DNA of 64,000 bases, from NCBI RefSeq assembly GCF_009363115.1, contig NZ_CP045298.1, positions 4,089,501-4,153,500 on the forward strand, in the 5' to 3' direction. Under the pieces are notes generated by a model. That model was given only the letters and a program-made list of their open reading frames with translations. It ran no database searches and was not told where the DNA came from. Source of the DNA: Paenibacillus brasilensis (GTDB lineage: Bacteria > Bacillota > Bacilli > Paenibacillales > Paenibacillaceae). Shown piece by piece: positions 1 to 64,000 of the stretch. Made by a program: the position numbers and the translations under genes. How positions within the stretch are numbered: the first letter of the stretch is position 1; each line of letters starts with the position of its first letter.

Positions 1-767
1 AGCAAGGTGTTGACAACCTGGACGAAATTTTGGATGCCTCTGACGGCCTGATGGTTGCCCGTGGTGACCTTGGTGTGGAAATCCCTGCTGAAGAAGTGCC
101 TTTGGCGCAAAAACTGATGATTAACAAATGTAATGTAGCTGGCAAGCCTGTTATTACGGCAACACAAATGCTGGATTCCATGCAACGTAACCCGCGCCCG
201 ACTCGTGCGGAAGCGAGTGACGTAGCTAATGCTATTTTTGACGGAACAGACGCAATTATGCTGTCCGGCGAAACAGCTGCGGGTAAATATCCGGTGGAAT
301 CCGTACTGACGATGTCCCGTATTGCAGAAAAAGCAGAGTCCTCTTTGAATTACCGTGATCTGTTCAAGAAACAAAGAACGGCGCAAGAAATTAGTATTAC
401 GGAAGCAATCAGCCAATCCGTTTCCATTTCTGCACTTGATCTGCATGCCAAAGCAATCCTGACGTCTACACAAAGCGGAACAACTGCGCGTATGATTTCT
501 AAATACCGCCCAGAAGCTCCGATTATTGCTGTGACAACACAGGAAAGAACCGTTCGCCGCCTGGCTCTGATCTGGGGCGTACATGCAGTCCAAGGAAGAC
601 CAATTGTGGACACAACGGACAGTCTGTTTGACAATGCGCTGGAAGGCGGTCGCAATTCCGGTCTTGTTAAAGAAGGCGATTTGGTTGTGATCACCGCTGG
701 CGTGCCGCTTGGTGATTCCGGTTCTACCAACCTGATCAAAATTAGCTGCGTTCCTGCACAAGCATAA
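1..767 (+). CDS. pyk: Pyruvate kinase, C-terminal part (5' end outside window)
   Basis: Glycolytic enzyme transferring phosphate from PEP to ADP. The frame is open from base 3 with no start in the window, so only about the last 255 residues are seen. The opening residues carry the family signature [14 protein letters not shown], followed by the conserved TQMLDSM and [15 protein letters not shown] segments and the C-terminal allosteric domain ending in GSTNLIKI. The protein stops there and lacks the extra PEP-utiliser-like tail found in some Bacillales enzymes. A strong terminator follows. Position beside fxsA, ytvI and citZ matches Bacillales gene order. Confidence 0.97.
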
Positions 768-820
768 TTTTATCCTGTTTGGAGTATCAAACAGAACTAT
801 ATCGTTTGGATACAGCAAGC

Positions 821-857
821 AGAGCATCCAGGTCATTGCGACTTGGATGCTCTTTTT
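821..857 (+). terminator. Rho-independent terminator of pyk
   Basis: A perfect 10-bp stem, AGAGCATCCA with TGGATGCTCT, encloses a 13-nt loop and runs into a T tract at 852-857. It lies 54 bp after the pyk stop, between pyk and the convergent LysR gene. Confidence 0.9.
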
Positions 858-865
858 GGTTTTCT

Positions 866-1762
866 CTAGTTTTTAAATTTCTGCGCTTCTTGCCGCATGA
901 AATTAAGGAATGCTTGTTGGATCATGCTTTGGTGTGTATCACGTTGATACACAATGTTTATTAGATAACAGTCGCTTTGTCTATCAACCTCAGTAGCCTC
1001 AGTATAAGGAAGCCATTCCACCGTAGGACCGCTGCTGTTGTCGTTCTGAACACCACAGGCAGGAAAGAAGGCAAGCGCTTCTCCGCCGCCTACTGCTTGC
1101 TTTACCGCCTCCCATGAGTTGGTCTCCAGATTGGGCTTAAGCAGAGAGGAATGTGCATCAATAGCAGATGCCCCGCTGTATTTTACCCACGTATGATTGT
1201 CCAGCATATCAGGTCTGTAGACATCCACTGCTTTGGAAGCATTATTTTTGCTCCTGATAATTCCAATTCGGTCCGAAGTTACCACCTCTGCCGCGGTATG
1301 CTCTGGTAGAGGATCTCTATCGTCCAGAAAAACAAAATCAAGTTCTCCCTGTTGCAGCATCTGTTTGATGGTATCTGGAGGTTGAATTTCCAGCCGAATC
1401 CGGCATTCTGGAAATTGTTGAGCAAATTTGGCAAGGATAGACGGGAGGAGATATGTGCCTGAGATCGACTCTGCGCCTAACTGTAATAGAACCTGCGATT
1501 CCTCTGCGAGTTCATCTACAGCTTGTCTTGCTTCTTGCTCGAGGGAGATGATCTGCTTCGCATAGGGCAGCATTCTTTTTCCGGCTTCAGTTAGCATAAT
1601 TCTGCCTTGTTGAAGAGAGTATAGGGAAACACCCATTTCCTTTTCGAGGCTCTTCATATGAAAGCTGACGGTAGGCTGCTTGATTTGCAAAGCTTCGGCC
1701 ACATCCGTCGCCTTATGGAATTTGTCGATCAGCATCAAAATACGTAATTTTAGAATATTCAT
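866..1762 (-). CDS. LysR-family transcriptional regulator
   Basis: 298 residues, the normal LysR length. The N-terminus holds the winged helix-turn-helix (about residues 3-62, with ALQIKQPTVSFHMKSLEKEMG as recognition region, here quoted only as key helix), then a linker helix and a periplasmic-binding-like effector domain from about residue 90 (LQLGAESISGTYLLPSIL). The start ATG is preceded by an AGGAGG-like site. The gene is transcribed away from pstS and could share its 205-bp upstream region, but nothing seen shows that it controls phosphate uptake. The target and ligand are unknown. Confidence 0.9.
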   Translation of the reverse strand: MNILKLRILMLIDKFHKATDVAEALQIKQPTVSFHMKSLEKEMGVSLYSLQQGRIMLTEAGKRMLPYAKQIISLEQEARQAVDELAEESQVLLQLGAESISGTYLLPSILAKFAQQFPECRIRLEIQPPDTIKQMLQQGELDFVFLDDRDPLPEHTAAEVVTSDRIGIIRSKNNASKAVDVYRPDMLDNHTWVKYSGASAIDAHSSLLKPNLETNSWEAVKQAVGGGEALAFFPACGVQNDNSSGPTVEWLPYTEATEVDRQSDCYLINIVYQRDTHQSMIQQAFLNFMRQEAQKFKN

Positions 1763-1852
1763 GGAATTAGACAGACCTCCTTAAGTGTCTTGATGTATGA
1801 AGTTTAAACTATAGATTAATTTTATACCTTAAAATAATTTATCTATCAATAT

Positions 1853-1891
1853 TTTATATTTGTTTTACAAAACCACGTCGTTCGTCTAACA
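1853..1891 (+). promoter_or_regulatory. PhoP-box-like repeats upstream of pstS
   Basis: Hexamers on an 11-bp grid: TTTATA at 1853, TTTACA at 1864, a degenerate CACGTC at 1875 and CTAACA at 1886. The known Bacillus PhoP site is repeated TT(A/C)ACA with about 5-bp spacers, so this fits a weaker PhoP binding region. It lies about 80-115 bp before the pstS start. Confidence 0.6.
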
Positions 1892-1968
1892 TTCCAGGCC
1901 TACAATGTAAAAGTGTTGATGGTCATAAATAAAAAACCGTCACTTAACTAAGGGGAGGACAATAAAAA

Positions 1969-2892
1969 ATGTTGAAAAAATGGCCGTTCATTCTGATGAC
2001 TCTTACCATGGTATTTGCACTCGCAGCTTGCGGGTCAGGTAACAATGCTGCACCACAAGGAGATGCTGCTAAAGGAACAGATAATAAAGCAGCTGCTGAA
2101 CTGACAGGTAACATTCTGGCTGTTGGCTCCACGGCACTTCAACCATTGGTAGAGCAAGCAGGACAAAAATTTATGGCTGTCGATAAATATAAAGGCATTG
2201 CAGTTCAAGTACAAGGCGGCGGCAGCGGTACTGGCTTGACTCAGGTTTCCGGCGGACAAGCGGATATCGGTAACTCTGACGTGTTTGCCAAAGAAAAACT
2301 GGAGAGCGGCGCAGATGAGCTGGTCGATCACCAAGTAGCTGTTGTAGCGATGTCAGCAGTAGCGAATCCTAAGGTTGGCGTAACAGACCTGAAGAAAGAT
2401 CAATTGGTACAAATTTTCACAGGTAAAATCACGAACTGGAAACAGGTCGGTGGTGCAGATCAAAAAATCGTTATTGTAAACCGTCCAAGCAGCTCCGGTA
2501 CTCGTGCAACATTTGAAAAATATGCATTGGGCCAAAAAACGGAAGATCTGCCAGGCTCTATTCAGGAGGATTCCTCCGGTACTGTGAAAAAGCTGATTGC
2601 TGAAACACCGGGTGCTATTGGTTATCTGGCTCTGTCCTACATCGATAACACTGTAACAGCTTTGAAATACGACGGTGTTGAAGCCAACGTGGAAAATGTA
2701 GAGCAAGGTAAATATCCAGTATGGGCTTACGAGCATATGTACACTAAAGGTGAGCCAAAAGAACACGTCAAAGCATTTCTCGATTATATTCTGTCTGATG
2801 AAATCCAGAAATCCGATGTCGTAGATCTGGGGTACATCCCAGTATCCGGTATGAAAGTTAAACGCGATGCTGACGGGAACATTACGAAATAA
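1969..2892 (+). CDS. pstS: Phosphate ABC transporter substrate-binding lipoprotein PstS
   Basis: Extracellular phosphate-binding lipoprotein that feeds PstCA. A type II signal peptide ends in the lipobox LAAC (cysteine at about residue 21), followed by a Ser/Asn/Gly linker. The PstS phosphate loop GSTALQPL is present near residue 53, and GGGSGTGL and RPSSSGTRATFEKY are the other typical ligand-site segments. At 307 residues it has normal length. A GGGGAGG site lies 10 nt before the ATG. It is first in pstS-pstC-pstA-pstB, and PhoP-box-like repeats precede it. Confidence 0.97.
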   Translation: MLKKWPFILMTLTMVFALAACGSGNNAAPQGDAAKGTDNKAAAELTGNILAVGSTALQPLVEQAGQKFMAVDKYKGIAVQVQGGGSGTGLTQVSGGQADIGNSDVFAKEKLESGADELVDHQVAVVAMSAVANPKVGVTDLKKDQLVQIFTGKITNWKQVGGADQKIVIVNRPSSSGTRATFEKYALGQKTEDLPGSIQEDSSGTVKKLIAETPGAIGYLALSYIDNTVTALKYDGVEANVENVEQGKYPVWAYEHMYTKGEPKEHVKAFLDYILSDEIQKSDVVDLGYIPVSGMKVKRDADGNITK

Positions 2893-2949
2893 GGAGATAC
2901 ATCTCCTGTTCGGATGAATGCAGCTAATGCGTAGTATATTCACGGAGAA

Positions 2950-2972
2950 GAGGCGGACTAGCGTCCGACCTC
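2950..2972 (+). terminator. Stem-loop between pstS and pstC (attenuator or RNA-processing stem)
   Basis: Nine base pairs (2950-2958 with 963-972 of the same kilobase) close a TAGC loop with one bulged A. Only a weak T-rich tail follows, so full termination is unlikely. A stem here is commonly used to keep pstS transcript more abundant than the permease genes; that role is inferred. Confidence 0.55.
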
Positions 2973-2998
2973 TATTCTTCGGTTAAAGGAGTTACAGT

Positions 2999-3934
2999 AT
3001 GGAACCAATTGAAGGGAAGGCATACATGGAACAGAATAAACGTTCCCGAGTTATGAAAGAAAGACATTACTGGGAAGAATGGACCGGCCGCATTTATACG
3101 TCGGTTTGTGTCGTTTTTTTAGTTGCAGTCATTGTCTCCATCGTATATTTTGTTGCCTCCAAAGGTGTAGCTACATTTGCGATGAATGGAGTCAGTCTAC
3201 GTGAATTTTTCTTTGGCACCAAATGGAGCCCAGACGGTGAACCCAAGTCCTTCGGTGCGCTTCCGTTTATTACGGGTTCTTTTGCTGTAACCATTTTGGC
3301 GGCTTTAATTGCCAGTCCGCTCAGTCTGTGTGCAGCTTTGTTTATGACGGAAATCGTGCCAAAATCGGGCAAACGTATCCTTCAGCCTGCGATTGAGCTA
3401 TTATCCGGTATTCCGTCGGTAGTATATGGCTTTGTCGGCTTGACTGTGATCGTCCCGTTGCTGCGGAACGTGTTCGGAGGACAAGGCATCGGCATTTTGG
3501 CAGGCTGCCTTGTGTTGTCTGTGATGATTTTGCCGACTATTACGAGTATTATGGCGGATGCTCTGTCATCCTTGCCAGGAGGTCTGCGTGAATCCTCCTA
3601 TGCTTTGGGGGCTACCCGCTGGCAGACCATTGCACGCGTCATTATTCCGACGCTGCTGCCCGCTCTTTTGACAGGAATTATTCTCGGTATGGCTCGTGCC
3701 TTTGGGGAAGCGCTGGCCGTGCAGATGGTCATCGGGAATGCACCGCACATACCAAGCTCCTTGCTGGAATCCGCTTCGACCTTGACCAGTGTTATTACAC
3801 TTAGCATGGGCAACACAGCTATGGGCTCAGTTCATAACAACGCTCTTTGGAGTATGGCGCTTGTGCTTCTGCTCATGACATTTATCTTTGTGCTGCTGGT
3901 AAGGTTGCTTGAAAGGAGAAACCGGATTAGATGA
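2999..3934 (+). CDS. pstC: Phosphate ABC transporter permease PstC
   Basis: Inner membrane permease of the high-affinity phosphate importer. 311 residues with a cytoplasmic basic N-terminus, a first membrane segment at about residues 32-55 and five more helices. The BPD transporter EAA loop is at ESSYALGATRWQT, followed by IIPTLLPALLTGIILGMAR. The first ATG has AAAGGAG 7 nt upstream and is preferred to an in-frame ATG nine codons later. The stop overlaps the pstA start by 4 nt, so translation is coupled. Confidence 0.96.
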   Translation: MEPIEGKAYMEQNKRSRVMKERHYWEEWTGRIYTSVCVVFLVAVIVSIVYFVASKGVATFAMNGVSLREFFFGTKWSPDGEPKSFGALPFITGSFAVTILAALIASPLSLCAALFMTEIVPKSGKRILQPAIELLSGIPSVVYGFVGLTVIVPLLRNVFGGQGIGILAGCLVLSVMILPTITSIMADALSSLPGGLRESSYALGATRWQTIARVIIPTLLPALLTGIILGMARAFGEALAVQMVIGNAPHIPSSLLESASTLTSVITLSMGNTAMGSVHNNALWSMALVLLLMTFIFVLLVRLLERRNRIR

Positions 3935-4827
3935 GAGCTAAAACAACCGATAAGATCGCTACATTTGTAATCTGTTTCTTTGCCCTGTTCATTGTTGTCC
4001 TTTTGCTGGGATTATTGGGGTTCATTTTGGCCCGTGGAGTCAGTCACATTTCCTTTGATTTTCTAACCAGTGCTCCCCAAACGTTACGCGCAGGCGGAGG
4101 CATTGGCCCGCAGTTATTTAACTCTGTATTTTTGCTGATTTTAACTTTGATCATTACCATTCCGATTGGCTGGGGTGCCGGTATATACATGGCGCAATAC
4201 GCAAAGCCGGGAAAAATTACGGACTTCATACGACTTGTCGTCGAAGTATTGTCTTCCTTCCCGTCCATCGTCATCGGTTTGTTTGGACTTTTACTTATCG
4301 TAAATACGTTTAATTTTGGTTTTTCTCTGTTATCAGGAGCCTTGGCCTTGGCAGTATTCAATCTGCCGCTGATGGTTCGTACAACAGAGCAGGCTTTCCG
4401 GGCTATACCCAAGGAGCAAAAGGAAGCCGGGCTTGCGCTCGGATTATCCAAATGGAAAATCATCACCTCCATTTTACTTCCAGCTGCGCTGCCAAGCTTG
4501 ATTACGGGTACTATTTTGGCCGCAGGCCGGATTTTCGGGGAAGCCGCCGCGTTGCTGTTTACAGCAGGAATGAGTACGCCGCCGCTTGATTTTACCGATT
4601 GGAATCCATTGCATGCCAGATCGCCTATTAATCCGATGAGACCTGCCGAAACGCTCGCTGTGCATATTTGGAAGGTGAACAGTGAAGGCATTGCTCCTGA
4701 TTCCAAGGATATTGCCGCAGGCGCTTCCGCGGTATTGGTATTGCTCGTACTTGCCTTCAACTTGAGTGCAAGATGGTTCGGAAGAGTTGTTTACCGCCGC
4801 CTGACAGCTGCCAAACGGATGGATTAG
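3931..4827 (+). CDS. pstA: Phosphate ABC transporter permease PstA
   Basis: Second permease subunit, 298 residues and six predicted membrane helices. The EAA motif reads [16 protein letters not shown], and the C-terminal cytoplasmic stretch ADTLAVH-like (here [11 protein letters not shown]) is typical of PstA. The ATG overlaps the pstC stop in ATGA. The following pstB begins within 20 bp, so the three cistrons form one operon. Confidence 0.96.
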
Positions 4828-4843
4828 AAAGGGGATGGGGAAT

Positions 4844-5686
4844 ATGGAACAAGTGATTATGCGAACGGTAAAACCTGCAGCAACAACAACGCCCGTTCAG
4901 TCTACACGCTCGGAACAACTTGCGGGGCAACCGCCACAGCCATTTAGTACCGAGGATTTGAGTATTTATTATGGCAGCTTTGAGGCTGTAAAAAAAATAA
5001 ATCTGGCCTTTCCCGAGCAAACCGTGACCGCCCTGATCGGTCCTTCCGGTTGTGGCAAGTCGACCTTTTTACGCTCACTTAATCGCATGAACGACGAGAT
5101 TGCGTCTTCCTCTACAACGGGGCATATCTGGATGGACGGGCAGGATTTGACTGCGCCGGGAACGGACGTGATCAAGCTGCGTCAGCAAATTGGCATGGTG
5201 TGGCAACGTCCCAACCCTTTTTATAAATCTATTTACAATAATATCGCCTTCGGTCCCAAATATCGGGGGGTGCGCAAAAAGAAGCAGCTTGATGAAATCG
5301 TGGAAAGCAGCCTGCGTAAGGCAGCGCTGTGGGATGAGGTCAAGGATCGCCTTCATGATTCCGCACTGGCGCTATCTGGCGGGCAGCAGCAGCGGCTTTG
5401 TATTGCGCGTGCGCTCTCCGTCCAGCCGAAAATTTTGCTGCTTGACGAGCCGGCCTCTGCACTGGACCCCGTGTCTACAGGCAAGATCGAGGAGCTCATT
5501 ACTGAATTGAAAAAAGAGCTGCGTATCGTGATTGTAACGCATAATATGCAGCAGGCCGCACGGATTTCAGACTATACTGCTTATTTTTATATCGGGAATC
5601 TGATTGAGCATGGAAAAACAAACGAGATTTTCACGAATCCTGAAAATGAACTGACCCAGGAGTACATTATGGGGCGCTTTGGGTAA
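4844..5686 (+). CDS. pstB: Phosphate ABC transporter ATP-binding protein PstB (first copy, divergent form)
   Basis: ATPase of the Pst importer: Walker [11 protein letters not shown]-loop WQRPNPF, signature [15 protein letters not shown], Walker [14 protein letters not shown] and the H-loop [11 protein letters not shown]. It carries an N-terminal extension of about 30 residues rich in Thr and Pro not seen in the second PstB at 20161. The Q-loop reads VWQR and Walker B ends DEPAS, where the second copy has VFQQ and DEATS. An ATG at 4835 is possible, but AAGGGG spaced 9 nt favours 4844. Confidence 0.93.
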
Positions 5687-5732
5687 GCCGTGCAGTTTTC
5701 GACAGCTTTACTATATATATAAAACAGGATAA

Positions 5733-5765
5733 AACCTCTTACTAATCAAGTATTAGCAAGAGGTT
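5733..5765 (+). terminator. Terminator-like hairpin after pstB lacking its T tract
   Basis: 13 of 14 bases pair between 5733-5746 and 5752-5765 around a CAAGT loop. The expected T run is missing: after GAGGTT the sequence goes straight into codons of the pectate lyase signal peptide. It looks like a pst operon terminator cut at its 3' edge by a deletion. Confidence 0.6.
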
Positions 5766-5795
5766 GAATCTGTCAAATGGATCGCCCTTTCCGGA

Positions 5796-6956
5796 ATGGC
5801 GATTACGGTAACAACGGGACTTATTAACCCTTCATGGGCGGCAGCAGAGCAGGAGGCAGCTGATACGGGGGCGAGTGTTACTCAGGCTGTGTATAGTGAT
5901 GCGGCCATTAACAAAAATGCTATTGTTCCATTCGCTAGCGTGAGTGCGAGCAGCCTGCTGGACAACTATCGTGATTTTAGTAAATTTTCTACAGGCGATG
6001 TATCCAAGGATACCAAACTGGCCTTGAATATCGTATCGTGGCAATTGCCGCATGGCGGATTCTTCAAAGCCATGGAAAAAAATTATAAATCCAAGTGGGA
6101 TGACAAAGCTGCGCGCTCTACCTGGGTGAACAAGGATGGCGTGGAACTGGGGACGTTTGATAACGAGGCCACGACAACCGAGATTCGTTTTTGGGCGGAT
6201 GTTTACAAAAAAACAAAAAATAAAGACATTCAGAACAGTGTACAAAAAGCTGTTGACTTCGTTCTAACCTCTCAATATTCCTCCGGTGGTTGGCCGCAAG
6301 TATACCCTAAACGTGGTAATTATTCTGATGCTGCAACCTACAACGATGATGCAATGGTTAGAATAATGGTTTTGGCTGATGATATTGTGAACAAGCGACA
6401 GCCTTTTGATAGCGATATTCTTGACAATACATATCGCTCCAGACTTCAGCAGGCTCTGAATAAAGGTGTACAGTATACGGTTAAAGCTCAAATTGTAAAC
6501 AATGGTACGCCGACGATCTGGGGTGCACAGCATGATCCGGTTACTTATGCATCTGTGCCTGCCCGGGCATTTGAGCTTGCTTCCAAAACAACTACGGAAT
6601 CGGTAGGCATCACGGCCTTTTTGATGTCCCAACCGCAAACGGCTGAGGTGAAAAAAGCAGCACTGAGCGCTTTGAAATGGTTTGACACGAACCGAATCGA
6701 CGGAATCAAATACAATCGTCAAGGTCCAGAGTTCTTCCAAAAGGATGCATCAAGCGTTATGTGGTATCGCTTCTACAATGTGGAAGACAATAAGTATTTC
6801 TTCTCAGGCCGGGATGGCAAAAAGTATACAGACATTATGAAAATCAGTGAAGAGAGACGTCTCGGTTATGCTTGGGCAGGAAGTCAAGCAAAAAGTCTGT
6901 TGATTGCGGCTTCGGAAAGCGGATATTACAAATTGTCCAAGCCGTTGCCTAAATAA
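5796..6956 (+). CDS. Pectate lyase, PL10/PelA family, 5' end apparently lost
   Basis: Secreted polygalacturonate lyase. The body matches PL10: GGWPQVYP near residue 163, TYNDDAMVRIM and a late WYRFYNVEDNKYFFSGRDG segment. The frame is open upstream of the first ATG and reads VKWIALSG before MAITVTTG, which is the charged start and core of a signal peptide, but it meets TAG at 5754 with no start codon between. No ribosome site precedes ATG 5796. The gene therefore seems to have lost its start and promoter through fusion to the pst terminator. Translation from 5796 would give a signal peptide without a basic end. Possibly a recent pseudogene. Confidence 0.8.
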   Translation: MAITVTTGLINPSWAAAEQEAADTGASVTQAVYSDAAINKNAIVPFASVSASSLLDNYRDFSKFSTGDVSKDTKLALNIVSWQLPHGGFFKAMEKNYKSKWDDKAARSTWVNKDGVELGTFDNEATTTEIRFWADVYKKTKNKDIQNSVQKAVDFVLTSQYSSGGWPQVYPKRGNYSDAATYNDDAMVRIMVLADDIVNKRQPFDSDILDNTYRSRLQQALNKGVQYTVKAQIVNNGTPTIWGAQHDPVTYASVPARAFELASKTTTESVGITAFLMSQPQTAEVKKAALSALKWFDTNRIDGIKYNRQGPEFFQKDASSVMWYRFYNVEDNKYFFSGRDGKKYTDIMKISEERRLGYAWAGSQAKSLLIAASESGYYKLSKPLPK

Positions 6957-6979
6957 TAAGCGATCATTTAACCATAGTT

Positions 6980-7013
6980 GAGAGGGCTGACCGTTCGGTC
7001 GGCTCTCTTTTTG
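6980..7013 (+). terminator. Rho-independent terminator after the pectate lyase gene
   Basis: A GC-rich stem (GAGAG and CTGACC pairing with GGTCGG and CTCTC around a short loop, with a bulged GG) is followed by TTTTT. Confidence 0.8.
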
Positions 7014-7089
7014 TTCCCGGGCTGTAAATATGGTTTAATGGAGAGAGGGCAACGTAGAGATAAAGATGTACAAAGATAGGAGAGCTAGT

Positions 7090-7608
7090 ATGACTCAAGA
7101 GGAGAAACAAACGGAATTACGCTGGTATGGTGCACCGCTACGAGTCCGTTATCAGGAAACAGACCAGATGGCGGTCGTGTATCATGCGAATTATTTGAAC
7201 TGGTTTGAGATCGGGCGTACTGAAATGATCCGTCAGGCAGGCTTTAACTATCGGAGTATGGAGGAACGGGGAGTTTTGCTGCCAGTTCTTGAAATCAATG
7301 TGAAATATGGGAGTCCTGCTCGCTACGATGACATGATTACTGTTTATACAGCCATTACGGACTTCTCCAGACTGCGTCTAAACTATAATTATGAGGTTCG
7401 GCGTGTAACGGCTGACGAGCATCAAAGCAATGTTGGAAAGGTGTGGACACAGGCAGATACGTTGCCGGGAGAGCTGCTTGTCACAGGAACGACACGCCAC
7501 GCATGGGTAAATACCGAATGGAAGCCCGTTAGGCTGGATCAGGCACTACCTGAGCTGTACACGGCGTTAAGGTCTGCTTTTACAGGCGGGGAGGGAAAGA
7601 GATCATGA
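7090..7608 (+). CDS. Acyl-CoA thioesterase, YbgC/4-hydroxybenzoyl-CoA thioesterase type
   Basis: Hotdog-fold thioesterase of 172 residues. The family active-site region RYQETDQMAVVYHANYLNW is plain near the N-terminus (Asp of ETDQM as catalytic residue). The start with AGGAG 8 nt upstream is ATG 7090; an in-frame ATG at 7066 has no such site. The stop overlaps the fxsA start. The same thioesterase-fxsA-ytvI run precedes citZ in other Bacillales; the natural substrate is not known. Confidence 0.9.
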   Translation: MTQEEKQTELRWYGAPLRVRYQETDQMAVVYHANYLNWFEIGRTEMIRQAGFNYRSMEERGVLLPVLEINVKYGSPARYDDMITVYTAITDFSRLRLNYNYEVRRVTADEHQSNVGKVWTQADTLPGELLVTGTTRHAWVNTEWKPVRLDQALPELYTALRSAFTGGEGKRS

Positions 7609-8003
7609 TGATGCGCAAGCGCCTGTGGCTGTTGCTGCTGCTCATTCCTCTGGCAGAGTTGTACGGGTTCATCTGGGTAAGTCACTGGATTGGAGCGGGC
7701 AAAACGATTCTGCTCATCATTCTGACGACCCTAATTGGTGCAGCCATGATGCAATTTGAAGGTCGCAAGGTGATCGCCGATGCGAAACATGAAATGAACC
7801 GTGGGCAAGTACCTGGCCGTAAAATGCTGGATGGGTTATGTGTTTTTTTTGGTGGAAGCTTACTGCTTATCCCCGGATTTTTAACCGATATCATTGGTTT
7901 TACGCTGGTATTCCCTTTAACACGTGCACTGTATCGTCGCTTTTTATTGAAGTGGCTGGAGAAAAAAATGAAAAACGGCAGTATTACGTTTCGACGGTTT
8001 TAA
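7605..8003 (+). CDS. fxsA: FxsA family membrane protein
   Basis: 132 residues with four hydrophobic segments and a basic C-terminus. The start region LLLLIPLAELYGFIWVSHWIG and the central GGSLLLIPGFLTDIIGF are characteristic of FxsA, named in E. coli for relieving exclusion of phage T7 by the F plasmid; its role in Bacillales is unknown. The ATG overlaps the thioesterase stop, with GGGAGGG just upstream. Confidence 0.93.
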   Translation: MMMRKRLWLLLLLIPLAELYGFIWVSHWIGAGKTILLIILTTLIGAAMMQFEGRKVIADAKHEMNRGQVPGRKMLDGLCVFFGGSLLLIPGFLTDIIGFTLVFPLTRALYRRFLLKWLEKKMKNGSITFRRF

Positions 8004-8018
8004 CGTGAGACCGTTTTT
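7994..8018 (+). terminator. Terminator overlapping the fxsA stop
   Basis: ACGGTTT pairs with AGACCGT across a short loop that contains the TAA stop, followed by five T. Confidence 0.7.
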
Positions 8019-8027
8019 CCTATCCAC

Positions 8028-9146
8028 TTAACGCACTCTTCCGGCAAGAATATAATTTCGCAAGTCCTGAATGACATTCGCGCGATTCAGGGCATCGACG
8101 ATTATGAGTGATACAGGACCGATAATCAGCCCCAAAATACCAAACAACTTGAGCCCGATGAACATGCCGATGAGGGTGGGAAGCGGGTTCAAACCCACAC
8201 TGCTGGCTAACACCTTTGGCTCCACAATTTGCCGTCCAACCAACAGGATGATATAGAGGATCGATAATCCTACCCCTAATGCCAAATTACCTGACATATA
8301 GGCATACAGCAGCCACGGAATCATCACCAGGCCAACCCCCAAATAAGGTAGCAAGTCCACCAGTCCGATCATCAAACCGATGGTAAAGGCGGATTCCACA
8401 CGCAATATGAATAGCCCAATAATGACCGTCAAGGCTGTAATGGAGATAATAATAAATTGTGCACGCAAATAGCCGAACAGTGCCTTGCGAAGATCGTGCC
8501 ATACACCCGATAGTGGCTTGCGAATCGTATCCGGAATCATATTGGAGAGTATCCTGCTATGCTGGTTCCAGTCCTTACTGATAAAAAATGCAGCTACAAC
8601 AATGACCATTAGCACGGCACCCATATTGGGCAGAGAGGTCAGCAAATTCAAAATGCCATTAAAAAATTGGGCGACCAGCGTAGTGACGGCCGAACTGACC
8701 GTTTGTGTGGTTTTGTCAATATTGCTATTTATAGTGTGCTGATAATCTGGATTGTCGCGAATGAAATGGTTGATTTCGTTAATTACATTTTGAATCAGAT
8801 CACTCTGAGTCCAGTCGATGAACAGGCTTTTAAAATGCTCAATATGTCCGTCAAACGTCATGGTCAGCTTAATAACCTCTCGCACCATTCGGGTGATTGC
8901 CGCAGACAGGACAATTGCGATTCCGCCTAAATATACAAACAATGAGACCGTGACAGCCATCCAACGCGGCATGTGGGCCTTTGTGAGCAGAAAACCAACC
9001 AGCGGGTTCATGGCATAGGCCACCAGCCAGGCGAGCAGGAATGGATAAACGAGTGGGAACAGCACATATATGCCCAGCAACAGAGCTACTATCACAATAG
9101 TGACCCACAGAGCACGCAATATGCGGTTCAGGATCAATCGGCTCAA
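8028..9146 (-). CDS. ytvI: AI-2E-family permease-like sporulation membrane protein YtvI
   Basis: About 372 residues of PerM/AI-2E exporter type with six to eight membrane helices and the conserved ends GLVDLLPYLGVGLVMIPW and GLKLFGILGLIIGPV. Synteny with fxsA and citZ identifies it as YtvI. The frame reaches 9227, but AAAGGAG at 9157-9163 points to TTG at 9146, which gives MSRLILNRILRALW. Convergent with fxsA. The transported substrate is unknown. Confidence 0.88.
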   Translation of the reverse strand: MSRLILNRILRALWVTIVIVALLLGIYVLFPLVYPFLLAWLVAYAMNPLVGFLLTKAHMPRWMAVTVSLFVYLGGIAIVLSAAITRMVREVIKLTMTFDGHIEHFKSLFIDWTQSDLIQNVINEINHFIRDNPDYQHTINSNIDKTTQTVSSAVTTLVAQFFNGILNLLTSLPNMGAVLMVIVVAAFFISKDWNQHSRILSNMIPDTIRKPLSGVWHDLRKALFGYLRAQFIIISITALTVIIGLFILRVESAFTIGLMIGLVDLLPYLGVGLVMIPWLLYAYMSGNLALGVGLSILYIILLVGRQIVEPKVLASSVGLNPLPTLIGMFIGLKLFGILGLIIGPVSLIIVDALNRANVIQDLRNYILAGRVR

Positions 9147-9334
9147 GCTCTCACGGCTCCTTTCTTTTACGATGGTATCCCACAAAATAAGTACTCTACT
9201 ATACATATGCGGGAAGGGGGGAGACAAGACCTATGTAAAAAAGTGCAAACGGATTTTAAAAAAATGTAAGGGGTTTCAAAAAAATCTTTATAGAAGCGAT
9301 AAAACATTTGAATCTGTCGGAATAGCCCTGAATG

Positions 9335-9363
9335 TTCACATAAACGACAAAATCCAGTATAGT
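9335..9363 (+). promoter_or_regulatory. Sigma-A type promoter for citZ
   Basis: TTCACA and TATAGT are 17 bp apart. The start site would fall near 9370, about 120 bp before citZ, leaving a long leader. Confidence 0.5.
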
Positions 9364-9490
9364 GAAAGAAGATTTAAATATTGACATATGGCGTTAACAT
9401 TACTTAGCTATTTAAAAGGCATATCTTACTTTTGAAAATGTTTACATTGCAAGTCCGTTCACAATGTTTTTACAGAGGAGAGATGTAACG

Positions 9491-10603
9491 ATGACAGCGA
9501 CTAAAGGTCTGGAAGGAATTGTGGCGACCACTTCCTCCATAAGCTCTATCGTAGATGGCGTTCTCACGTACCGGGGTTATAACATTGATGATTTGGCTGT
9601 TAACGCCGATTTTGAAGAGGTAGCTTATTTGCTGTGGTTTGGAAAACTGCCCGATCAGGCGCAATTGCAGGAGCTTCGCAATCAATTAAGCGAATATGCT
9701 GCTATTCCGGAGGAAATTATTACTCAGTTAAAGCTGTATCCGAAAGATTTGAGCACGATGGCCGCCTTGAGGTCAGCCGTGTCGTCTCTCGCTTTGTATG
9801 ATCCAGATGCGGATGATATGTCCAGAGAGTCTAATGTGACCAAAACCGTCAAGCTTCAGGCGCAATTGCCTACCATTGTGGCAGCTATAGCGCGTATACG
9901 CGAGGGCTTGGAGCCGATTACGCCTAAAAAAGGTGTTTCCATCGCTGAAAACTTTTTGTACCAGCTTACTGGCAAGGAGCCAGAAGAGACAGCTGTCAAA
10001 GCGTTTAATCAGGCTCTTGTGCTGCATGCCGATCACGAATTGAATGCTTCGACTTTTGCTGCGCGTGTAACGGTAGCTACATTGTCGGATATTTATTCAG
10101 GGATTACGTCTGCCATTGGCGCTTTAAAAGGACCGCTGCACGGCGGAGCCAATGAGGCTGTTGCCAGGACACTGGAGGAAATTGGCGGTTTGGATCAGGT
10201 GGACTCGTATATTCAGGCCAAACTGGATAACCGTGAAAAAATCATGGGCTTTGGGCATCGTGTCTATAAAAACGGTGATCCGCGTGCCAAGCACCTGCAC
10301 AAGATGTCCCGTGAACTGGGCCAAATGAACGGTGATACCACGTTGTTTGATATGTCGGTTCGAATTGAGGAAATTGTGACAGGACAAAAGGGCTTGAAAC
10401 CAAATGTCGATTTTTATTCTGCCTCTGTTTATACCCAACTGGGTATAAAGCAAGACCTGTTTACACCGATCTTTGCTGTGAGCCGTGTATCCGGGTGGAC
10501 CGCGCACATTTTGGAGCAGTATGAAAATAATCGTCTGATCCGTCCGCGTGCCGAGTATACAGGCCCGATGGATCAAAAATACGTGGCGCCAGAGATGCGC
10601 TAA
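9491..10603 (+). CDS. citZ: Citrate synthase
   Basis: First TCA step, condensing acetyl-CoA and oxaloacetate. 370 residues, the short Gram-positive type. Catalytic regions are visible: HADHELNAST (His), MGFGHRVYKNGDPRA (His) and the Asp in the segment NVDFYSASVYTQLGI. The start MTATKGLEG has AGGAG 10 nt upstream, so an in-frame ATG at 9464 is rejected. icd and mdh follow in the order seen in Bacillus. Confidence 0.97.
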   Translation: MTATKGLEGIVATTSSISSIVDGVLTYRGYNIDDLAVNADFEEVAYLLWFGKLPDQAQLQELRNQLSEYAAIPEEIITQLKLYPKDLSTMAALRSAVSSLALYDPDADDMSRESNVTKTVKLQAQLPTIVAAIARIREGLEPITPKKGVSIAENFLYQLTGKEPEETAVKAFNQALVLHADHELNASTFAARVTVATLSDIYSGITSAIGALKGPLHGGANEAVARTLEEIGGLDQVDSYIQAKLDNREKIMGFGHRVYKNGDPRAKHLHKMSRELGQMNGDTTLFDMSVRIEEIVTGQKGLKPNVDFYSASVYTQLGIKQDLFTPIFAVSRVSGWTAHILEQYENNRLIRPRAEYTGPMDQKYVAPEMR

Positions 10604-10754
10604 TTCCTTGTTGAAGGAATATCAAGGTTGTATATCCTGAATTTAAAAAATAAGGTACAATAAAGGGGACGGCGAGGGATAGACGTTTTTGTCTGTGATG
10701 AAGATCACTTCTTTCGCCATGTACCCATTCATATCTGAGGAGGAAAAGGAACTT

Positions 10755-12050
10755 ATGGTGAAATTTGAAAAGTTTGAGCTCCCAACTGAAGGCGAAAAAA
10801 TTACGATTGATAACGGTCAGCTACAGGTTCCGAACCATCCGGTTATTCCGTTCATCGAAGGTGATGGCACAGGACGTGACATCTGGAAGGCATCCAAGCG
10901 CGTACTGGACGCAGCTGTAGATAAAGCATATAACGGCACTAAAAAGATTGCCTGGTATGAAGTATTCGCTGGTGAGAAAGCTTTCAATACATACGGCGAG
11001 TGGCTGCCTAACGATACACTGGAAGCCATCCGTGAGTATATTGTAGCCATTAAAGGTCCGCTTACGACACCTATTGGCGGTGGCATTCGTTCCTTGAATG
11101 TGGCGTTGCGCCAAGAACTGGATTTGTACGTATGTCTGCGTCCTGTTCGTTACTTTAACGGCGTACCGTCTCCGGTAAAACGTCCTGAGTTGGTAGATAT
11201 GGTTATTTTCCGTGAGAACACAGAAGATATCTACGCAGGTATCGAGTATGCCGAAGGCTCCGAAGACGTGAAAAAGGTCATTCAGTTCCTCCAGCAAGAG
11301 CTGGGTGTGAACAAAATCCGTTTCCCTGAAACCTCGGGGATCGGGATTAAGCCGGTTTCCTCCGAAGGTTCAAAACGTCTGGTGCGCGCAGCCATTCAGT
11401 ATGCTGTTGATCACGGACGCAAGAGCGTAACGCTCGTACACAAAGGCAACATTATGAAATTTACCGAAGGTGCTTTCAAAAACTGGGGTTATGAAGTAGC
11501 TGAGGAGGAATTTGCAGATAAAGTATTTACTTGGGCTCAATATGATGCCATTAAGGAAAAAGATGGCGAAGATGCGGCCAATGCAGCTCAAAAAGCCGCT
11601 GAAGATGCAGGCAAAATCATCATCAAGGATGCGATTGCTGATATTGCACTTCAACAAGTGCTGACACGCCCATCCGAATTTGATGTTATTGCTACGCTGA
11701 ACCTGAACGGGGACTATCTGTCCGATGCGCTGGCTGCTCAAGTCGGTGGAATCGGTATTGCTCCAGGTGCGAACATTAACTATGTAACAGGGCATGCCAT
11801 ATTTGAAGCTACACATGGCACAGCGCCAAAATATGCTGACAAAGACGTTGTGAACCCTGGCTCTGTGATTTTGTCCGGCGTCATGCTGCTTGAGCACTTG
11901 GGCTGGAAGGAAGCCGCTGACCTGATCTATAAAGGACTGGAAACGTCCATTAATCAGAAAATCGTAACGTATGACTTTGCCCGCCTGATGGATGGCGCTA
12001 CACAAGTGAAATGCTCCGAATTTGCAGATACTATTATTAGTAACCTGTAG
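10755..12050 (+). CDS. icd: NADP-dependent isocitrate dehydrogenase
   Basis: Oxidises isocitrate to 2-oxoglutarate. 431 residues. [10 protein letters not shown] opens the fold, [12 protein letters not shown] holds the substrate-binding (and in E. coli phosphorylated) serine, and [16 protein letters not shown] is the cofactor region near the C-terminus. ATG 10755 follows an AAAAGGA site; the frame extends upstream to 10689 without a better signal. An A-rich intergenic region of about 150 bp separates it from citZ, so it may have its own promoter too. Confidence 0.97.
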
Positions 12051-12066
12051 GAAGGGGAGATGCCAC

Positions 12067-13008
12067 GTGACCATTCAACGTAAAAAATTATCTATTGTTG
12101 GCGCCGGTTTTACCGGTGCCACTACCGCATTGATGCTGGCTCAAAAGGAGCTGGGCGATGTCGTGCTGATTGATATTCCGCAACTTGAGAATCCGACCAA
12201 GGGCAAGGCGCTCGATATCCTGGAGGCCGGTCCGGTACAGGGTTTTGACAGCCTGGTCACAGGTACTTCCAACTATGAGGATGCAGCCAATTCAGATATT
12301 GTTATCATTACAGCTGGAATTGCACGCAAGCCCGGCATGAGTCGTGACGATTTGGTCAATACCAACGCAGGAATCGTAAAATCCGTGTGCGAGAACGTAA
12401 AAAAGTATGCACCAGATTCTATCGTAATAATTCTGAGTAATCCGGTCGATGCGATGACTTATACGGCATACCAAACGCTTGGTTTTCCGAAAAATCGGGT
12501 TATCGGTCAATCGGGTGTGCTGGATACAGCGCGGTATTGTACCTTTATTGCACAAGAATTGAATGTATCCGTTGAAGACGTGCGCGGCTTTGTTATGGGG
12601 GGGCACGGTGATGATATGGTGCCACTGGTACGCTATTCCAGTGTCGGTGGTATCCCTATTGAAGCTTTGATTTCGCCGGAACGTATTGAAGCAATCGTAC
12701 AACGGACACGTGTCGGCGGTGGTGAGATTGTGAACCTGTTGGGGAATGGTAGTGCATACTATGCCCCGGCAGCCTCGCTTACACAGATGACAGAAGCGAT
12801 TGTAAAAGACAAAAAGCGTATTATCCCGGTCATTGCCTATCTGGAGGGAGAGTACGGTTATCAGGACTTGTTCCTCGGTGTACCGACACTTCTCGGCGGC
12901 AATGGGATCGAAAAGGTGTTCGAACTGGAATTGACCGCTGAAGAAAAAGCAGCGCTTGATCAATCCGCCGAAGCGGTACGCAATGTAGTTAAAGTAGTCA
13001 ACGTCTAA
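12067..13008 (+). CDS. mdh: Malate dehydrogenase
   Basis: LDH-like malate dehydrogenase of 313 residues. N-terminal [14 protein letters not shown] is the NAD loop, VLIDIPQ the acidic cofactor residue, [10 protein letters not shown] and [14 protein letters not shown] hold the substrate Arg and catalytic His. A GTG start at 12067 is set by GGGGAG 7 nt upstream. Only 16 bp separate it from icd, so the two are cotranscribed. A strong terminator follows. Confidence 0.97.
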
Positions 13009-13039
13009 ATATGTTTATCGTGTAATCTTTGTTTTCACT

Positions 13040-13094
13040 ACTAAAGGGGTGTCCCATAAGCCATATTATTGGCTGCGGGCCCCCTTTAGTTTTT
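13040..13094 (+). terminator. Terminator of the citZ-icd-mdh group
   Basis: ACTAAAGGGG at 13040 pairs with CCCCTTTAGT at 13081, with further inner pairing (CCC/GGG and AGCC/GGCT), then a T run. Confidence 0.85.
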
Positions 13095-13273
13095 GAGTAA
13101 TTCCTTTCTCTAATTACTGAAAATATCAGATTGGATTTGCTATCACCAGCGATGGTAGCAATGTTTCGTTCGCGGAGCCTCCCAAGCCCCCAATCTGAAA
13201 CTTTCCTGCTTCTCTTTGTCCCTTTTGCCCGATATAATAGATTTGAGTTTTATACAAACGGAGGTAATGAGTA

Positions 13274-13687
13274 ATGTTTTTTCTACACATGATCGGAACA
13301 TTGGCACTGGGCTTTTATCTGGTATTGCCGTTTTTAGTGGGAAAGATCGGAAGCCTGTCTCCCGCGGCGCAGGAAGGTATGGTGTCAGCTGTTCAGCTTT
13401 TGAACCGTATCGCCCAATTTGCACTTATCATTCTACTGGTTAGCGGTATATTTTTGACTATTGGCGGCCCATATTCCGTGAAATGGATCGTCATCGTGTT
13501 TGTGCTGTTTTTGGCCATTTCCGCCATTGGCGGCATTATGGGCAAGCCATTACGTTTGGCGCTGGAAGCACTTCGCAATAATCAGCCGATTAACGGCTAT
13601 ATTGGCAAGATGCGCACATTCAGTACATTGCTCGCAGTATTCCTGATCCTGATTACCTTTTTAATGGTGTACAGTCACATTATTTAA
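13274..13687 (+). CDS. Small four-helix membrane protein of unknown function
   Basis: 137 residues, four hydrophobic segments (about 2-24, 45-63, 70-90 and 112-135) and an overall plan like DUF2269-type integral proteins, though no family can be named with confidence. The start ATG 13274 has an ACGGAGG site 9 nt upstream. It stands alone between the mdh and 13731 terminators. Confidence 0.8.
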   Translation: MFFLHMIGTLALGFYLVLPFLVGKIGSLSPAAQEGMVSAVQLLNRIAQFALIILLVSGIFLTIGGPYSVKWIVIVFVLFLAISAIGGIMGKPLRLALEALRNNQPINGYIGKMRTFSTLLAVFLILITFLMVYSHII

Positions 13688-13730
13688 AGGTATAAGTGAA
13701 CGGATTTTACGAAGTCTTGAATTGCAATAT

Positions 13731-13763
13731 AATGGCCTGTGCTTCTTTAGCACAGGCCATTTT
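13731..13763 (+). terminator. Strong hairpin terminator
   Basis: A perfect 13-bp stem, 13731-13743 with 13749-13761, around TCTTT, followed by TTT. It separates the small membrane protein gene from the convergent LtrA gene and may work on both strands. Confidence 0.85.
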
Positions 13764-13808
13764 GCGATATCAAGCTGCATAGCTGAATTTCAATAATTCC
13801 TATGCACA

Positions 13809-14897
13809 TCATGTCGTTGCTTTGGCGAAAATGATAAAAAACAACATGAGTTCACCTACAATGAGATGAGGGGAGACTACAATTACGAGATTAAGGATGA
13901 ACAAGACACATAATAGGCCCAATAATAAAAGCATTTTCTTGAAGCTTGGCTTGAGATGATGAAACCGATACTGATGAAATACAAGCATAACGGATAAGAA
14001 GTAAATCAAAACAGAGGCAAAAGTAAAACAAAGGATAAACAGATACGCCAATTGCTCCAGAAATAAGAGCTGTATCGAAGCTGCAATCATACTGAGTGAG
14101 AAATAGATAAACAAATGCCCGTAAATGATGGTTTGTCCTGCCGTTTGCTTTGTCTTATCTATACGTTTTTCTACATTTTCGAAGTATTGCCACCAAATCG
14201 CAATAACTAATACAAGGGTCAAAGCGGCGAAACCAATGGACGAAGGTGTGAATTTATCGGATTTTAACACTGACAGCATGCTGACGACCGATTCACCCAG
14301 TAAAATCAAAGTGAACAGCGCAAAGCGCTCTAATAGATGTGCTATATGGATTGGCGTTTTTACCAGATTTTTGCGACCTATTAAAGGAACAAGGATGTCA
14401 ACCGCAATACCCGCATATAAAATGACATATCGAAGCGATGAATCAAAAAAGATGGAGCAGCATGAGATGATGATTCCAAGCCAGAAGTAGGTTCCAAAGA
14501 AGCGTGCAGTCTCCTGCCTATGATGCTTTTCTCTTCGAGCGGATACCAAATATTGAATCGCAGTTAAGCCCCTCAACCCGATATATCCAATCAGAAATGG
14601 TGCGAAATTAGCGTCAAAATCTGCATCCAGACTGGCAGTCATAATCAGAACAAAAAATAGTTCGAGGATCATGAAGATCCGGTGTGTCGTCGTATCTTGG
14701 CCATAACGGTTGTTATAAACGCTTTGTCCCACCCAAGCCCACCAAATGGGAATAAAAATAAGAACGAACTTTGCCAAATGCTCCATCGCAATACTACCGT
14801 GCTCCACGTGCAATAAAACATGAGTAGCTTTGGAAACTGCGGCCACAAAGAGCAAATCATAAAAAAGCTCCAGCCAGGTCACCTTTTTTTCCAGCAT
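13809..14897 (-). CDS. Low-temperature requirement protein A (LtrA) family membrane protein
   Basis: About 362 residues with roughly ten membrane helices. The family signature WLELFYDLLFVAAVSKATH is at the N-terminus and HLLERFALFTLILLGESVV in the middle. Named after a Listeria gene needed for growth in the cold; the molecular role is unsettled. The start is uncertain between TTG 14909 and ATG 14897, both downstream of GAGGGGG. Confidence 0.9.
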   Translation of the reverse strand: MLEKKVTWLELFYDLLFVAAVSKATHVLLHVEHGSIAMEHLAKFVLIFIPIWWAWVGQSVYNNRYGQDTTTHRIFMILELFFVLIMTASLDADFDANFAPFLIGYIGLRGLTAIQYLVSARREKHHRQETARFFGTYFWLGIIISCCSIFFDSSLRYVILYAGIAVDILVPLIGRKNLVKTPIHIAHLLERFALFTLILLGESVVSMLSVLKSDKFTPSSIGFAALTLVLVIAIWWQYFENVEKRIDKTKQTAGQTIIYGHLFIYFSLSMIAASIQLLFLEQLAYLFILCFTFASVLIYFLSVMLVFHQYRFHHLKPSFKKMLLLLGLLCVLFILNLVIVVSPHLIVGELMLFFIIFAKATT

Positions 14898-15132
14898 TCT
14901 ATTCAACAATCCCCCTCATGCTATTCTCGTAATTTATTTTTTGCTGCTTATATACGTAGCTCCCTTCCATAGTCTAGCAGACCACAAGATGTTGGGATAC
15001 CTTATTTTTTAACGATCTCCATATAATAATCATACATTCCGTTTAATCCGAAAGCTGTTGGGTAAATCAGGAGTAGAGTGAATGCAAATGTTGCATCCTA
15101 AGGGATATCTGATTCTAAAAGGAGTTTTTACC

Positions 15133-16002
15133 ATGCCAAAAAGTAATCAAACCCAGCAAACCTTACCCCCACAGCATCAAGAGCAGCAACCGGGAATTGA
15201 GTCGAAAATGTCGCCTGCCCCTCAATTTGAAAAGCCGACTTACAAAGCGGCTGGCAAACTGACAGGTAAAGTTGCGATTATTACGGGCGGAGACAGTGGA
15301 ATTGGACGAGCTGTAGCCGTAACGTATGCCAAAGAAGGGGCTGACGTAGCCATCGTTTATCTGAATGAGCATAAGGATGCAGAAGAAACGAAACGTCAGG
15401 TAGAGCAGGAAGGACGCAAATGCGTGCTGATCCCTGGTGATATCGGAGATGACCAATTTGCTAAAAAGGCGGTTCAACAGACGGTTAACGAACTGGGCAA
15501 GCTCGATATTGTCGTGAACAATGCGGCGGAGCAGCATCCGCAGCAAAAGCTGGAGGATATCACCAAAGAACAGTTGGAGCGCACTTTCCGTACGAATATT
15601 TTCGGTATGTTCTTCCTGACACAAGCAGCTTTGCCACATTTGAAAAAAGGGAGCGCCATCGTCAACACAACGTCAATTACTGCGTATGCCGGAAATAAGA
15701 CGCTCATCGACTATTCATCAACCAAAGGGGCGATTACCGCGTTCACTCGCTCCCTTTCACTCAATTTGGTGGAACAGGGCATTCGGGTGAATGCTGTAGC
15801 CCCTGGTCCAATCTGGACACCACTAATTCCGTCTACGTTCGATGCCAAAACCGTCAGCGAGTTTGGTGGAACACAGCCGATGAAGCGTCTAGGGCAGCCG
15901 GAGGAACTGGCGCCAGCCTATGTATACCTTGCTTCAGATGACTCTTCCTATGTAAGCGGACAGGTTATTCATATCAACGGCGGTGAAGTCATTAACGGAT
16001 AA
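15133..16002 (+). CDS. SDR family oxidoreductase (general-stress-protein 39 / YhdF type)
   Basis: 289 residues. After a Gln/Pro-rich N-terminal tail of about 45 residues comes a classical short-chain dehydrogenase: TGGDSGIGRA cofactor loop, VNNAAEQ, the catalytic Ser in VNTTSITAY and YSSTKGAIT with Tyr and Lys. This tail plus fold is typical of the stress-induced SDRs of Bacillus. AAAAGGAG 8 nt before ATG 15133 sets the start. Substrate not known. Confidence 0.92.
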   Translation: MPKSNQTQQTLPPQHQEQQPGIESKMSPAPQFEKPTYKAAGKLTGKVAIITGGDSGIGRAVAVTYAKEGADVAIVYLNEHKDAEETKRQVEQEGRKCVLIPGDIGDDQFAKKAVQQTVNELGKLDIVVNNAAEQHPQQKLEDITKEQLERTFRTNIFGMFFLTQAALPHLKKGSAIVNTTSITAYAGNKTLIDYSSTKGAITAFTRSLSLNLVEQGIRVNAVAPGPIWTPLIPSTFDAKTVSEFGGTQPMKRLGQPEELAPAYVYLASDDSSYVSGQVIHINGGEVING

Positions 16003-16008
16003 GCAGAA

Positions 16009-16038
16009 GGTTGGGGCAGTCCATGCCCCGGCCTTTTT
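16009..16038 (+). terminator. Terminator of the SDR gene
   Basis: GGTTGGGGCA pairs with TGCCCCGGCC (two G-U pairs in the RNA) around GTCCA, then TTTTT. Confidence 0.85.
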
Positions 16039-16112
16039 CCTTTTTGCAGTGGAACAAAAAGCAGGTAGCCTGTAGAATGGGACTTAACTTACATAAAGGA
16101 TGGGCATATTTT

Positions 16113-17915
16113 ATGAAATCGTTTCGTTTCAGGCTTACCCTGATTATGCTGATTTTGATTGGTGTATCTGTCCTTGCTGCGGGAATTACCATGGGACAAA
16201 TTTTCAAAAATTCAAACATGAAGGTGCTTGAGGAGAACATGGGGCGGGAGATCGACCTGCTTCGCGCTACATTTCCCTTTGTCAATGCAGACGCTCTTTC
16301 CAGCACAGATTATGTCTCTTATTATTCTGAAAAGGCGAAGGAAATTGCCCGTCTGACGGAATCGCGTGTGACCTTCATTCGCAAGGATGGGACGGTGATT
16401 GGCGATTCGTTAAGCGATCCGCGCAAGATGGAAAACCACGCATCCCGCGAAGAAATTAAACAAGCCTCGACAGAGGGGATCGGACGCACGATACGCTACA
16501 GCGAAACCTTGCAGCGAAACATGCTGTACGTTGCAGAGCCTGTTGTGTCGGATAAAGGCTTTGACGGATATATCCGTTTGTCCATGAACCTGCAAGCGGT
16601 AGAGGAGGGAGTACAACGCGGCTGGACAGCCATTGGAATTGGACTTGTGCTGCTGTTTCTCGCTGCCGGGCTGGTCAGCTATCGTATTGCCCGCAGCCTA
16701 ACCTCACCCATTGAGCATATTACGGGTGTAGCCAATCGTATTTCCAAGCTGGATTATGACGCCCGGGTAGGCATAGAGCGCAGGGATGAGGTAGGGCAAC
16801 TGGGCGAAGCTATTAATCGCATGGCAGACAGTCTGCAAAACCAAATGAAAACGATCCGTGATAACGAGGATTTGCTCCAGAGCGTCATGAGCAATATGAC
16901 TGGTGGCATTCTGATGATTGATGCCGGTGAGCGTATTGCGCTTGTAAACCGTGAATCTGAGCGGATGCTTGGTGTCGCGGGTAAACGGGTGACAGATAAA
17001 CCTTATCATGAGCTAAAGAAGCATTACGAGCTGACCAAGCTGATCGAGGGCAGTATACAAAGCCGTGAACAGCTGCATGGAGAGGTGCATTTGTACAATC
17101 CTGAGGAACGACTGGTTTTGCTGGATGGTGTACCCATGTATGAGGATGACGGCGGATACCGCGGGATGCTGTTTCTTTTGCAGGATATTACGGCAATTCG
17201 CCGATTGGAAAATATGCGAAGCGAATTTGTGGCGAATGTTTCTCATGAGCTAAAAACACCGATTGCGGCGGTCAAGGGGTTCGCCGAAACGTTGCTTGGC
17301 GGCGGGGTTAAGGATGAAGAGACAGCCCGTTCATTTTTACAAATTATTTATGATGAAAGTGAACGGCTGAATCGACTGATCGGCGACATTCTGGAGCTAT
17401 CCAAAATCGAGTCCAAGCGTTCTCCGCTCGATTGCTCTCCAGTGCATGTTTCGTCGTTCATTGAATCATTGCTGGAGAAATTGAACAATGTAGCTGCAAA
17501 AAAACGAATTACGCTGCATATGGATATTCCAGATGAGCTGTTTATGGAGGCAGATGAAGATAAGCTGCAGCAGATTTTTCTGAACCTTCTGTCTAATGGC
17601 ATCAACTATACGCTGGACGGCGGCAAGGTCAAGATCAAGGTTATGACAGTACAGCGTGAGAACGACACGGAAAGAGTCGTCTTTACGGTCAGTGATACAG
17701 GCATCGGGATTCCAAAAAAGGATTTGCCGCGTATCTTTGAACGCTTTTACCGGGTAGATAAAGGACGCTCGCGCAACTCGGGCGGAACAGGTCTGGGGTT
17801 GTCGATTGTCAAGCATTTGGTTGACCTGCATCATGGAACACTTTCGGTGGAAAGTGAGCTTGGCATAGGTACTACATTTACGATTGAATTGCCATTATTG
17901 CAACAGGAAGAATGA
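16113..17915 (+). CDS. phoR: Phosphate-responsive sensor histidine kinase PhoR
   Basis: 600 residues in the order: membrane helix about 7-29, extracytoplasmic sensor about 30-170, second helix, HAMP (SPIEHITGVANRISKL), PAS region, then HisKA with phospho-acceptor VSHELKTP and HATPase with NLLSNGINYT, DTGIGIPKKDL and GGTGLGLSIVKHL. The layout and the mdh-to-polA position identify PhoR. ATG 16113 follows AAAGGA with a 12-nt gap; the open frame runs 34 codons further upstream through the preceding terminator and is not used. Unusually it precedes phoP. Confidence 0.93.
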   Translation: MKSFRFRLTLIMLILIGVSVLAAGITMGQIFKNSNMKVLEENMGREIDLLRATFPFVNADALSSTDYVSYYSEKAKEIARLTESRVTFIRKDGTVIGDSLSDPRKMENHASREEIKQASTEGIGRTIRYSETLQRNMLYVAEPVVSDKGFDGYIRLSMNLQAVEEGVQRGWTAIGIGLVLLFLAAGLVSYRIARSLTSPIEHITGVANRISKLDYDARVGIERRDEVGQLGEAINRMADSLQNQMKTIRDNEDLLQSVMSNMTGGILMIDAGERIALVNRESERMLGVAGKRVTDKPYHELKKHYELTKLIEGSIQSREQLHGEVHLYNPEERLVLLDGVPMYEDDGGYRGMLFLLQDITAIRRLENMRSEFVANVSHELKTPIAAVKGFAETLLGGGVKDEETARSFLQIIYDESERLNRLIGDILELSKIESKRSPLDCSPVHVSSFIESLLEKLNNVAAKKRITLHMDIPDELFMEADEDKLQQIFLNLLSNGINYTLDGGKVKIKVMTVQRENDTERVVFTVSDTGIGIPKKDLPRIFERFYRVDKGRSRNSGGTGLGLSIVKHLVDLHHGTLSVESELGIGTTFTIELPLLQQEE

Positions 17916-17927
17916 ACTATAATCGTT

Positions 17928-17944
17928 TTTACATTCTGTTAACA
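17928..17944 (+). promoter_or_regulatory. PhoP box before phoP
   Basis: TTTACA, five bases, TTAACA: a consensus pair of PhoP half-sites on an 11-bp period, in the 129-bp gap between phoR and phoP. It implies that phoP has its own autoregulated promoter. Confidence 0.75.
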
Positions 17945-18044
17945 ATGTCGTGATAAAATAAACGAGTGTCGCATGAGTATGGAAAAGCTTTCGGAATTTT
18001 GACCAATGCGCCTTTAACAGGTAAACAGGAGATGAAGTTATTTT

Positions 18045-18776
18045 ATGGGACAACGCTTGCTGGTTATTGAGGATGAACCAACGCTTGCCAGATTGCTATC
18101 CTACAATTTGATACAGGAAGGTTTCGAAGTAGATACGGAGGATCATGGGAGTGCAGGGTTTGAAAAAGCCTCCAGAGAGTCCTACGATTTGATCCTGCTG
18201 GATTTGATGCTGCCCGGAATGAACGGACTGGATATCCTGAGCAGGCTGCGTCATCAGGGACTAACAACACCAATCATTATTTTAACAGCCAAAAATGGTG
18301 AAGCTGAGGTTGTTCAGGGATTAAAGTCAGGGGCGGATGATTACATCACGAAGCCTTTTGGCGTTTCTGAGCTGCTGGCCCGTGTTACTGCTGTGCTGCG
18401 AAGAACATCCGGCGGGGATGAGGGTGTGCTGTCCGATCAGAAAGACGGCTCCAAAATTCAACTGGGCGAGCTGGAGATTTACCCTGAAAAATATGAAGTC
18501 ATTCTTGGAGGGCAGTCTATCAGCTTAAGGCCCAAGGAATTCGAGGTGCTTCTCTATTTGTCCCGCAAGCCAGGTGTGGTACTCACTCGGGATGATCTGA
18601 TGAACGCGGTGTGGGGCTTTGACTATATTGGCGGTCAACGGACGGTGGATGTGCATGTCAGCTCATTACGCAAAAAGCTGGAGCTCGACCCCGACTCGGT
18701 TCATATTGACTCGATCCGCGGTGTAGGGTACAAACTGGTTGTAAATAAAAAAAGAAGCGCTTCTCATTTGCTATAA
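18045..18776 (+). CDS. phoP: Phosphate response regulator PhoP (OmpR family)
   Basis: 243 residues. Receiver domain with acidic pocket EDE, phospho-acceptor Asp in LILLDLMLPGMNGL, Thr in ILTAKNG and Lys in DDYITKPFG, then the OmpR winged helix (LRPKEFEVLLYLSRKPG, TVDVHVSSLRKKLE, IRGVGYKL). Partner of PhoR, whose gene is directly upstream. Four PhoP-box-like sites in the window are its likely targets. ATG 18045 has AGGAG about 13 nt upstream, a loose spacing. Confidence 0.94.
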   Translation: MGQRLLVIEDEPTLARLLSYNLIQEGFEVDTEDHGSAGFEKASRESYDLILLDLMLPGMNGLDILSRLRHQGLTTPIIILTAKNGEAEVVQGLKSGADDYITKPFGVSELLARVTAVLRRTSGGDEGVLSDQKDGSKIQLGELEIYPEKYEVILGGQSISLRPKEFEVLLYLSRKPGVVLTRDDLMNAVWGFDYIGGQRTVDVHVSSLRKKLELDPDSVHIDSIRGVGYKLVVNKKRSASHLL

Positions 18777-18790
18777 TGAGTAGCGTTTTT
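18758..18790 (+). terminator. Terminator overlapping the 3' end of phoP
   Basis: CTCATT pairs with AATGAG and CGC with GCG, with a 2-nt internal loop, followed by five T. The stem begins within the last phoP codons. Confidence 0.75.
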
Positions 18791-18810
18791 CTTTGTGTCC
18801 AATTTGTGAT

Positions 18811-18827
18811 TTTACATTCTGTTAACA
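18811..18827 (+). promoter_or_regulatory. PhoP box before the CBS-receptor gene
   Basis: TTTACA, TTCTG, TTAACA: the same 17-bp core as the site before phoP. A further GTTACA lies at 18837. It is 82 bp before the ATG at 18909 and separated from phoP by the terminator. Confidence 0.75.
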
Positions 18828-18908
18828 AACATAGGCGTTACAATCAATAAATGACCGATATGATGTTCCCGTCACTCCAAGTAGTTAAAAAAAGGGGACT
18901 TCAGAACG

Positions 18909-20033
18909 ATGATAACGGAACCAAAGACCCAGCCGAGTTCCACTGCCGTGATTGAACGTGATGTATACAAGCCGATTACTACTTACGTACCATGCCGGGA
19001 AGTTCCGATTATTGGTACGGACATGTCTTGTAAAGAACTGTTAGCTCTTATGAAAACGCAGGAAGACATCCCCTGTGTCATCGTCGTTGATAAAAATAGC
19101 CTTCCATTGGGCATTATTATGAGAGATGCGTATAATCGCCATTTTACTGGCAGGTTTGCTGCCGCCCTCTTTTATAACAAGCCTGCGGCCATATTTGCCG
19201 ACCCCAACACACTCATTGTTGATCAGAAAAGTCCGGCATCGGACATTGTAGAGCTGGCGATGCTGCGCGATGATCAACGTTTTTACGATTGTTTGCTTCT
19301 AAAGGAAGGTACGCGGTTACTTGGTGTGCTCACGATTCGTGATATCCTGTCTGTCGTTCAGCGCATGCAAAAAGAAGCAGACGAGCACCGCGGTAATGTG
19401 GTTCGGCATAGCTATGACGGTGTCCATCGTATTCAGACGACAGTGCTGGATGCTGCCAAAGAGGCAGATGACAGTATGCGGCTCACTCGCTCGATGAGTG
19501 AATTATCGCGCCGCGGCAAAGTAGAGCTGGAGGATGTTCTGCTCTCCTATCGAGCAGTGACTGAGCAAATGCAGCGTCAGCATAAGCAGATGACGGCGCT
19601 AACTCAATCGCTGAATGACATTGCAGGCATGGCCTCGTCGATTCGAGCACTGGCAGATCACAGCGGACTGCTGGCGATCAATGCATCCATTGAGGCCGCA
19701 CATGCTGGCGAACATGGACGTGGTTTTCAGATTGTGTCGCAGGAGGTGCGGAATATGTCCCTCCAGACGAAAGCCTTTTCCGAACAGATCACCAGCTTGC
19801 TAGCGGACATTGAACAAATGCTGCGTGACACCGCAGAGCTGACGGATACAAGTATGAAGCAGATTCATACAGGCTCCCAATATATATCCGCCGGAACCCA
19901 AACCTTTGCCCAACTATTGCAGACAGTTACAGAAATTGAGGTTAAAAACAAGCAAATGTCCCGTTCAGCAGAGGAAGCGGCCTTGAACGCAGCCGGAATA
20001 GCGCAGGAGCTTGAGCTGATGCTGAATCCCTGA
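18909..20033 (+). CDS. Soluble CBS-domain protein with methyl-accepting-receptor-like signalling hairpin
   Basis: 374 residues with no membrane helix or signal peptide. Residues about 25-155 form two CBS-like repeats (ending LPLGIIMRDAY and RLLGVLTIRDIL). Residues about 175-370 are coiled coil with a receptor hairpin tip, GLLAINASIEAAHAGEHGRG, where the usual form is [16 protein letters not shown]. The hairpin is short and the tip altered, so coupling to CheW/CheA is uncertain. A PhoP box lies upstream and pstB2-phoU follow within 130 bp behind another box. I infer a cytoplasmic sensor, possibly of adenylate ligands, that belongs to the Pho regulon. Confidence 0.85.
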   Translation: MITEPKTQPSSTAVIERDVYKPITTYVPCREVPIIGTDMSCKELLALMKTQEDIPCVIVVDKNSLPLGIIMRDAYNRHFTGRFAAALFYNKPAAIFADPNTLIVDQKSPASDIVELAMLRDDQRFYDCLLLKEGTRLLGVLTIRDILSVVQRMQKEADEHRGNVVRHSYDGVHRIQTTVLDAAKEADDSMRLTRSMSELSRRGKVELEDVLLSYRAVTEQMQRQHKQMTALTQSLNDIAGMASSIRALADHSGLLAINASIEAAHAGEHGRGFQIVSQEVRNMSLQTKAFSEQITSLLADIEQMLRDTAELTDTSMKQIHTGSQYISAGTQTFAQLLQTVTEIEVKNKQMSRSAEEAALNAAGIAQELELMLNP

Positions 20034-20037
20034 TCAT

Positions 20038-20076
20038 TTTACATACCGTTAACAAATACACCACACTGGTTTTACA
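20038..20076 (+). promoter_or_regulatory. Extended PhoP box before pstB2-phoU
   Basis: Four hexamers on an exact 11-bp grid: TTTACA at 20038, TTAACA at 20049, a degenerate ACCACA at 20060 and TTTACA at 20071. This is the longest PhoP site of the window and ends 84 bp before pstB2. Confidence 0.8.
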
Positions 20077-20160
20077 CACAGCTTATATAATCTTCATATT
20101 GTGCAAATCAGGTGCAATGCTTGAGGACCATAACTGCAACACGAAGGAGATCATAAATCC

Positions 20161-20919
20161 ATGAATGATTCCGTAATCCGGATTGATAAGCTGAATTTGT
20201 ATTATGAGAAATTTCACGCCCTTAAAAATATAAACCTCGATATTCCTGAAAAAACGGTTACAGCCTTCATCGGTCCATCCGGCTGCGGCAAATCAACCCT
20301 GCTTCGTACGTTAAATCGGATGAATGATATGATACCGGGAACGCGTATTGAAGGCACCGTGAGTATTGCAGGTCAGGATATATATGGCGATACGATGGAA
20401 GTAGAAACGCTGCGCAAGCAGGTAGGGATGGTTTTTCAACAGCCTAATCCGTTTCCCAAATCCATTTATGATAACGTGGCCTACGGACCTCGTCTGCATG
20501 GAATCCGGCAAAAGGAAAAGCTGGACGAATTGGTCGAGCAAAGCTTACGGCAGGCAGCACTTTGGGAAGAGGTCAAGGATTTTCTGAAGCGTTCCGCTCT
20601 GAGCTTGTCCGGTGGACAACAGCAACGGCTGTGTATTGCCAGAGCGCTTGCTGTACAGCCGGATATTTTGCTTATGGATGAGGCGACATCTGCGCTGGAC
20701 CCGATCTCCACGATCAAGATTGAAGAGCTGGTTCAAGAACTGCGGGACAGATATACCATCGTCATGGTTACGCATAACATGCATCAGGCGGCGCGCGTGT
20801 CCGGTCGGACTGCGTTCTTTTTGAATGGTGTTGTGGTGGAGGCGGCGGATACAGAGGCGATGTTTTCCACGCCACAGGATTCACGCACAGAAGATTATAT
20901 TTCCGGACGATTTGGCTAA
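20161..20919 (+). CDS. pstB: Phosphate ABC transporter ATP-binding protein PstB (second copy, canonical form)
   Basis: 252 residues, the usual PstB length. Walker [11 protein letters not shown]-loop [16 protein letters not shown], signature [15 protein letters not shown], Walker [13 protein letters not shown] and [11 protein letters not shown]. It lacks the N-terminal extension of the pstB at 4844 and keeps the more common PstB residues. No permease genes accompany it, so it must work with PstCA from 2999-4827 or serve signalling with PhoU. phoU follows after 38 bp. Confidence 0.95.
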
Positions 20920-20957
20920 AGCCAACCAGATGATTAGGACGAAGGGGTGACTTCGAA

Positions 20958-21617
20958 ATGATACGTAGAAAAGGTTTTGATGAGGGATTGGATGAGCTGA
21001 GAGCCGTACTGCGCGAAATGGGTGCACATGTTTCGAAGGCGCTTGATCAGGCTATTGAATGTTTGCAGACCAAAAATACAGAATTGGCTCAGCAGGTTGT
21101 CAAAAATGATGCATCCCTGAACGCGCTGGAAGAGAACATTCTCGACATGGGTTCCAAGCTCATCATTACCCAGCAGCCGGTAGCCAAGGATTTACGCCGG
21201 ATTATTGTGGCATTTAAAATATCCAGTGATTTGGAGCGGATGGGCGATTTGGCACTTGATATTGCCAAGGTCACTCTGCGCCTGGAAGGGCAGCAAATCA
21301 TGAAGACGCTGGTGGATATTCCACATATGGCTTCCATTGTTAAAGAAATGATTGACGATGCAATAACATCGTATTTGGATGAAAATACAGATCTGGCCTA
21401 TAAAATGGCCAAAGAGGATGACCGTGTGGATTCCATGTACAGCAACATGATCAGCGATTTGTATGCCTTTATGGTAGAGAAGCCGGCAGAGGCCTCACAA
21501 GCCATGCTGCAACTACTCGTAGGGCGATATATTGAGCGGATTGGTGACCATGCTACGAATATCGGTGAAAGCACTGTATATCTCGTGACAGGGGAGCGGC
21601 CAGATTTGAATCAGTAG
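20958..21617 (+). CDS. phoU: Phosphate signalling protein PhoU
   Basis: 219 residues made of two three-helix PhoU repeats. The metal-binding motifs are visible as FKISSDLERMGDLALDIA and RYIERIGDHATNIGE. PhoU links Pst transport to repression of PhoR. ATG 20958 follows AAGGGGTGA. Cotranscribed with pstB2; a compound terminator follows. Confidence 0.96.
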   Translation: MIRRKGFDEGLDELRAVLREMGAHVSKALDQAIECLQTKNTELAQQVVKNDASLNALEENILDMGSKLIITQQPVAKDLRRIIVAFKISSDLERMGDLALDIAKVTLRLEGQQIMKTLVDIPHMASIVKEMIDDAITSYLDENTDLAYKMAKEDDRVDSMYSNMISDLYAFMVEKPAEASQAMLQLLVGRYIERIGDHATNIGESTVYLVTGERPDLNQ

Positions 21618-21634
21618 AGCGATCGAGTATATAG

Positions 21635-21703
21635 CGGTTGTTTCTGAACCAGACTTGTCTTTGAGATAAAAGGCAAATTTGGTTAGGAAACAGCCGTTTT
21701 TTT
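21635..21703 (+). terminator. Compound terminator after phoU
   Basis: CGGTTGTTTC pairs with GAAACAGCCG, AACCA with TGGTT, and an inner TTGTCTTT with AAAGGCAA, ending in seven T. Confidence 0.85.
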
Positions 21704-21794
21704 CTGAAAAAGGGGGCTTGTATGTTAAGATAGAAGAGGAATGCGTAAAACGTATGGACGTTTCAAATGTATTGATGAACTTGCGAGGTGCAAA

Positions 21795-24449
21795 ATGGAT
21801 AAACTCATGCTAATAGATGGTAACAGTATTATTTACAGGGCATTTTTTGCAATGCCGCCGTTAACGAATTCGAGCGGACAGCAGACGAACGCGGTGTATG
21901 GATTTACAACGATGTTATTGCGACTTCTGGAGGAGCACAAGCCGACACATATTCTGGTTGCCTTTGATGCTGGAAAAATAACATTTCGCCATAAAGGGTA
22001 CGAGGATTATAAGGGGGGACGGGAAAAAACACCACCGGAGCTGTCCCAGCAATTTCCGCTGCTGAAAGAGCTGTTGACCGCCTTCGGCATTGCCCAGTTC
22101 GAGCTGGATGGCTATGAAGCAGATGATATTATAGGTACCCTGTCCAAAACAGCGGACGAAGCGGGTTTTAATGTGTTGGTCGTCACTGGGGATAAGGATA
22201 TGCTCCAATTGGCTTCCGATCATGTTACTGTCGGCTTGACTCGCAAAGGGGTTACCGAGGTAGAGACATATGGACCTGAACAGATTCAGGAGCGCTACGG
22301 CTTGAAGCCGCTGCAAATTATCGACCTCAAGGGACTGATGGGTGATACGTCAGACAATATTCCTGGAATTCCGGGTGTAGGGGAAAAAACAGCGCTCAAG
22401 CTGCTGCATCAATATGGATCGGTGGAAGAAGTGCTGGCACATACGGACGAGCTGAAAGGCAAAATGAAAGAGCGCGTTGAAACCCATGCAGACGATGCGC
22501 GAATGAGCAAAGAATTAGCGACCATTTATCGAGATGTAACGCTGGACAAGCAACTGGAAGATGTCGTCTTTAGCGGACTGAGGGCAGAAACAGCCGGACC
22601 TGCTCTGGCGAAGCTGGAGTTCAAGTCCTTGCTGGAACGCTTATCCCTTGCGGGTGAGGTTGGCAGTGCGGGCGCAGACGTGGAGGAAGCCACAGCTGAC
22701 GTGACCGTGCTGGATGAGCAGCGGATAAGCGAATTGGTAGAAGTACTGGATCATGTAGATGTGCTGCATGTGGAGACGCATGGTGACAATCCGCATCATG
22801 CTGAAATCGTCGGTCTGATATTTGCCGCAGCGGGACGACAGTTTTTTATGACAATGGACGTACTGCAAAGTGAAGCAGGAACGCCTGTACGCGAATGGCT
22901 TGCTGCCCCTGAACGCAAAAAACGCGGTCATGATCTGCATCGTACGGATTTGGCTTTGCATTGGCACGGAATAGAGTTTGCCGGAGCCGAGTTTGATGTG
23001 CAACTGGCCGGATACTTGCTGGACCCGACCGATGCGAACCAGACGCTCAGCGGGTTGGCAGCCAAATACGGTCTGTCCTCCATTCGTCCAGATGACGAAG
23101 TGTTCGGTAAAGGCGCTAAATATAAAGTCCCTGACGTGGATGTACTGTCCGATCATGTGGCCCGCAAGGCGGCGGTGATCGAAGCGCTGGTACCTGTGCA
23201 GCAGGCGGAGCTGGAAAAAACGGAAATGCACAAGCTATTCCATGAGCTGGAGATGCCGTTGTCTCGCATTTTGGCCGATATGGAAAAGCAGGGGATTTTG
23301 GTGAACGTAGAGGAACTGCGCGGATTGGGTAAAGAATTTGAAGCCCAGATTGCAACGCTGGTGGGCGAGATTTACAGCATTGCCGGTGTAGAGTTCAATC
23401 TGAATTCGCCCAAGCAGCTGGGTGAGATTTTGTTTGATAAACTGGGCTTGCCTGTTATTAAAAAGACAAAAACCGGGTACTCGACCGATGCGGAGGTGCT
23501 GGAAAAGCTCGCTCCTTACCATGATATTGTGCAAAACATTTTGCAGTACCGCACCATTGCCAAGCTCCAATCGACGTATGTCGAAGGATTGCTGAAGGAA
23601 ATTTCGGAGAAAACGGGTAAAGTGCATACGTATTTCCGGCAAACGGTTGCGGCAACAGGGCGATTGAGCAGCCAATTTCCGAATTTGCAAAATATTCCGA
23701 TTCGGCTCGAAGAAGGGCGCAAAATTCGCAAGGTATTTGTGCCATCAGAGCCAGGCTGGTCTATTTTGGCGGCAGACTATTCACAGATCGAGCTGCGGGT
23801 GCTGGCTGATATTTCGGATGATGAGCGTTTGAAGGAAGCCTTTGTCCACGACATGGACATCCATACGAAGACTGCATCCGATGTGTTCGGTGTCCAGGCG
23901 GAAGACGTGGACTCCAATATGCGGCGTTCCGCAAAGGCGGTCAACTTTGGGATTGTTTACGGGATCAGCGACTATGGCCTGTCGCAAAACCTGAATATCA
24001 CGCGCAAGGAAGCGGCTCGCTTTATCGACCAGTATTTTGACGTGTTCCAAGGTGTTCGCCGTTATATGGATGATATTGTGAAGGATGCGAAGCGGGACGG
24101 TTACGTAAAAACGCTCCTGGAACGCAGACGCTATTTGCCGGAAATTAACGCCAGCAATTTCAACCTGCGTTCGTTCGCCGAGCGTACCGCAATGAATACG
24201 CCGATTCAGGGTACTGCAGCCGATATAATTAAGTTGGCGATGGTGCAGATGGATGCAGCGCTTCGAAAACGCAGCCTTCGCAGTCGTATGCTGCTCCAAG
24301 TGCACGATGAACTGGTGTTCGAGGTCCCGCCTGAGGAAATAGAAACGATGAAAGAGCTTGTCCCGACTATAATGGAGGCTGCATTGAAGCTGTCTGTGCC
24401 ACTTAAAGCAGAAGTAAGCTACGGCTCCAATTGGTATGAAGCGAAGTAA
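21795..24449 (+). CDS. polA: DNA polymerase I
   Basis: 884 residues. The N-terminal 5'-3' exonuclease (MLIDGNSIIYRAFFAMPPL, GDTSDNIPGIPGVGEKTA) is complete. The middle 3'-5' exonuclease fold has lost its acidic catalytic residues (HVETHGDN for the usual DTETDS, and no YxxxD near residue 460), as in other Bacillales. Polymerase motifs A (DYSQIELRVLA), B (RRSAKAVNFGIVYGISDYG) and C (VHDELVFEVP) are intact. GAGGTG before ATG 21795 sets the start, rejecting an ATG at 21741. Confidence 0.97.
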   Translation: MDKLMLIDGNSIIYRAFFAMPPLTNSSGQQTNAVYGFTTMLLRLLEEHKPTHILVAFDAGKITFRHKGYEDYKGGREKTPPELSQQFPLLKELLTAFGIAQFELDGYEADDIIGTLSKTADEAGFNVLVVTGDKDMLQLASDHVTVGLTRKGVTEVETYGPEQIQERYGLKPLQIIDLKGLMGDTSDNIPGIPGVGEKTALKLLHQYGSVEEVLAHTDELKGKMKERVETHADDARMSKELATIYRDVTLDKQLEDVVFSGLRAETAGPALAKLEFKSLLERLSLAGEVGSAGADVEEATADVTVLDEQRISELVEVLDHVDVLHVETHGDNPHHAEIVGLIFAAAGRQFFMTMDVLQSEAGTPVREWLAAPERKKRGHDLHRTDLALHWHGIEFAGAEFDVQLAGYLLDPTDANQTLSGLAAKYGLSSIRPDDEVFGKGAKYKVPDVDVLSDHVARKAAVIEALVPVQQAELEKTEMHKLFHELEMPLSRILADMEKQGILVNVEELRGLGKEFEAQIATLVGEIYSIAGVEFNLNSPKQLGEILFDKLGLPVIKKTKTGYSTDAEVLEKLAPYHDIVQNILQYRTIAKLQSTYVEGLLKEISEKTGKVHTYFRQTVAATGRLSSQFPNLQNIPIRLEEGRKIRKVFVPSEPGWSILAADYSQIELRVLADISDDERLKEAFVHDMDIHTKTASDVFGVQAEDVDSNMRRSAKAVNFGIVYGISDYGLSQNLNITRKEAARFIDQYFDVFQGVRRYMDDIVKDAKRDGYVKTLLERRRYLPEINASNFNLRSFAERTAMNTPIQGTAADIIKLAMVQMDAALRKRSLRSRMLLQVHDELVFEVPPEEIETMKELVPTIMEAALKLSVPLKAEVSYGSNWYEAK

Positions 24450-24520
24450 GATTTTTCAATGAGCAGATAGTCCCATTTTGGCGCTACTTCCGCTATAATA
24501 TAGGATGAGGTGAAGACATC

Positions 24521-25351
24521 ATGCCGGAATTACCGGAAGTAGAAACAATTAAACGAACACTTAACGAGCTTATCGTCGATAAGCATATAGATCATGTGAC
24601 TGTAAATTTGCCGCGTATCATTCAACGACCTGATGATATCCACGCTTTTGCGATGGAATTGGCCGACCACCGGATTACGGGGGTGGAGAGACGCGGCAAG
24701 TTTCTGCGGATTTTGCTGGACGGGCTGGTGCTTGTCTCCCATCTTCGAATGGAAGGACGATATGGATTGTACTCGCAGCATGATCCTGTGGAAAAGCACA
24801 CCCATGTCATCTTTCATTTTAAAGATGGTACAGAGCTGCGTTATCAGGATGTACGCCAGTTTGGTACGATGCACTTATTCCCGGCAGGACAGGATCTGCT
24901 TGAAAAACCGCTGAACAAGCTCGGCTTGGAGCCGATGGACGATTCCTTTACACCGGAAATGCTTCGTGCCGCTGTCGGAACCCGTTCGACTTCGATCAAA
25001 GCCGCGCTATTAAATCAGTCATATGTTGTAGGTATCGGGAATATTTATGTAGATGAATCGCTATTTAAGGCGGGCATTCATCCGGTACAGCCGGCAAAAA
25101 GCCTGACTGGTAGCCAATTTCATGTTCTGCATGAAGCAATTGTCTCTACGCTGGGCGCGTCGATTCAGGTTGGAGGCTCGTCCATCAAATCTTTTGTCAA
25201 CGGACAGGGTAAGACAGGTGGCTTCCAGCATCAACTGCAAATCTACGGACGTAACGCCAAGCCTTGTGTAAACTGTGGTACATTGATCGAAAAATCTGTT
25301 GTGGCCGGACGTGGCACGCATCATTGCCCGGTCTGCCAGCCTCTGCGTTAA
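24521..25351 (+). CDS. mutM: Formamidopyrimidine-DNA glycosylase
   Basis: Base-excision enzyme for 8-oxoguanine and related lesions. 276 residues. Catalytic PELPEVE at the mature N-terminus, a conserved Lys in VEKHTHVIF, the segment GIGNIYVDESLF and a C-terminal zinc finger with CVNCG and CPVCQ. 71 bp after polA with GAGGTG upstream; polA-mutM-ytaF-coaE is the common Bacillales arrangement. Confidence 0.97.
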   Translation: MPELPEVETIKRTLNELIVDKHIDHVTVNLPRIIQRPDDIHAFAMELADHRITGVERRGKFLRILLDGLVLVSHLRMEGRYGLYSQHDPVEKHTHVIFHFKDGTELRYQDVRQFGTMHLFPAGQDLLEKPLNKLGLEPMDDSFTPEMLRAAVGTRSTSIKAALLNQSYVVGIGNIYVDESLFKAGIHPVQPAKSLTGSQFHVLHEAIVSTLGASIQVGGSSIKSFVNGQGKTGGFQHQLQIYGRNAKPCVNCGTLIEKSVVAGRGTHHCPVCQPLR

Positions 25352-25459
25352 ACAGGCACATTCACGCCAAGCCCATCCTTCTCATATATTGTTCCAAGTA
25401 CCAATACTGCGAAGGGCTTCGGCTGTAAGGCCCTTCCTTCGCAATGGGAGGGAATTGGA

Positions 25460-26185
25460 GTGGCTAATCATTGGGGAGCCCTGCTGTTACTGGCATTTGC
25501 GCTAAGTTTGGACAGTTTCGGAGTCGGTGTTACATATGGTCTGCGCAAGATGAAAATTCCATTGCTGTCGATTGCCATCATTTCAGTATGTTCAGGTCTG
25601 GTGATCGGCATATCCATGCAGTTGGGCGCATTACTATCTCGTGTCCTGTCTCCTGTATATACGACTGTTTTCGGTGCTGTTATTCTGATCTGTATCGGCT
25701 GCTATTCTTTGATTCAAGCCCTGCATCGCAAAGAGGATTTGACGGACGATCCTGTGCTCGGGTCTGTTCTGGACCAGAAGAAGGGTGCAGGGAGTACAGA
25801 AACAGCCAAGACTTCTCTGAATACTCCAGAGATACAGCAGGAACGAACGGTATTTTCTCTGGAGTTCCGCAAATGGGGGCTTGTCATTCGTATTCTTCGA
25901 AGTCCGTCTGCTGCGGATATGGACAGTTCCGGCAGTATATCCGCGATGGAAGCGGTTTGGCTGGGCATCGCCTTATCGGTCGATGCGTTTGGAGCGGGGT
26001 TAGGAGCGGCCATGCTTGGTTTCCAGCCCTTGTCTACCGCGCTGGCTATTACGTTATTCAGCGGGACGTTTTTGATTGCAGGTATGAAGGCAGGCTTTTT
26101 CCTATCGGCGTTTCGATTTATGAAGGCGCTGGGTGTGCTACCCGCATTATTACTGATTATGATGGGCATATTGAAGCTGTTATGA
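25460..26185 (+). CDS. ytaF: Sporulation membrane protein YtaF (MntP-like)
   Basis: 241 residues, six membrane helices in two repeats, each with an Asp-containing helix (ALSLDSFGVGVTYGL and ALSVDAFGAGLGAAM), a plan shared with the MntP manganese exporters. A 65-residue cytoplasmic loop separates the halves. GTG start at 25460, with GGGAGG 8 nt upstream. Located between mutM and coaE as in Bacillus. Confidence 0.92.
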   Translation: MANHWGALLLLAFALSLDSFGVGVTYGLRKMKIPLLSIAIISVCSGLVIGISMQLGALLSRVLSPVYTTVFGAVILICIGCYSLIQALHRKEDLTDDPVLGSVLDQKKGAGSTETAKTSLNTPEIQQERTVFSLEFRKWGLVIRILRSPSAADMDSSGSISAMEAVWLGIALSVDAFGAGLGAAMLGFQPLSTALAITLFSGTFLIAGMKAGFFLSAFRFMKALGVLPALLLIMMGILKLL

Positions 26186-26196
26186 GGTGAAAGAGC

Positions 26197-26793
26197 ATGA
26201 ATATCGGATTAACCGGGGGTATTGCTACCGGAAAAAGCACCGTGTCGGCTCTTTTGGTCGCCAAGGGTGCGCTGCTGATCGACGCAGATGCCATTGCCCG
26301 GGAAGTTATGCTTCCGGGGCATCCGGTGCTGGCGGCGGTCATACAGCATTTTGGACAAGCTGTGATGAACAGCGACGGAACCCTGCATCGCAAAAAGTTG
26401 GGTGAGATTGTATTTGCAGACCCTGCCCAGCGACAGGCGCTTAATAATATTACTCATCCCGCGATACGTGAAGAGATGCGTCTGCGCATGGAGGCTTACG
26501 AACGGGAGCAGCCGGACAAGCTTGTTTTGGCAGATATCCCGTTATTGTATGAGTCTGGACTTGAGGGCCTGTACGAGGAAATTATGGTTGTTTATGTGCC
26601 ACGTGATGTCCAGCTCCAGCGTCTGATGCTTAGAGATGGACTGACAGAGGAACAAGCCGGACTTCGATTGTCTGCGCAAATGGATATTGAACAAAAAAGA
26701 AGCAAGGCTGATATCGTTATTGACAATAGTGGAACACAGGCTGAAACGAAACGTCAAATTGATCTGCTTTGGCAGCGAAAGGGACTTTCATGA
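26197..26793 (+). CDS. coaE: Dephospho-CoA kinase
   Basis: Last step of coenzyme A synthesis. 198 residues with P-loop GLTGGIATGKSTV, LIDADAIAREV and the lid region. GAGGTG lies upstream of ATG 26197, and the gene follows ytaF by 11 bp. The stop overlaps the next start by 4 nt. Confidence 0.96.
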   Translation: MNIGLTGGIATGKSTVSALLVAKGALLIDADAIAREVMLPGHPVLAAVIQHFGQAVMNSDGTLHRKKLGEIVFADPAQRQALNNITHPAIREEMRLRMEAYEREQPDKLVLADIPLLYESGLEGLYEEIMVVYVPRDVQLQRLMLRDGLTEEQAGLRLSAQMDIEQKRSKADIVIDNSGTQAETKRQIDLLWQRKGLS

Positions 26794-27353
26794 ACATACT
26801 GCGTAAAAAAAGAGTCCTGCTCACTTTGTTTGTCGGTTTTGTCCTGATTCTGTTTTTTAGTTCCAATTGGATGTCGTGGTTTTATCCGATTCAGTACAAG
26901 GATGAAATTCGGCAGTATTCGCAGACATATCAAGTAGACCCTTTTTTGGTGGCGTCTATTATCCGTGTGGAAACGAATTTCAAAACGAGCAAGCAGTCAA
27001 ATAAAGGCGCTTTGGGGCTTATGCAGATTATGCCTGATACGGCCAATTGGATTATGGACAGTGCTCAGGTTCAGAGGGTTCCATTGGATGACGTAAAGCA
27101 CGAGCCAGGAGCCAACATTGAGCTGGGGACCTGGTATTTGCATAATCTGTCTGCCAAATTTCAAAACAACCCGGTAGCGATCGTGGCCGCTTACAATGCA
27201 GGACCAGGAAAAGTTCAGGAGTGGCTGGATAAGGGAGTGTGGGATGGAAAGGAAGAGTCCATTAAGCAGATTCCCTTTGGTGAGACACGGCATTATGTGC
27301 AGCGAGTCATTTACTATTACAGGCAATATACAAAAATTTATAATGAGTTTTGA
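26790..27353 (+). CDS. Membrane-anchored lytic transglycosylase (SLT domain)
   Basis: 187 residues: a basic N-terminus, one membrane helix (about 10-30) and an extracytoplasmic SLT domain. Catalytic Glu is in RVETNFKTS, followed by GALGLMQIMPDTA and AYNAGPGKVQEWL. ATG 26790 overlaps the coaE stop (ATGA), so it is translated with coaE. It would cleave peptidoglycan at the membrane face; such a gene after coaE is common in Bacillales. Confidence 0.92.
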   Translation: MNILRKKRVLLTLFVGFVLILFFSSNWMSWFYPIQYKDEIRQYSQTYQVDPFLVASIIRVETNFKTSKQSNKGALGLMQIMPDTANWIMDSAQVQRVPLDDVKHEPGANIELGTWYLHNLSAKFQNNPVAIVAAYNAGPGKVQEWLDKGVWDGKEESIKQIPFGETRHYVQRVIYYYRQYTKIYNEF

Positions 27354-27394
27354 ATGACAAGTAAATGACAATATGGGCCTTCTCGCTTTAAAAT

Positions 27395-27434
27395 GAAAAA
27401 AAGCGCTGGAAAGGCTGTTTTTAGCAGCCTATCC
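27395..27434 (-). terminator. Terminator of the SASP gene
   Basis: Nine pairs with one mismatch between 27408-27417 and 27425-27434, followed on the minus strand by AGCGC and seven T. Confidence 0.8.
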
Positions 27435-27472
27435 ATACACTTTTTCTTATTACTTCTACATTATTACCGGGA

Positions 27473-27697
27473 TTATTGGTATTGACCTGCCAATTGTTGT
27501 TCGGCGATCGTTACGAGGCGTTTTGTAATGTAGCCCCCGATCGAACCGTTCTCATAGGAAGTCATGTTGCCTTGGTATCCATCTTGAGGAATGCTGATAC
27601 CCAGCTCTTGAGCGATTTCATATTTCATTTGCTCGAGAGCACCGGAGGATCTGCTGACTACCAGGTTGTTGGAGTTGCCATTGTTTCCTTGTGCCAT
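27473..27697 (-). CDS. Alpha/beta-type small acid-soluble spore protein
   Basis: 74 residues. Binds and protects DNA in the dormant spore. The family core is evident: EQMKYEIAQELGI with the GPR protease cleavage region, then GSIGGYITKRLVTIAEQQL. Asn/Gly-rich N-terminus. An AGGAGGTG site is just upstream of the ATG. Expression in the forespore from a sigma-G promoter is expected from the family; I did not identify that promoter. Confidence 0.95.
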   Translation of the reverse strand: MAQGNNGNSNNLVVSRSSGALEQMKYEIAQELGISIPQDGYQGNMTSYENGSIGGYITKRLVTIAEQQLAGQYQ

Positions 27698-27802
27698 TGT
27701 TGTTCACCTCCTCGCGACGTGGTAAACATATTATGATCCGTTTCGACAAAATTATTACTGTAAAGCATCGGGAATTTATTGGAAAAAGGAAGTGATGATA
27801 TT

Positions 27803-28270
27803 ATGAAATGTCCATATTGTGCTTACAATGGGACGAAAGTATTGGATTCACGGCCTGCGAATGATAATAAGTCCATTCGCCGCCGTCGTGAATGTGAGCA
27901 ATGTGCCAGGCGTTTTACCACCTTTGAAATGGTGGAGGAGACCCCTCTTATGGTCATCAAAAAAGATGGAAGCCGCGAAGAGTTCAGTCGTGATAAAATG
28001 CTGCGCGGTCTCATTCGTGCCTGTGAAAAGCGTCCTGTATCCGTCGAGCATCTGGATATGATCGTATCCCAGGTTGAAAATGCTATCCGCAATACAGCCG
28101 CCACCGAGGTAGATAGCCAGCAGATCGGTGAGCTAGTCATGGAGCAGCTCTACCCTGTAGATGAAGTTGCTTATGTACGCTTTGCGTCCGTCTATCGGCA
28201 ATTTAAAGACATTAACATGTTTATGAAGGAACTGAAAACATTGTTATCCAAAGATACAGCCAGCGACTGA
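27803..28270 (+). CDS. nrdR: Transcriptional repressor NrdR
   Basis: 155 residues: N-terminal zinc ribbon ([14 protein letters not shown]) and an ATP-cone ([19 protein letters not shown]). Represses ribonucleotide reductase genes in response to ATP/dATP. ATG 27803 follows AAAGGAAGTGAT; the frame runs eight codons further up but MKCPYC is the conserved start. Confidence 0.96.
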
Positions 28271-28329
28271 TCGCTGACTGTATCTAGGATAATGGTGGGC
28301 AGATAATTAATAATTTTTTTATAAAAGTA

Positions 28330-28358
28330 TTGACAAAGGGTACAATATTTTATATGAT
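28330..28358 (+). promoter_or_regulatory. Sigma-A promoter of the tRNA pair
   Basis: Consensus TTGACA, 17-bp spacer, TATGAT. Start near 28365, about 30 bp before tRNA-Ala. Confidence 0.8.
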
Positions 28359-28395
28359 ATAGAAGTCGCTTGAAACGTTTCTAATTACAAAAAAT

Positions 28396-28471
28396 GGGGC
28401 CTTAGCTCAGCTGGGAGAGCGCATCGCTGGCAGCGATGAGGTCAGGGGTTCGATCCCCCTAGGCTCCACCA
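28396..28471 (+). tRNA. tRNA-Ala (GGC)
   Basis: 76 nt including an encoded CCA. Acceptor GGGGCCT pairs with AGGCTCC (one G-U). The anticodon loop CTGGCAG holds GGC, and the T arm has GGTTCGATCC. Confidence 0.95.
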
Positions 28472-28484
28472 AAGTTTTGATTAT

Positions 28485-28557
<73 letters not shown>

Positions 28558-28563
28558 TCCTTT

Positions 28564-28591
28564 AAAAAACGGCAGAAATGCCGTTTTTTTT
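28564..28591 (+). terminator. Terminator of the tRNA operon
   Basis: ACGGCA, GAAA loop, TGCCGT flanked by A and T runs. Confidence 0.9.
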
Positions 28592-28628
28592 GTTGTAAAA
28601 TGTTTTTTAAGCTATAGAGTGCTTTGAA

Positions 28629-28658
28629 ATGCTCAGCAACCGATGCTGAGCATTTTTG
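28629..28658 (+). terminator. Second hairpin terminator after the tRNAs
   Basis: ATGCTCAGCA pairs perfectly with TGCTGAGCAT around ACCGA, then five T. The remainder of 28659-28956 holds a weak stem (28719-28752) and no gene that I can support. Confidence 0.85.
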
Positions 28659-28956
28659 TTATGTCTTCATATTGTTGTGTGAATGAAGAGATTGAAAACA
28701 GGGATAGGTTGACGCGTATTTGAAATGGGGTCGCTTTCTGATCCGCATTTCAATACTATAATTTGGTGCATCCGGGGATGGATACGAGTTCAAGGGGATG
28801 CCCATCGGCTTCTGGAGCTATAAAGATAGCATGAAACAGGCTTGATCATTTATAGTATAGTTATCGTTTTTGTGCTATATAATTGGACTTTTTTGCTTAA
28901 AAAGATGCAGGGAAACGGAGATCGCGTTTCTCACTTATGATAATGGGGGCTTTGTT

Positions 28957-30337
28957 GTGAATAACGTCTCGGAGTGGGCAGAGTCTCACTTTCCTTTATA
29001 TACTGCTGACAGTATTCGTTCGCTGTACAGCACATCGAATCTTCCAATGTACAAGATTCATGAGAGTGTAGCCGTGCTGATTGCGATTGCCAGTGGCAAG
29101 GGCACACTTCGGATCAATGATCAAACTTACGAGCTTATAGAAGGGAGCGTTATCCTTCTCCCGGCGAATAACCATGCCGCTTTAATTACGAATCTCCTGC
29201 AACCGCTTCATGCTTATAAGCTTTCAATCCGTACACGAGAGGAGTCGAGTCCTCTGCCTGAAAGCGCAAAGCCGCGATTGCAGGCGTAAGCCGATCTCAC
29301 TATTCTATTCAGTTTAAGCAGCTTACCGGCTTTTCTCCCAACGAATACTTGTCACGGCTGCGCGTTCACCGAGCCAAGGAGCTATTAATTAGCGGATCAG
29401 ACACACTCCGGGAAATTGCGCTAAAGGTAGGTTACAAGGATGAATTTTATCTGAGCCGTCGTTTTAAGCAGTATACAGGAGCATCACCTTCAAGCTATAG
29501 CCGCAGATCATTTCAGCTTGTGGCCGTACTGCTTACACCTTACTCCAGCCATCTGTTGCTGCTTGGATTGGAACCTGCGGTCACCATTTCGGAAAGCAGC
29601 GAATATGTGAAGACGAATGGTTTGGAGCCGCCGCAAACGATGATGTTTATCAATACGAACTGTCTGCAGAACAGGTGAGCTCGGTATTGCTTGATACCAA
29701 CGTTGAGTTGATTATTGCGGCCCATCGGCATTTGCACGAGTATGGGCTGAATCCTGAGCATTTGCGAGTTGTAGCGCCTATTGTGGAAATTTCATGGATG
29801 GAGATGGGATGGAAGGAACATCTGCGTCGTATTGCCCAGGCTATTCAGAGAAGTGATCGGGCAGAGCAGTGGTTGGCTGCTTTTGAACAAGAGGAGCAGG
29901 TGGCCCGTTCACTCATACAGCAATGTGAAGTCGCTAATGATATCATAACGATTCTGGTAATTAAGCCGGACGAGTTGCTCGTTTATGGAGCGCGGAATGT
30001 TGGATATGTGATCTATCAATCGCTTGGCCTCCAGCCTCCTGAATTGATCGGGCAGGAGATGAAGAGACTGGGGGATCAATTTCATTCCATTTCGATTGAA
30101 GTATCAGAGCTTGAAGATTATGCTGGGTCTCGCTTATTGGTTGCTGTGTTTCCAGATGAAAAGGGCTCCACTGCACATAGTGAAATGATATTCAAGTCTC
30201 TTTATTGGAGCAGGCTACCCGCCGTACAGCGGAAACGTGTTCACCTGCTTGATCGGGATGAATGGCTGCCTTACAACCCGGTTTCTATTCGTTTACAGCT
30301 TCAACGTGCGGTAGCTTTATTTACAAGTAACCAATAG
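28957..30337 (+). pseudogene. Broken AraC-family regulator with siderophore-binding domain (Btr-like)
   Basis: Three pieces in different frames make one gene. Piece 1 (GTG 28957 to 29289) is an AraC N-terminal cupin. It ends by frameshift and has lost most of the linker and first helix-turn-helix. Piece 2 reads SIQFKQLTGFSPNEYLSR and the second AraC helix-turn-helix up to 29678, then shifts again. Piece 3 (to 30337) is a periplasmic-binding-protein-type domain as in Bacillus Btr, the bacillibactin-responsive activator. The ATG at 29675 is only an internal overlap. At least one internal deletion and one more frameshift make it non-functional as a whole. It precedes a siderophore-binding protein gene, as Btr does. 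Confidence 0.8.
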
Positions 30338-30406
30338 TCCAAGTAATTTTCCAAACAAAAAGGCATGGTTGGGTATATATTCGATCCATATAATAGTTAG
30401 CACCAA

Positions 30407-30421
30407 TGAGAATGAATTTCA
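30407..30421 (+). promoter_or_regulatory. Fur-box-like site before the siderophore-binding gene
   Basis: 7-1-7 layout TGAGAAT, G, AATTTCA, with 5 of 7 positions symmetric. Similar to the TGATAATNATTATCA Bacillus Fur box. Position 114-128 bp before the start of the next gene fits iron control, but the match is imperfect. Confidence 0.45.
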
Positions 30422-30534
30422 TAATCAATCAAAGGAGGCTGTTTTATTTTCTAATATAAGTCTAAAATTGGTATCCTTTGCACGATACGATTAATCATTG
30501 AAACATAGCGTTTTGAAAGGGAGAGAGTCATTTT

Positions 30535-31340
30535 ATGAAAAAGCTTTTTATTCCGCTGGTATTTTTTCTGGTGGTTGTATTAAGTGCATGCGGCGGGAAT
30601 CAAGCGAGCAATGCCGACAATGGTGAAAGTTCGTCCCCTGTGTCTTCTTCGGAAGGAAAATCCACATTTATCTATCAATCCGAGAGTGGACCCGTAGAGG
30701 TTCCGACCCATCCACAGCGTGTTGTCGTGCTTACCAGGTTCTTAACGGGGAATGTGATGGCGCTTGGTGTACCTCTCGTCGGTGTGGACGAAATGTCGAA
30801 GACTAATCCGAATTTTGAAGAGAAGCTAAAAGATGCCGAGGCTGTTACGGACGAAAGCCTGGAGAAGATCATCGAGCTAAATCCGGATCTAATTATTGGA
30901 CTTTCAGATATTAAAAACGTCGATAAGTTCAAGCAAATCGCTCCTACGGTCACTTATACATATGGCAAAGTGGATTTCTTGACGCAGCAACGAGAAATTG
31001 GAAAATTGTTAAATAAAGAAAAAGAAGCGCAAGCCTGGATTGAGGATTTTACAGCCCGAGCCCAAAAAGCCGGAAAAGAGATTAAGGCGAAAATCGGTGC
31101 CAATGCGACAGTTTCGGTCATCGAGACGTTCAACAAGCAGCTTTATGTCTATGGGGATAACTTTGGCCGTGGTACTGAAATTCTCTATCAGGAGTTCGGA
31201 CTCGCTATGCCTAAGAAAGTGAAGGAAGCGACACAGAAAGAAGGCTATTTTGCTTTATCGTCAGAGGTTATGAAAGGATTACCTTGGTGACTACGTCATT
31301 TTCAGTAAAAATGCGGATGAGGACAATTCGTTCCAGACAG
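30535..31340 (+). pseudogene. Siderophore-binding lipoprotein (FeuA/FhuD type), frameshifted and 3' truncated
   Basis: Signal peptide with lipobox LSAC, a Ser-rich linker, then a Peripla_BP_2 domain (PQRVVVLTRFLTGNVMALG, ELNPDLIIGLSD). The frame stops at 31290. Removing one G near 31276 restores VMKDYLGDYVIFSK, the normal continuation, as far as NSFQT at about 31340, where homology ends. The usual C-terminal 35-50 residues and the expected permease genes are missing. The convergent MerR gene is cut at the same place, which indicates a deletion junction. Confidence 0.82.
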
Positions 31341-31736
31341 CTTTAAATATCGGGGGCCTAACAGCCTGATCCGATACTCATTATCCTGCTGGATGGAGTT
31401 ATGATGTTCATTTAGCACCTTGTGAATAAACTGTTCGAGCTGCTTCAAGTTAGCGATTTCATCCCGTACCTTTTCCAGCGAACTTTCTAAAAGCTGGTTG
31501 TAATCATCGGCCGTGTAGGAGGTCAGGCATTCTTCAATCTGAGCGACAGGGACATTTAATTTACGCAGCAATAAAATATGGGAAAGCTGATAAATTTCAT
31601 CAAGCCCGTACATTCGATATTGATTTTTTTCTGTGTATGACGGATAGAGAATCCCTTTTTCTTCAAAATACCGCAGTTGATGTACAGATACATTCATAAG
31701 CTGTGAAAGCTGGCTGATTGTAATATGTTCTTTCAA
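31302..31736 (-). CDS. MerR-family regulator, apparently truncated in its effector domain
   Basis: 144 residues. The MerR helix-turn-helix (ITISQLSQLMNVSVHQLRYFEEKG) and dimer coiled coil are intact. The effector domain is only begun (YRIRLLGPRYLKL) and the last residues GTNCPHPHFY are antisense to the siderophore gene. Full-length relatives with this start of a GyrI-like domain are about 240-280 residues. TTG start at 31736. A MerR-type promoter with 19-bp spacer lies just upstream, so the DNA-binding part may still be made and autoregulated. Confidence 0.75.
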   Translation of the reverse strand: MKEHITISQLSQLMNVSVHQLRYFEEKGILYPSYTEKNQYRMYGLDEIYQLSHILLLRKLNVPVAQIEECLTSYTADDYNQLLESSLEKVRDEIANLKQLEQFIHKVLNEHHNSIQQDNEYRIRLLGPRYLKLSGTNCPHPHFY

Positions 31737-31771
31737 TGTCAGGACTCTTTACTGTGTAGTTGGATAAAACC

Positions 31772-31802
31772 ACTATAAACCTTAGGTCGGACCTAAGGTC
31801 AA
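31772..31802 (-). promoter_or_regulatory. MerR-type promoter with operator palindrome
   Basis: On the minus strand TTGACC (31802-31797), a 19-bp spacer and TATAGT (31777-31772). The spacer is filled by a perfect 9-1-9 palindrome, 31780-31798 (CCTTAGGTC and GACCTAAGG). The overlong 19-bp spacer with a central dyad is the hallmark of MerR-activated promoters. Confidence 0.85.
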
Positions 31803-31939
31803 TAGCAATTTGAGGACAGTATTAGCGCAAGTGAACGAACAGAAATGATTTACCTGCTGGTGATAACCCGTTATAATCATAGGACTTGGATTAATAGGCA
31901 TTACAAGATGTTCAGGATGAAGGTTAGAATGGGGAAATC

Positions 31940-32818
31940 ATGTTGAAAACTTTTAAAAAGGTATACATTGAGATCACAAGCATCTGCAATCTCGCATGCA
32001 GCTTCTGCCCTCAAACACAGCGTGTCAAAAAATTTATTGATCCAGAAGTCTTTCGAAATGTGCTTGACCAGGTCAAGCCGCATACGGATTACATTTATTT
32101 GCATGTAAAAGGAGAGCCGCTGCTCCATCCGAAAATTGATCTTTTGCTGGAGAGTGCTCATGAGAAAGGCTTAAAGGTCAATATTACTACCAATGGTACT
32201 TTGCTGCCCAAGACTGGACATAAGCTGCTTGGGCAACCGGCGCTACGCCAGATGAACTTTTCTCTTCACAGCTTTGACGGGCATGAAGGCTCCGTAGACA
32301 GAGAAGGATATTTGGGTAATATTTTCACGTTTGTCAGAGAAGCTGTGAAGCATAATGTCATTATTTCGTTCCGTCTCTGGAACCTGACGCCGGATAATTT
32401 GACCAATGCGGAGCGCCAGCGCAACCGGGTGACTCTTGAGCAGCTGGAGCGGGAGTTTGGACTGGATTACCGGATTGAGGAAAAGGTTGTACCTGGGAGT
32501 GGGATTAAAATTGCCCCCAATATTTATTTGAATCAGGATCACGAATTTGAATGGCCAAGCCTGAGCTCCCCAGAAGATGACGGCAAAGGTTTTTGCCATG
32601 CGCTTCGCAGCCAAGCGGCGGTATTAGTAGATGGAACGGTTGTTCCTTGCTGTCTTGATGGTGAAGGCGTAATTAATCTAGGTAACGTGCATGAGCAATC
32701 TTTTACCGACATTGTTGAAGGGGAGCGTGCAAATCGTTTGTACTTCGGGTTCTCCAGGAGAGAAGCGGTGGAAGAGCTGTGTCGCAAATGCGGGTACCGT
32801 AAACGATTTGGAACATAA
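31940..32818 (+). CDS. Radical SAM/SPASM domain protein of unknown substrate
   Basis: 292 residues. The radical SAM cluster motif CNLACSFC is near residue 17, followed by GEPLLHP and NITTNGTLL. A C-terminal SPASM-like region has CHAL, VPCCLDG and CRKCG cysteines for auxiliary Fe-S binding. Such enzymes modify peptides or other macromolecules or act in cofactor synthesis. No precursor peptide or partner gene is evident next to it; the short region before the terminator has no supported ORF. GGGGAAAT precedes ATG 31940. Confidence 0.88.
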   Translation: MLKTFKKVYIEITSICNLACSFCPQTQRVKKFIDPEVFRNVLDQVKPHTDYIYLHVKGEPLLHPKIDLLLESAHEKGLKVNITTNGTLLPKTGHKLLGQPALRQMNFSLHSFDGHEGSVDREGYLGNIFTFVREAVKHNVIISFRLWNLTPDNLTNAERQRNRVTLEQLEREFGLDYRIEEKVVPGSGIKIAPNIYLNQDHEFEWPSLSSPEDDGKGFCHALRSQAAVLVDGTVVPCCLDGEGVINLGNVHEQSFTDIVEGERANRLYFGFSRREAVEELCRKCGYRKRFGT

Positions 32819-32891
32819 CAAACATTTGGCGAGTGCAGACTTCGAATCTCTGACAAATCGCAATTCCCGTTTTGAGCTTAGAGCCATAGGA

Positions 32892-32937
32892 AAAAGCCGC
32901 TAAACACCAAGGATTGATTGGTCTTTAGCGGCTTTTT
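32892..32937. terminator. Bidirectional terminator
   Basis: AAAAGCCGCTAAA pairs with TTTAGCGGCTTTT, with an inner CCAA/TTGG. A and T tracts on both sides serve both the radical SAM gene and the convergent TetR gene. Confidence 0.85.
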
Positions 32938-32993
32938 GCGTACGTAAAACATGTTTACATTCAACTATGTCTATTAACGAAAAGGGCATTTGT

Positions 32994-33560
32994 TTAGGTG
33001 TTAACCAGTGCTTTGGCGTGTTGTTTGCCTGCCGAGAGAAGGCAATCGCTCAGTTCAGGATCATTAACAGAACGTGCAAGCACAAGAGAGCCGACCATAC
33101 TGCTGAACAATGCACTACCCTTGGACAGATCCATTTCCGCCAAATTGGAAACAAACGTAATCATTCGTTCCAGCTCCTGCGTGAATATCTGCCGGATTTC
33201 TTCGGAAGAATGGGCTATTTCTACGGAAAGGGCAGGAATAATACAGCCAATTTCTGTTTGATCACGGTGATGGGTGCTTAAATAATAGTCTATGACAACA
33301 TTGATTTTGGGATCTTGCTTTTCTTGGTCAGCGGCCTCCTGTAGAAGTGCGAGGGTGTCACTGACGGCATAGCGACAGGCTTCGGCTACCAGTTGTTCTT
33401 TGTTGTCAAAGTGTGAATAAAACCCGCCGTGAGTTAATCCGGCCCCTTTCATAATAAAGGGCACACTGACATTATGGATTCCGTTGGCACGAAAAGCCTG
33501 GGCAGCACTTTCAACGATCTTATTCCGTACTTTCATCTTATGACCTTTTGGATAAGGCAT
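32994..33560 (-). CDS. TetR-family repressor divergent from lpd
   Basis: 188 residues. N-terminal helix-turn-helix (FRANGIHNVSVPFIMKGAGLTHGGFYSHF) followed by a ligand domain with ALSVEIAHSSEEIRQIF, typical of AcrR/YxaF-type repressors. ATG 33560 has GGAGTG 6 nt upstream; a GTG at 33569 is less likely. Palindromic sites lie in front of both this gene and the divergent dehydrogenase gene, so it probably represses both. Confidence 0.9.
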   Translation of the reverse strand: MPYPKGHKMKVRNKIVESAAQAFRANGIHNVSVPFIMKGAGLTHGGFYSHFDNKEQLVAEACRYAVSDTLALLQEAADQEKQDPKINVVIDYYLSTHHRDQTEIGCIIPALSVEIAHSSEEIRQIFTQELERMITFVSNLAEMDLSKGSALFSSMVGSLVLARSVNDPELSDCLLSAGKQHAKALVNT

Positions 33561-33598
33561 GGTAATCACTCCACGGGTTCATAATGCTAACTTCAAAA

Positions 33599-33617
33599 TA
33601 TTATAAGCATCATAATA
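33599..33617. promoter_or_regulatory. Candidate TetR operator before the TetR gene
   Basis: TATTAT and ATAATA are inverted with a 7-bp spacer; the right half ATCATAATA also occurs in the larger palindrome at 33682-33727. Confidence 0.5.
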
Positions 33618-33673
33618 AAACGTGTCAATTTGTTTTCCTGCAACGACAACTTCAGCATGGCTGATCACCCCTA

Positions 33674-33703
33674 TTGACGCATTTAAAATATGATGATTAT
33701 AAT
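33674..33703 (+). promoter_or_regulatory. Sigma-A promoter of lpd
   Basis: TTGACG, 18-bp spacer, consensus TATAAT. The -10 lies in the left arm of the operator palindrome. Confidence 0.7.
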
Positions 33704-33727
33704 ATATTATGATCATCATATTTTAAA
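33682..33727. promoter_or_regulatory. 46-bp operator palindrome over the lpd promoter
   Basis: Two 22-bp arms (33682-33703 and 33706-33727) are reverse complements except for one position, around a 2-bp centre. It covers the -10 and the start site, an ideal place for repression by the divergent TetR protein. Confidence 0.8.
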
Positions 33728-33754
33728 ACAGGTTATTTTAACAGGAGGTTAGTT

Positions 33755-35140
33755 ATGAGTAAGCTTGAATCTGTAGATACATTGGTCATTGGATCAGGTC
33801 CGGGAGGTTATGTGGCGGCATTGCGTTCTTCTCAGCTTGGAATGAAAACTGCGATTGTTGAACGCAGTCAGCTAGGTGGAGTCTGTACGAATGTTGGCTG
33901 CATTCCATCCAAAGCTTTGATTGCTGAAGCGCATCGCTATGAGGTGCTCAGGCAGTTAAATCAGGCAGATGCAGCAGCGTCCTTCGTGAATGCTCAAGCT
34001 TTCAAACAGGAGATTGTAAATAAGCAGGCAGGCGGAGTCGGCTTTTTAATGAAAACGGCAGGTGTGAATATTCTGAAAGGGGAGGCCAGCTTGATTGACG
34101 AGCATACAGCGATCATCAAGCAAAATGGAGCGGAACAAACCATTTCCTTTAAGTATGCCATATTAGCAACCGGTTCCCGTCCAATAGAGCTGAAAGCATT
34201 TCCATTCGGCGGGCGGATTTTGTCCTCTACAGAGGCGCTTTCACTTCCAGAGGCTCCGACCAGTCTAGTCGTGATAGGCGGTGGATATATAGGCGTTGAG
34301 CTTGGACAAATGTATGCCAAATTTGGAACAAAGGTAACGATTCTGGAGGGAGGGGAAAGGGTACTGCCGGGATTTGAGGCGGATCTTGTGGCCCCTGTTG
34401 TCAAGCAGTTGAAAACAGATGGTGTAGATATCGTAACCAGGGCGACAGCCGAAAAAGTCGTGCAGAATGTGGATACCATTACGCTGCATTATTCAAAAGG
34501 TCAGGAGCAGCATCATGTTGCCGCAGAGTTTGTATTGGTTACTGTAGGCAGAAAACCCAATACGGATGGCGGGCTGGGACTGGGGCGCATTGGCTTGCCA
34601 GTGACGAGCAAGGGGCTGATCGAGACAGATGAGCAGTGTAGAACCGTTATTCCGCATATATTTGCCATCGGAGATATTACGGCGGGTCCAGCGCTTGCTC
34701 ATAAGGCTTCCTATGAAGCAAAGATTGCAGCAGAAGCGATTGCAGGTCAAGCTGCTAAAGTGGATTATAAAGCTATGCCGCTCGTTGTCTTTTCTGAACC
34801 GGAGCTGGCTAGTGTTGGTCTAAGTGAAGCAGAAGCAAAGGAAAAAGCCTTACCGATTGTCATTGGCAGAGCTTCTTTTACGATTAACGGCAGAGCATTG
34901 GCACTCAGGGCAGCAGAGGGGTATATCAAAATTGTAGCAAAGCAGGACTCGGGAATCGTATTGGGTGCGCAAATCGTGGGTGTCGAAGCGTCAACACTCA
35001 TTTCGGAGCTTGCTTTAGCTATCGAGATGGGAGCAACCGTAGAAGACTTGGCTCTAACCATTCACCCTCATCCCACACTGGGAGAAGTAATCATGGAGGC
35101 TGCGGAGAACGCAGTCAGAAAAATGGATAATACAAAGTAG
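33755..35140 (+). CDS. lpdA: Dihydrolipoyl dehydrogenase (E3), orphan copy
   Basis: 461 residues. FAD site GSGPGGYVAA, redox pair GGVCTNVGCIPSK, NAD site VIGGGYIGVELG, second FAD motif HIFAIGDIT and the catalytic C-terminal HPHPTLGEV. All catalytic residues are present. No E1 or E2 genes are adjacent, and control by the divergent TetR suggests an inducible E3 paralogue, perhaps for disulfide or quinone reduction rather than the main complexes. AGGAGG 6 nt before ATG 33755. Confidence 0.93.
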   Translation: MSKLESVDTLVIGSGPGGYVAALRSSQLGMKTAIVERSQLGGVCTNVGCIPSKALIAEAHRYEVLRQLNQADAAASFVNAQAFKQEIVNKQAGGVGFLMKTAGVNILKGEASLIDEHTAIIKQNGAEQTISFKYAILATGSRPIELKAFPFGGRILSSTEALSLPEAPTSLVVIGGGYIGVELGQMYAKFGTKVTILEGGERVLPGFEADLVAPVVKQLKTDGVDIVTRATAEKVVQNVDTITLHYSKGQEQHHVAAEFVLVTVGRKPNTDGGLGLGRIGLPVTSKGLIETDEQCRTVIPHIFAIGDITAGPALAHKASYEAKIAAEAIAGQAAKVDYKAMPLVVFSEPELASVGLSEAEAKEKALPIVIGRASFTINGRALALRAAEGYIKIVAKQDSGIVLGAQIVGVEASTLISELALAIEMGATVEDLALTIHPHPTLGEVIMEAAENAVRKMDNTK

Positions 35141-35191
35141 AGGTTCCGTACAAAATCACTTCATTACCTGTGAGAATAATTATCAACTATG

Positions 35192-35491
35192 ATGGGTTAT
35201 AGTTTGAAAGTGAATGCGATCAGATACGTGGATGGTTTGGATCGGGGGCTGGACGACAGTATTTATAGGCTGGAACGTTTCCATGTACTGCATAGGGAAA
35301 AGGGATGTGCCTGAGTATATGGGGGATCATATCTTTGTATATGGTTCAGAAGTTGAAGGGGCCAATCAGGACAAGTCTATATGTACGGTTCATTCAGTGA
35401 TCAAGGTGATGAGTTTGTCATGGAGGACCCTTATTCGCTGGAGCTCCAACTCGATACTATCGTTAATCTCTTATTAGCCAACAAAAAATAA
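35192..35491 (+). pseudogene. Remnant of a small gene of about 100 codons, two frameshifts
   Basis: Three successive frames give a coherent small protein: MGYSLKVNAIRYVDGLDRG onward from ATG 35192, then EYMGDHIFVYGSEVEGA, then MYGSFSDQGDEFVMEDPY ending LLLANKK at 35491. No family recognised. Its last codons lie inside repeat copy 1. Confidence 0.4.
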
Positions 35492-35620
35492 AGCTGAATA
35501 CAACTTTAAAAACATATAGCATACATTTTTGATGAATCCTTTGGTTCATAGAGAAATAAACTGCTAAAGACGGGGCAAACCCTGTGTTTGGTGGTTTTTT
35601 TTATGGTTATTTTATGATAT
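35471..35620 (+). repeat. 150-bp direct repeat, copy 1
   Basis: Nearly identical to 37531-37679. Contains a small hairpin (ATGAATCC with GGTTCAT) and a terminator-like stem (AACTGCTAAA with TTTGGTGGTT, then T8). The stem differs from copy 2 by changes that turn C-G pairs into U-G and G-U, so the RNA fold on the plus strand is kept. Confidence 0.85.
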
Positions 35621-35663
35621 GGATGAAACGATAAAAAACAATGAATTTTCTCACATAAAACGA

Positions 35664-35713
35664 CATATTCCAGCACTAAAATGTCATATTCCGACACCAA
35701 AATACCATATTCC
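35664..35713 (+). repeat. Three 21-bp direct repeats upstream of the chemoreceptor gene
   Basis: CATATTCC recurs at 35664, 35685 and 35706, each followed by a similar A/C-rich stretch with AAAAT. The period equals two helical turns. The third unit overlaps the -35 region of the promoter at 35731. Confidence 0.75.
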
Positions 35714-35730
35714 AACAAGTGTTGATAGGC

Positions 35731-35760
35731 TATAATCGTAGCAATGACAACTTATTGTCA
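35731..35760 (+). promoter_or_regulatory. -10 element and operator-like palindrome of the chemoreceptor gene
   Basis: TATAAT at 35731-35736 is followed by TGACAA, CTTA, TTGTCA at 35745-35760. No good -35 exists at 17 bp (TATTCC), which suggests an activator at the three repeats and possibly a repressor at the palindrome. Confidence 0.5.
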
Positions 35761-35797
35761 CTAAAATTTATTAGAGTCAGGATTGGTGGTTCACATA

Positions 35798-37492
35798 ATG
35801 AAACTGGCAACAAAATTAACTTGGATGATGCTCGTCATGCTGTTTCTCGTAGGATCCTCCATTGGATACTTCGGATATCGTACCGCTTACCATCAAGTAG
35901 ATGAAGCTGCAGGAATCGAGCTGGTGGGCTGCGCCAATATTACGACTGGCCTTATAGATCCTGCGGATATATCTGCTCTGGCCAGTGGAGATAACAGCAA
36001 ACTTGCTGCCATTGAAGACCGGATCGGCTGGATTGTGGCACATAAGCCTATTTTTAAAGAGGCTTTCATTCTCTCTCTGGATGGAAAAATTCTCGCTGCC
36101 GATGCTAACTTCAAGCAAAGAGGCTATCGAGCTGGCGATTCCTTCTACTTCACAGACGAAGACAAAGAAATGATAACTACCATGAAGCATTCCGCATACT
36201 CCAAGGTTTATACATATGAAGGAACCTCGCTCAAAACCGGATATGGTCCCATCTATCAGGATCATGATCCCACCAAGCCCATTGTTGCACTGATGGCTAT
36301 CAATTTTGATGGCTCGTTAATTCAGGAACGGACGTTGGATATTATTGTTCAGCCCTTCATTATTGGCGGTTCCATCTTCATCGTGGCTATCCTTGTCGCT
36401 TACCTGTTGATTCGCCGTATGGTAAGTCCGCTTACCAAGCTGTCAATCTCTGTGAACACCATTACCAAAGGTGACCTTACCCATGAACCAATTCTCTTCA
36501 AAAGTAAGGATGAAATCGGGAATCTGGCTCGCGACTTCAACGATATGACAATGAACCTGCGCAACCTGATTACTCAGGTCAATGACACCTCCATTCTGGT
36601 CGCCTCTTCCTCCCAGGAGCTGTCTGCCAGTGCCCAGGCAACAAACCGTGCCGGAGAGCACAGCGTGAATGTTACGATTGAGCTGGTTGATGGGGCGCAT
36701 ACCCAACTGGAGAACCTGGAAGAAAGCTATAAAGCCGTTCAGGATATATCACGCTTCATCAGCGATATTGCCGGCAATGCGGACATCGCAATGAACAAGG
36801 CCGCGGATAATGTCCAGAAAGCGCGTCTTGGCCGGGAATCGATGGATTCCGCCACCTCCCAAATAGGAGTAGTGAGCGAAAACATCGGCGATCTCTCAAG
36901 TATTATTGATACGCTTGGTAGCCATTCCAAGGAGATTGAGAACATCGTCGACACCATCACCAGCATAGCCGAGGAGACTAACTTGCTTTCGCTGAATGCG
37001 GCGATAGAAGCTGCGCGTGCCGGAGAAGAAGGCCGGGGCTTTGCCGTTGTCGCCGGCTCCGTCAGCAAGCTGGCCGAACGTTCTTCCATATCCGCCAGAC
37101 AAATCAGCGAGCTGATCAGTCTGATTATCACCCAAATGGACAAGGCGGGTGAAACTATGAAACGTTCCACGGACGAAATGCTGCAGGGCAAGGAGCTGAT
37201 CATATCGGCCGGACGCTCCTTCTCTGAGATCGAAATCTCCGTCTCCGATATGTCTTCCCAAAGCGAGCAAATTTCAGCCACAGTCCGGGAGCTGGCTCTG
37301 ATCTCCGAAGGGCTCGTTGAAGCCATTCAGAATATTGTAACGGTCTCCAATCATACGGCTGAAGGGGCGGAATCCCTGTCTGCCTCTTCGGAGCAACAAC
37401 TTGCCGCCATGCAAGAAGTGGAATCCTCCGCAGCGCTCCTCTCTTCACTGGCCGAGAAGCTGCGGGTTTTGGTGGAGAACTTCAAGATTTAA
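35798..37492 (+). CDS. Methyl-accepting chemotaxis protein
   Basis: 564 residues: membrane helix at about 8-30, extracytoplasmic Cache-like sensor about 31-180, second helix ([18 protein letters not shown]), HAMP ([20 protein letters not shown]) and a full signalling hairpin with tip [20 protein letters not shown]. Complete C-terminus. ATG 35798; TTG 35783 is possible but lacks a better site. Ligand unknown. It sits alone between two copies of a 150-bp repeat. Confidence 0.93.
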
Positions 37493-37530
37493 AAATTTAT
37501 TTTTGTTATGTGACTGGAAGAACAATCTGT

Positions 37531-37679
37531 TTATTAGAAAACAAAAAATAAGGCTGAATACAACTTAAAAAACGTGTAGCATACATTTTTGATGAATCCT
37601 TTGGTTCATAGAGAAATAAACCGCTAAAGACGGGGGCAAACCCTTGTTTGGCGGTTTTTTTTTGGTTATTTTATGATAT
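37531..37679 (+). repeat. 150-bp direct repeat, copy 2, acting as terminator
   Basis: Second copy, 39 bp after the chemoreceptor stop. AACCGCTAAA pairs with TTTGGCGGTT, with an inner GGG/CCC stem, followed by nine T, so it probably terminates the receptor transcript. Confidence 0.85.
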
Positions 37680-37739
37680 CTCAGCTCAGTCGCTAATTGT
37701 GTCGTCACTGTGACGTTATTGACAGAGGTTGAGGAGGCG

Positions 37740-38092
37740 CTAGTGTTGAAAGATAACCTCAATAACTACCGTCACACCAACAACCAAGCCTGTATTAATG
37801 ATTAGATTAGCAGTGGAAAGCGTTGTTAACCCGCCTCGCAGAAATGTTCCATTTACAAATACATTGTAATATCCACTACTGGTCGAAACAATTAGACCGT
37901 TTGCCGCAACTGAAGTACCGCTATCATTCGTGAAACTTTGTGCCGGGATGGTGGTCACTCCTCCAACAATGTTGCCAAGCACAGCAATGGTGTGTAACGA
38001 TTGACGGTCCGTGTGACATTTATATTCGTTGTGATAGCAATGTTTCCGGAAACGACGCTGTCTGCTTCCAAGTAGATTCGGATAATAGACAT
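37740..38092 (-). pseudogene. DUF4183-like spore-surface protein gene with a frameshift
   Basis: ATG 38092 with GGAGG 6 nt upstream begins MSIIRIYLEADSVVSGNIAI and continues to NVTRTVNRY. Near 37992 the frame must shift by one base to continue TIAVLGNIVGGVTTIPAQSF and GYYNVFVNGTFLRGGL, then the tail NLIINTGLVVGVTVVIEV. The C-terminal part resembles DUF4183 proteins linked to spore outer layers. A single-base deletion, or a sequencing error, is the simplest reading; the longer single-frame ORF from 38105 has a nonsense N-terminus. Confidence 0.65.
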
Positions 38093-38181
38093 AGGAATCC
38101 TCCATTCCTAATATTCCAGATGTATCTCATAGTTTATGTAAATCAGCTGGGATATGGATTGGATGGGGAAGAGTCTCTGAA

Positions 38182-39030
38182 TTACTGCTTTTTCATCAAG
38201 CTTCTTTTGGCTCGTGTGACTATTCGCCTCGTTTCTTTTGTATTCGAAGTCTTCAGCCACGCATCACAAACTCGAAGCACCCATTCCGGGTTGGTTTTAC
38301 TGGCGTCATTCAGCCAATTGCCCACGGAGTCCTGAACATATTTGACCGGGTCGGATTGAACAGCTTCCAAAAGTGGAAGCGCCAGCTCTGGCTGTTCTTT
38401 CAGCTCAGGAATGTGCTTGGCCCAGACACCTTGTGGCCGAGTCAATTCGATGGCAAAACGACGTATATTGGCATCCTGATCCCGTACCCAATCGTTTAAA
38501 AGCGCCAGCGATTCGAGCAGTTGCATGGCAATGGACCCTCTTACAGCCATCCAGGAAATTTCACGCACTCCGAAATGGGGGTCAGCCGCAAAGGGACGAA
38601 TGCCTGTCAATTTTTGCTCGACACTTAAACGAGGATCAATCCCGACGATATAGGCAGCCCAGCAGCGAATGCTGTCTGAGAGATGGGAGGCCATGGCGCT
38701 AAAGATCAGAGTACGTTCTTCATATGTTTGTTGCTCGAACAAGTTCAGCCATGCCTGCGCAATCGCAGGGAGTATTTTCATGATCTTCTTTTCCTTCAAA
38801 TGATTCAATTCAGACAGGAAGACATCGCATGATCGCTGCAATCCAAAATCATCGAGAGCATGCTGCAGCAGTACAGCATGGTCGACAGCCAGCCATTCGG
38901 TGAGATTCACCGTTTGAAGCTGTCCTTGCTGTAGCAGTTGAAGCACATCTTCAGGAATATCTGTTCCCTTGCGAGCCCCTTTGCGTTGTAATATTGAATC
39001 TGGAATTAGGAAGTAATTTTTAGGATTCAT
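38182..39030 (-). CDS. DNA alkylation repair protein (HEAT-repeat glycosylase, AlkC-like)
   Basis: 282 residues, all alpha-helical. The segments FGVREISWMAVRG, NIRRFAIELTRPQGVW and KYVQDSVGNWLNDASK match the AlkC-like branch of the AlkC/AlkD HEAT-repeat family that excises 3-methyladenine. A GGGGGG stretch precedes ATG 39030. Stands alone on the minus strand. Confidence 0.82.
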   Translation of the reverse strand: MNPKNYFLIPDSILQRKGARKGTDIPEDVLQLLQQGQLQTVNLTEWLAVDHAVLLQHALDDFGLQRSCDVFLSELNHLKEKKIMKILPAIAQAWLNLFEQQTYEERTLIFSAMASHLSDSIRCWAAYIVGIDPRLSVEQKLTGIRPFAADPHFGVREISWMAVRGSIAMQLLESLALLNDWVRDQDANIRRFAIELTRPQGVWAKHIPELKEQPELALPLLEAVQSDPVKYVQDSVGNWLNDASKTNPEWVLRVCDAWLKTSNTKETRRIVTRAKRSLMKKQ

Positions 39031-39082
39031 ATATTGCCCCCCACCTATGCAGATAGATAAGAATTATTTTTTAATAGTGACT

Positions 39083-39733
39083 CTAGAGAGAGCGTAGAAC
39101 TTGTAATACGTCAGCAGGCTCCACTCGTTTTTTGTAGTCAGCATAAGCATTTCCTGCACGAATAATACCTTCTGAATCAATTACATATGTAGCGGGTACA
39201 GGCAGCTCCCAGGCGCTGTCGCCATTAAATGTATCCAGTGAAATGCCTAATGATCTGTAAATTTCATGTGCATATTCAGGAAGTTTAAATTTGAGGTTGT
39301 ATTTTTCTGCTATTTGATTATGCAGGTCACTTAATACATGAAAGCTCAATTCGTTCTTCTGTTGCATGCTCATTGAGTGCTCGGGAGTTTGTGGACTCAC
39401 GGCAATCAGTTGAGCATTGAGCGAAGTTATATCATTCATGTACCGTTGGTAGGCTTGTAGCTCCAGATTGCAGAACGGACACCAATGTCCTCTGTAAAAG
39501 ATAAGAACAACAGCTCCCTTTGTTGTTTCTTCAGATAGTGTTATGGCTCGGCCTGTATAGTCCGGTAAGCTAAAATCAGGCGCTTTGGTCCCGAGGCTAA
39601 GTCCATTGGCGGTATTCGAATCACCAATTTCGTGGATCGTTTTTTCAAATATGTCCAGTATCTCTTGAGGGAGCATTTTTTCCACATGAGCTTTGGCAGC
39701 ATTCAGTTGCCTTTGCAACTTTTGATTGTCCAT
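39083..39733 (-). CDS. Peroxiredoxin-like protein (AhpC/TSA family)
   Basis: 216 residues. A helical N-terminal part of about 45 residues, then a thioredoxin fold with FYRGHWCPFCNLEL, where CPFC gives a CxxC rather than the single peroxidatic Cys, the form of the Prx-like2 proteins. ATG 39733 has GGAG 8 nt upstream; GTG 39742 is an alternative. Probably reduces peroxides or disulfides; partner unknown. Confidence 0.88.
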   Translation of the reverse strand: MDNQKLQRQLNAAKAHVEKMLPQEILDIFEKTIHEIGDSNTANGLSLGTKAPDFSLPDYTGRAITLSEETTKGAVVLIFYRGHWCPFCNLELQAYQRYMNDITSLNAQLIAVSPQTPEHSMSMQQKNELSFHVLSDLHNQIAEKYNLKFKLPEYAHEIYRSLGISLDTFNGDSAWELPVPATYVIDSEGIIRAGNAYADYKKRVEPADVLQVLRSL

Positions 39734-39808
39734 TTCATTCACTCCATATCGTATATTTTCTGGTAGATATACGATACTTCTTTTGTCTGGAATTTAGATG
39801 TAATGTAG

Positions 39809-40135
39809 CTTACAACTTCAACCGGGTATTATGATGGAGATATTGATTTTGTTTTTTTTAATGTCTTATTTACAACGCCCAAAACTCCTTATATCGATAA
39901 AAATAATCGCTTCATGGTGCCTAATGTAACAGGGAAGAAGCTTAGTGAGGGCATTGAAGATTTAAATACCACTTTTATTTTTGATAATAGCACGGCGGGC
40001 GAAAATAGAAATCGTATAAGACCAAGTATAAATAAGGACGAAATCGTGACTCGTAACGAGGATATAACGTATTCGAAAATAATAAAGTTGTTAAAAATGA
40101 TCTGGCATATACTCTCTTTAAGGGCAGAACACTAA
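39809..40135 (+). pseudogene. AT-rich coding remnant, no intact start
   Basis: The frame after TAG 39806 reads GYYDGDIDFVFFNVLF and NNRFMVPNVTGKKLSEGI up to 40135, and a shifted frame continues KVVKNDLAYTLFKGRT. A further piece in another frame, YHGSRLGTVTTLADLTFLDD, lies at about 40165-40311. No start with a ribosome site and no family recognised. Probably a decayed accessory gene. Confidence 0.35.
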
Positions 40136-40265
40136 AGTCATAAACTATTAAAAAAAGGCTTTTGAGTTATCATGGCTCTCGACTGGGAACTGTGACAACT
40201 CTAGCAGACTTAACTTTCTTAGATGATGCAGGGCATCTCATTAGTTATGCAGCTTCTGAGTTTCT

Positions 40266-40961
40266 TTATGGGTTCCACACATTTTTAGTATTAGACGATA
40301 GTTTGTCTTGATGGATATAAATCGTCTTAAAGCCGGTTTTAATGATCTTTTCTTTGACAAGCCCCTGTAGAGCAGTAGTTACAGTCTCACGGGTGGCCCC
40401 GACCAGATTCGCGATTTCCTGATGAGACAGGGGGAAATCAATTTTGTAATACTCACCATGACTTTGTAGGGTAAATTGATCGCTTAATTTTTGAAGAACA
40501 TATAAAATTTTATCCTGTAAATTTCCCAAAGCCAGATGCTGGGCCAAACTGCTCATACCTGAGATTCGATCGCTTAACACCTTGATCATATTCATCATGA
40601 ATCGAGGATGTTGGATTAAAAAATGCTCGAATCGGTCTTTGTCCATCCGGCAGATATCACATTCTTCGATGGTTTCTATGTACATATCCCGTGTCCCTAG
40701 TGAAATCATATCCATTTCACCAAATACATTTCCCTCGCTGAGGATATCCAAAGTAAATTGCTTCCCGTCGGCATTCAGCTTGTAAAGACGTACCTTCCCC
40801 TTTTTCACAAAATAAAGCCCGAAGGAGAAGGTATCGGGGGTTTGAATAAATGTGTTTTTCGGTAGGGTCGTAATGGAGGTCATTTGATCCATTTCAACCA
40901 AATCTTCTAATGAGAGATTATGAAGCAAATTAAATTGGGATAGATACTGAATGCTATTCAT
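40266..40961 (-). CDS. Crp/Fnr-family transcriptional regulator
   Basis: 231 residues. Cyclic-nucleotide-binding-like beta roll (KGKVRLYKLNADGKQFTL, NVFGEMDM) and a C-terminal winged helix with LSHQEIANLVGATRETVTTA. No N-terminal or C-terminal four-Cys cluster for Fe-S binding is seen, so it is not a typical Fnr oxygen sensor. AAGGAG lies 8 nt before ATG 40961; the frame continues upstream without a site. Ligand and targets unknown. Confidence 0.9.
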   Translation of the reverse strand: MNSIQYLSQFNLLHNLSLEDLVEMDQMTSITTLPKNTFIQTPDTFSFGLYFVKKGKVRLYKLNADGKQFTLDILSEGNVFGEMDMISLGTRDMYIETIEECDICRMDKDRFEHFLIQHPRFMMNMIKVLSDRISGMSSLAQHLALGNLQDKILYVLQKLSDQFTLQSHGEYYKIDFPLSHQEIANLVGATRETVTTALQGLVKEKIIKTGFKTIYIHQDKLSSNTKNVWNP

Positions 40962-41301
40962 ATATTCTCCTTTTCGTCGCTTGTGGCGTATAGAATCATA
41001 AAGCAATTATAGCTTTTCCAGGGAGCTTTGACCTTATGGTGCTCACCTGCTTGGATAAAAGTGTACATGAATTTTAGGGAATCAGGCGAATTTATGTAAA
41101 GGAGAGGTTGGTATAAAATAGAGATCATGAATATTAGATACATAAAGAGCGAGGGAATGGCAATGATCTGCGAATTGCCCGCAACAGCTTTTAGTCATGG
41201 TAAAATGGTGCGGGTCCTTTCAGAATGATTTTGAACGTTTTTTGCTAATTTCAAATGTAAGAAGAATGAATTTACATAAAAATGGATAAGCCTTCCTTAC
41301 A

Positions 41302-41316
41302 ATGTAAACGCAACCA
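41302..41316 (+). promoter_or_regulatory. cre site upstream of the fructose operon
   Basis: ATGTAAACGCAACCA matches the CcpA consensus WTGNAANCGNWNNCW at every position. It lies 134 bp before fruR. The rest of 41007-41449 holds two TTTTTTGAAT-like direct repeats (41371-41392) and a possible TTGTTT/TACGAT promoter at 41400-41427, but no gene. Confidence 0.75.
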
Positions 41317-41449
41317 TAATGATCAGGGCAGGAATTCACCATTTTGTAAAAAAATGAACTTGAGGTGAAGTTTTTTGAATTTTTTTTGAATAAAAATGAT
41401 TGTTTTTTGTGGGGTTTGTGATACGATATGAACAGTTGGGGGAATGAAG

Positions 41450-42196
41450 ATGCTGACGGAAGAGAGATACAATTTAATAATACAGCGCTTACAAGAACGT
41501 GGTGTTGTAAAATTGAAGGAATTAGCTGATCTGTTGGAGGCATCTGAGTCAACGATTCGGCGTGATTTGATAGATCTTGAAGGCCGTCAGTTGCTAAAGC
41601 GGATTCATGGCGGGGCTACCCTGCTGAATCAGAAAAGTCAGGAACCTGGCATAGAAGAGAAAACATTCAAAAACGTTCAACAAAAAAATGTAGTCGCCCG
41701 TATGGCTGCCAAAGAAATTTTGGATGGCGAATGTATTTATCTGGATGCGGGAACAACAACGATGGCGATGATTCCTTACATTGAAGCTAAAGACGTGACG
41801 GTCGTGACAAACGGTCTATCCCACGTAGAAGCACTGGTAAGCAAGCGAATCAGAAGCTATCTACTGGGAGGGATGATGAAAATTCATACCAAAGCCGTAA
41901 TCGGGAGTATTGCCCTGCAGAATTTGGACAATTTTCGATTCGACAAGTGCTTTCTGGGAACGAACGGGGTAGACGTGGAAATGGGGTATACCACTCCTGA
42001 TCCTGAAGAGGCGCTGATTAAGCGACGAGCCCACCAACTGTCCGGCAAAACTTATGTGTTGGCGGATTCCAGCAAAATTGGAGAAGTAACCTTCGCCAAA
42101 CTGTTCGAACTCAAGGAAGCTATTCTTATTAGCGAATCGGTGTCTGAACGCTCACGCCGATCCATTGCTCAGAAAACTAAGATAATCGAGGGATAA
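41450..42196 (+). CDS. fruR: DeoR-family repressor of the fructose operon (FruR-like)
   Basis: 248 residues. DeoR helix-turn-helix (VVKLKELADLLEASESTIRRD), GGATLL, then a ribose-isomerase-like effector domain (LDAGTTTMAMIPYI, FLGTNGVD, ADSSKIGEVTF). Presumed to respond to fructose-1-phosphate. ATG 41450 has GGGGG 7 nt upstream; an ATG at 41444 is less well placed. It is two bases from fruK, so the operon is autoregulated. Confidence 0.92.
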   Translation: MLTEERYNLIIQRLQERGVVKLKELADLLEASESTIRRDLIDLEGRQLLKRIHGGATLLNQKSQEPGIEEKTFKNVQQKNVVARMAAKEILDGECIYLDAGTTTMAMIPYIEAKDVTVVTNGLSHVEALVSKRIRSYLLGGMMKIHTKAVIGSIALQNLDNFRFDKCFLGTNGVDVEMGYTTPDPEEALIKRRAHQLSGKTYVLADSSKIGEVTFAKLFELKEAILISESVSERSRRSIAQKTKIIEG

Positions 42197-42198
42197 CA

Positions 42199-43110
42199 AT
42201 GATATATACAGTAACGCTGAACCCTTCTATTGATTACATCGTGGAAGTTGATGATTTGAAGCTTGGTGATTTGAACCGGATGAAACGAGATTTGAAATTG
42301 CCGGGTGGCAAGGGAATTAATGTATCCCGGATATTGTACCAATTGGGAGCAGACAGCACGGCGATTGGCTTTCTCGGCGGATTCACAGGCAGGTTTATCA
42401 ACGATACATTGCGGGAAGAATCCATTAAAACTGATTTTGTAATCATCGAGGATGACACACGGATCAACATTAAACTCAAGCATGGCGATGAGACGGAAAT
42501 TAACGGCTTGGGACCTGAGATTTGTGAGCATGAGGCGGATGCGTTGGTGCAAAAGCTGTCGGGTCTCCAGAAAAATGACATTGTTGTCTTGTCGGGAAGT
42601 ATTCCGCCGTCACTTGGAGGAGACTTTTATGATCGACTGATTAGCGTATGCCAGCAAACCGGGGCTGAATTCGTCATCGACACCACAGGTGAAGCGCTGA
42701 TGAAGGCACTGGTCCATAAGCCGCTGCTCGTCAAGCCGAATCACCATGAGCTGGCTGAATTGTTTGGCGTAACCATTCAATCAAAGGAGGAGATCGTTAC
42801 TTACGGCCGTAAGCTGCTGGAAGCAGGTGCAAAAAATGTACTGATTTCCATGGCAGGAGAAGGGGCATTGCTCATTACGGCAGAGGAAGTGTATCACGCA
42901 AATGTACCAGCAGGAACGGTTAAAAATTCTGTAGGCGCAGGTGATTCAATGATTGCTGGATTCGTGGGTACGCTGGCTCTTCTTGGCGATCCGATCGAAG
43001 CATTCCGTGCAGGAGTGGCATCCGGAAGCGCAACCGCGTTCTCCGATGATCTGGCTACTAGAGAGAAAATTGAACAATTACGGCCGCAAGTCACGACTAC
43101 AAAATGGTAA
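42199..43110 (+). CDS. fruK: 1-phosphofructokinase
   Basis: 303 residues of the PfkB family. Phosphorylates fructose-1-phosphate from the PTS. TVTLNPSIDYIVEV and LPGGKGINVSRIL at the N-terminus, and the anion-hole motif VGAGDSMIAGFV with its catalytic Asp near the C-terminus. Directly follows fruR and precedes fruA by 68 bp. Confidence 0.96.
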   Translation: MIYTVTLNPSIDYIVEVDDLKLGDLNRMKRDLKLPGGKGINVSRILYQLGADSTAIGFLGGFTGRFINDTLREESIKTDFVIIEDDTRINIKLKHGDETEINGLGPEICEHEADALVQKLSGLQKNDIVVLSGSIPPSLGGDFYDRLISVCQQTGAEFVIDTTGEALMKALVHKPLLVKPNHHELAELFGVTIQSKEEIVTYGRKLLEAGAKNVLISMAGEGALLITAEEVYHANVPAGTVKNSVGAGDSMIAGFVGTLALLGDPIEAFRAGVASGSATAFSDDLATREKIEQLRPQVTTTKW

Positions 43111-43178
43111 TCCCCGCTACATCATGAGCTTATTATGCGTGTGTCCACACGCTGACCGAACTTAGGAGAGTGTGAAAA

Positions 43179-45107
43179 ATGAGAATAACAGACCTGATGA
43201 TTAAAGAAACGATGATTATGGATTTGCAGGCTACGACAAAAGACGGGGCGATTGAAGAACTCATCGCCAGTCTCGAAGCAAGTGGCCGTATTAATGACCG
43301 GGCATTGTTCAAGGAAATGATTTACAAACGCGAAGCAGAATCCAGCACAGGAATTGGTGGCGGCATTGCGATGCCGCATGCCAAGACCAAAGCTGTAAAT
43401 GAAGCGACTGTAGTGTTCGCCAAAAGCAGTAAAGGCGTAGAATTCGAATCGCTGGATGGCGAGCCTGCGAAAGTGTTTTTCATGATTGCAGCTCCAGAGG
43501 GTGCAGCTAATACACATCTTCGTACACTTGCAGCTCTTTCCCGGCTGCTAATTGATACCGATTTCATCGACAAGCTGATGAAAACGCAAACACCGGAAGA
43601 AGTATCAGGGTTGTTTGATGCGAAGCAAGCGGAAGAGGAAGCAGCTAAAGAAGCAAAAGAGGCGAAGAAAGAGGCTGCCAAAGCACAGCAAACGCCGGGC
43701 GTTATCGTTGGTAACCCGAATTCAGACGAGTTTGTTGTTGCGGTGACTGCCTGTCCTACAGGTATTGCGCATACGTTTATGGCTGAAGACGCTCTCATTA
43801 AGAAAGCAACAGAGATGGGTGTAAACATCCGGGTAGAAACGAATGGCTCGGAAGGTGCGCAAAATGTACTGACAGCGGATGAAATTCGTCGTGCCAAAGG
43901 TGTAATCGTTGCTGCTGACAAAAAGGTTGAAATGGCCAGATTTGACGGTAAGCCTGTATTGCAAAGACCGGTAAGTGACGGTATTCGTAAACCTGAAGAG
44001 CTGATCCGCAAAGCGCTCAACGGCGATGCTCCAATCTATCGTAGTGAAGGTAAGGGGAACGCAGAGGAGACGAAAGCAGAAAAAATCAGTGTCGGCAGTA
44101 AAATTTACAAGGATCTAATGAACGGCATCTCTCATATGCTACCGTTCGTTGTAGGCGGCGGGATTTTGTTGGCCATCTCCTTCCTGTTCGAACAGATGGC
44201 GGGCGCAGAGAATCCAATCGTTAAGCTGCTGCAAACGATTGGCGGCGGAACAGGTGCGTTCCACTTTCTGATTCCGATACTGGCCGGATTTATTGCGATG
44301 AGTATTGGGGATCGTCCGGCACTGATGCCAGGTATGGTTGGTGGTCTGATGGCTGTAAACTCTAATGCAGGCTTCCTTGGCGGTCTGGCAGCAGGTTTCA
44401 TGGCTGGTTATGTGGTTATTCTTCTGCGTAAAGCTTTGGCAGGTCTGCCGAAGGCGCTGGATGGTTTAAAACCAATCTTGTTATACCCGGTATTTGGACT
44501 CCTAATTACTGGTGCAATTATGTTCTACCTGTTCGATCCGATTTTCGGTGGTATTAATACATGGCTTGTCAATGTTCTGAACAATTTGGGTACGGGCAAT
44601 GCAGTTATTTTGGGTCTGATTCTGGGTGGAATGATGTCGATTGACATGGGAGGACCTTTCAACAAAGCGGCTTATGCATTTTCAATCGGTGTCTTTACTT
44701 CCAGTGGTAACACGAACGGAGCTATGATGGCTGCTGTTATGGCGGGCGGTATGGTACCTCCGCTGGCAATCGCACTCGCTTCGACGTTCTTCAAAAATAA
44801 ATTTACGGAGCAAGAGCGCAAATCTGGTTTGACGAACTATGTACTCGGTTTGTCCTTTATTACAGAAGGAGCAATTCCATTCGCAGCTGCTGACCCTCTG
44901 CGTGTCCTAACCTCTTGTATTGTGGGTTCAGCGATTGCTGGTGGTCTGACGCAGTTCTGGAAAATCAATCTCCCAGCTCCACATGGCGGCATTTTTGTAG
45001 CAGCGCTTGCCAATCATGCTTTGCTGTTCTTGCTTGCAGTGGCGATTGGCTCCGTGATATCTGCACTCATTCTGGGACTGTGGAAAAAAACGCTCGAAGC
45101 GAAATAA
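43179..45107 (+). CDS. fruA: PTS fructose transporter EIIABC
   Basis: 642 residues in the order IIA (phospho-His in GGIAMPHAKTKAV), a Lys/Ala/Glu-rich linker, IIB (phospho-Cys in VTACPTGIAHTFMAED) and a IIC membrane domain from about residue 305 (HMLPFVVGGGILLA, SIDMGGPFNKAAYAF). Imports fructose as fructose-1-phosphate, the substrate of fruK. GGAGAG lies upstream of ATG 43179. Ends at a strong terminator. Confidence 0.97.
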   Translation: MRITDLMIKETMIMDLQATTKDGAIEELIASLEASGRINDRALFKEMIYKREAESSTGIGGGIAMPHAKTKAVNEATVVFAKSSKGVEFESLDGEPAKVFFMIAAPEGAANTHLRTLAALSRLLIDTDFIDKLMKTQTPEEVSGLFDAKQAEEEAAKEAKEAKKEAAKAQQTPGVIVGNPNSDEFVVAVTACPTGIAHTFMAEDALIKKATEMGVNIRVETNGSEGAQNVLTADEIRRAKGVIVAADKKVEMARFDGKPVLQRPVSDGIRKPEELIRKALNGDAPIYRSEGKGNAEETKAEKISVGSKIYKDLMNGISHMLPFVVGGGILLAISFLFEQMAGAENPIVKLLQTIGGGTGAFHFLIPILAGFIAMSIGDRPALMPGMVGGLMAVNSNAGFLGGLAAGFMAGYVVILLRKALAGLPKALDGLKPILLYPVFGLLITGAIMFYLFDPIFGGINTWLVNVLNNLGTGNAVILGLILGGMMSIDMGGPFNKAAYAFSIGVFTSSGNTNGAMMAAVMAGGMVPPLAIALASTFFKNKFTEQERKSGLTNYVLGLSFITEGAIPFAAADPLRVLTSCIVGSAIAGGLTQFWKINLPAPHGGIFVAALANHALLFLLAVAIGSVISALILGLWKKTLEAK

Positions 45108-45141
45108 CTGGCATCAACACATTTCCCTCTTCATAAAAGTA

Positions 45142-45187
45142 AAACCGCTAAACACATGTAAACGATGTGTTTAGCGGTTTTTTTGAT
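45142..45187 (+). terminator. Strong terminator of the fructose operon
   Basis: A perfect 16-bp stem, 45142-45157 with 45165-45180, closes a 7-nt loop and runs into seven or more T. Confidence 0.92.
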
Positions 45188-45241
45188 GTTGATTTGGGTT
45201 CGGGAACTGGCTTGTATCCCCCATAAAAAAATCCGGTTTAA

Positions 45242-46132
45242 TTAGACCTGGGTAGTCTGGATTGACCATTGCTCCTTAACCAGCTGCATAAACAGCTTTC
45301 GGGCTGAAGACATATATTGCTGATCCTGGTTGTTCTGTGATATTCCAATGGGAATATTCGGGTCTTTTAGCTGGAGGGGGATGGTGACCAGCTCATTCGG
45401 CAAAGGTAGTGACGATAAAACCACTCCAACTGAAGAGATTGTTTTTACGAATGAGGGTATAGACGAAATTTGGCTGATGGTATACAAAAACGGCATCGAC
45501 GGGAAGCGGGAAAACTCTTTTTCCAGCCGCATAGAGTACAGGCAACTTCTACCTCCAGCTATAAGCGGGTATTCATACAAATCCTCCAGATGAAGCTCAC
45601 TTTTTGCTGCGAAGGGATGATTACGGGACACGATAAAAGCGATTTGTTCGTGATAAATGGGTTCAAAGTGTAAGGAAGGAATCGAGTGAGGTTCCCCGCA
45701 GATTGCAAAATCCAGCGTATGGTCCATCAGAGCGTTCGAGAGCGTATCCGTGTTTCCAACTGTAAAATGGCACGTAATATTCGGCTTATGCTCCCGAAAC
45801 CGCTGTAGAACCAAGGGGAGTATGGTAGCCGCTACCGTTTCAATCACACCGATATGGAGCGTGCCGACTTCCTCCTTTTTCAGAGATTTGGCCTGGTCCA
45901 GCACATAATTCCAATGCTGAATAAGCCCATCTACCTCTTCTGCATACACTTTGCCTGAGGCCGTTAATTCCGCATCCCAACCTCTTTTAAAAAGCTGAAA
46001 TCCCAGCTCTTTCTCGAGCCTCTGGATTTGGTTTGTGACTGTAGACTGCGCGTAGTTTAATTTGGCAGCAGCTTTTGAGAAAGTTCCTTCTTCGATAATG
46101 GTACGAAATGTAGTTAGCTCCTTCAGATCCAT
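45242..46132 (-). CDS. LysR-family regulator divergent from a tautomerase operon
   Basis: 296 residues with a standard LysR helix-turn-helix (TFSKAAAKLNYAQSTVTNQI) and effector domain (LHIGVIETVAATILP). The divergent arrangement with 46244-47021 suggests that it controls that operon. In between, TAATT and AATTA are inverted with a 12-bp spacer near 46163-46186, a possible LysR site. Confidence 0.9.
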   Translation of the reverse strand: MDLKELTTFRTIIEEGTFSKAAAKLNYAQSTVTNQIQRLEKELGFQLFKRGWDAELTASGKVYAEEVDGLIQHWNYVLDQAKSLKKEEVGTLHIGVIETVAATILPLVLQRFREHKPNITCHFTVGNTDTLSNALMDHTLDFAICGEPHSIPSLHFEPIYHEQIAFIVSRNHPFAAKSELHLEDLYEYPLIAGGRSCLYSMRLEKEFSRFPSMPFLYTISQISSIPSFVKTISSVGVVLSSLPLPNELVTIPLQLKDPNIPIGISQNNQDQQYMSSARKLFMQLVKEQWSIQTTQV

Positions 46133-46243
46133 GCATATCCATCTCCATCGACAAAAACGAATTTAATTATGATTATTTTCAATTATACAGATAAAGATAG
46201 AAGGAGTACAATCATCTTATTCCAATGGATAGGAGAGATGAAC

Positions 46244-46630
46244 ATGCCATTTGTACGCGTTGGTTACATGGAGCAGCAATACACAGAGCAAGAGCTGCCC
46301 TGCATTAGCCGCTGTATTTTGAAGGCCTTGATTGAGCATTTTCAGGTACCGGAAAAGGATTACTTTCAGGTTTTTCATGCTCATAAGCAAAGCGAGTTTT
46401 ATTATAGCCCGGATTATTTGAATGTACCCAGAACAGACAAGCTGTTGTATATCCAAATTACAATGGGATCGGGTAGAACTACGGAGCAAAAAAAGAGTTT
46501 TTACCACAGGCTAGCCGAGCTCTTATCTATTGAATGTAAGATTAGGCAGGAGGATGTATTTGTAACACTGGTGGAGACTGAATTTGAAAATTGGTCCTTT
46601 GGCAACGGACTTGCCCAGATGATTTTATAG
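46244..46630 (+). CDS. Tautomerase family protein
   Basis: 128 residues. The start MPFVRVGY places Pro directly after Met, as needed for the catalytic N-terminal proline of the tautomerase superfamily. AGGAGAG 8 nt upstream supports ATG 46244 over in-frame upstream starts. Length and the TDKLLYIQITMGSGRT segment fit the longer Tautomerase_2 type. Likely acts with the next gene on an aromatic or keto-acid compound; the substrate is not known. Confidence 0.88.
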   Translation: MPFVRVGYMEQQYTEQELPCISRCILKALIEHFQVPEKDYFQVFHAHKQSEFYYSPDYLNVPRTDKLLYIQITMGSGRTTEQKKSFYHRLAELLSIECKIRQEDVFVTLVETEFENWSFGNGLAQMIL

Positions 46631-46679
46631 CTGGAAACTGCACACTGCACAATTAGGAAGGAAAGGAAGCGTTGAACAA

Positions 46680-47021
46680 ATGAAGCACAAACTAATCACA
46701 TCGAGCGCTCGGGAAACGCTAGGAGATTTAGCGCCTGCATTTGCAGACTATACGGAGAAGGTTCTTTTTGGGGATGTTTGGAGGAGAGAAGCATTGTCTC
46801 TCAGAGAACGGAGTCTCATTACAGTTGCCGCTTTGGTAGCGGGTGAGCATGTGAATCAGCTTCCCTATCATCTGTTTCTAGCCAAGCAGAACGGTATTTC
46901 CGAGGAAGAACTGGTTGAGGTCATGACACACCTAGCCTTTTATGTGGGGTGGCCCCGCGCAGCTTCAGCTATTCAGGTTGCCAAAGACGTATTTTGCAAA
47001 GAAAAAGAGACTGACGCATAA
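46680..47021 (+). CDS. Carboxymuconolactone decarboxylase family protein
   Basis: 113 residues of the small AhpD/CMD fold: FGDVWRREALSLRERSLITVAAL, then GISEEELVEVMTHLAFYVGWP. It lacks the CxxC of AhpD-type peroxidases, so a lactone or related role is more likely. Follows the tautomerase after 49 bp with GGAAAGGAAG upstream. Confidence 0.9.
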   Translation: MKHKLITSSARETLGDLAPAFADYTEKVLFGDVWRREALSLRERSLITVAALVAGEHVNQLPYHLFLAKQNGISEEELVEVMTHLAFYVGWPRAASAIQVAKDVFCKEKETDA

Positions 47022-47084
47022 GCCTAAAAAAATCTTTATTTAATCGGACACCGTCCAAGGGTGTATTCGATCAGAGCCTATAAA

Positions 47085-47119
47085 AAGCCACTTTTTCGAA
47101 AGTGGTTTCTTTTATTTTT
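47085..47119 (+). terminator. Terminator of the tautomerase operon
   Basis: AAGCCACTTT, TTCG loop, AAAGTGGTTT, then a T-rich tail. Confidence 0.85.
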
Positions 47120-47177
47120 TGACGGATGCTCAAGTGTTATATAATAAAGAAAACACAAATCGAGGGGACATCAAGCA

Positions 47178-48080
47178 TTGACCTTACAACAATTAAAATA
47201 TGTCATCGAGATTGCCAATCGTGGCTCCATGAATGAGGCGGCGAAGCGGTTGTTTATTTCCCAGCCCAGTCTGTCGAACGCGATTCGGGATCTGGAGGAA
47301 GAAATTCATATTACTATTTTTGAACGAACCAATAAAGGAATCTCTTTGTCCAAGGAGGGCGTAGAGTTTCTCGGTTATGCGCGTCAGGTTGTTGAACAGG
47401 CGGAGTTATTGGAAAGTCGCTATCTGGATGCCAAGCCTTCACCGCAGCATTTTGCCGTGTCTACACAGCACTATGCTTTTGCTGTAAATGCATTCGTAAA
47501 TCTGGTGAATGAATATGGACAGGATGAATATGAGCTGGCTTTGCGGGAGTCGAAGACTCATGAAATCATACAGGATGTCAAAAGCTTGCGTAGTGAGATT
47601 GGAATCCTGTATCTGAACGAGTTTAACGCGAAGGTCATTAATAAGCTGCTAAAAGATGCGAACCTGCAATTTAACAGCCTGTTTACGGCGAAGCCGCATA
47701 TTTTTATCAGCAGCAAAAACCCATTATCCTGCCAATCCATTGTAACGATCGACCAGCTTCACCCCTATCCGTATTTGTCCTTTGAGCAAGGGGAGTATAA
47801 TTCCTTTCACTTTTCTGAGGAAATTCTCAGCACGTTGTCGCATCCCAAAAGCATCCGTGTCAATGACCGGGCGACCCTCTTTAACCTGCTGATTGGCTTG
47901 AACGGGTATACTATTTCTACTGGGGTAATCAGTGCGGATCTGAATGGTAACGAGATTATTTCCGTGCCTTTGGAATGTGATGAGTCTATTAATGTGGGAT
48001 GGATTTGTCATAAAAACGCTGCACTCTCCAAGCTGGCCACCGTTTATGTAGAAGCGCTGCATGAGGCGATAGGGGAATAA
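47178..48080 (+). CDS. LysR-family regulator, MetR/MtaR-like
   Basis: 300 residues. LysR helix-turn-helix (SMNEAAKRLFISQPSLSNAI) and an effector domain beginning FAVSTQHYAFAVNAFVNLV. This QHY segment recalls the streptococcal methionine regulator MtaR/MetR. TTG start at 47178 after GAGGGG. The next gene is a MetE-like methyltransferase with a palindrome in the gap, so a role in methionine metabolism is inferred. Confidence 0.85.
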   Translation: MTLQQLKYVIEIANRGSMNEAAKRLFISQPSLSNAIRDLEEEIHITIFERTNKGISLSKEGVEFLGYARQVVEQAELLESRYLDAKPSPQHFAVSTQHYAFAVNAFVNLVNEYGQDEYELALRESKTHEIIQDVKSLRSEIGILYLNEFNAKVINKLLKDANLQFNSLFTAKPHIFISSKNPLSCQSIVTIDQLHPYPYLSFEQGEYNSFHFSEEILSTLSHPKSIRVNDRATLFNLLIGLNGYTISTGVISADLNGNEIISVPLECDESINVGWICHKNAALSKLATVYVEALHEAIGE

Positions 48081-48100
48081 AAGGCTGGGTATAGCTTTAG

Positions 48101-48118
48101 ACTATAACTAGCTATAGT
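48101..48118. promoter_or_regulatory. Palindrome between the LysR gene and the MetE-like gene
   Basis: ACTATA and TATAGT inverted with a 6-bp spacer. The half-site resembles that of the MET-box reported for MtaR in streptococci, though the arrangement differs. Confidence 0.45.
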
Positions 48119-48202
48119 TTATTGGAGTTACCTTATAGCTGAAAATGTATGTTATCTTTTTTGCAAGAACTTCATTACCGAAGTAAAAAGGAGATAACCC
48201 TA

Positions 48203-49342
48203 ATGAACAGCATCCTTGACAATGCATCCCAACGTAAAGTGACCCCTTTTAGACATGATATCGTCGGTAGCTTTCTGCGCCCGCAAGCGATTAAAGATGC
48301 CAGAATTCAATTTCAAAATAACGAAATCTCTGCGGACGAATTGAGAAAGATTGAAGACAACGAAATTATTAAGCTGGTAGAAAAACAAAAATCAGTAGGG
48401 CTGAAAGCCGTGACAGATGGCGAATTCAGACGCTCGTGGTGGCATCTTGATTTTATGTGGGGCCTGGACGGCGTGGAAAAGGTACAGCTTGCGAACGGCT
48501 ACCAATTTCAAGGCGTAGAAACAAGAGCGGAAACCGCACGCCTGTCCGGTAAAATCGGTCATTCCCGTCACCCTTTTATTGAAGATTTCAAATTCCTGAA
48601 GCAAGTAGCAGGTAAGGATGCTATTGCACGCCAAGCGATCCCTGCACCGGCACAATTTTTGGCCGAGCTGTTGCGTGGAGAGAATAAAGAAACCACCGAT
48701 ACCTATTACAGCAACCTGGATGAACTGGTTACCGATATTGCCAAGGCTTATAAATCCGTGATCCAAGCGTTATATAATGAAGGCTGCCGCAGCTTGCAAC
48801 TGGATGATTGCACATGGGGCATGCTCTGCGATAAAAACTATTGGGAAGCCAGACAGCATGCGGATGAGAATATAGAAGAAACCAAAAAGCTGTTCGCTCG
48901 CGTGAATCAGGAAACTGTAAATGAACTTCCAGCCGATTTGGTCGTTACAACCCACGTATGCCGTGGTAACTACCATTCGACCTGGGCTTCCTCAGGCGGC
49001 TACGAGCCTGTTGCCGAAACCCTGTTCGGCATCGACAACATTGATGGCTACTATCTCGAATTCGATACTGACCGTGCAGGCGATTTTACACCACTCAAGC
49101 ATCTGAAAGACCAGCAGCAGGTCGTATTGGGTCTCGTTTCCTCCAAAACGGGTGAGCTGGAAGACAAGCAGACGGTCATTAACCGCATTAAGGAAGCAAC
49201 CCAATTCGTCGACATCAACCATATCTGCCTGAGTCCGCAATGCGGCTTTGCCTCCACGGAAGAGGGCAATATTTTGACGGAAGAGCAGCAGTGGAAAAAG
49301 CTTGCCTTCATTAAAGAGATTGCGGACGAGATTTGGAAGTAA
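48203..49342 (+). CDS. MetE-like C1 methyltransferase (YxjG/YxjH type)
   Basis: 379 residues corresponding to the C-terminal catalytic half of cobalamin-independent methionine synthase. HDIVGSFLRP at the start, VTDGEFRRSWWHLDF, QLDDCTWGMLCD, THVCRGNYHSTWASSGGYE with zinc-site His and Cys, and LSPQCGFAS near the end with the last Cys. AAGGAG 8 nt before ATG 48203. Homocysteine methylation from a donor other than the folate polyglutamate is likely. Confidence 0.93.
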   Translation: MNSILDNASQRKVTPFRHDIVGSFLRPQAIKDARIQFQNNEISADELRKIEDNEIIKLVEKQKSVGLKAVTDGEFRRSWWHLDFMWGLDGVEKVQLANGYQFQGVETRAETARLSGKIGHSRHPFIEDFKFLKQVAGKDAIARQAIPAPAQFLAELLRGENKETTDTYYSNLDELVTDIAKAYKSVIQALYNEGCRSLQLDDCTWGMLCDKNYWEARQHADENIEETKKLFARVNQETVNELPADLVVTTHVCRGNYHSTWASSGGYEPVAETLFGIDNIDGYYLEFDTDRAGDFTPLKHLKDQQQVVLGLVSSKTGELEDKQTVINRIKEATQFVDINHICLSPQCGFASTEEGNILTEEQQWKKLAFIKEIADEIWK

Positions 49343-49354
49343 GGGTTTAAAAGG

Positions 49355-49384
49355 AAACACGCCATTTGTGGGCGTGTTTTTTGT
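49355..49384 (+). terminator. Terminator of the MetE-like gene
   Basis: AAACACGCC pairs with GGCGTGTTT, followed by six T. Between here and 49662 there is only a short open stretch without start (49560-49652), not called as a gene. Confidence 0.85.
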
Positions 49385-49662
49385 TTGGGAATCTATCTAC
49401 AGCATTTATTTGCAATCTTTATTGCTAATATGTAGCTAGCGCTGTAATATCTTCTTCAGAAATACCAGATATACATTTTGCTCTAAATCATCCTTAATAT
49501 ATAAAATTGTGAAGAAGGGGCAATCCAAATGTTATTTAGCTTTTTTATAATCCGATGGACTGAAACTTCAGCAGGCAGCGTTAACCATAGAAAAAGAACT
49601 TGCTTGGGAACATGAAAGGATAATCCAGTTGGGTTATGGTGCCTTGGAATAATTAGAACGCC

Positions 49663-50319
49663 TTGGAAGATTTTTATGTACAGCTGGCATCCTATATGCT
49701 TAATGTCCAAAATGTCAGGAATGAATTTGAATGGCTGCAAGTATATCCTGCTTCATTATATTCAAAAATGGAAGCTATTTTGGGAAGCAATCTAATCAAA
49801 AAGAACCCGAATGAACCATATAAAAAATCATTGTTAGTGGAAGAAGATAACAAAGTTCTGGAATATCAGAGAATAAATTTTGGTTTTAATAAGGAAAAGT
49901 TTTTAGCGGTTAAAAAAAGACAAACGAATATGAACTACAAAATTGTAACAACATCAGAAGCTATTTTTAATCAATTGGATGGGAGCGTAGTGCCAAAGTA
50001 CTTCTGGAATAATTACAATGATTTCATGAAAAACGGAATAGGCTTTACTATATTTTCGGAGAATGACCATCCTGCTTCTACTGCATTTGCAGCATTTATA
50101 ATAGATGATCAGCTTGAAATAGGAATTGAAACCTGTGAAAGAAATCAAGGTTCAGGTTTCGGATCTATCGTATGTACAGAATTAATTGATTATTGCATGG
50201 CTAATGGCTATAAACCGGTTTGGTCATGTCATTCCGGAAATATAGGATCTAGGAAGCTTGCCCACAAACTAGAGTTTGAGGAAGCAACAAGAGTGCCCTA
50301 TTACCGTTTGCCAAAATAG
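49663..50319 (+). CDS. GNAT-family N-acetyltransferase, N-terminus uncertain
   Basis: 218 residues from TTG 49663. The C-terminal half is a GNAT fold: STAFAAFIIDDQLEIGIET, then RNQGSGFGSIVCTELIDYCM (acetyl-CoA loop) and GSRKLAHKLEFEE. The N-terminal half resembles the long-N-terminal GNAT proteins of Bacillus related to zwittermicin resistance ZmaR. No convincing ribosome site precedes TTG 49663, and relatives are longer, so the 5' end may be eroded. AT-rich compared with the genes to the left. Confidence 0.75.
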   Translation: MEDFYVQLASYMLNVQNVRNEFEWLQVYPASLYSKMEAILGSNLIKKNPNEPYKKSLLVEEDNKVLEYQRINFGFNKEKFLAVKKRQTNMNYKIVTTSEAIFNQLDGSVVPKYFWNNYNDFMKNGIGFTIFSENDHPASTAFAAFIIDDQLEIGIETCERNQGSGFGSIVCTELIDYCMANGYKPVWSCHSGNIGSRKLAHKLEFEEATRVPYYRLPK

Positions 50320-50416
50320 TGTTAAAATACGGTTTGAATTATGTATGAATTGATATTCATTTTGTTGATCAGAGATGCTAGATTTATATTACAAGGAAAA
50401 TATGGAGGGGAAATCA

Positions 50417-50671
50417 GTGAGCTACTTTTTATTAATTACTACACGAACAAACAAGTTCGATTCTAATGATATCCAAGGGCATTATGACCATCTGGAAAAG
50501 CTAAAAAAAGAGGAGCTTCTCGAAATGTATGGTCCGTTTGGCGATGCAACGGGAGGAGCCTATTTAATTAAGGCAGCGTCAATTGATGAGGCGACAAAGA
50601 TTGGGAATTTAGATCCGCTCATTCAAAATGGCTCTTCCACATTGACGATAAAGGAATGGCTATTGCGTTAA
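50417..50671 (+). CDS. YCII-related (YciI-like) small protein
   Basis: 84 residues from GTG 50417, set by GGAGGGG 6 nt upstream. FLLITTRTN, HYDHLEKLKKEELLEMYGPFGD and GGAYLIKAASIDEA follow the YCII fold with the conserved His. YCII proteins are small enzymes or stress proteins of mostly unknown function. Confidence 0.85.
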   Translation: MSYFLLITTRTNKFDSNDIQGHYDHLEKLKKEELLEMYGPFGDATGGAYLIKAASIDEATKIGNLDPLIQNGSSTLTIKEWLLR

Positions 50672-50833
50672 ATGTCCATCGGGGAAGAGTAATAATGAGT
50701 TGGCTGATTATCAAAATTGTCTATGTATTCTTCTTGCATAGGCTTTTTTGAAATTGGAGGTAGGCTAAAAAAGGAATGTTATAGGTTTGCATGAAACTTA
50801 TGAATAAGAATAGAACCAAGGGGGTTGGATTTC

Positions 50834-50992
50834 TGCTCCGGAAGATGGAAAATATACGCTCCATTTGGATTGAAGGACTTATTTACACTTACTCTAAGGC
50901 CAAATAAAAGGTTAATATCTGAAGATATCTATTATAAAAAAGTAGATAAATGGACAAATATATGGCCAGAATTGACTGTTATTAGATGGTAG
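50834..50992 (+). pseudogene. 3' remnant of a nucleotidyltransferase-family gene
   Basis: An open stretch without a start reads KIYAPFGLKDLFTLTLRPN and ISEDIYYKKVDKWTNIWPEL ending IRW stop at 50992. This matches the conserved C-terminus of the nucleotidyltransferase family (former DUF925). The rest of the gene is absent. The surrounding 50672-51280 holds nothing else I can support except a repeat at 51018. Confidence 0.65.
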
Positions 50993-51017
50993 TAAATTGA
51001 GACTTTATCGTTATATT

Positions 51018-51047
51018 GTTAACGGGACACAATAGCTGAACGAAAGG
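51018..51047 (+). repeat. 30-bp dispersed repeat, copy A
   Basis: Core TAACGGGACACAATAGCTGA; related copies are at 51681 and 53727, in the same orientation. About 20 of 30 positions agree between any two. Confidence 0.45.
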
Positions 51048-51280
51048 GCTGCTTAGCTTAACGCTGTAGGAGACATCGCTCTTTTAGCAGTAAATTGTTT
51101 TATGAATTAAGTGTCATACTCAAATCCAGTAGAACGTGCCTGCGATCCTTCTCTTTCGAGCAATCCTCGGGTTAAGTATTTATTGGTTTCGACTTCTAGT
51201 GCTGGACTCCAGAAAAAAAGTGAGTCATTTCCCACTTTGACTTGTCTATAATATATCCCGACAAGAAAGGAGTTCCAGAG

Positions 51281-51543
51281 GTGACCGAGCATGAACTATT
51301 CCATAATTATAACAAAAAAATCTACCGCACATGTCTGTATATGCTCAAGAATAGCCAAGACGCAGAGGATGTATGCCATGATGTCTTCGTTACCGTGTTC
51401 CGTCAGGACTGGAGCAGCGTGACGCATTTGCGAGCCTGGATCCGCGCATAACGATGAACCACTGCCTGAATGTAATTAAAAAGAACAAGACGAAGGTCGA
51501 GAAGCTGGATCAGCTGCGCATAGAACTTATAGCGAAGAAATAA
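51281..51543 (+). pseudogene. ECF sigma-70 factor, frameshifted and truncated
   Basis: GTG 51281 with AAAGGAG 8 nt upstream starts a sigma region 2: MTEHELFHNYNKKIYRTCLY, NSQDAEDVCHDVFVTVF. The frame stops at IRA; deleting one GC of GCGC near 51447 restores WIRITMNHCLNVIKKN to LDQLRIELIAKK. Region 4 is absent. The original promoter and start still look intact. Confidence 0.8.
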
Positions 51544-51680
51544 CATTTGAAGACCCCTTCTGTATTCATAATACATCTCCCGAAGTCTCACCTCACTGAC
51601 CGCTATGCATAATATCCGCGAATTGGTTTTGAGAAAGCAGGGAAAGCATTTTTTAATACCGAGAGCAAAGTGAACATTGA

Positions 51681-51710
51681 ACTAATGGGACACGTTAGTT
51701 GAATAAGAAA
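51681..51710 (+). repeat. 30-bp dispersed repeat, copy B
   Basis: Core TAATGGGACACGTTAGTTGA. See copies at 51018 and 53727. The gap 51544-51784 otherwise holds nothing recognisable. Confidence 0.45.
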
Positions 51711-51784
51711 AAGTCGAGAACGGATCAGGGCATCCTTAGTGGACACCCCTCTTCCGATGTTCCTAAATAGTCAATGTTAAAGTG

Positions 51785-52654
51785 TTATTGAGAAATCGAG
51801 TCTTTTAAAAAATCCGTAAAATTCACTGGGGATCTGCCAATCAGGTTTTCCAAAGCGGGATTGGTTTGGGAGAAATCTCCCTGTCGACTTGCCTGAAACA
51901 TACCCGTAAGCATGCCGACCATCGCTTCCGGCAGCCCTCGGGACATCAAGTGGTTCCGATATTCATCATCCGACACGACAATTCGCCGAATCGGTCGATC
52001 CAAGACCTTGGAAGCAATTGATGCGATCATATCCATGTCAATCGCTTCGGAAGCCGTAAGGTGAGGAGTTATACCGTCATATCTCTGCTCTGTCAGGATT
52101 ACCGCTGTGGCTTCAGCCAGGTCGGAATGGATGGTCCAGGCAACAGGACCGTCTTCCGGAGCAATCAATTCCCCTGTTTTCAAGGCATCACCCATCCACA
52201 TCATCGCTGATGCGGCATAAAAGCCGTTTCGCAGTGATGTGAAAGCCATTCCAGAAGATTTTAGCATCTCTTCTGTAGCAGCATGAACGTTCATAGGAGG
52301 AAAATGTGACGTTGCAGATGAAAACATTTGGCTAGTGTACAGCACTCGACTAACACCAGCTTTCTTTGCCGAGTCGATTGCGGTTTGATGCTGACGAACA
52401 GCAACTCCTCCCAAGGAGTGGGACGAGATAATAAGAACTTGAGACGCTTCCTCAAAGGCGTGAAGAAGACTTTCGGAATCATCGAAATTTCCTTGCCGAA
52501 CACGAACTCCGCGTTCTTTTAGATCCTGTGACGTGTTCACATCACGGACACTTACACCAATATCCCCGGCAGGAACACGCTTGAGAAGTTCCTCTACGAC
52601 CTTCCGACCTAATTTTCCATTCGCTCCTGTAACAACAATCATTTCTACACTCAT
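51785..52654 (-). CDS. NmrA/QOR2-like NAD(P)-binding SDR
   Basis: 289 residues. Atypical short-chain dehydrogenase: IVVTGANGKLGRKV nucleotide loop, RQGNFDDSESLLHAFE, VLIISS, then a substrate half with SLRNGFYAASA. Related to quinone oxidoreductase 2 (YtfG) and NmrA-like redox sensors. The start is ATG 52654 or, with better spacing to AAAGGATGAG, ATG 52642. Divergent from the TetR gene at 53001, which probably controls it. Confidence 0.88.
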   Translation of the reverse strand: MSVEMIVVTGANGKLGRKVVEELLKRVPAGDIGVSVRDVNTSQDLKERGVRVRQGNFDDSESLLHAFEEASQVLIISSHSLGGVAVRQHQTAIDSAKKAGVSRVLYTSQMFSSATSHFPPMNVHAATEEMLKSSGMAFTSLRNGFYAASAMMWMGDALKTGELIAPEDGPVAWTIHSDLAEATAVILTEQRYDGITPHLTASEAIDMDMIASIASKVLDRPIRRIVVSDDEYRNHLMSRGLPEAMVGMLTGMFQASRQGDFSQTNPALENLIGRSPVNFTDFLKDSISQ

Positions 52655-53000
52655 CCTTTCGTTTGCAAATCAGATAAAGAGTTTCTTGTCACACAATTTT
52701 GTTTGTGCGATCATAATCGTATAAGTGTGTGTTCAAAAAAGTCGTTGAATCAGACACAAACAGATCAAGGCGTTTATTTTAAAATTGGCTGAATGTACAT
52801 TTCTAGGTACGTGAGCAAGATTTTAGAATAAACAACGCAGAGGTATGCAGTGGATTTTCAGTGACTTTTTGAACAACCTCTTAAGTAAAAGATAAAAGGA
52901 TTGAGTTGTGCGAACAACCTGCAAAAAGCAGTTTTTGTTGTATTCCCAACATTTTTGTCCTTTTGTCTGTTATTTGAGTTCAAGAGAAGGAGGGGGTAAA

Positions 53001-53594
53001 ATGTCGGTAAATACCGAGGATCCGCGTGTTAAAAGAACCCGTCAATTGTTCGTGCAGGCTTTTAACGATTTGGTTGAGAAAAAGAGAAACGTCTATTCCA
53101 TTTCTGTGCAAGATATCACGAATCAAGCAACCGTAAACCGAACAACATTTTATGCGCATTTTCAGGATAAATATGACTTTCTTGAATATTGGATGACGGA
53201 AAAGTTCCAAATGACTCTAAGGGATAGACTGCCGGAAGAACCAAGATGCACTGCAGACAATTTGCGAATCCTTATTCAAACCATATTCGATTTTCTTTTG
53301 CGGTTTCAACAATATAGTACGCCGGGAGACAAGCAGTTTGAAGCGATGTTTGAAAATGCCATGCATCAGGATCTTCAGCGACTCCTGCTTAAACGGATAA
53401 ATGAAGTGGACACACAGGGCTTTTCGCAAGAAAAATTGGAAGCTATGGCACTCGTTATCAGTTGGGGCATATTCGGATCGGCTTTACAGTGGAGCCGGAA
53501 TCCTCAAGATCGCTCAATGGAAACGATATTTGAAGAAGTCATTGAGGTTATATCGGTCAATTTGGCCCCTTTTTGGGAGCAAACAACCAGCTAA
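53001..53594 (+). CDS. TetR-family regulator
   Basis: 197 residues. Helix-turn-helix with SVQDITNQATVNRTTFYAHF and a C-terminal domain of the TetR_C type found in DhaS-like proteins. AGGAGGGGG before ATG 53001 sets the start; an open frame continues upstream without a site. Divergent from the NmrA-like gene across 346 bp (52655-53000), in which I see only weak dyads such as CGAT/ATCG near 52717. Confidence 0.9.
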   Translation: MSVNTEDPRVKRTRQLFVQAFNDLVEKKRNVYSISVQDITNQATVNRTTFYAHFQDKYDFLEYWMTEKFQMTLRDRLPEEPRCTADNLRILIQTIFDFLLRFQQYSTPGDKQFEAMFENAMHQDLQRLLLKRINEVDTQGFSQEKLEAMALVISWGIFGSALQWSRNPQDRSMETIFEEVIEVISVNLAPFWEQTTS

Positions 53595-53955
53595 AGACAC
53601 GCCTTTTTTCTCAATGCTTTGAAGCTACCATTTAAATGCGAAGATGGACTGGAATGATTCTTATTTCGAACTCCGTGATGAGCTATTGAGTTTAATATGA
53701 TCCTTAGATAGTGACTCGTGGTTAAGGCTAACGGGAAACGATAGCTCAATAAAACCAAGAAGACAAATGATTAAACTCCCTCGAAATGATTCAGCAGTAA
53801 GCCATCCGCTTGCCTTTAAAACATAGAAAACAAGGACATGCAAATGTATTACTTGACTTATTTATAGGCACCATTGTTAAACGTAAGGATTCTGAAAGGA
53901 AACAGAAGGAAATTAATCTCGATATCATAATGAAAACTATAGCTCTCAAAGCACA
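53595..53955. other. 361-bp gap without a gene, holding repeat copy C
   Basis: No ORF, RNA or terminator is supported here. The only structure is the third 30-bp dispersed repeat at 53727-53756 (core TAACGGGAAACGATAGCTCA) and, in the same stretch, GAGCTATTGAG at 53682 facing ATAGCTCAAT at 53741. Confidence 0.4.
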
Positions 53956-54894
53956 TTATAATTTTTGATAGTGATTTAAAAGATTCTCTACCCTATCTTG
54001 AATGATTTGCTTTAATGATTCAGGCTTCACTGATCTAACAAAATTACCGTATCTCATAAAATAGTTAGCTATAAACTCCTCTTCTCCTGGATTATAGAAG
54101 CCCTTAATGATTATTTTATGACCATGTTCTATTTTCATAGAAGGATAATGTTCTTTATAAAAAATATCCTTTGCTTGTTCTAAAATCTCCACTTCAAAGT
54201 CAATACTCTCCTCGGATTGATACAACTCTAATGAATGACTAAGGAGTTCATCTATAGAAAAGCGAGCATTGATCTCCTCTTCTTCTATCAAGGTGATTCG
54301 ATCGCATCTGAAAACTCTATATTTATTCGTATGTAGCTCTATTCCAGCAGCATACCATTGACCAAACATAGCGGAAATTTTGAAAAATTGAATATGGTAA
54401 CTTTTTTTCTGGCTGTTCTTTAAATATTGAATCTTGCAGTTACTTTCATTAAGAATGCTTTTTAGAATTTGATCTAAAAAACGACTAACATTATTATGCT
54501 GATACATTTCAAATTGTAGGACTTTTTTCATTTTGTGAATCTGCTTGATTTGTAGATTAGAAAGACAGTTCTCAAACTTTTCATTTAGTTGACTAACACT
54601 TAAATGAAAGGGTGTGGATTGATAGGATTCCAACGTCAACATTGCAAAGTACAGAGCATACACTTCATCCATAGTAAAAATAATGGGGGATAACAATCTG
54701 TTTTTTAAGATACCATATCGTCCATGCCTACCATGTTCCGAAAAAATAGGCATACCTAACTGCTCCAATGAACTAATGTCACGCAGTGCCGTACTTTTTG
54801 AAATATTGTATTGATCCATCAGGTCATTTAAATTAAAGAACTCTCGACTGTTTAAGTATCTGATCATGTGATTTAATCTTTCCGATTTTTTCAT
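53956..54894 (-). CDS. WYL-domain transcriptional regulator (YafY-like)
   Basis: 312 residues. N-terminal winged helix (LNDLMDQYNISKSTALRDIS) and a WYL-type domain (FGQWYAAGIELHTNKYRVFRCDRI), then a C-terminal extension. AT-rich. GGAGACGGGT lies before ATG 54894. Divergent from a VOC protein gene with a large palindrome between, so it probably controls that gene and itself. Confidence 0.88.
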   Translation of the reverse strand: MKKSERLNHMIRYLNSREFFNLNDLMDQYNISKSTALRDISSLEQLGMPIFSEHGRHGRYGILKNRLLSPIIFTMDEVYALYFAMLTLESYQSTPFHLSVSQLNEKFENCLSNLQIKQIHKMKKVLQFEMYQHNNVSRFLDQILKSILNESNCKIQYLKNSQKKSYHIQFFKISAMFGQWYAAGIELHTNKYRVFRCDRITLIEEEEINARFSIDELLSHSLELYQSEESIDFEVEILEQAKDIFYKEHYPSMKIEHGHKIIIKGFYNPGEEEFIANYFMRYGNFVRSVKPESLKQIIQDRVENLLNHYQKL

Positions 54895-54905
54895 ACCCGT
54901 CTCCT

Positions 54906-54936
54906 TATAAAGGTGTCATGTTTTGATACCTTTATA
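54906..54936. promoter_or_regulatory. Operator palindrome of the WYL/VOC divergent pair
   Basis: TATAAAGGTGTCA and TGATACCTTTATA are inverted repeats with one mismatch in 13, around a 5-bp centre. It starts 12 bp from the WYL regulator ATG. Confidence 0.75.
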
Positions 54937-55023
54937 TATGATAATGAGTTTAAGGGAATATATCAAATGTACAAATGTATAAGATATCTACCCAAAATCG
55001 TTATATAAAAGGAGATTGATACC

Positions 55024-55473
55024 ATGAGTACAACACTGGAAGTGGCTATTTTCTTATCAATGAATGGAAAAGCCAAAGAAGCTATCCATTTTTACAAAAA
55101 TCATTTCAACGCAGAAGAATTATTACTTGTTACCTATCAAGATATTGCAAAACGTGACAGCTCTATACAGCTTACTGATGAAAATAAGAATTACATTTCT
55201 CACTCTGTCTTATCCATCGGAAGAACAAAGGTGATGATAGCAGAGGATACGATGAACATCAGTGAAAAATATACAGTTGGGAACAACACTTCATTATGTA
55301 TTCAAAGTGCCGATTTAGAAGAAATTGAACAGTTTTATAATAGCTTAATTACAGATAATCGAGTGAAAATTATTGTTCCTTTATCTAATAATATGTTTAG
55401 CAAAGCATATGGTATTATTGAAGACCCCTTCGGTATTCAAATACAACTAATGTTTGATGATCGATTACAATAG
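55024..55473 (+). CDS. VOC-family protein, PhnB/glyoxalase-like
   Basis: 149 residues with the two beta-alpha-beta modules of the PhnB branch: AIFLSMNGKAKEAIHFYKN at the start, SHSVLSIGRTKVMIAED and YGIIEDPFGIQIQLMF at the end. Metal-binding residues are not certain. AAAGGAG 10 nt before ATG 55024. Controlled most likely by the divergent WYL regulator. Confidence 0.88.
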   Translation: MSTTLEVAIFLSMNGKAKEAIHFYKNHFNAEELLLVTYQDIAKRDSSIQLTDENKNYISHSVLSIGRTKVMIAEDTMNISEKYTVGNNTSLCIQSADLEEIEQFYNSLITDNRVKIIVPLSNNMFSKAYGIIEDPFGIQIQLMFDDRLQ

Positions 55474-55531
55474 AAATATGGACTAGAACTCTGTACAATT
55501 CATGCATATTTTGAGTGTAGAAACACTAGAA

Positions 55532-55570
55532 AAACCCGCCTGTATTTTAAAAAAACAGGTGGGTTTATTT
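55532..55570 (+). terminator. Terminator of the VOC gene
   Basis: AAACCCGCCTGT pairs with ACAGGTGGGTTT (one G-U), then a T-rich tail. Confidence 0.8.
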
Positions 55571-55597
55571 TGCACTTATAAATTTTTTGAAATCTTC

Positions 55598-55880
55598 TTA
55601 GTTGATAATTTCCCTTATCACATTCCTCGCCAAGCGCACTTTCTCTGGACTCGACTTTTTGAGCATCGCAATAATTTCTATAGAACTAAGTTTAGTCTAG
55701 TGCTTTTGCGATCTTAGCTACATTTATCAAAGAAACATTCTTTTCTCCACGTTCGATCTGTCCAATGTATGTAAAATGAAATCCACCTTTTTCCCCAAGA
55801 GCTTCTTGTGAGAGGCCTTTTTCTTTGCGTAAAACTCTTATTCTAGCCCCAACTAGCTTTAACACTTCTTTGTCCTGCAT
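55598..55880 (-). pseudogene. XRE-family regulator with a frameshift
   Basis: ATG 55880 encodes a SinR-like helix-turn-helix (RVLRKEKGLSQEALGEKGGF, GQIERGEKNVSLINVAKIAK) that stops after ALD at 55692. The usual C-terminal tail continues in another frame: LSSIEIIAMLKKSSPEKVR to NVIREIIN, ending at 55598. The short 62-residue ORF is therefore the broken N-terminal part. Confidence 0.7.
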
Positions 55881-56021
55881 TCATCTACACCCCTTCATAC
55901 TAAAAAGTGTAGACAAGATTTTCTTGAGTAAACATGAGATTAAGAATCGTATATTTAGTATTAAATATATCTATACTTACATAATTCCCTAACCGATTTT
56001 CACAGCCTAGCCCAATACCGC

Positions 56022-56288
56022 ATGAAACTGGCCCGAATCCTGCAAAAACATAACCAGTCTCAATGCTGCATTATCCTATGTGACTGGGCGTTGACTTCAA
56101 TGCTGAAAGCTCTATATATGAAAGAAAACAACACCCAGTTTCTATCATCCCAATTAGAAACTCCACTCCTACATAATATGAAGCATAAGGATGTGAGCAG
56201 GCTGCTACGTAGAACCGACGACATTCTCTGCCAGTTATCGCCACGAATCATTACTGATCCCTCCGAAACGTACCAGTCCATTTTCTGA
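56022..56288 (+). CDS. Hypothetical small protein, weakly HEPN-like
   Basis: 88 residues. QSQCCIILCDWALTSMLKALYM has the look of a HEPN-domain helix with an Ala/Lys/Leu pattern, but the RxxxxH motif of toxin HEPN proteins is not seen. No ribosome site precedes ATG 56022, and the frame continues open upstream through TDFHSLAQYR. It may be the remnant of a longer gene. Confidence 0.35.
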   Translation: MKLARILQKHNQSQCCIILCDWALTSMLKALYMKENNTQFLSSQLETPLLHNMKHKDVSRLLRRTDDILCQLSPRIITDPSETYQSIF

Positions 56289-56387
56289 GAAGTCTTACCA
56301 TGTCAAATAAACTTTCCAATGTGCCCTGTCGTAAATCGTTTTTTTTTCATACCATAAGAGTATGCTTTAAGTAAGGAGGGATTAGAC

Positions 56388-56492
56388 ATGGGTGAAGTTG
56401 GCTACGGTGGCGGTGGAGCATGGACATCCACAGGCGCGATTCTGGTATTGTTCATTTTGCTGGTGATTATCACAAAATCTTTTTGGATCTAA
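56388..56492 (+). CDS. YjcZ-type sporulation peptide
   Basis: 34 residues: a Gly-rich start MGEVGYGGGGAW and one hydrophobic segment GAILVLFILLVIITK. This is the plan of the YjcZ-family spore peptides. AAGGAGGG 8 nt before the ATG. CATACCAT at 56348 resembles the -10 of sporulation sigma factors E, G or K, but I found no matching -35. Confidence 0.8.
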   Translation: MGEVGYGGGGAWTSTGAILVLFILLVIITKSFWI

Positions 56493-56525
56493 CAGTAGGT
56501 TAGTATCGCTTACTTCCACAACCTG

Positions 56526-56559
56526 GCCTTCTTTCACTACAGTGAGGGAAGGCTTTTTT
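56526..56559 (+). terminator. Terminator of the YjcZ-type gene
   Basis: Twelve pairs, 56526-56537 with 56542-56553, including two G-U, around TACA, then six T. Confidence 0.85.
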
Positions 56560-56757
56560 GGTGCAGGATGGTAGCCCAATTATGTTGTCTGGTCTAACAA
56601 GCATTGCTATACTTTACATGAAGGGAGAATTTCCCTTAGCTATTTGGTATATAGGGATGGCGACACACGTGGAAAAATGGAAATTCGCTGTCCACAGCCT
56701 GTAGAAAAAAGGCGATCTCCACAGCTTATGCATCTGTAAAGACAGCCCATTTATCGT

Positions 56758-57888
56758 CTATTGATACCTTATAATAATGGCATTACTGATTTGACGGTCG
56801 GGTGTGGTGAGGTAAGAGCCGTTATGATACAGCCCGCTGGAAGCACCGCCGTCCAGATTCATGGCCTGATAAGCGCCCGCTTGCTTCATCATTTGGGCGA
56901 GCTGTGGAATGGTGGCTCCGCCTGTAGTCAGGAAGATCAGCTTATGATCCCGGGTAATTCCGAGGGCGCTTCTGGCTCCGCCGCCTGTTAATATTTTCGG
57001 GTCCTTGAAGCCTTCGGCTTTGACATTAAGGGACACCTGTCCATTCGTCACCAGACGAGGCCCGGCTTGAAGGGCACCTTCAACGTTGCCTTGGCTCAAC
57101 CGCTGTTCAAAAGCAGAACCGGAAACCAGTTCGGCTAAATGATTAGCATCATAGGAGAAGACGGTTCGCTGGTCGCCAGAGCTTTTCTTTAACATTTTTC
57201 CGTGGCTGACCAGGTAGCCGTAAGGCGTTTTATAGGAGTCTTTGGTATAGGCGTCAAAGAATGTACCATTTATGGCTACAACTGCTTGATTACGTTTGGC
57301 GAGACTGCTTAAATCTTCTACTTTGCCGATAGTATTGCCTGCCAGCGCCACATCCAGACTAACCTTGGGATGGAGCATGGAGATGGTAACTATCTTCGCG
57401 GAAAAGGTGCGCGATCCGACCTTAAAGCTTTTGTGAGCTGTCGTGATCGGTGAGGTGCTGCCAGGGAGCTTGCCACTGAATACCGGCAGCGTGACGGACG
57501 TTGCGCCCTGTTTAATGCGTACGGCTGAAGCTTCCTTTTGCCATGAGACCTGCAGGTTTAAATGCTGGCTGATGAACTGCAAGGGGACATAGGTAGAACC
57601 ATTATCGGTAAAAGGAGCATTTTGCATACGGATTGTCTGCTCATTCACCTTGGCATTAGTTTGTCCCGCAAATAATGTGAGCCGGGTATTGCCTTGCGCA
57701 ATCTCTATCTTTTTGTTCGCTGCCGTCATGTTGAGCGTAATCCCTTCATAGCTGTTCAGGAGGCGAAGCGGGATAAAGGAATGGTTACTTTGATCCACAT
57801 AGACCAGCATAGGGGCTGGTGCAGCAGCGTAGATCGGGGATACAAGTAATAGCAAGGACAGAATAACAAGTGCGGTGATTCTTTTCAT
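56758..57888 (-). CDS. Exported phosphodiester glycosidase-domain protein with copper amine oxidase-like N-terminus
   Basis: 376 residues. Signal peptide (MKRITALVILSLLLLVSPIY, cut near AAA), then a copper amine oxidase N-terminal-like wall domain (SFIPLRLLNSYEGI, GSTYVPLQFISQHLNL), then a NAGPA-like domain with AINGTFFDA, GARSALGITRDHKLIFL and MNLDGGASSGLYHNG. Such proteins probably trim sugar phosphodiesters at the cell wall. ATG 57888 with AAGGAG 12 nt upstream. The gap 57889-58178 holds only a short open tail (ETYYLDEQALDHLA) that may be debris. Confidence 0.9.
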   Translation of the reverse strand: MKRITALVILSLLLLVSPIYAAAPAPMLVYVDQSNHSFIPLRLLNSYEGITLNMTAANKKIEIAQGNTRLTLFAGQTNAKVNEQTIRMQNAPFTDNGSTYVPLQFISQHLNLQVSWQKEASAVRIKQGATSVTLPVFSGKLPGSTSPITTAHKSFKVGSRTFSAKIVTISMLHPKVSLDVALAGNTIGKVEDLSSLAKRNQAVVAINGTFFDAYTKDSYKTPYGYLVSHGKMLKKSSGDQRTVFSYDANHLAELVSGSAFEQRLSQGNVEGALQAGPRLVTNGQVSLNVKAEGFKDPKILTGGGARSALGITRDHKLIFLTTGGATIPQLAQMMKQAGAYQAMNLDGGASSGLYHNGSYLTTPDRQISNAIIIRYQ

Positions 57889-58178
57889 GAATAGATCAAT
57901 CTCCTTATGTAGTCTTGACACTTTACGAGGTGCTTGTACTTATATCGGGTTTTATGAGTTGCAAATGTATGTTATGCGAATTGTAAGTGTTCAGCTGATG
58001 TAGAAACTTATTATTTGGACGAGCAAGCGTTGGATCATCTGGCGTAACCAGGAGCCATTGCGCTGGTAAATACTAATATTCCGCAAATGATGATAATAGC
58101 AAATTCTGATAAGCTGAACTTAAAAACAAATAGTAGCACATCATATACTGTTAATAGAGAGGAAAGAGGTGCAAGGAC

Positions 58179-58802
58179 ATGGACAAGAAAGCGGATATTC
58201 GCACATCCATGAAGGAGTTATTTGCACAGATGGATGAAGCATTTTTTATGGAAGTGGTAGAAAATGTACCTTTCGAAATGCGTGACGGGGTCGTTGATAA
58301 GGAAGGGTGGATCAAGTGGAAGCCTCTTCCTTCAAAGATTACAGAAAAAGAGGTTCGAGAGCTGGAACAAACCTATCATTTTGAGCTGCCTCCTCTGCTG
58401 AGAAGCTTCATCATGTCCTACCATTATGTATCTTTACAATTCGATAATGAAGCCATACCGGGGGTATACTGGAGCGACTGCACTTTTGTAGAATTTCCAC
58501 GCCTGCCTGTGGGCCAAGGGCTAAAGGCATTTTATGATTTGATCAATCAATGGTCACCTCTGCTGTCAGCAGGCTACATTCCATTTGCGATTGCAGAGGA
58601 TGATCAGGGTCCTGTTTGCTTGAATGCAGGCAGTAGACATAAGGACGGCGATTATCCTATTGTTTGGTTCTTTCACGAGGACTTGCAGCATTTGGACGAG
58701 GACGAGCTACGGATCAGAAGAAACCTGCTCCCCCATGTGCAAGGATTGTTCCCGTCTTCTGTCGAAATGTTTAACATTATGTTTAAGCAGATCAGACACT
58801 AA
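58179..58802 (+). CDS. SMI1/KNR4 (SUKH) family protein
   Basis: 207 residues. The SUKH core is present: ITEKEVRELEQTYHFELPPLLRSF, then a hydrophobic strand and IPFAIAEDDQGPVCLNAG. SUKH proteins often serve as immunity to contact-dependent nuclease toxins, but lone copies are common and no toxin gene is adjacent. Start ATG 58179 with AGGTGC upstream. Confidence 0.85.
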   Translation: MDKKADIRTSMKELFAQMDEAFFMEVVENVPFEMRDGVVDKEGWIKWKPLPSKITEKEVRELEQTYHFELPPLLRSFIMSYHYVSLQFDNEAIPGVYWSDCTFVEFPRLPVGQGLKAFYDLINQWSPLLSAGYIPFAIAEDDQGPVCLNAGSRHKDGDYPIVWFFHEDLQHLDEDELRIRRNLLPHVQGLFPSSVEMFNIMFKQIRH

Positions 58803-58845
58803 CCATTCCCTGCAATGGAATTTTACTGTATACTTAACTATGATA

Positions 58846-58874
58846 TTGACATAAAAAATGAGGGATGTTATAAA
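58846..58874 (+). promoter_or_regulatory. Sigma-A promoter of htpG
   Basis: Consensus TTGACA, 17-bp spacer, TATAAA; start site near 58881, just before the CIRCE element. Confidence 0.8.
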
Positions 58875-58884
58875 AAAAGGTAGG

Positions 58885-58911
58885 CTGGCACTCAAATGGT
58901 GGGAGTGCTAA
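58885..58911 (+). promoter_or_regulatory. CIRCE element (HrcA operator) of htpG
   Basis: CTGGCACTC, nine bases, GAGTGCTAA. The consensus is TTAGCACTC-N9-GAGTGCTAA: the right half is perfect and the left half matches 7 of 9. It begins at about +4 of the promoter. Confidence 0.88.
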
Positions 58912-58983
58912 CAAATTTGAATCGTTTGCATAGCTCATACCAGCTGGCCCTACATAGGTTCATATCTGAAAGGAGATATCAGA

Positions 58984-60864
58984 ATGGAGAAAAAACAGTT
59001 TCAGGCTGAGTCCAAGCGTCTGCTCGAAATGATGATTAACTCGATTTACACGCAAAAGGAAATTTTCCTAAGAGAGCTGATCTCCAATGCAAGTGATGCG
59101 ATTGACAAAATTTATTACAAAGCACTGACAGATGATCAACTGGTGTTTGACAAGGAAAATTACTATATCAAAGTCACTGCCGATAAGGAAAATAGAACGC
59201 TAACTCTACGTGATACCGGGATTGGTATGACTCAGGAGGAGCTGGAAAATAACCTGGGCGTCATTGCTAAAAGCGGCTCACTGGCATTCAAAAATGAAAA
59301 TGAATCCAAGGACGGGCATGCTATCATTGGTCAATTCGGTGTCGGCTTCTATTCGGCTTTCATGGTCGCGGATGTTGTTACAGTGACCACAAAGGCCCTG
59401 GGTAGCGATACTGCTTACAAGTGGGAATCCACAGGTGCTGACGGATACACTATAGAGCAGGCTGAGAAGGACGAGGTTGGAACCGAGATTGTTTTGAAGA
59501 TCAAAGCAAACACCGAGGATGAGTCCTATGATGAATATTTGGACGAGTATCGTTTAAAGGCCTTGATTAAGAAATACTCCGACTTTATCCGCTATCCGAT
59601 CAAAATGGATGTTACAGGCAAACGTCTGAAAGAAGGCAGTGATAACGAGTTCGAGGATTACGAAGAAGAACAGCGTATTAACAGTATGGTTCCCATCTGG
59701 AGAAAGAACAAAAGCGAGCTGACCGACGAGGATTATCAAAATTTCTACGCGGAAAAACGCTATGGCTACGACAAGCCGCTCCAGCATATCCATGTTAGTG
59801 CGGACGGCGCGGTGGTGTACCAGGCTATTCTGTTTATTCCCGAAAATATCCCGTTTGACTTTTATTCCAAGGAATATGAAAAAGGACTGGAGCTGTACGC
59901 CAACGGCGTGCTGATTATGGAAAAATGTCCTGACCTGCTGCCGGATTATTTTAGCTTTGTTAAAGGTATGGTGGATTCCGAAAGCTTGTCGCTCAACATT
60001 TCCAGAGAAATGCTGCAGCATGACCGTCAGCTGAAGCTAATTGCCAAAAATATCGAAAGCAAAATTAAAGGCCAGCTGCTGACCCTGCTCAAAAATGACC
60101 GCGAAAAATATGATCAATTCTATAAATCATTTGGCAGACAATTGAAATTTGGTGTCTACAATGACTATGGCCGCCATAAGGAGACACTTCAGGACCTGCT
60201 AATGTTCTACTCTTCTACAGAGAAAAAGCAGGTTACACTGGACGAGTATGTATCTCGCATGCCTGAGGATCAGAAGTATATTTATTATGCTTCCGGGGAG
60301 TCCAACCAGCGTATTGAAAAGCTGCCACAGACCGAAATGGTAGCCGACAAAGGCTACGAAATCTTGTACTTTACCGACGACATTGATGAGTTCGCTATTA
60401 AAATGCTCTTGAGCTACAAAGAGAAGGAATTCAAATCCGTATCAAGTGGCGATTTGGGCATTGAGACTGACGAGAACGAGCAAGAAACAGAAACGGAGCA
60501 AAACGACAATAAGGAGCTGTTCGAGTACATGAAGAGCTTGCTGGAGGGCAAGGTATCCAGTGTCAAAGCCTCCAAGCGCTTGAAGACGCATCCGGTATGT
60601 CTGTCCGCAGACGGCGAAGTGACGATTGAGATGGAGAAGATCTTGAACGCCATGCCGAATAACGCCGATGTCAAAGCAAATAAAGTGCTGGAAATCAACG
60701 TAAACCATGCGGTGTTTAACTCTTTGAAAGAGGCTTTTGCCGAGGACAAGGAGAAGGTCAATCTCTATACGGCATTGCTGTATAATCAAGCCCTGTTAAT
60801 CGAGGGCTTGCCGCTTCAAGATCCGGTAGAATTCACGAACGATATTTGCAAAATCATGGTTTAA
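58984..60864 (+). CDS. htpG: Molecular chaperone HtpG (Hsp90)
   Basis: 626 residues. GHKL ATPase with [22 protein letters not shown] and [12 protein letters not shown], a middle domain with [16 protein letters not shown] (catalytic Arg) and the C-terminal dimer domain. AAAGGAG precedes ATG 58984. It has its own vegetative promoter with a CIRCE element, so heat control by HrcA is expected. Confidence 0.97.
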
Positions 60865-60883
60865 CAAATTTTTGTTCTGCACC

Positions 60884-60914
60884 AAGCCGTTCCCGTATCG
60901 GGGGCGGCTTTATT
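60884..60914 (+). terminator. Terminator of htpG
   Basis: AAGCCGTTCCCG pairs with CGGGGGCGGCTT (two U-G) around TAT, then a T-rich tail. In the rest of 60915-61294 I see a 16-bp perfect palindrome (AAGTTAATATTAACTT at 61012-61027) and the promoter at 61209, no gene. Confidence 0.8.
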
Positions 60915-61208
60915 TATGATGGTAACACTTGGTTACACTATTCTGCCAATCATTTTGCCTCCTCATGCCTTCTTTATAAAATGGGGAGAGGGTGGTCTTT
61001 TATCTAGAAATAAGTTAATATTAACTTTTTAAGGCTTGGAGCTTTATAGCCAAAAAACTTCCGATAAATGTGCGCTGACTTCCCTTGAAGTGCATGGGAA
61101 AATGTTCTCTGTTTCCTTACTTACGGAATTTTTATTCCTGATTCTGGGGTTTGTAAAATTTTTGTGACATACTGGTGTGAAATTTAACACAGCAAATTGT
61201 CGTTTTTC

Positions 61209-61237
61209 TTGATTATTTGGTGGGATGTCTTTATAAT
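61209..61237 (+). promoter_or_regulatory. Sigma-A promoter of the carboxynorspermidine operon
   Basis: TTGATT, 17-bp spacer, consensus TATAAT. The start site near 61244 leaves a leader of about 50 nt. Confidence 0.7.
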
Positions 61238-61294
61238 CATTTTGTTTGCAAGAATGATTAGCGATTAGCGTATGGAATAAGGAGGTTATTTATT

Positions 61295-62494
61295 TTGGGA
61301 AAAGCATTGATTATTGGCGCCGGTGGCGTGGCCAGCGTTGTGGTGCATAAATGTTGCCAAAACCCAGATGTATTTGAAGAAATTTGTATCGCAAGCAGAA
61401 CTGTTGAGAAATGCGATGCGCTTAAAGAGAAGCTGGGTGGAGGTCGTACTAAGATACAAACGGCTCAGCTGGATGCTGACAACACCGACATGGTCATTGA
61501 CTTGATTCGAAGCTTTCAACCGGATGTAGTTATCAATGTGGCTCTCCCTTATCAGGATTTGACGATAATGGATGCTTGCCTTGAGACAGGTGTTCATTAC
61601 GTTGATACGGCGAACTATGAACCGCCGGATACGCCGAAGTTTGAATACAGCTGGCAATGGGCCTACAAAGAAAGATTCGAAAAAGCGGGAATCACAGCTC
61701 TGCTGGGAAGCGGTTTTGATCCAGGCGTGACTGGAGTATTTACGGCTTATGCTCAAAAGCACTATTTTGATGAAATTCATACGATTGATATTGTGGATGC
61801 GAATGCAGGGGATCACGGATATCCTTTTGCAACTAATTTTAATCCGGAAATCAATATTCGCGAAATTACAGCGAAGGGCCGTTACTTTGAAAATGGAAAG
61901 TGGATTGAAACTGAGCCGCTGTCTGAGAAAAAGGTATACGATCTTCCTGAAATTGGACCGAAAAACATATATCTTTTGTACCATGAGGAACTGGAATCTC
62001 TTGCAGTGAACATTAAAGGCGTGAAAAAAATCCGCTTCTGGATGACGTTCTCGGACAATTATCTGAATCATTTGAATGTACTGCAAAACGTAGGCATGAC
62101 TTCGATCGAGCCTATTGATTATGAAGGACAACAAATCATTCCACTGCAATTCTTGAAAGCTATTTTGCCGGACCCGGCTTCTCTGGGACCAAGAACAAAA
62201 GGCAAAACAAACATTGGCTGCATCATCCAAGGCGTGAAAGATGGAAAGCCAAAAACCTATTATGTTTACAACGTTTGTGATCATGAGGAATGTTATGCAG
62301 AGGTTGGCTCCCAAGCCATTTCTTACACAACAGGTGTCCCAGCTATGATCGGTGCAATGCTTATCATCAAAGGCATCTGGAAAAAACCAGGCGTTTACAA
62401 CGTTGAAGAATTTGATCCAGATCCATTCATGGAAGCACTAAATAAACACGGATTGCCATGGCAAGAGAGCTTTACGCCAACGTTGCTTGATTGA
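61295..62494 (+). CDS. Carboxynorspermidine dehydrogenase (saccharopine dehydrogenase family)
   Basis: 399 residues. NADPH-dependent condensation of aspartate semialdehyde with a diamine to give carboxy(nor)spermidine. N-terminal Rossmann loop IIGAGGVASVVVHKC, TANYEPPDTPKFEYSWQW and GSGFDPGVTGVFTAYA are typical of this branch. TTG start at 61295, with AAGGAGG 9 nt upstream. nspC starts 9 bp after its stop, so the pair forms an operon. Confidence 0.93.
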   Translation: MGKALIIGAGGVASVVVHKCCQNPDVFEEICIASRTVEKCDALKEKLGGGRTKIQTAQLDADNTDMVIDLIRSFQPDVVINVALPYQDLTIMDACLETGVHYVDTANYEPPDTPKFEYSWQWAYKERFEKAGITALLGSGFDPGVTGVFTAYAQKHYFDEIHTIDIVDANAGDHGYPFATNFNPEINIREITAKGRYFENGKWIETEPLSEKKVYDLPEIGPKNIYLLYHEELESLAVNIKGVKKIRFWMTFSDNYLNHLNVLQNVGMTSIEPIDYEGQQIIPLQFLKAILPDPASLGPRTKGKTNIGCIIQGVKDGKPKTYYVYNVCDHEECYAEVGSQAISYTTGVPAMIGAMLIIKGIWKKPGVYNVEEFDPDPFMEALNKHGLPWQESFTPTLLD

Positions 62495-62502
62495 GGTCTG
62501 CG

Positions 62503-63642
62503 ATGAATATTGATATTACCGGACTCCCATCACCTTGTTATCTTGTTGACGAAAGACTCCTTGTCAAAAACCTTGAGGTTTTAAATTCTGTTCAAGAGCG
62601 CACAGGCTGTAGTATTCTGCTCGCTCTTAAGGGATTTTCCATGTTTTCGACCTTTCCTCTGGTTGGGAAATACTTAAAAGGCGTAACCTCCAGTTCGTTG
62701 TTCGAGGCAAGACTCGGTCGCGAAAAAATGGATAAGGAGGTTCATGTATATGCACCTGCTTATGTTGACAGTGAATTTGACGAGCTGCTGGAGTATGTTG
62801 ACCATATCGTTTTTAACTCCTTTGATCAATTGAAACGCTTCAAAAGCAGAGTTCAGGGCGTAACTTCCAAAAAAATCGACATCGGAATTCGGGTTAATCC
62901 GGAATATTCGGAAATTGAAACTCCGTTGTATGATCCTTGCTACAACAACTCCAGAATGGGTGTGACTCTGGCTAACTTTAGACCTGAGGACCTGGATGGC
63001 GTGGACGGTATTCATTTTCATACGATGTGTGAACAGAATTCAGATACGCTGGAGCGCACCATTAAAGTTGTAGACGAGAAATTTGGGCCATACATTAAGC
63101 AAATGAAATGGCTCAATTTCGGCGGCGGTCACCATATTACCAGAGAAGACTATGATCTGGACACGCTGGTACGCTGTATTCAATATTTTCAGGATAAATA
63201 CGGTGTGCAGGTTTACCTAGAGCCGGGTGAAGCTATTGCTCTGAATACCGGATATCTGGTTGCTACGGTCCTGGATACGATGAAGAATGGAATGGATATT
63301 GCCATTCTGGATACGTCGGCTGAATGTCATATGCCTGATGTACTGGCTATGCCATACCGCCCGAATATCATTGGTGCAGGTAAGCCTGGTGAGTATGCAC
63401 ATACTTACAGACTCGGTGGACTTACTTGCCTGGCCGGAGACGTGATTGGAGACTATTCCTTCAAAGAGCCATTGAAGCCTGGAGACAAACTTGTATTCTG
63501 CGATATGGCCCATTACACGATGGTCAAAAACCACATGTTCAACGGAGTCAACCTGCCAGCTATCGCCAGCTACAACGACGAAGAAGGCATCAAGGTAATC
63601 CGCCAATTTTCCTACGAGGATTTTAGCTCGCGTTTGTCGTAA
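62503..63642 (+). CDS. nspC: Carboxynorspermidine decarboxylase
   Basis: 379 residues, PLP enzyme of the alanine-racemase fold decarboxylase family. PLP Lys in LLALKGFSMFSTF, GIHFHTMCEQ, a glycine loop LNFGGGHHIT and YLEPGEAIALNTGYL. Makes norspermidine or spermidine from the product of the preceding gene. ATG 62503 with GAGG 6 nt upstream. Confidence 0.95.
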   Translation: MNIDITGLPSPCYLVDERLLVKNLEVLNSVQERTGCSILLALKGFSMFSTFPLVGKYLKGVTSSSLFEARLGREKMDKEVHVYAPAYVDSEFDELLEYVDHIVFNSFDQLKRFKSRVQGVTSKKIDIGIRVNPEYSEIETPLYDPCYNNSRMGVTLANFRPEDLDGVDGIHFHTMCEQNSDTLERTIKVVDEKFGPYIKQMKWLNFGGGHHITREDYDLDTLVRCIQYFQDKYGVQVYLEPGEAIALNTGYLVATVLDTMKNGMDIAILDTSAECHMPDVLAMPYRPNIIGAGKPGEYAHTYRLGGLTCLAGDVIGDYSFKEPLKPGDKLVFCDMAHYTMVKNHMFNGVNLPAIASYNDEEGIKVIRQFSYEDFSSRLS

Positions 63643-63664
63643 GGCAAGTGGAGTTCAAAAATGT

Positions 63665-63702
63665 AAAAAAACGTGGTTCCTGTGAAAAGGATCACGTTTT
63701 TT
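63665..63702. terminator. Terminator after nspC
   Basis: ACGTGGTTC pairs with GGATCACGT (G-U included), flanked by an A run and a T run, so it can serve nspC and the convergent gene. Confidence 0.8.
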
Positions 63703-63728
63703 GTTATGCTCCAAATTGGCTGTTTGAT

Positions 63729-64000
63729 CTATTTAATCGTAGAAGTAATTTTATAGTCGAACAATTGTCCTTGCTCAGCACCGGGTGTCTCTACTACCAA
63801 GTAGTACCATTTTCCAGCCTCAAGATTTTTACCTAAAGAGTATTGACGATCTTCTGCGTATCTAATGAAGCTTCCGTTGCTGTCAGCCAAACCAAGTCTC
63901 AGCCATGTATTAGGATATATGTCCCCTTGAATATTAAATTGATACCAACCAGACTGAAAAGCTTTAAACTTATAATAATCGCTAGTGTCATAATAGCCTG
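63729..64000 (-). CDS. C-terminal end of an exported beta-sandwich protein (5' end outside window)
   Basis: 89 residues in an open frame from the window edge to TAG at 63731-63729, with no start in view. YYKFKAFQSGWYQFNIQGD, TWLRLGLADSNGSF and GKWYYLVVETP have the alternating strand pattern and PGA(E)QGQLFDYKIT end of bacterial pre-peptidase C-terminal-like domains found on secreted enzymes. The identity of the full protein cannot be told. Confidence 0.7.
   Translation of the reverse strand, partial: GYYDTSDYYKFKAFQSGWYQFNIQGDIYPNTWLRLGLADSNGSFIRYAEDRQYSLGKNLEAGKWYYLVVETPGAEQGQLFDYKITSTIK

Follow-up and report, generated by a model that had tools for sequence, protein, structure and literature searches.

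The approximately 150-bp repeat that brackets a chemoreceptor gene in Paenibacillus brasilensis is very probably a pair of intrinsic (Rho-independent) terminators, one of them apparently copied from the tail of a neighbouring gene. In the mechanism that we propose, plus-strand RNA polymerase would transcribe a long stem followed by a U run and then release the transcript. Transcripts of an AraC/periplasmic-binding-protein gene, since decayed in this genome, would have terminated at copy 1, and those of the chemoreceptor would terminate at copy 2; some 150 bp from the end of the former gene appear to have been copied into the receptor 3' UTR. An A-rich tract may additionally allow the same stem to end convergent DUF4183 transcripts, less strongly. 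The inferred parts of this reading are the act of termination, the use of the stem in both directions, and a copying route by gene conversion (or a local duplication).

Extent and composition of the repeat pair

The window analyzed (a 64,000-nucleotide stretch of the genome designated G000 below) carries copy 1 at positions 35471-35620 and copy 2 at 37531-37679, both on the plus strand, on either side of a chemoreceptor (MCP) gene with HAMP and MCPsignal domains (35798-37492, plus strand). A preliminary description of this locus had reported a repeat of about 150 bp bracketing the receptor gene, and both its coordinates and its content are borne out: the copies share 93% identity over 150 bases (E 6.4e-56, blastn against the whole genome) and 90% identity across 132 ungapped bases. 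The search for additional copies that it had proposed identified copies 1 and 2 as the sole full copies in this genome, the next-best blastn match being only 29 bases long (E 7.2e-4). Both 135-base stretches fold better than 200 of 200 shuffles (z -3.3 and -4.1).

Copy 1 comprises the 3' end of a decayed gene, followed by that gene's 3' UTR and putative intrinsic terminator. Its opening 21 bases (35471-35491) correspond to the final six codons, with the TAA stop (35489-35491), of the AraC/periplasmic-binding-protein gene; that the repeat opens within the 3' end of a decayed coding gene had previously been missed, as had the fact that copy 2 starts 38 bases past the receptor stop codon (37492). 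Copy 2, the putative receptor terminator, bears the tail of this neighbouring gene: a copied binding-protein gene end (six codons plus stop; 37531-37551, plus strand) lies in the receptor 3' UTR, and the order is misplaced 21-base coding tail, UTR, and terminator, the latter two as in copy 1. No binding-protein gene tail was seen after the receptor in the related genomes G060, G059, G061, G025, or G024.

The decayed AraC-HTH/periplasmic-binding-protein fusion gene (35249-35491, plus strand) was delimited by tblastn with an intact protein (L068:4454-6484), and the pieces left match residues 69-92, 601-621, and 635-676 of this 676-aa relative, whose Pfam domains are HTH_18, HTH_AraC, and Peripla_BP_2. 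The reading frame of the fusion gene runs uninterrupted for 676 residues in G060, G059, G062, and G063, and for 660 in G024; the gene is broken in several lineages (the window, G025, where it is in two pieces, G026, and G027). Past copy 2 lies a convergent DUF4183 gene (37691-38130, minus strand), which is frameshift-broken here, with tblastn pieces in different frames and PF13799 scoring over its cut-off at 37755-37961. In G061, G059, and G024 it has an open reading frame of about 150 codons. Elsewhere in the window, a 46-base near-perfect palindrome (33682-33727; 23-nt arms, 96% complementary, no spacer) is situated between a minus-strand gene, which we take to be TetR-like, and a pyridine-nucleotide oxidoreductase gene.

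Probable terminator stem and G-U changes

The terminator stem-loops lie at 35558-35602 (copy 1) and 37618-37662 (copy 2) on the plus strand, each with a run of eight T (35595-35602 and 37655-37662, respectively). The copy 1 stem is AAACTGC...GGTGGTTT and the copy 2 stem AAACCGC...GGCGGTTT; both stem differences are C-to-T in copy 1 relative to copy 2, and the loop part is shifted by one base between the two. Pairing had been said to be kept in the plus-strand RNA only, and this is confirmed, the two differences giving U-G and G-U on the plus strand and A-C mismatches on the minus strand. Predicted stem energies are -17.7 (plus) and -4.0 kcal/mol (minus) for copy 1, and -18.0 (plus) and -10.2 kcal/mol (minus) for copy 2. 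Given that the copy-2 type pairs are the commonest among 14 copies compared within the genus (C-G in 12 of 14, G-C in 13 of 14), the copy 1 stem is probably the derived form. Its changes would be ordinary ones, since substitutions of A-U and G-C pairs in Bacillus cereus terminator stems mostly yield G-U, according to the accessible part of a published study (PMC5381666).

Every one of the 14 copies has a G+C-containing stem-loop directly before a T-run (plus-strand stems of -16.1 to -25.5 kcal/mol, followed by 6-8 T of 8) and lies past a same-strand stop codon, the first of the two genes being decayed in the window. Stem-breaking copies elsewhere, which the preliminary description had named as evidence against its reading, were encountered in part: in G024, the copy that follows the receptor looks, on visual inspection, to lack its 5' stem arm. 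This seemingly broken copy was left out of the 14, and the paired percentages given below thus omit one broken copy. A terminator scan of the region returned 2 sites, no excess over shuffles (mean 2.7), and lists copy 2 without copy 1. As far as the accessible part of PMC5381666 goes, intrinsic terminators of the Bacillota, including bidirectional ones, likewise have a stem and T-run just past stop codons and stems that change mostly via G-U, and some serve convergent genes; the present pair differs in that two near-identical copies lie past unrelated neighbouring genes in one genome.

It is possible that the copies terminate in both directions. The A-rich tract before the copy 1 stem (35550-35560) is T-rich on the minus strand, and 6 or 7 T of 8 follow the stem on that strand in all 14 copies. 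The plus-strand stem is more stable than the minus-strand stem in 13 of 14, and copy 1 of G000 (-4.0 kcal/mol on the minus strand) has both the worst minus-strand stem and no facing DUF4183. Of the 14 copies, 9 are faced by DUF4183 or a 3' remnant of it. Among 10 copies searched by blastn, 6 have it downstream, as does the broken G024 copy, the G025 matches spanning just 29 and 27 bases; tblastn adds 3 more copies, the second ones of G060, G059, and G061, each with a whole or nearly whole DUF4183. It was not found after the first copies of G000 and G024 or after the copies of G062, G063 (by tblastn only), and G012. Two-way use is only weakly tied to a convergent gene, because the four copies of G062, G063, G024, and G012 without a detected DUF4183 end keep good minus-strand stems (-13 to -18 kcal/mol).

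Distribution among relatives

Matches to the 150-base repeat at E ≤ 0.001 were found in 11 of 75 genus genomes, that of the window included. The proposed search in relatives yielded strong copies in eight genus genomes besides the window's: G060, G059, G061, G025, G062, G063, G024, and G012. The 14 copies follow three unrelated genes, namely the binding-protein gene (seven copies: G000, G060, G059, G025, G062, G063, and G024), the receptor gene (five: G000, G060, G059, G061, and G025), and a narI-like gene (two: G061 and G012), a label that reflects our presumption that this gene is narI. The receptor is bracketed by two copies also in G060, G059, and G025. G061 has one copy after the narI-like gene and one after the receptor, and G024 has one after the binding-protein gene and the seemingly broken one after the receptor. 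Single copies are present in G012 (after the narI-like gene) and in G062 and G063 (after the binding-protein gene). A receptor match at E ≤ 1e-180 occurs in 6 of 75 genus genomes, again including the window's; at ten loci where other Paenibacillus have receptors of 80-83% identity, no repeat copy was seen. With relatives that have the receptor and no copy, or a copy and no receptor, the element and the receptor evidently occur separately.

A covariance-model search of the genus, in which at most 62 candidates per genome were scored under stricter filters so that weak copies may be missed, matched 25 of 75 genomes at E ≤ 0.01; below 1e-8 it gave just 14 places in 9 genomes, these being the places from which the model was built. 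The other matches (at most 44.4 bits) were taken as other terminators or as the reverse strand of known copies. Weak blastn matches in G013 and G049 were also read as other terminators; of the two, only G013 entered an alignment, the first, and it was dropped thereafter. A literature search of titles and abstract starts returned nothing that concerns the repeat, which implies no claim of absence from print, and the accessible part of an RNA-seq study of Paenibacillus riograndensis (PMC5670726) holds nothing bearing on this locus.

Conservation of the stem and of the sequence preceding it

The preliminary description had envisaged a conserved RNA element, including a second hairpin, before the stem; the comparison does not support it, the consensus fold of the 14 copies being the terminator alone. 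The small hairpin (35532-35549 in copy 1 and 37592-37609 in copy 2, plus strand) is identical between the two copies of the window and is not conserved in relatives. Across the 14 copies (9 of 75 genus genomes), 98.6% of cells are paired in the outer terminator helix versus 79.1% in the small hairpin. The third pair of the small hairpin is broken in 9 of 13 distinct copies, or in 8 of 12 when the second copy of G025 is set aside, whose row starts inside the receptor coding sequence and whose first columns are no fair test of this hairpin. One pair of the outer terminator helix is changed on both sides. Covariation in the stem is not decisive; out of 500 shuffles, 86 matched the observed number of both-sides-changed pairs, 28 the covariation score, and 110 the percentage paired.

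Identity was further compared with that at four-fold sites of the receptor gene, taking the orthologues of copy 1 from five genomes. In all 10 genome pairs, which overlap in their genomes and are not independent, the 31 columns preceding the stem (28 positions per pair) fall short of the four-fold sites (e.g. 61% vs 76%). Identity over the 11 positions of the A-rich tract ranges from 82 to 100% and is higher than at four-fold sites in 9 of the 10 pairs. For the stem-loop the range is 74-94%: only 5 pairs lie above the four-fold value, 2 match it, and 3 lie below it, so the stem-loop changes yet keeps its base pairing. The comparison covered these three parts, the first 51 repeat bases lying outside the alignment; an insertion of approximately 25 bases splits those bases from the rest in G060, G059, G062, and G063. 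Rfam at gathering score returned only two tRNAs over the window, and no match at the repeat.

Likeness of the two copies

The two G000 copies share 90% core identity and are 61-84% identical to the other 12 copies, and an element tree joins them at 89/88, though this is a weak tree (81 columns, no starred branch). These values suggest gene conversion behind the likeness of the G000 copies. Within-genome likeness does not appear to be a general rule: the two copies of G025 are 71% and those of G061 82% identical, below their likeness to some copies of other genomes (80% and 98%, respectively), and in G060 and G059 the likeness between genomes is about equal to that within them.

The approximately 38 bases past the receptor stop match those of G024 up to about position 37530 (0 of 1000 single-base shuffles were as good), and the binding-protein tail begins where this match ends. 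In G060, G059, and G061, the receptor stop is followed by a different stretch, bearing TTTCGTGCAG, which resembles the binding-protein gene 3' UTR of G060, G059, G062, and G063. We take the end of the binding-protein gene to have been transferred onto that of the receptor on at least two separate occasions, by gene conversion or local duplication. The direction would be from the binding-protein gene to the receptor, because the coding tail marks the donor.

The receptor gene, its upstream region, and its possible loss

Downstream of copy 1 and upstream of the receptor lie a promoter-like TATAAT (35731-35736) and a short inverted repeat, TGACAA-TTGTCA (35745-35760), on the plus strand, both conserved in the 6 orthologues compared. 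The TATAAT site is absent from the sites listed by a consensus promoter scan; its conservation makes it a candidate for, and the likely, receptor promoter. Because it is located between copy 1 and the receptor, copy 1 is probably outside the receptor's own transcript, acting as a boundary. Upstream of the putative promoter, positions 35664-35726 contain a 21-bp direct repeat, CATATTCCRRCACYAAAAT, with three units here and two in five relatives; a spaced pair of these units has no other match in the genome, and the repeat could be the operator of a regulator. More distant orthologues have a like inverted repeat of other letters (e.g. GTGATAGCAATTATCAC) in the equivalent place (7 of 10 orthologues viewed).

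Recombination between the repeats had been suggested to delete or amplify the receptor gene. Deletion fits G062 and G063, in which one copy is present and the receptor was not found; amplification has no counterpart, as two receptor matches at E ≤ 1e-180 in one genome were found in none of the 75 genus genomes (one match each in 6). Compared with G060, the G062/G063 copy follows copy 1 from the binding-protein end as far as query base 157 and copy 2 as far as base 161; sequence from the DUF4183 start, as in G060, sets in at query base 160. Since the sequence following the copy matches the DUF4183 start, DUF4183 would have been lost along with the receptor; a hybrid copy is unproven, four bases being too few. 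The state of G062 and G063 fits, and does not prove, recombination between copies with further deletion.

G026 and G027 give no receptor match (E ≤ 1e-180) and have other sequence between the same neighbours, replacing the receptor between the binding-protein gene and DUF4183 (L149 3305-4670 in G026; L150 4496-5858 in G027). In G027 this sequence includes a possible lipoprotein start, judged by eye. The interval between these two genes is possibly a variable site. Forks stay open in the gene trees, from which no single history of receptor loss or gain emerges.

Alternative explanations

A small RNA produced from the repeat, its body comprising the small hairpin and the stem and its source being either a dedicated promoter or the cleavage of mRNA 3' ends, would accommodate the strong folding z-scores, the likeness of both copies in this genome, and a weak Rfam shape match to Qrr (E 0.45 and 2). 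We nevertheless consider it improbable: the small hairpin is absent from the consensus and broken in many copies, all 10 (non-independent) pairs are less identical before the stem than at four-fold sites, and neither copy has a plus-strand sigma-70-type site before the stem in a scan that also misses the likely receptor promoter. Qrr as such was rejected on scores of 22.7 and 20 bits against a gathering score of 50 (Rfam with permissive E-values, 35150-38000), comparative evidence also being against it; Qrr small RNAs (RF00378) do resemble the repeat in having a hairpin followed by a terminator, but the repeat scores far below gathering and its first hairpin is not conserved. We accord a very slim chance to the idea that the mRNA 3' ends of the binding-protein and receptor genes release one shared small RNA, with its sources kept alike by gene conversion in some lineages, that of the window among them; the mere 71% likeness of the G025 copies makes it slightly less probable still. 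Were it true, a nutrient-binding-protein gene and a chemoreceptor would feed the same regulator.

Copy 1 precedes the receptor in the same orientation and ends in a terminator, as a leader element (attenuator or riboswitch) controlling the receptor would, yet the conserved promoter-like TATAAT intervenes, the copies of G062, G063, and G012 were found without an adjacent receptor, and Rfam gave no riboswitch match, which together leave such control barely credible. Occurrence of the same element past three unrelated genes could instead point to a small mobile repeat (REP- or MITE-like) inserting at gene ends. This is highly unlikely, given the low copy number (two here, and no more than one or two strong copies in each of 9 genomes), a shared stretch that extends into neighbouring coding sequence (binding-protein codons and the DUF4183 3' end), no match in phage and plasmid collections, and matches in only 3 of 295 genomes of a family sample (19 genera), all of the same genus and one being the window's own. 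REP and other small dispersed repeats (cf. PMC12306157) are similarly intergenic and can form a stem, but the present genome has just two strong copies.

Implications

With the pair accounted for as ordinary terminators, its functional import would be small. The locus offers a tidy case of a terminator apparently copied from a gene to its neighbour, in which the donor is marked by a scrap of coding sequence. It also carries a caution, namely that two like copies in one genome are no evidence of a conserved RNA where copying suffices to explain them.
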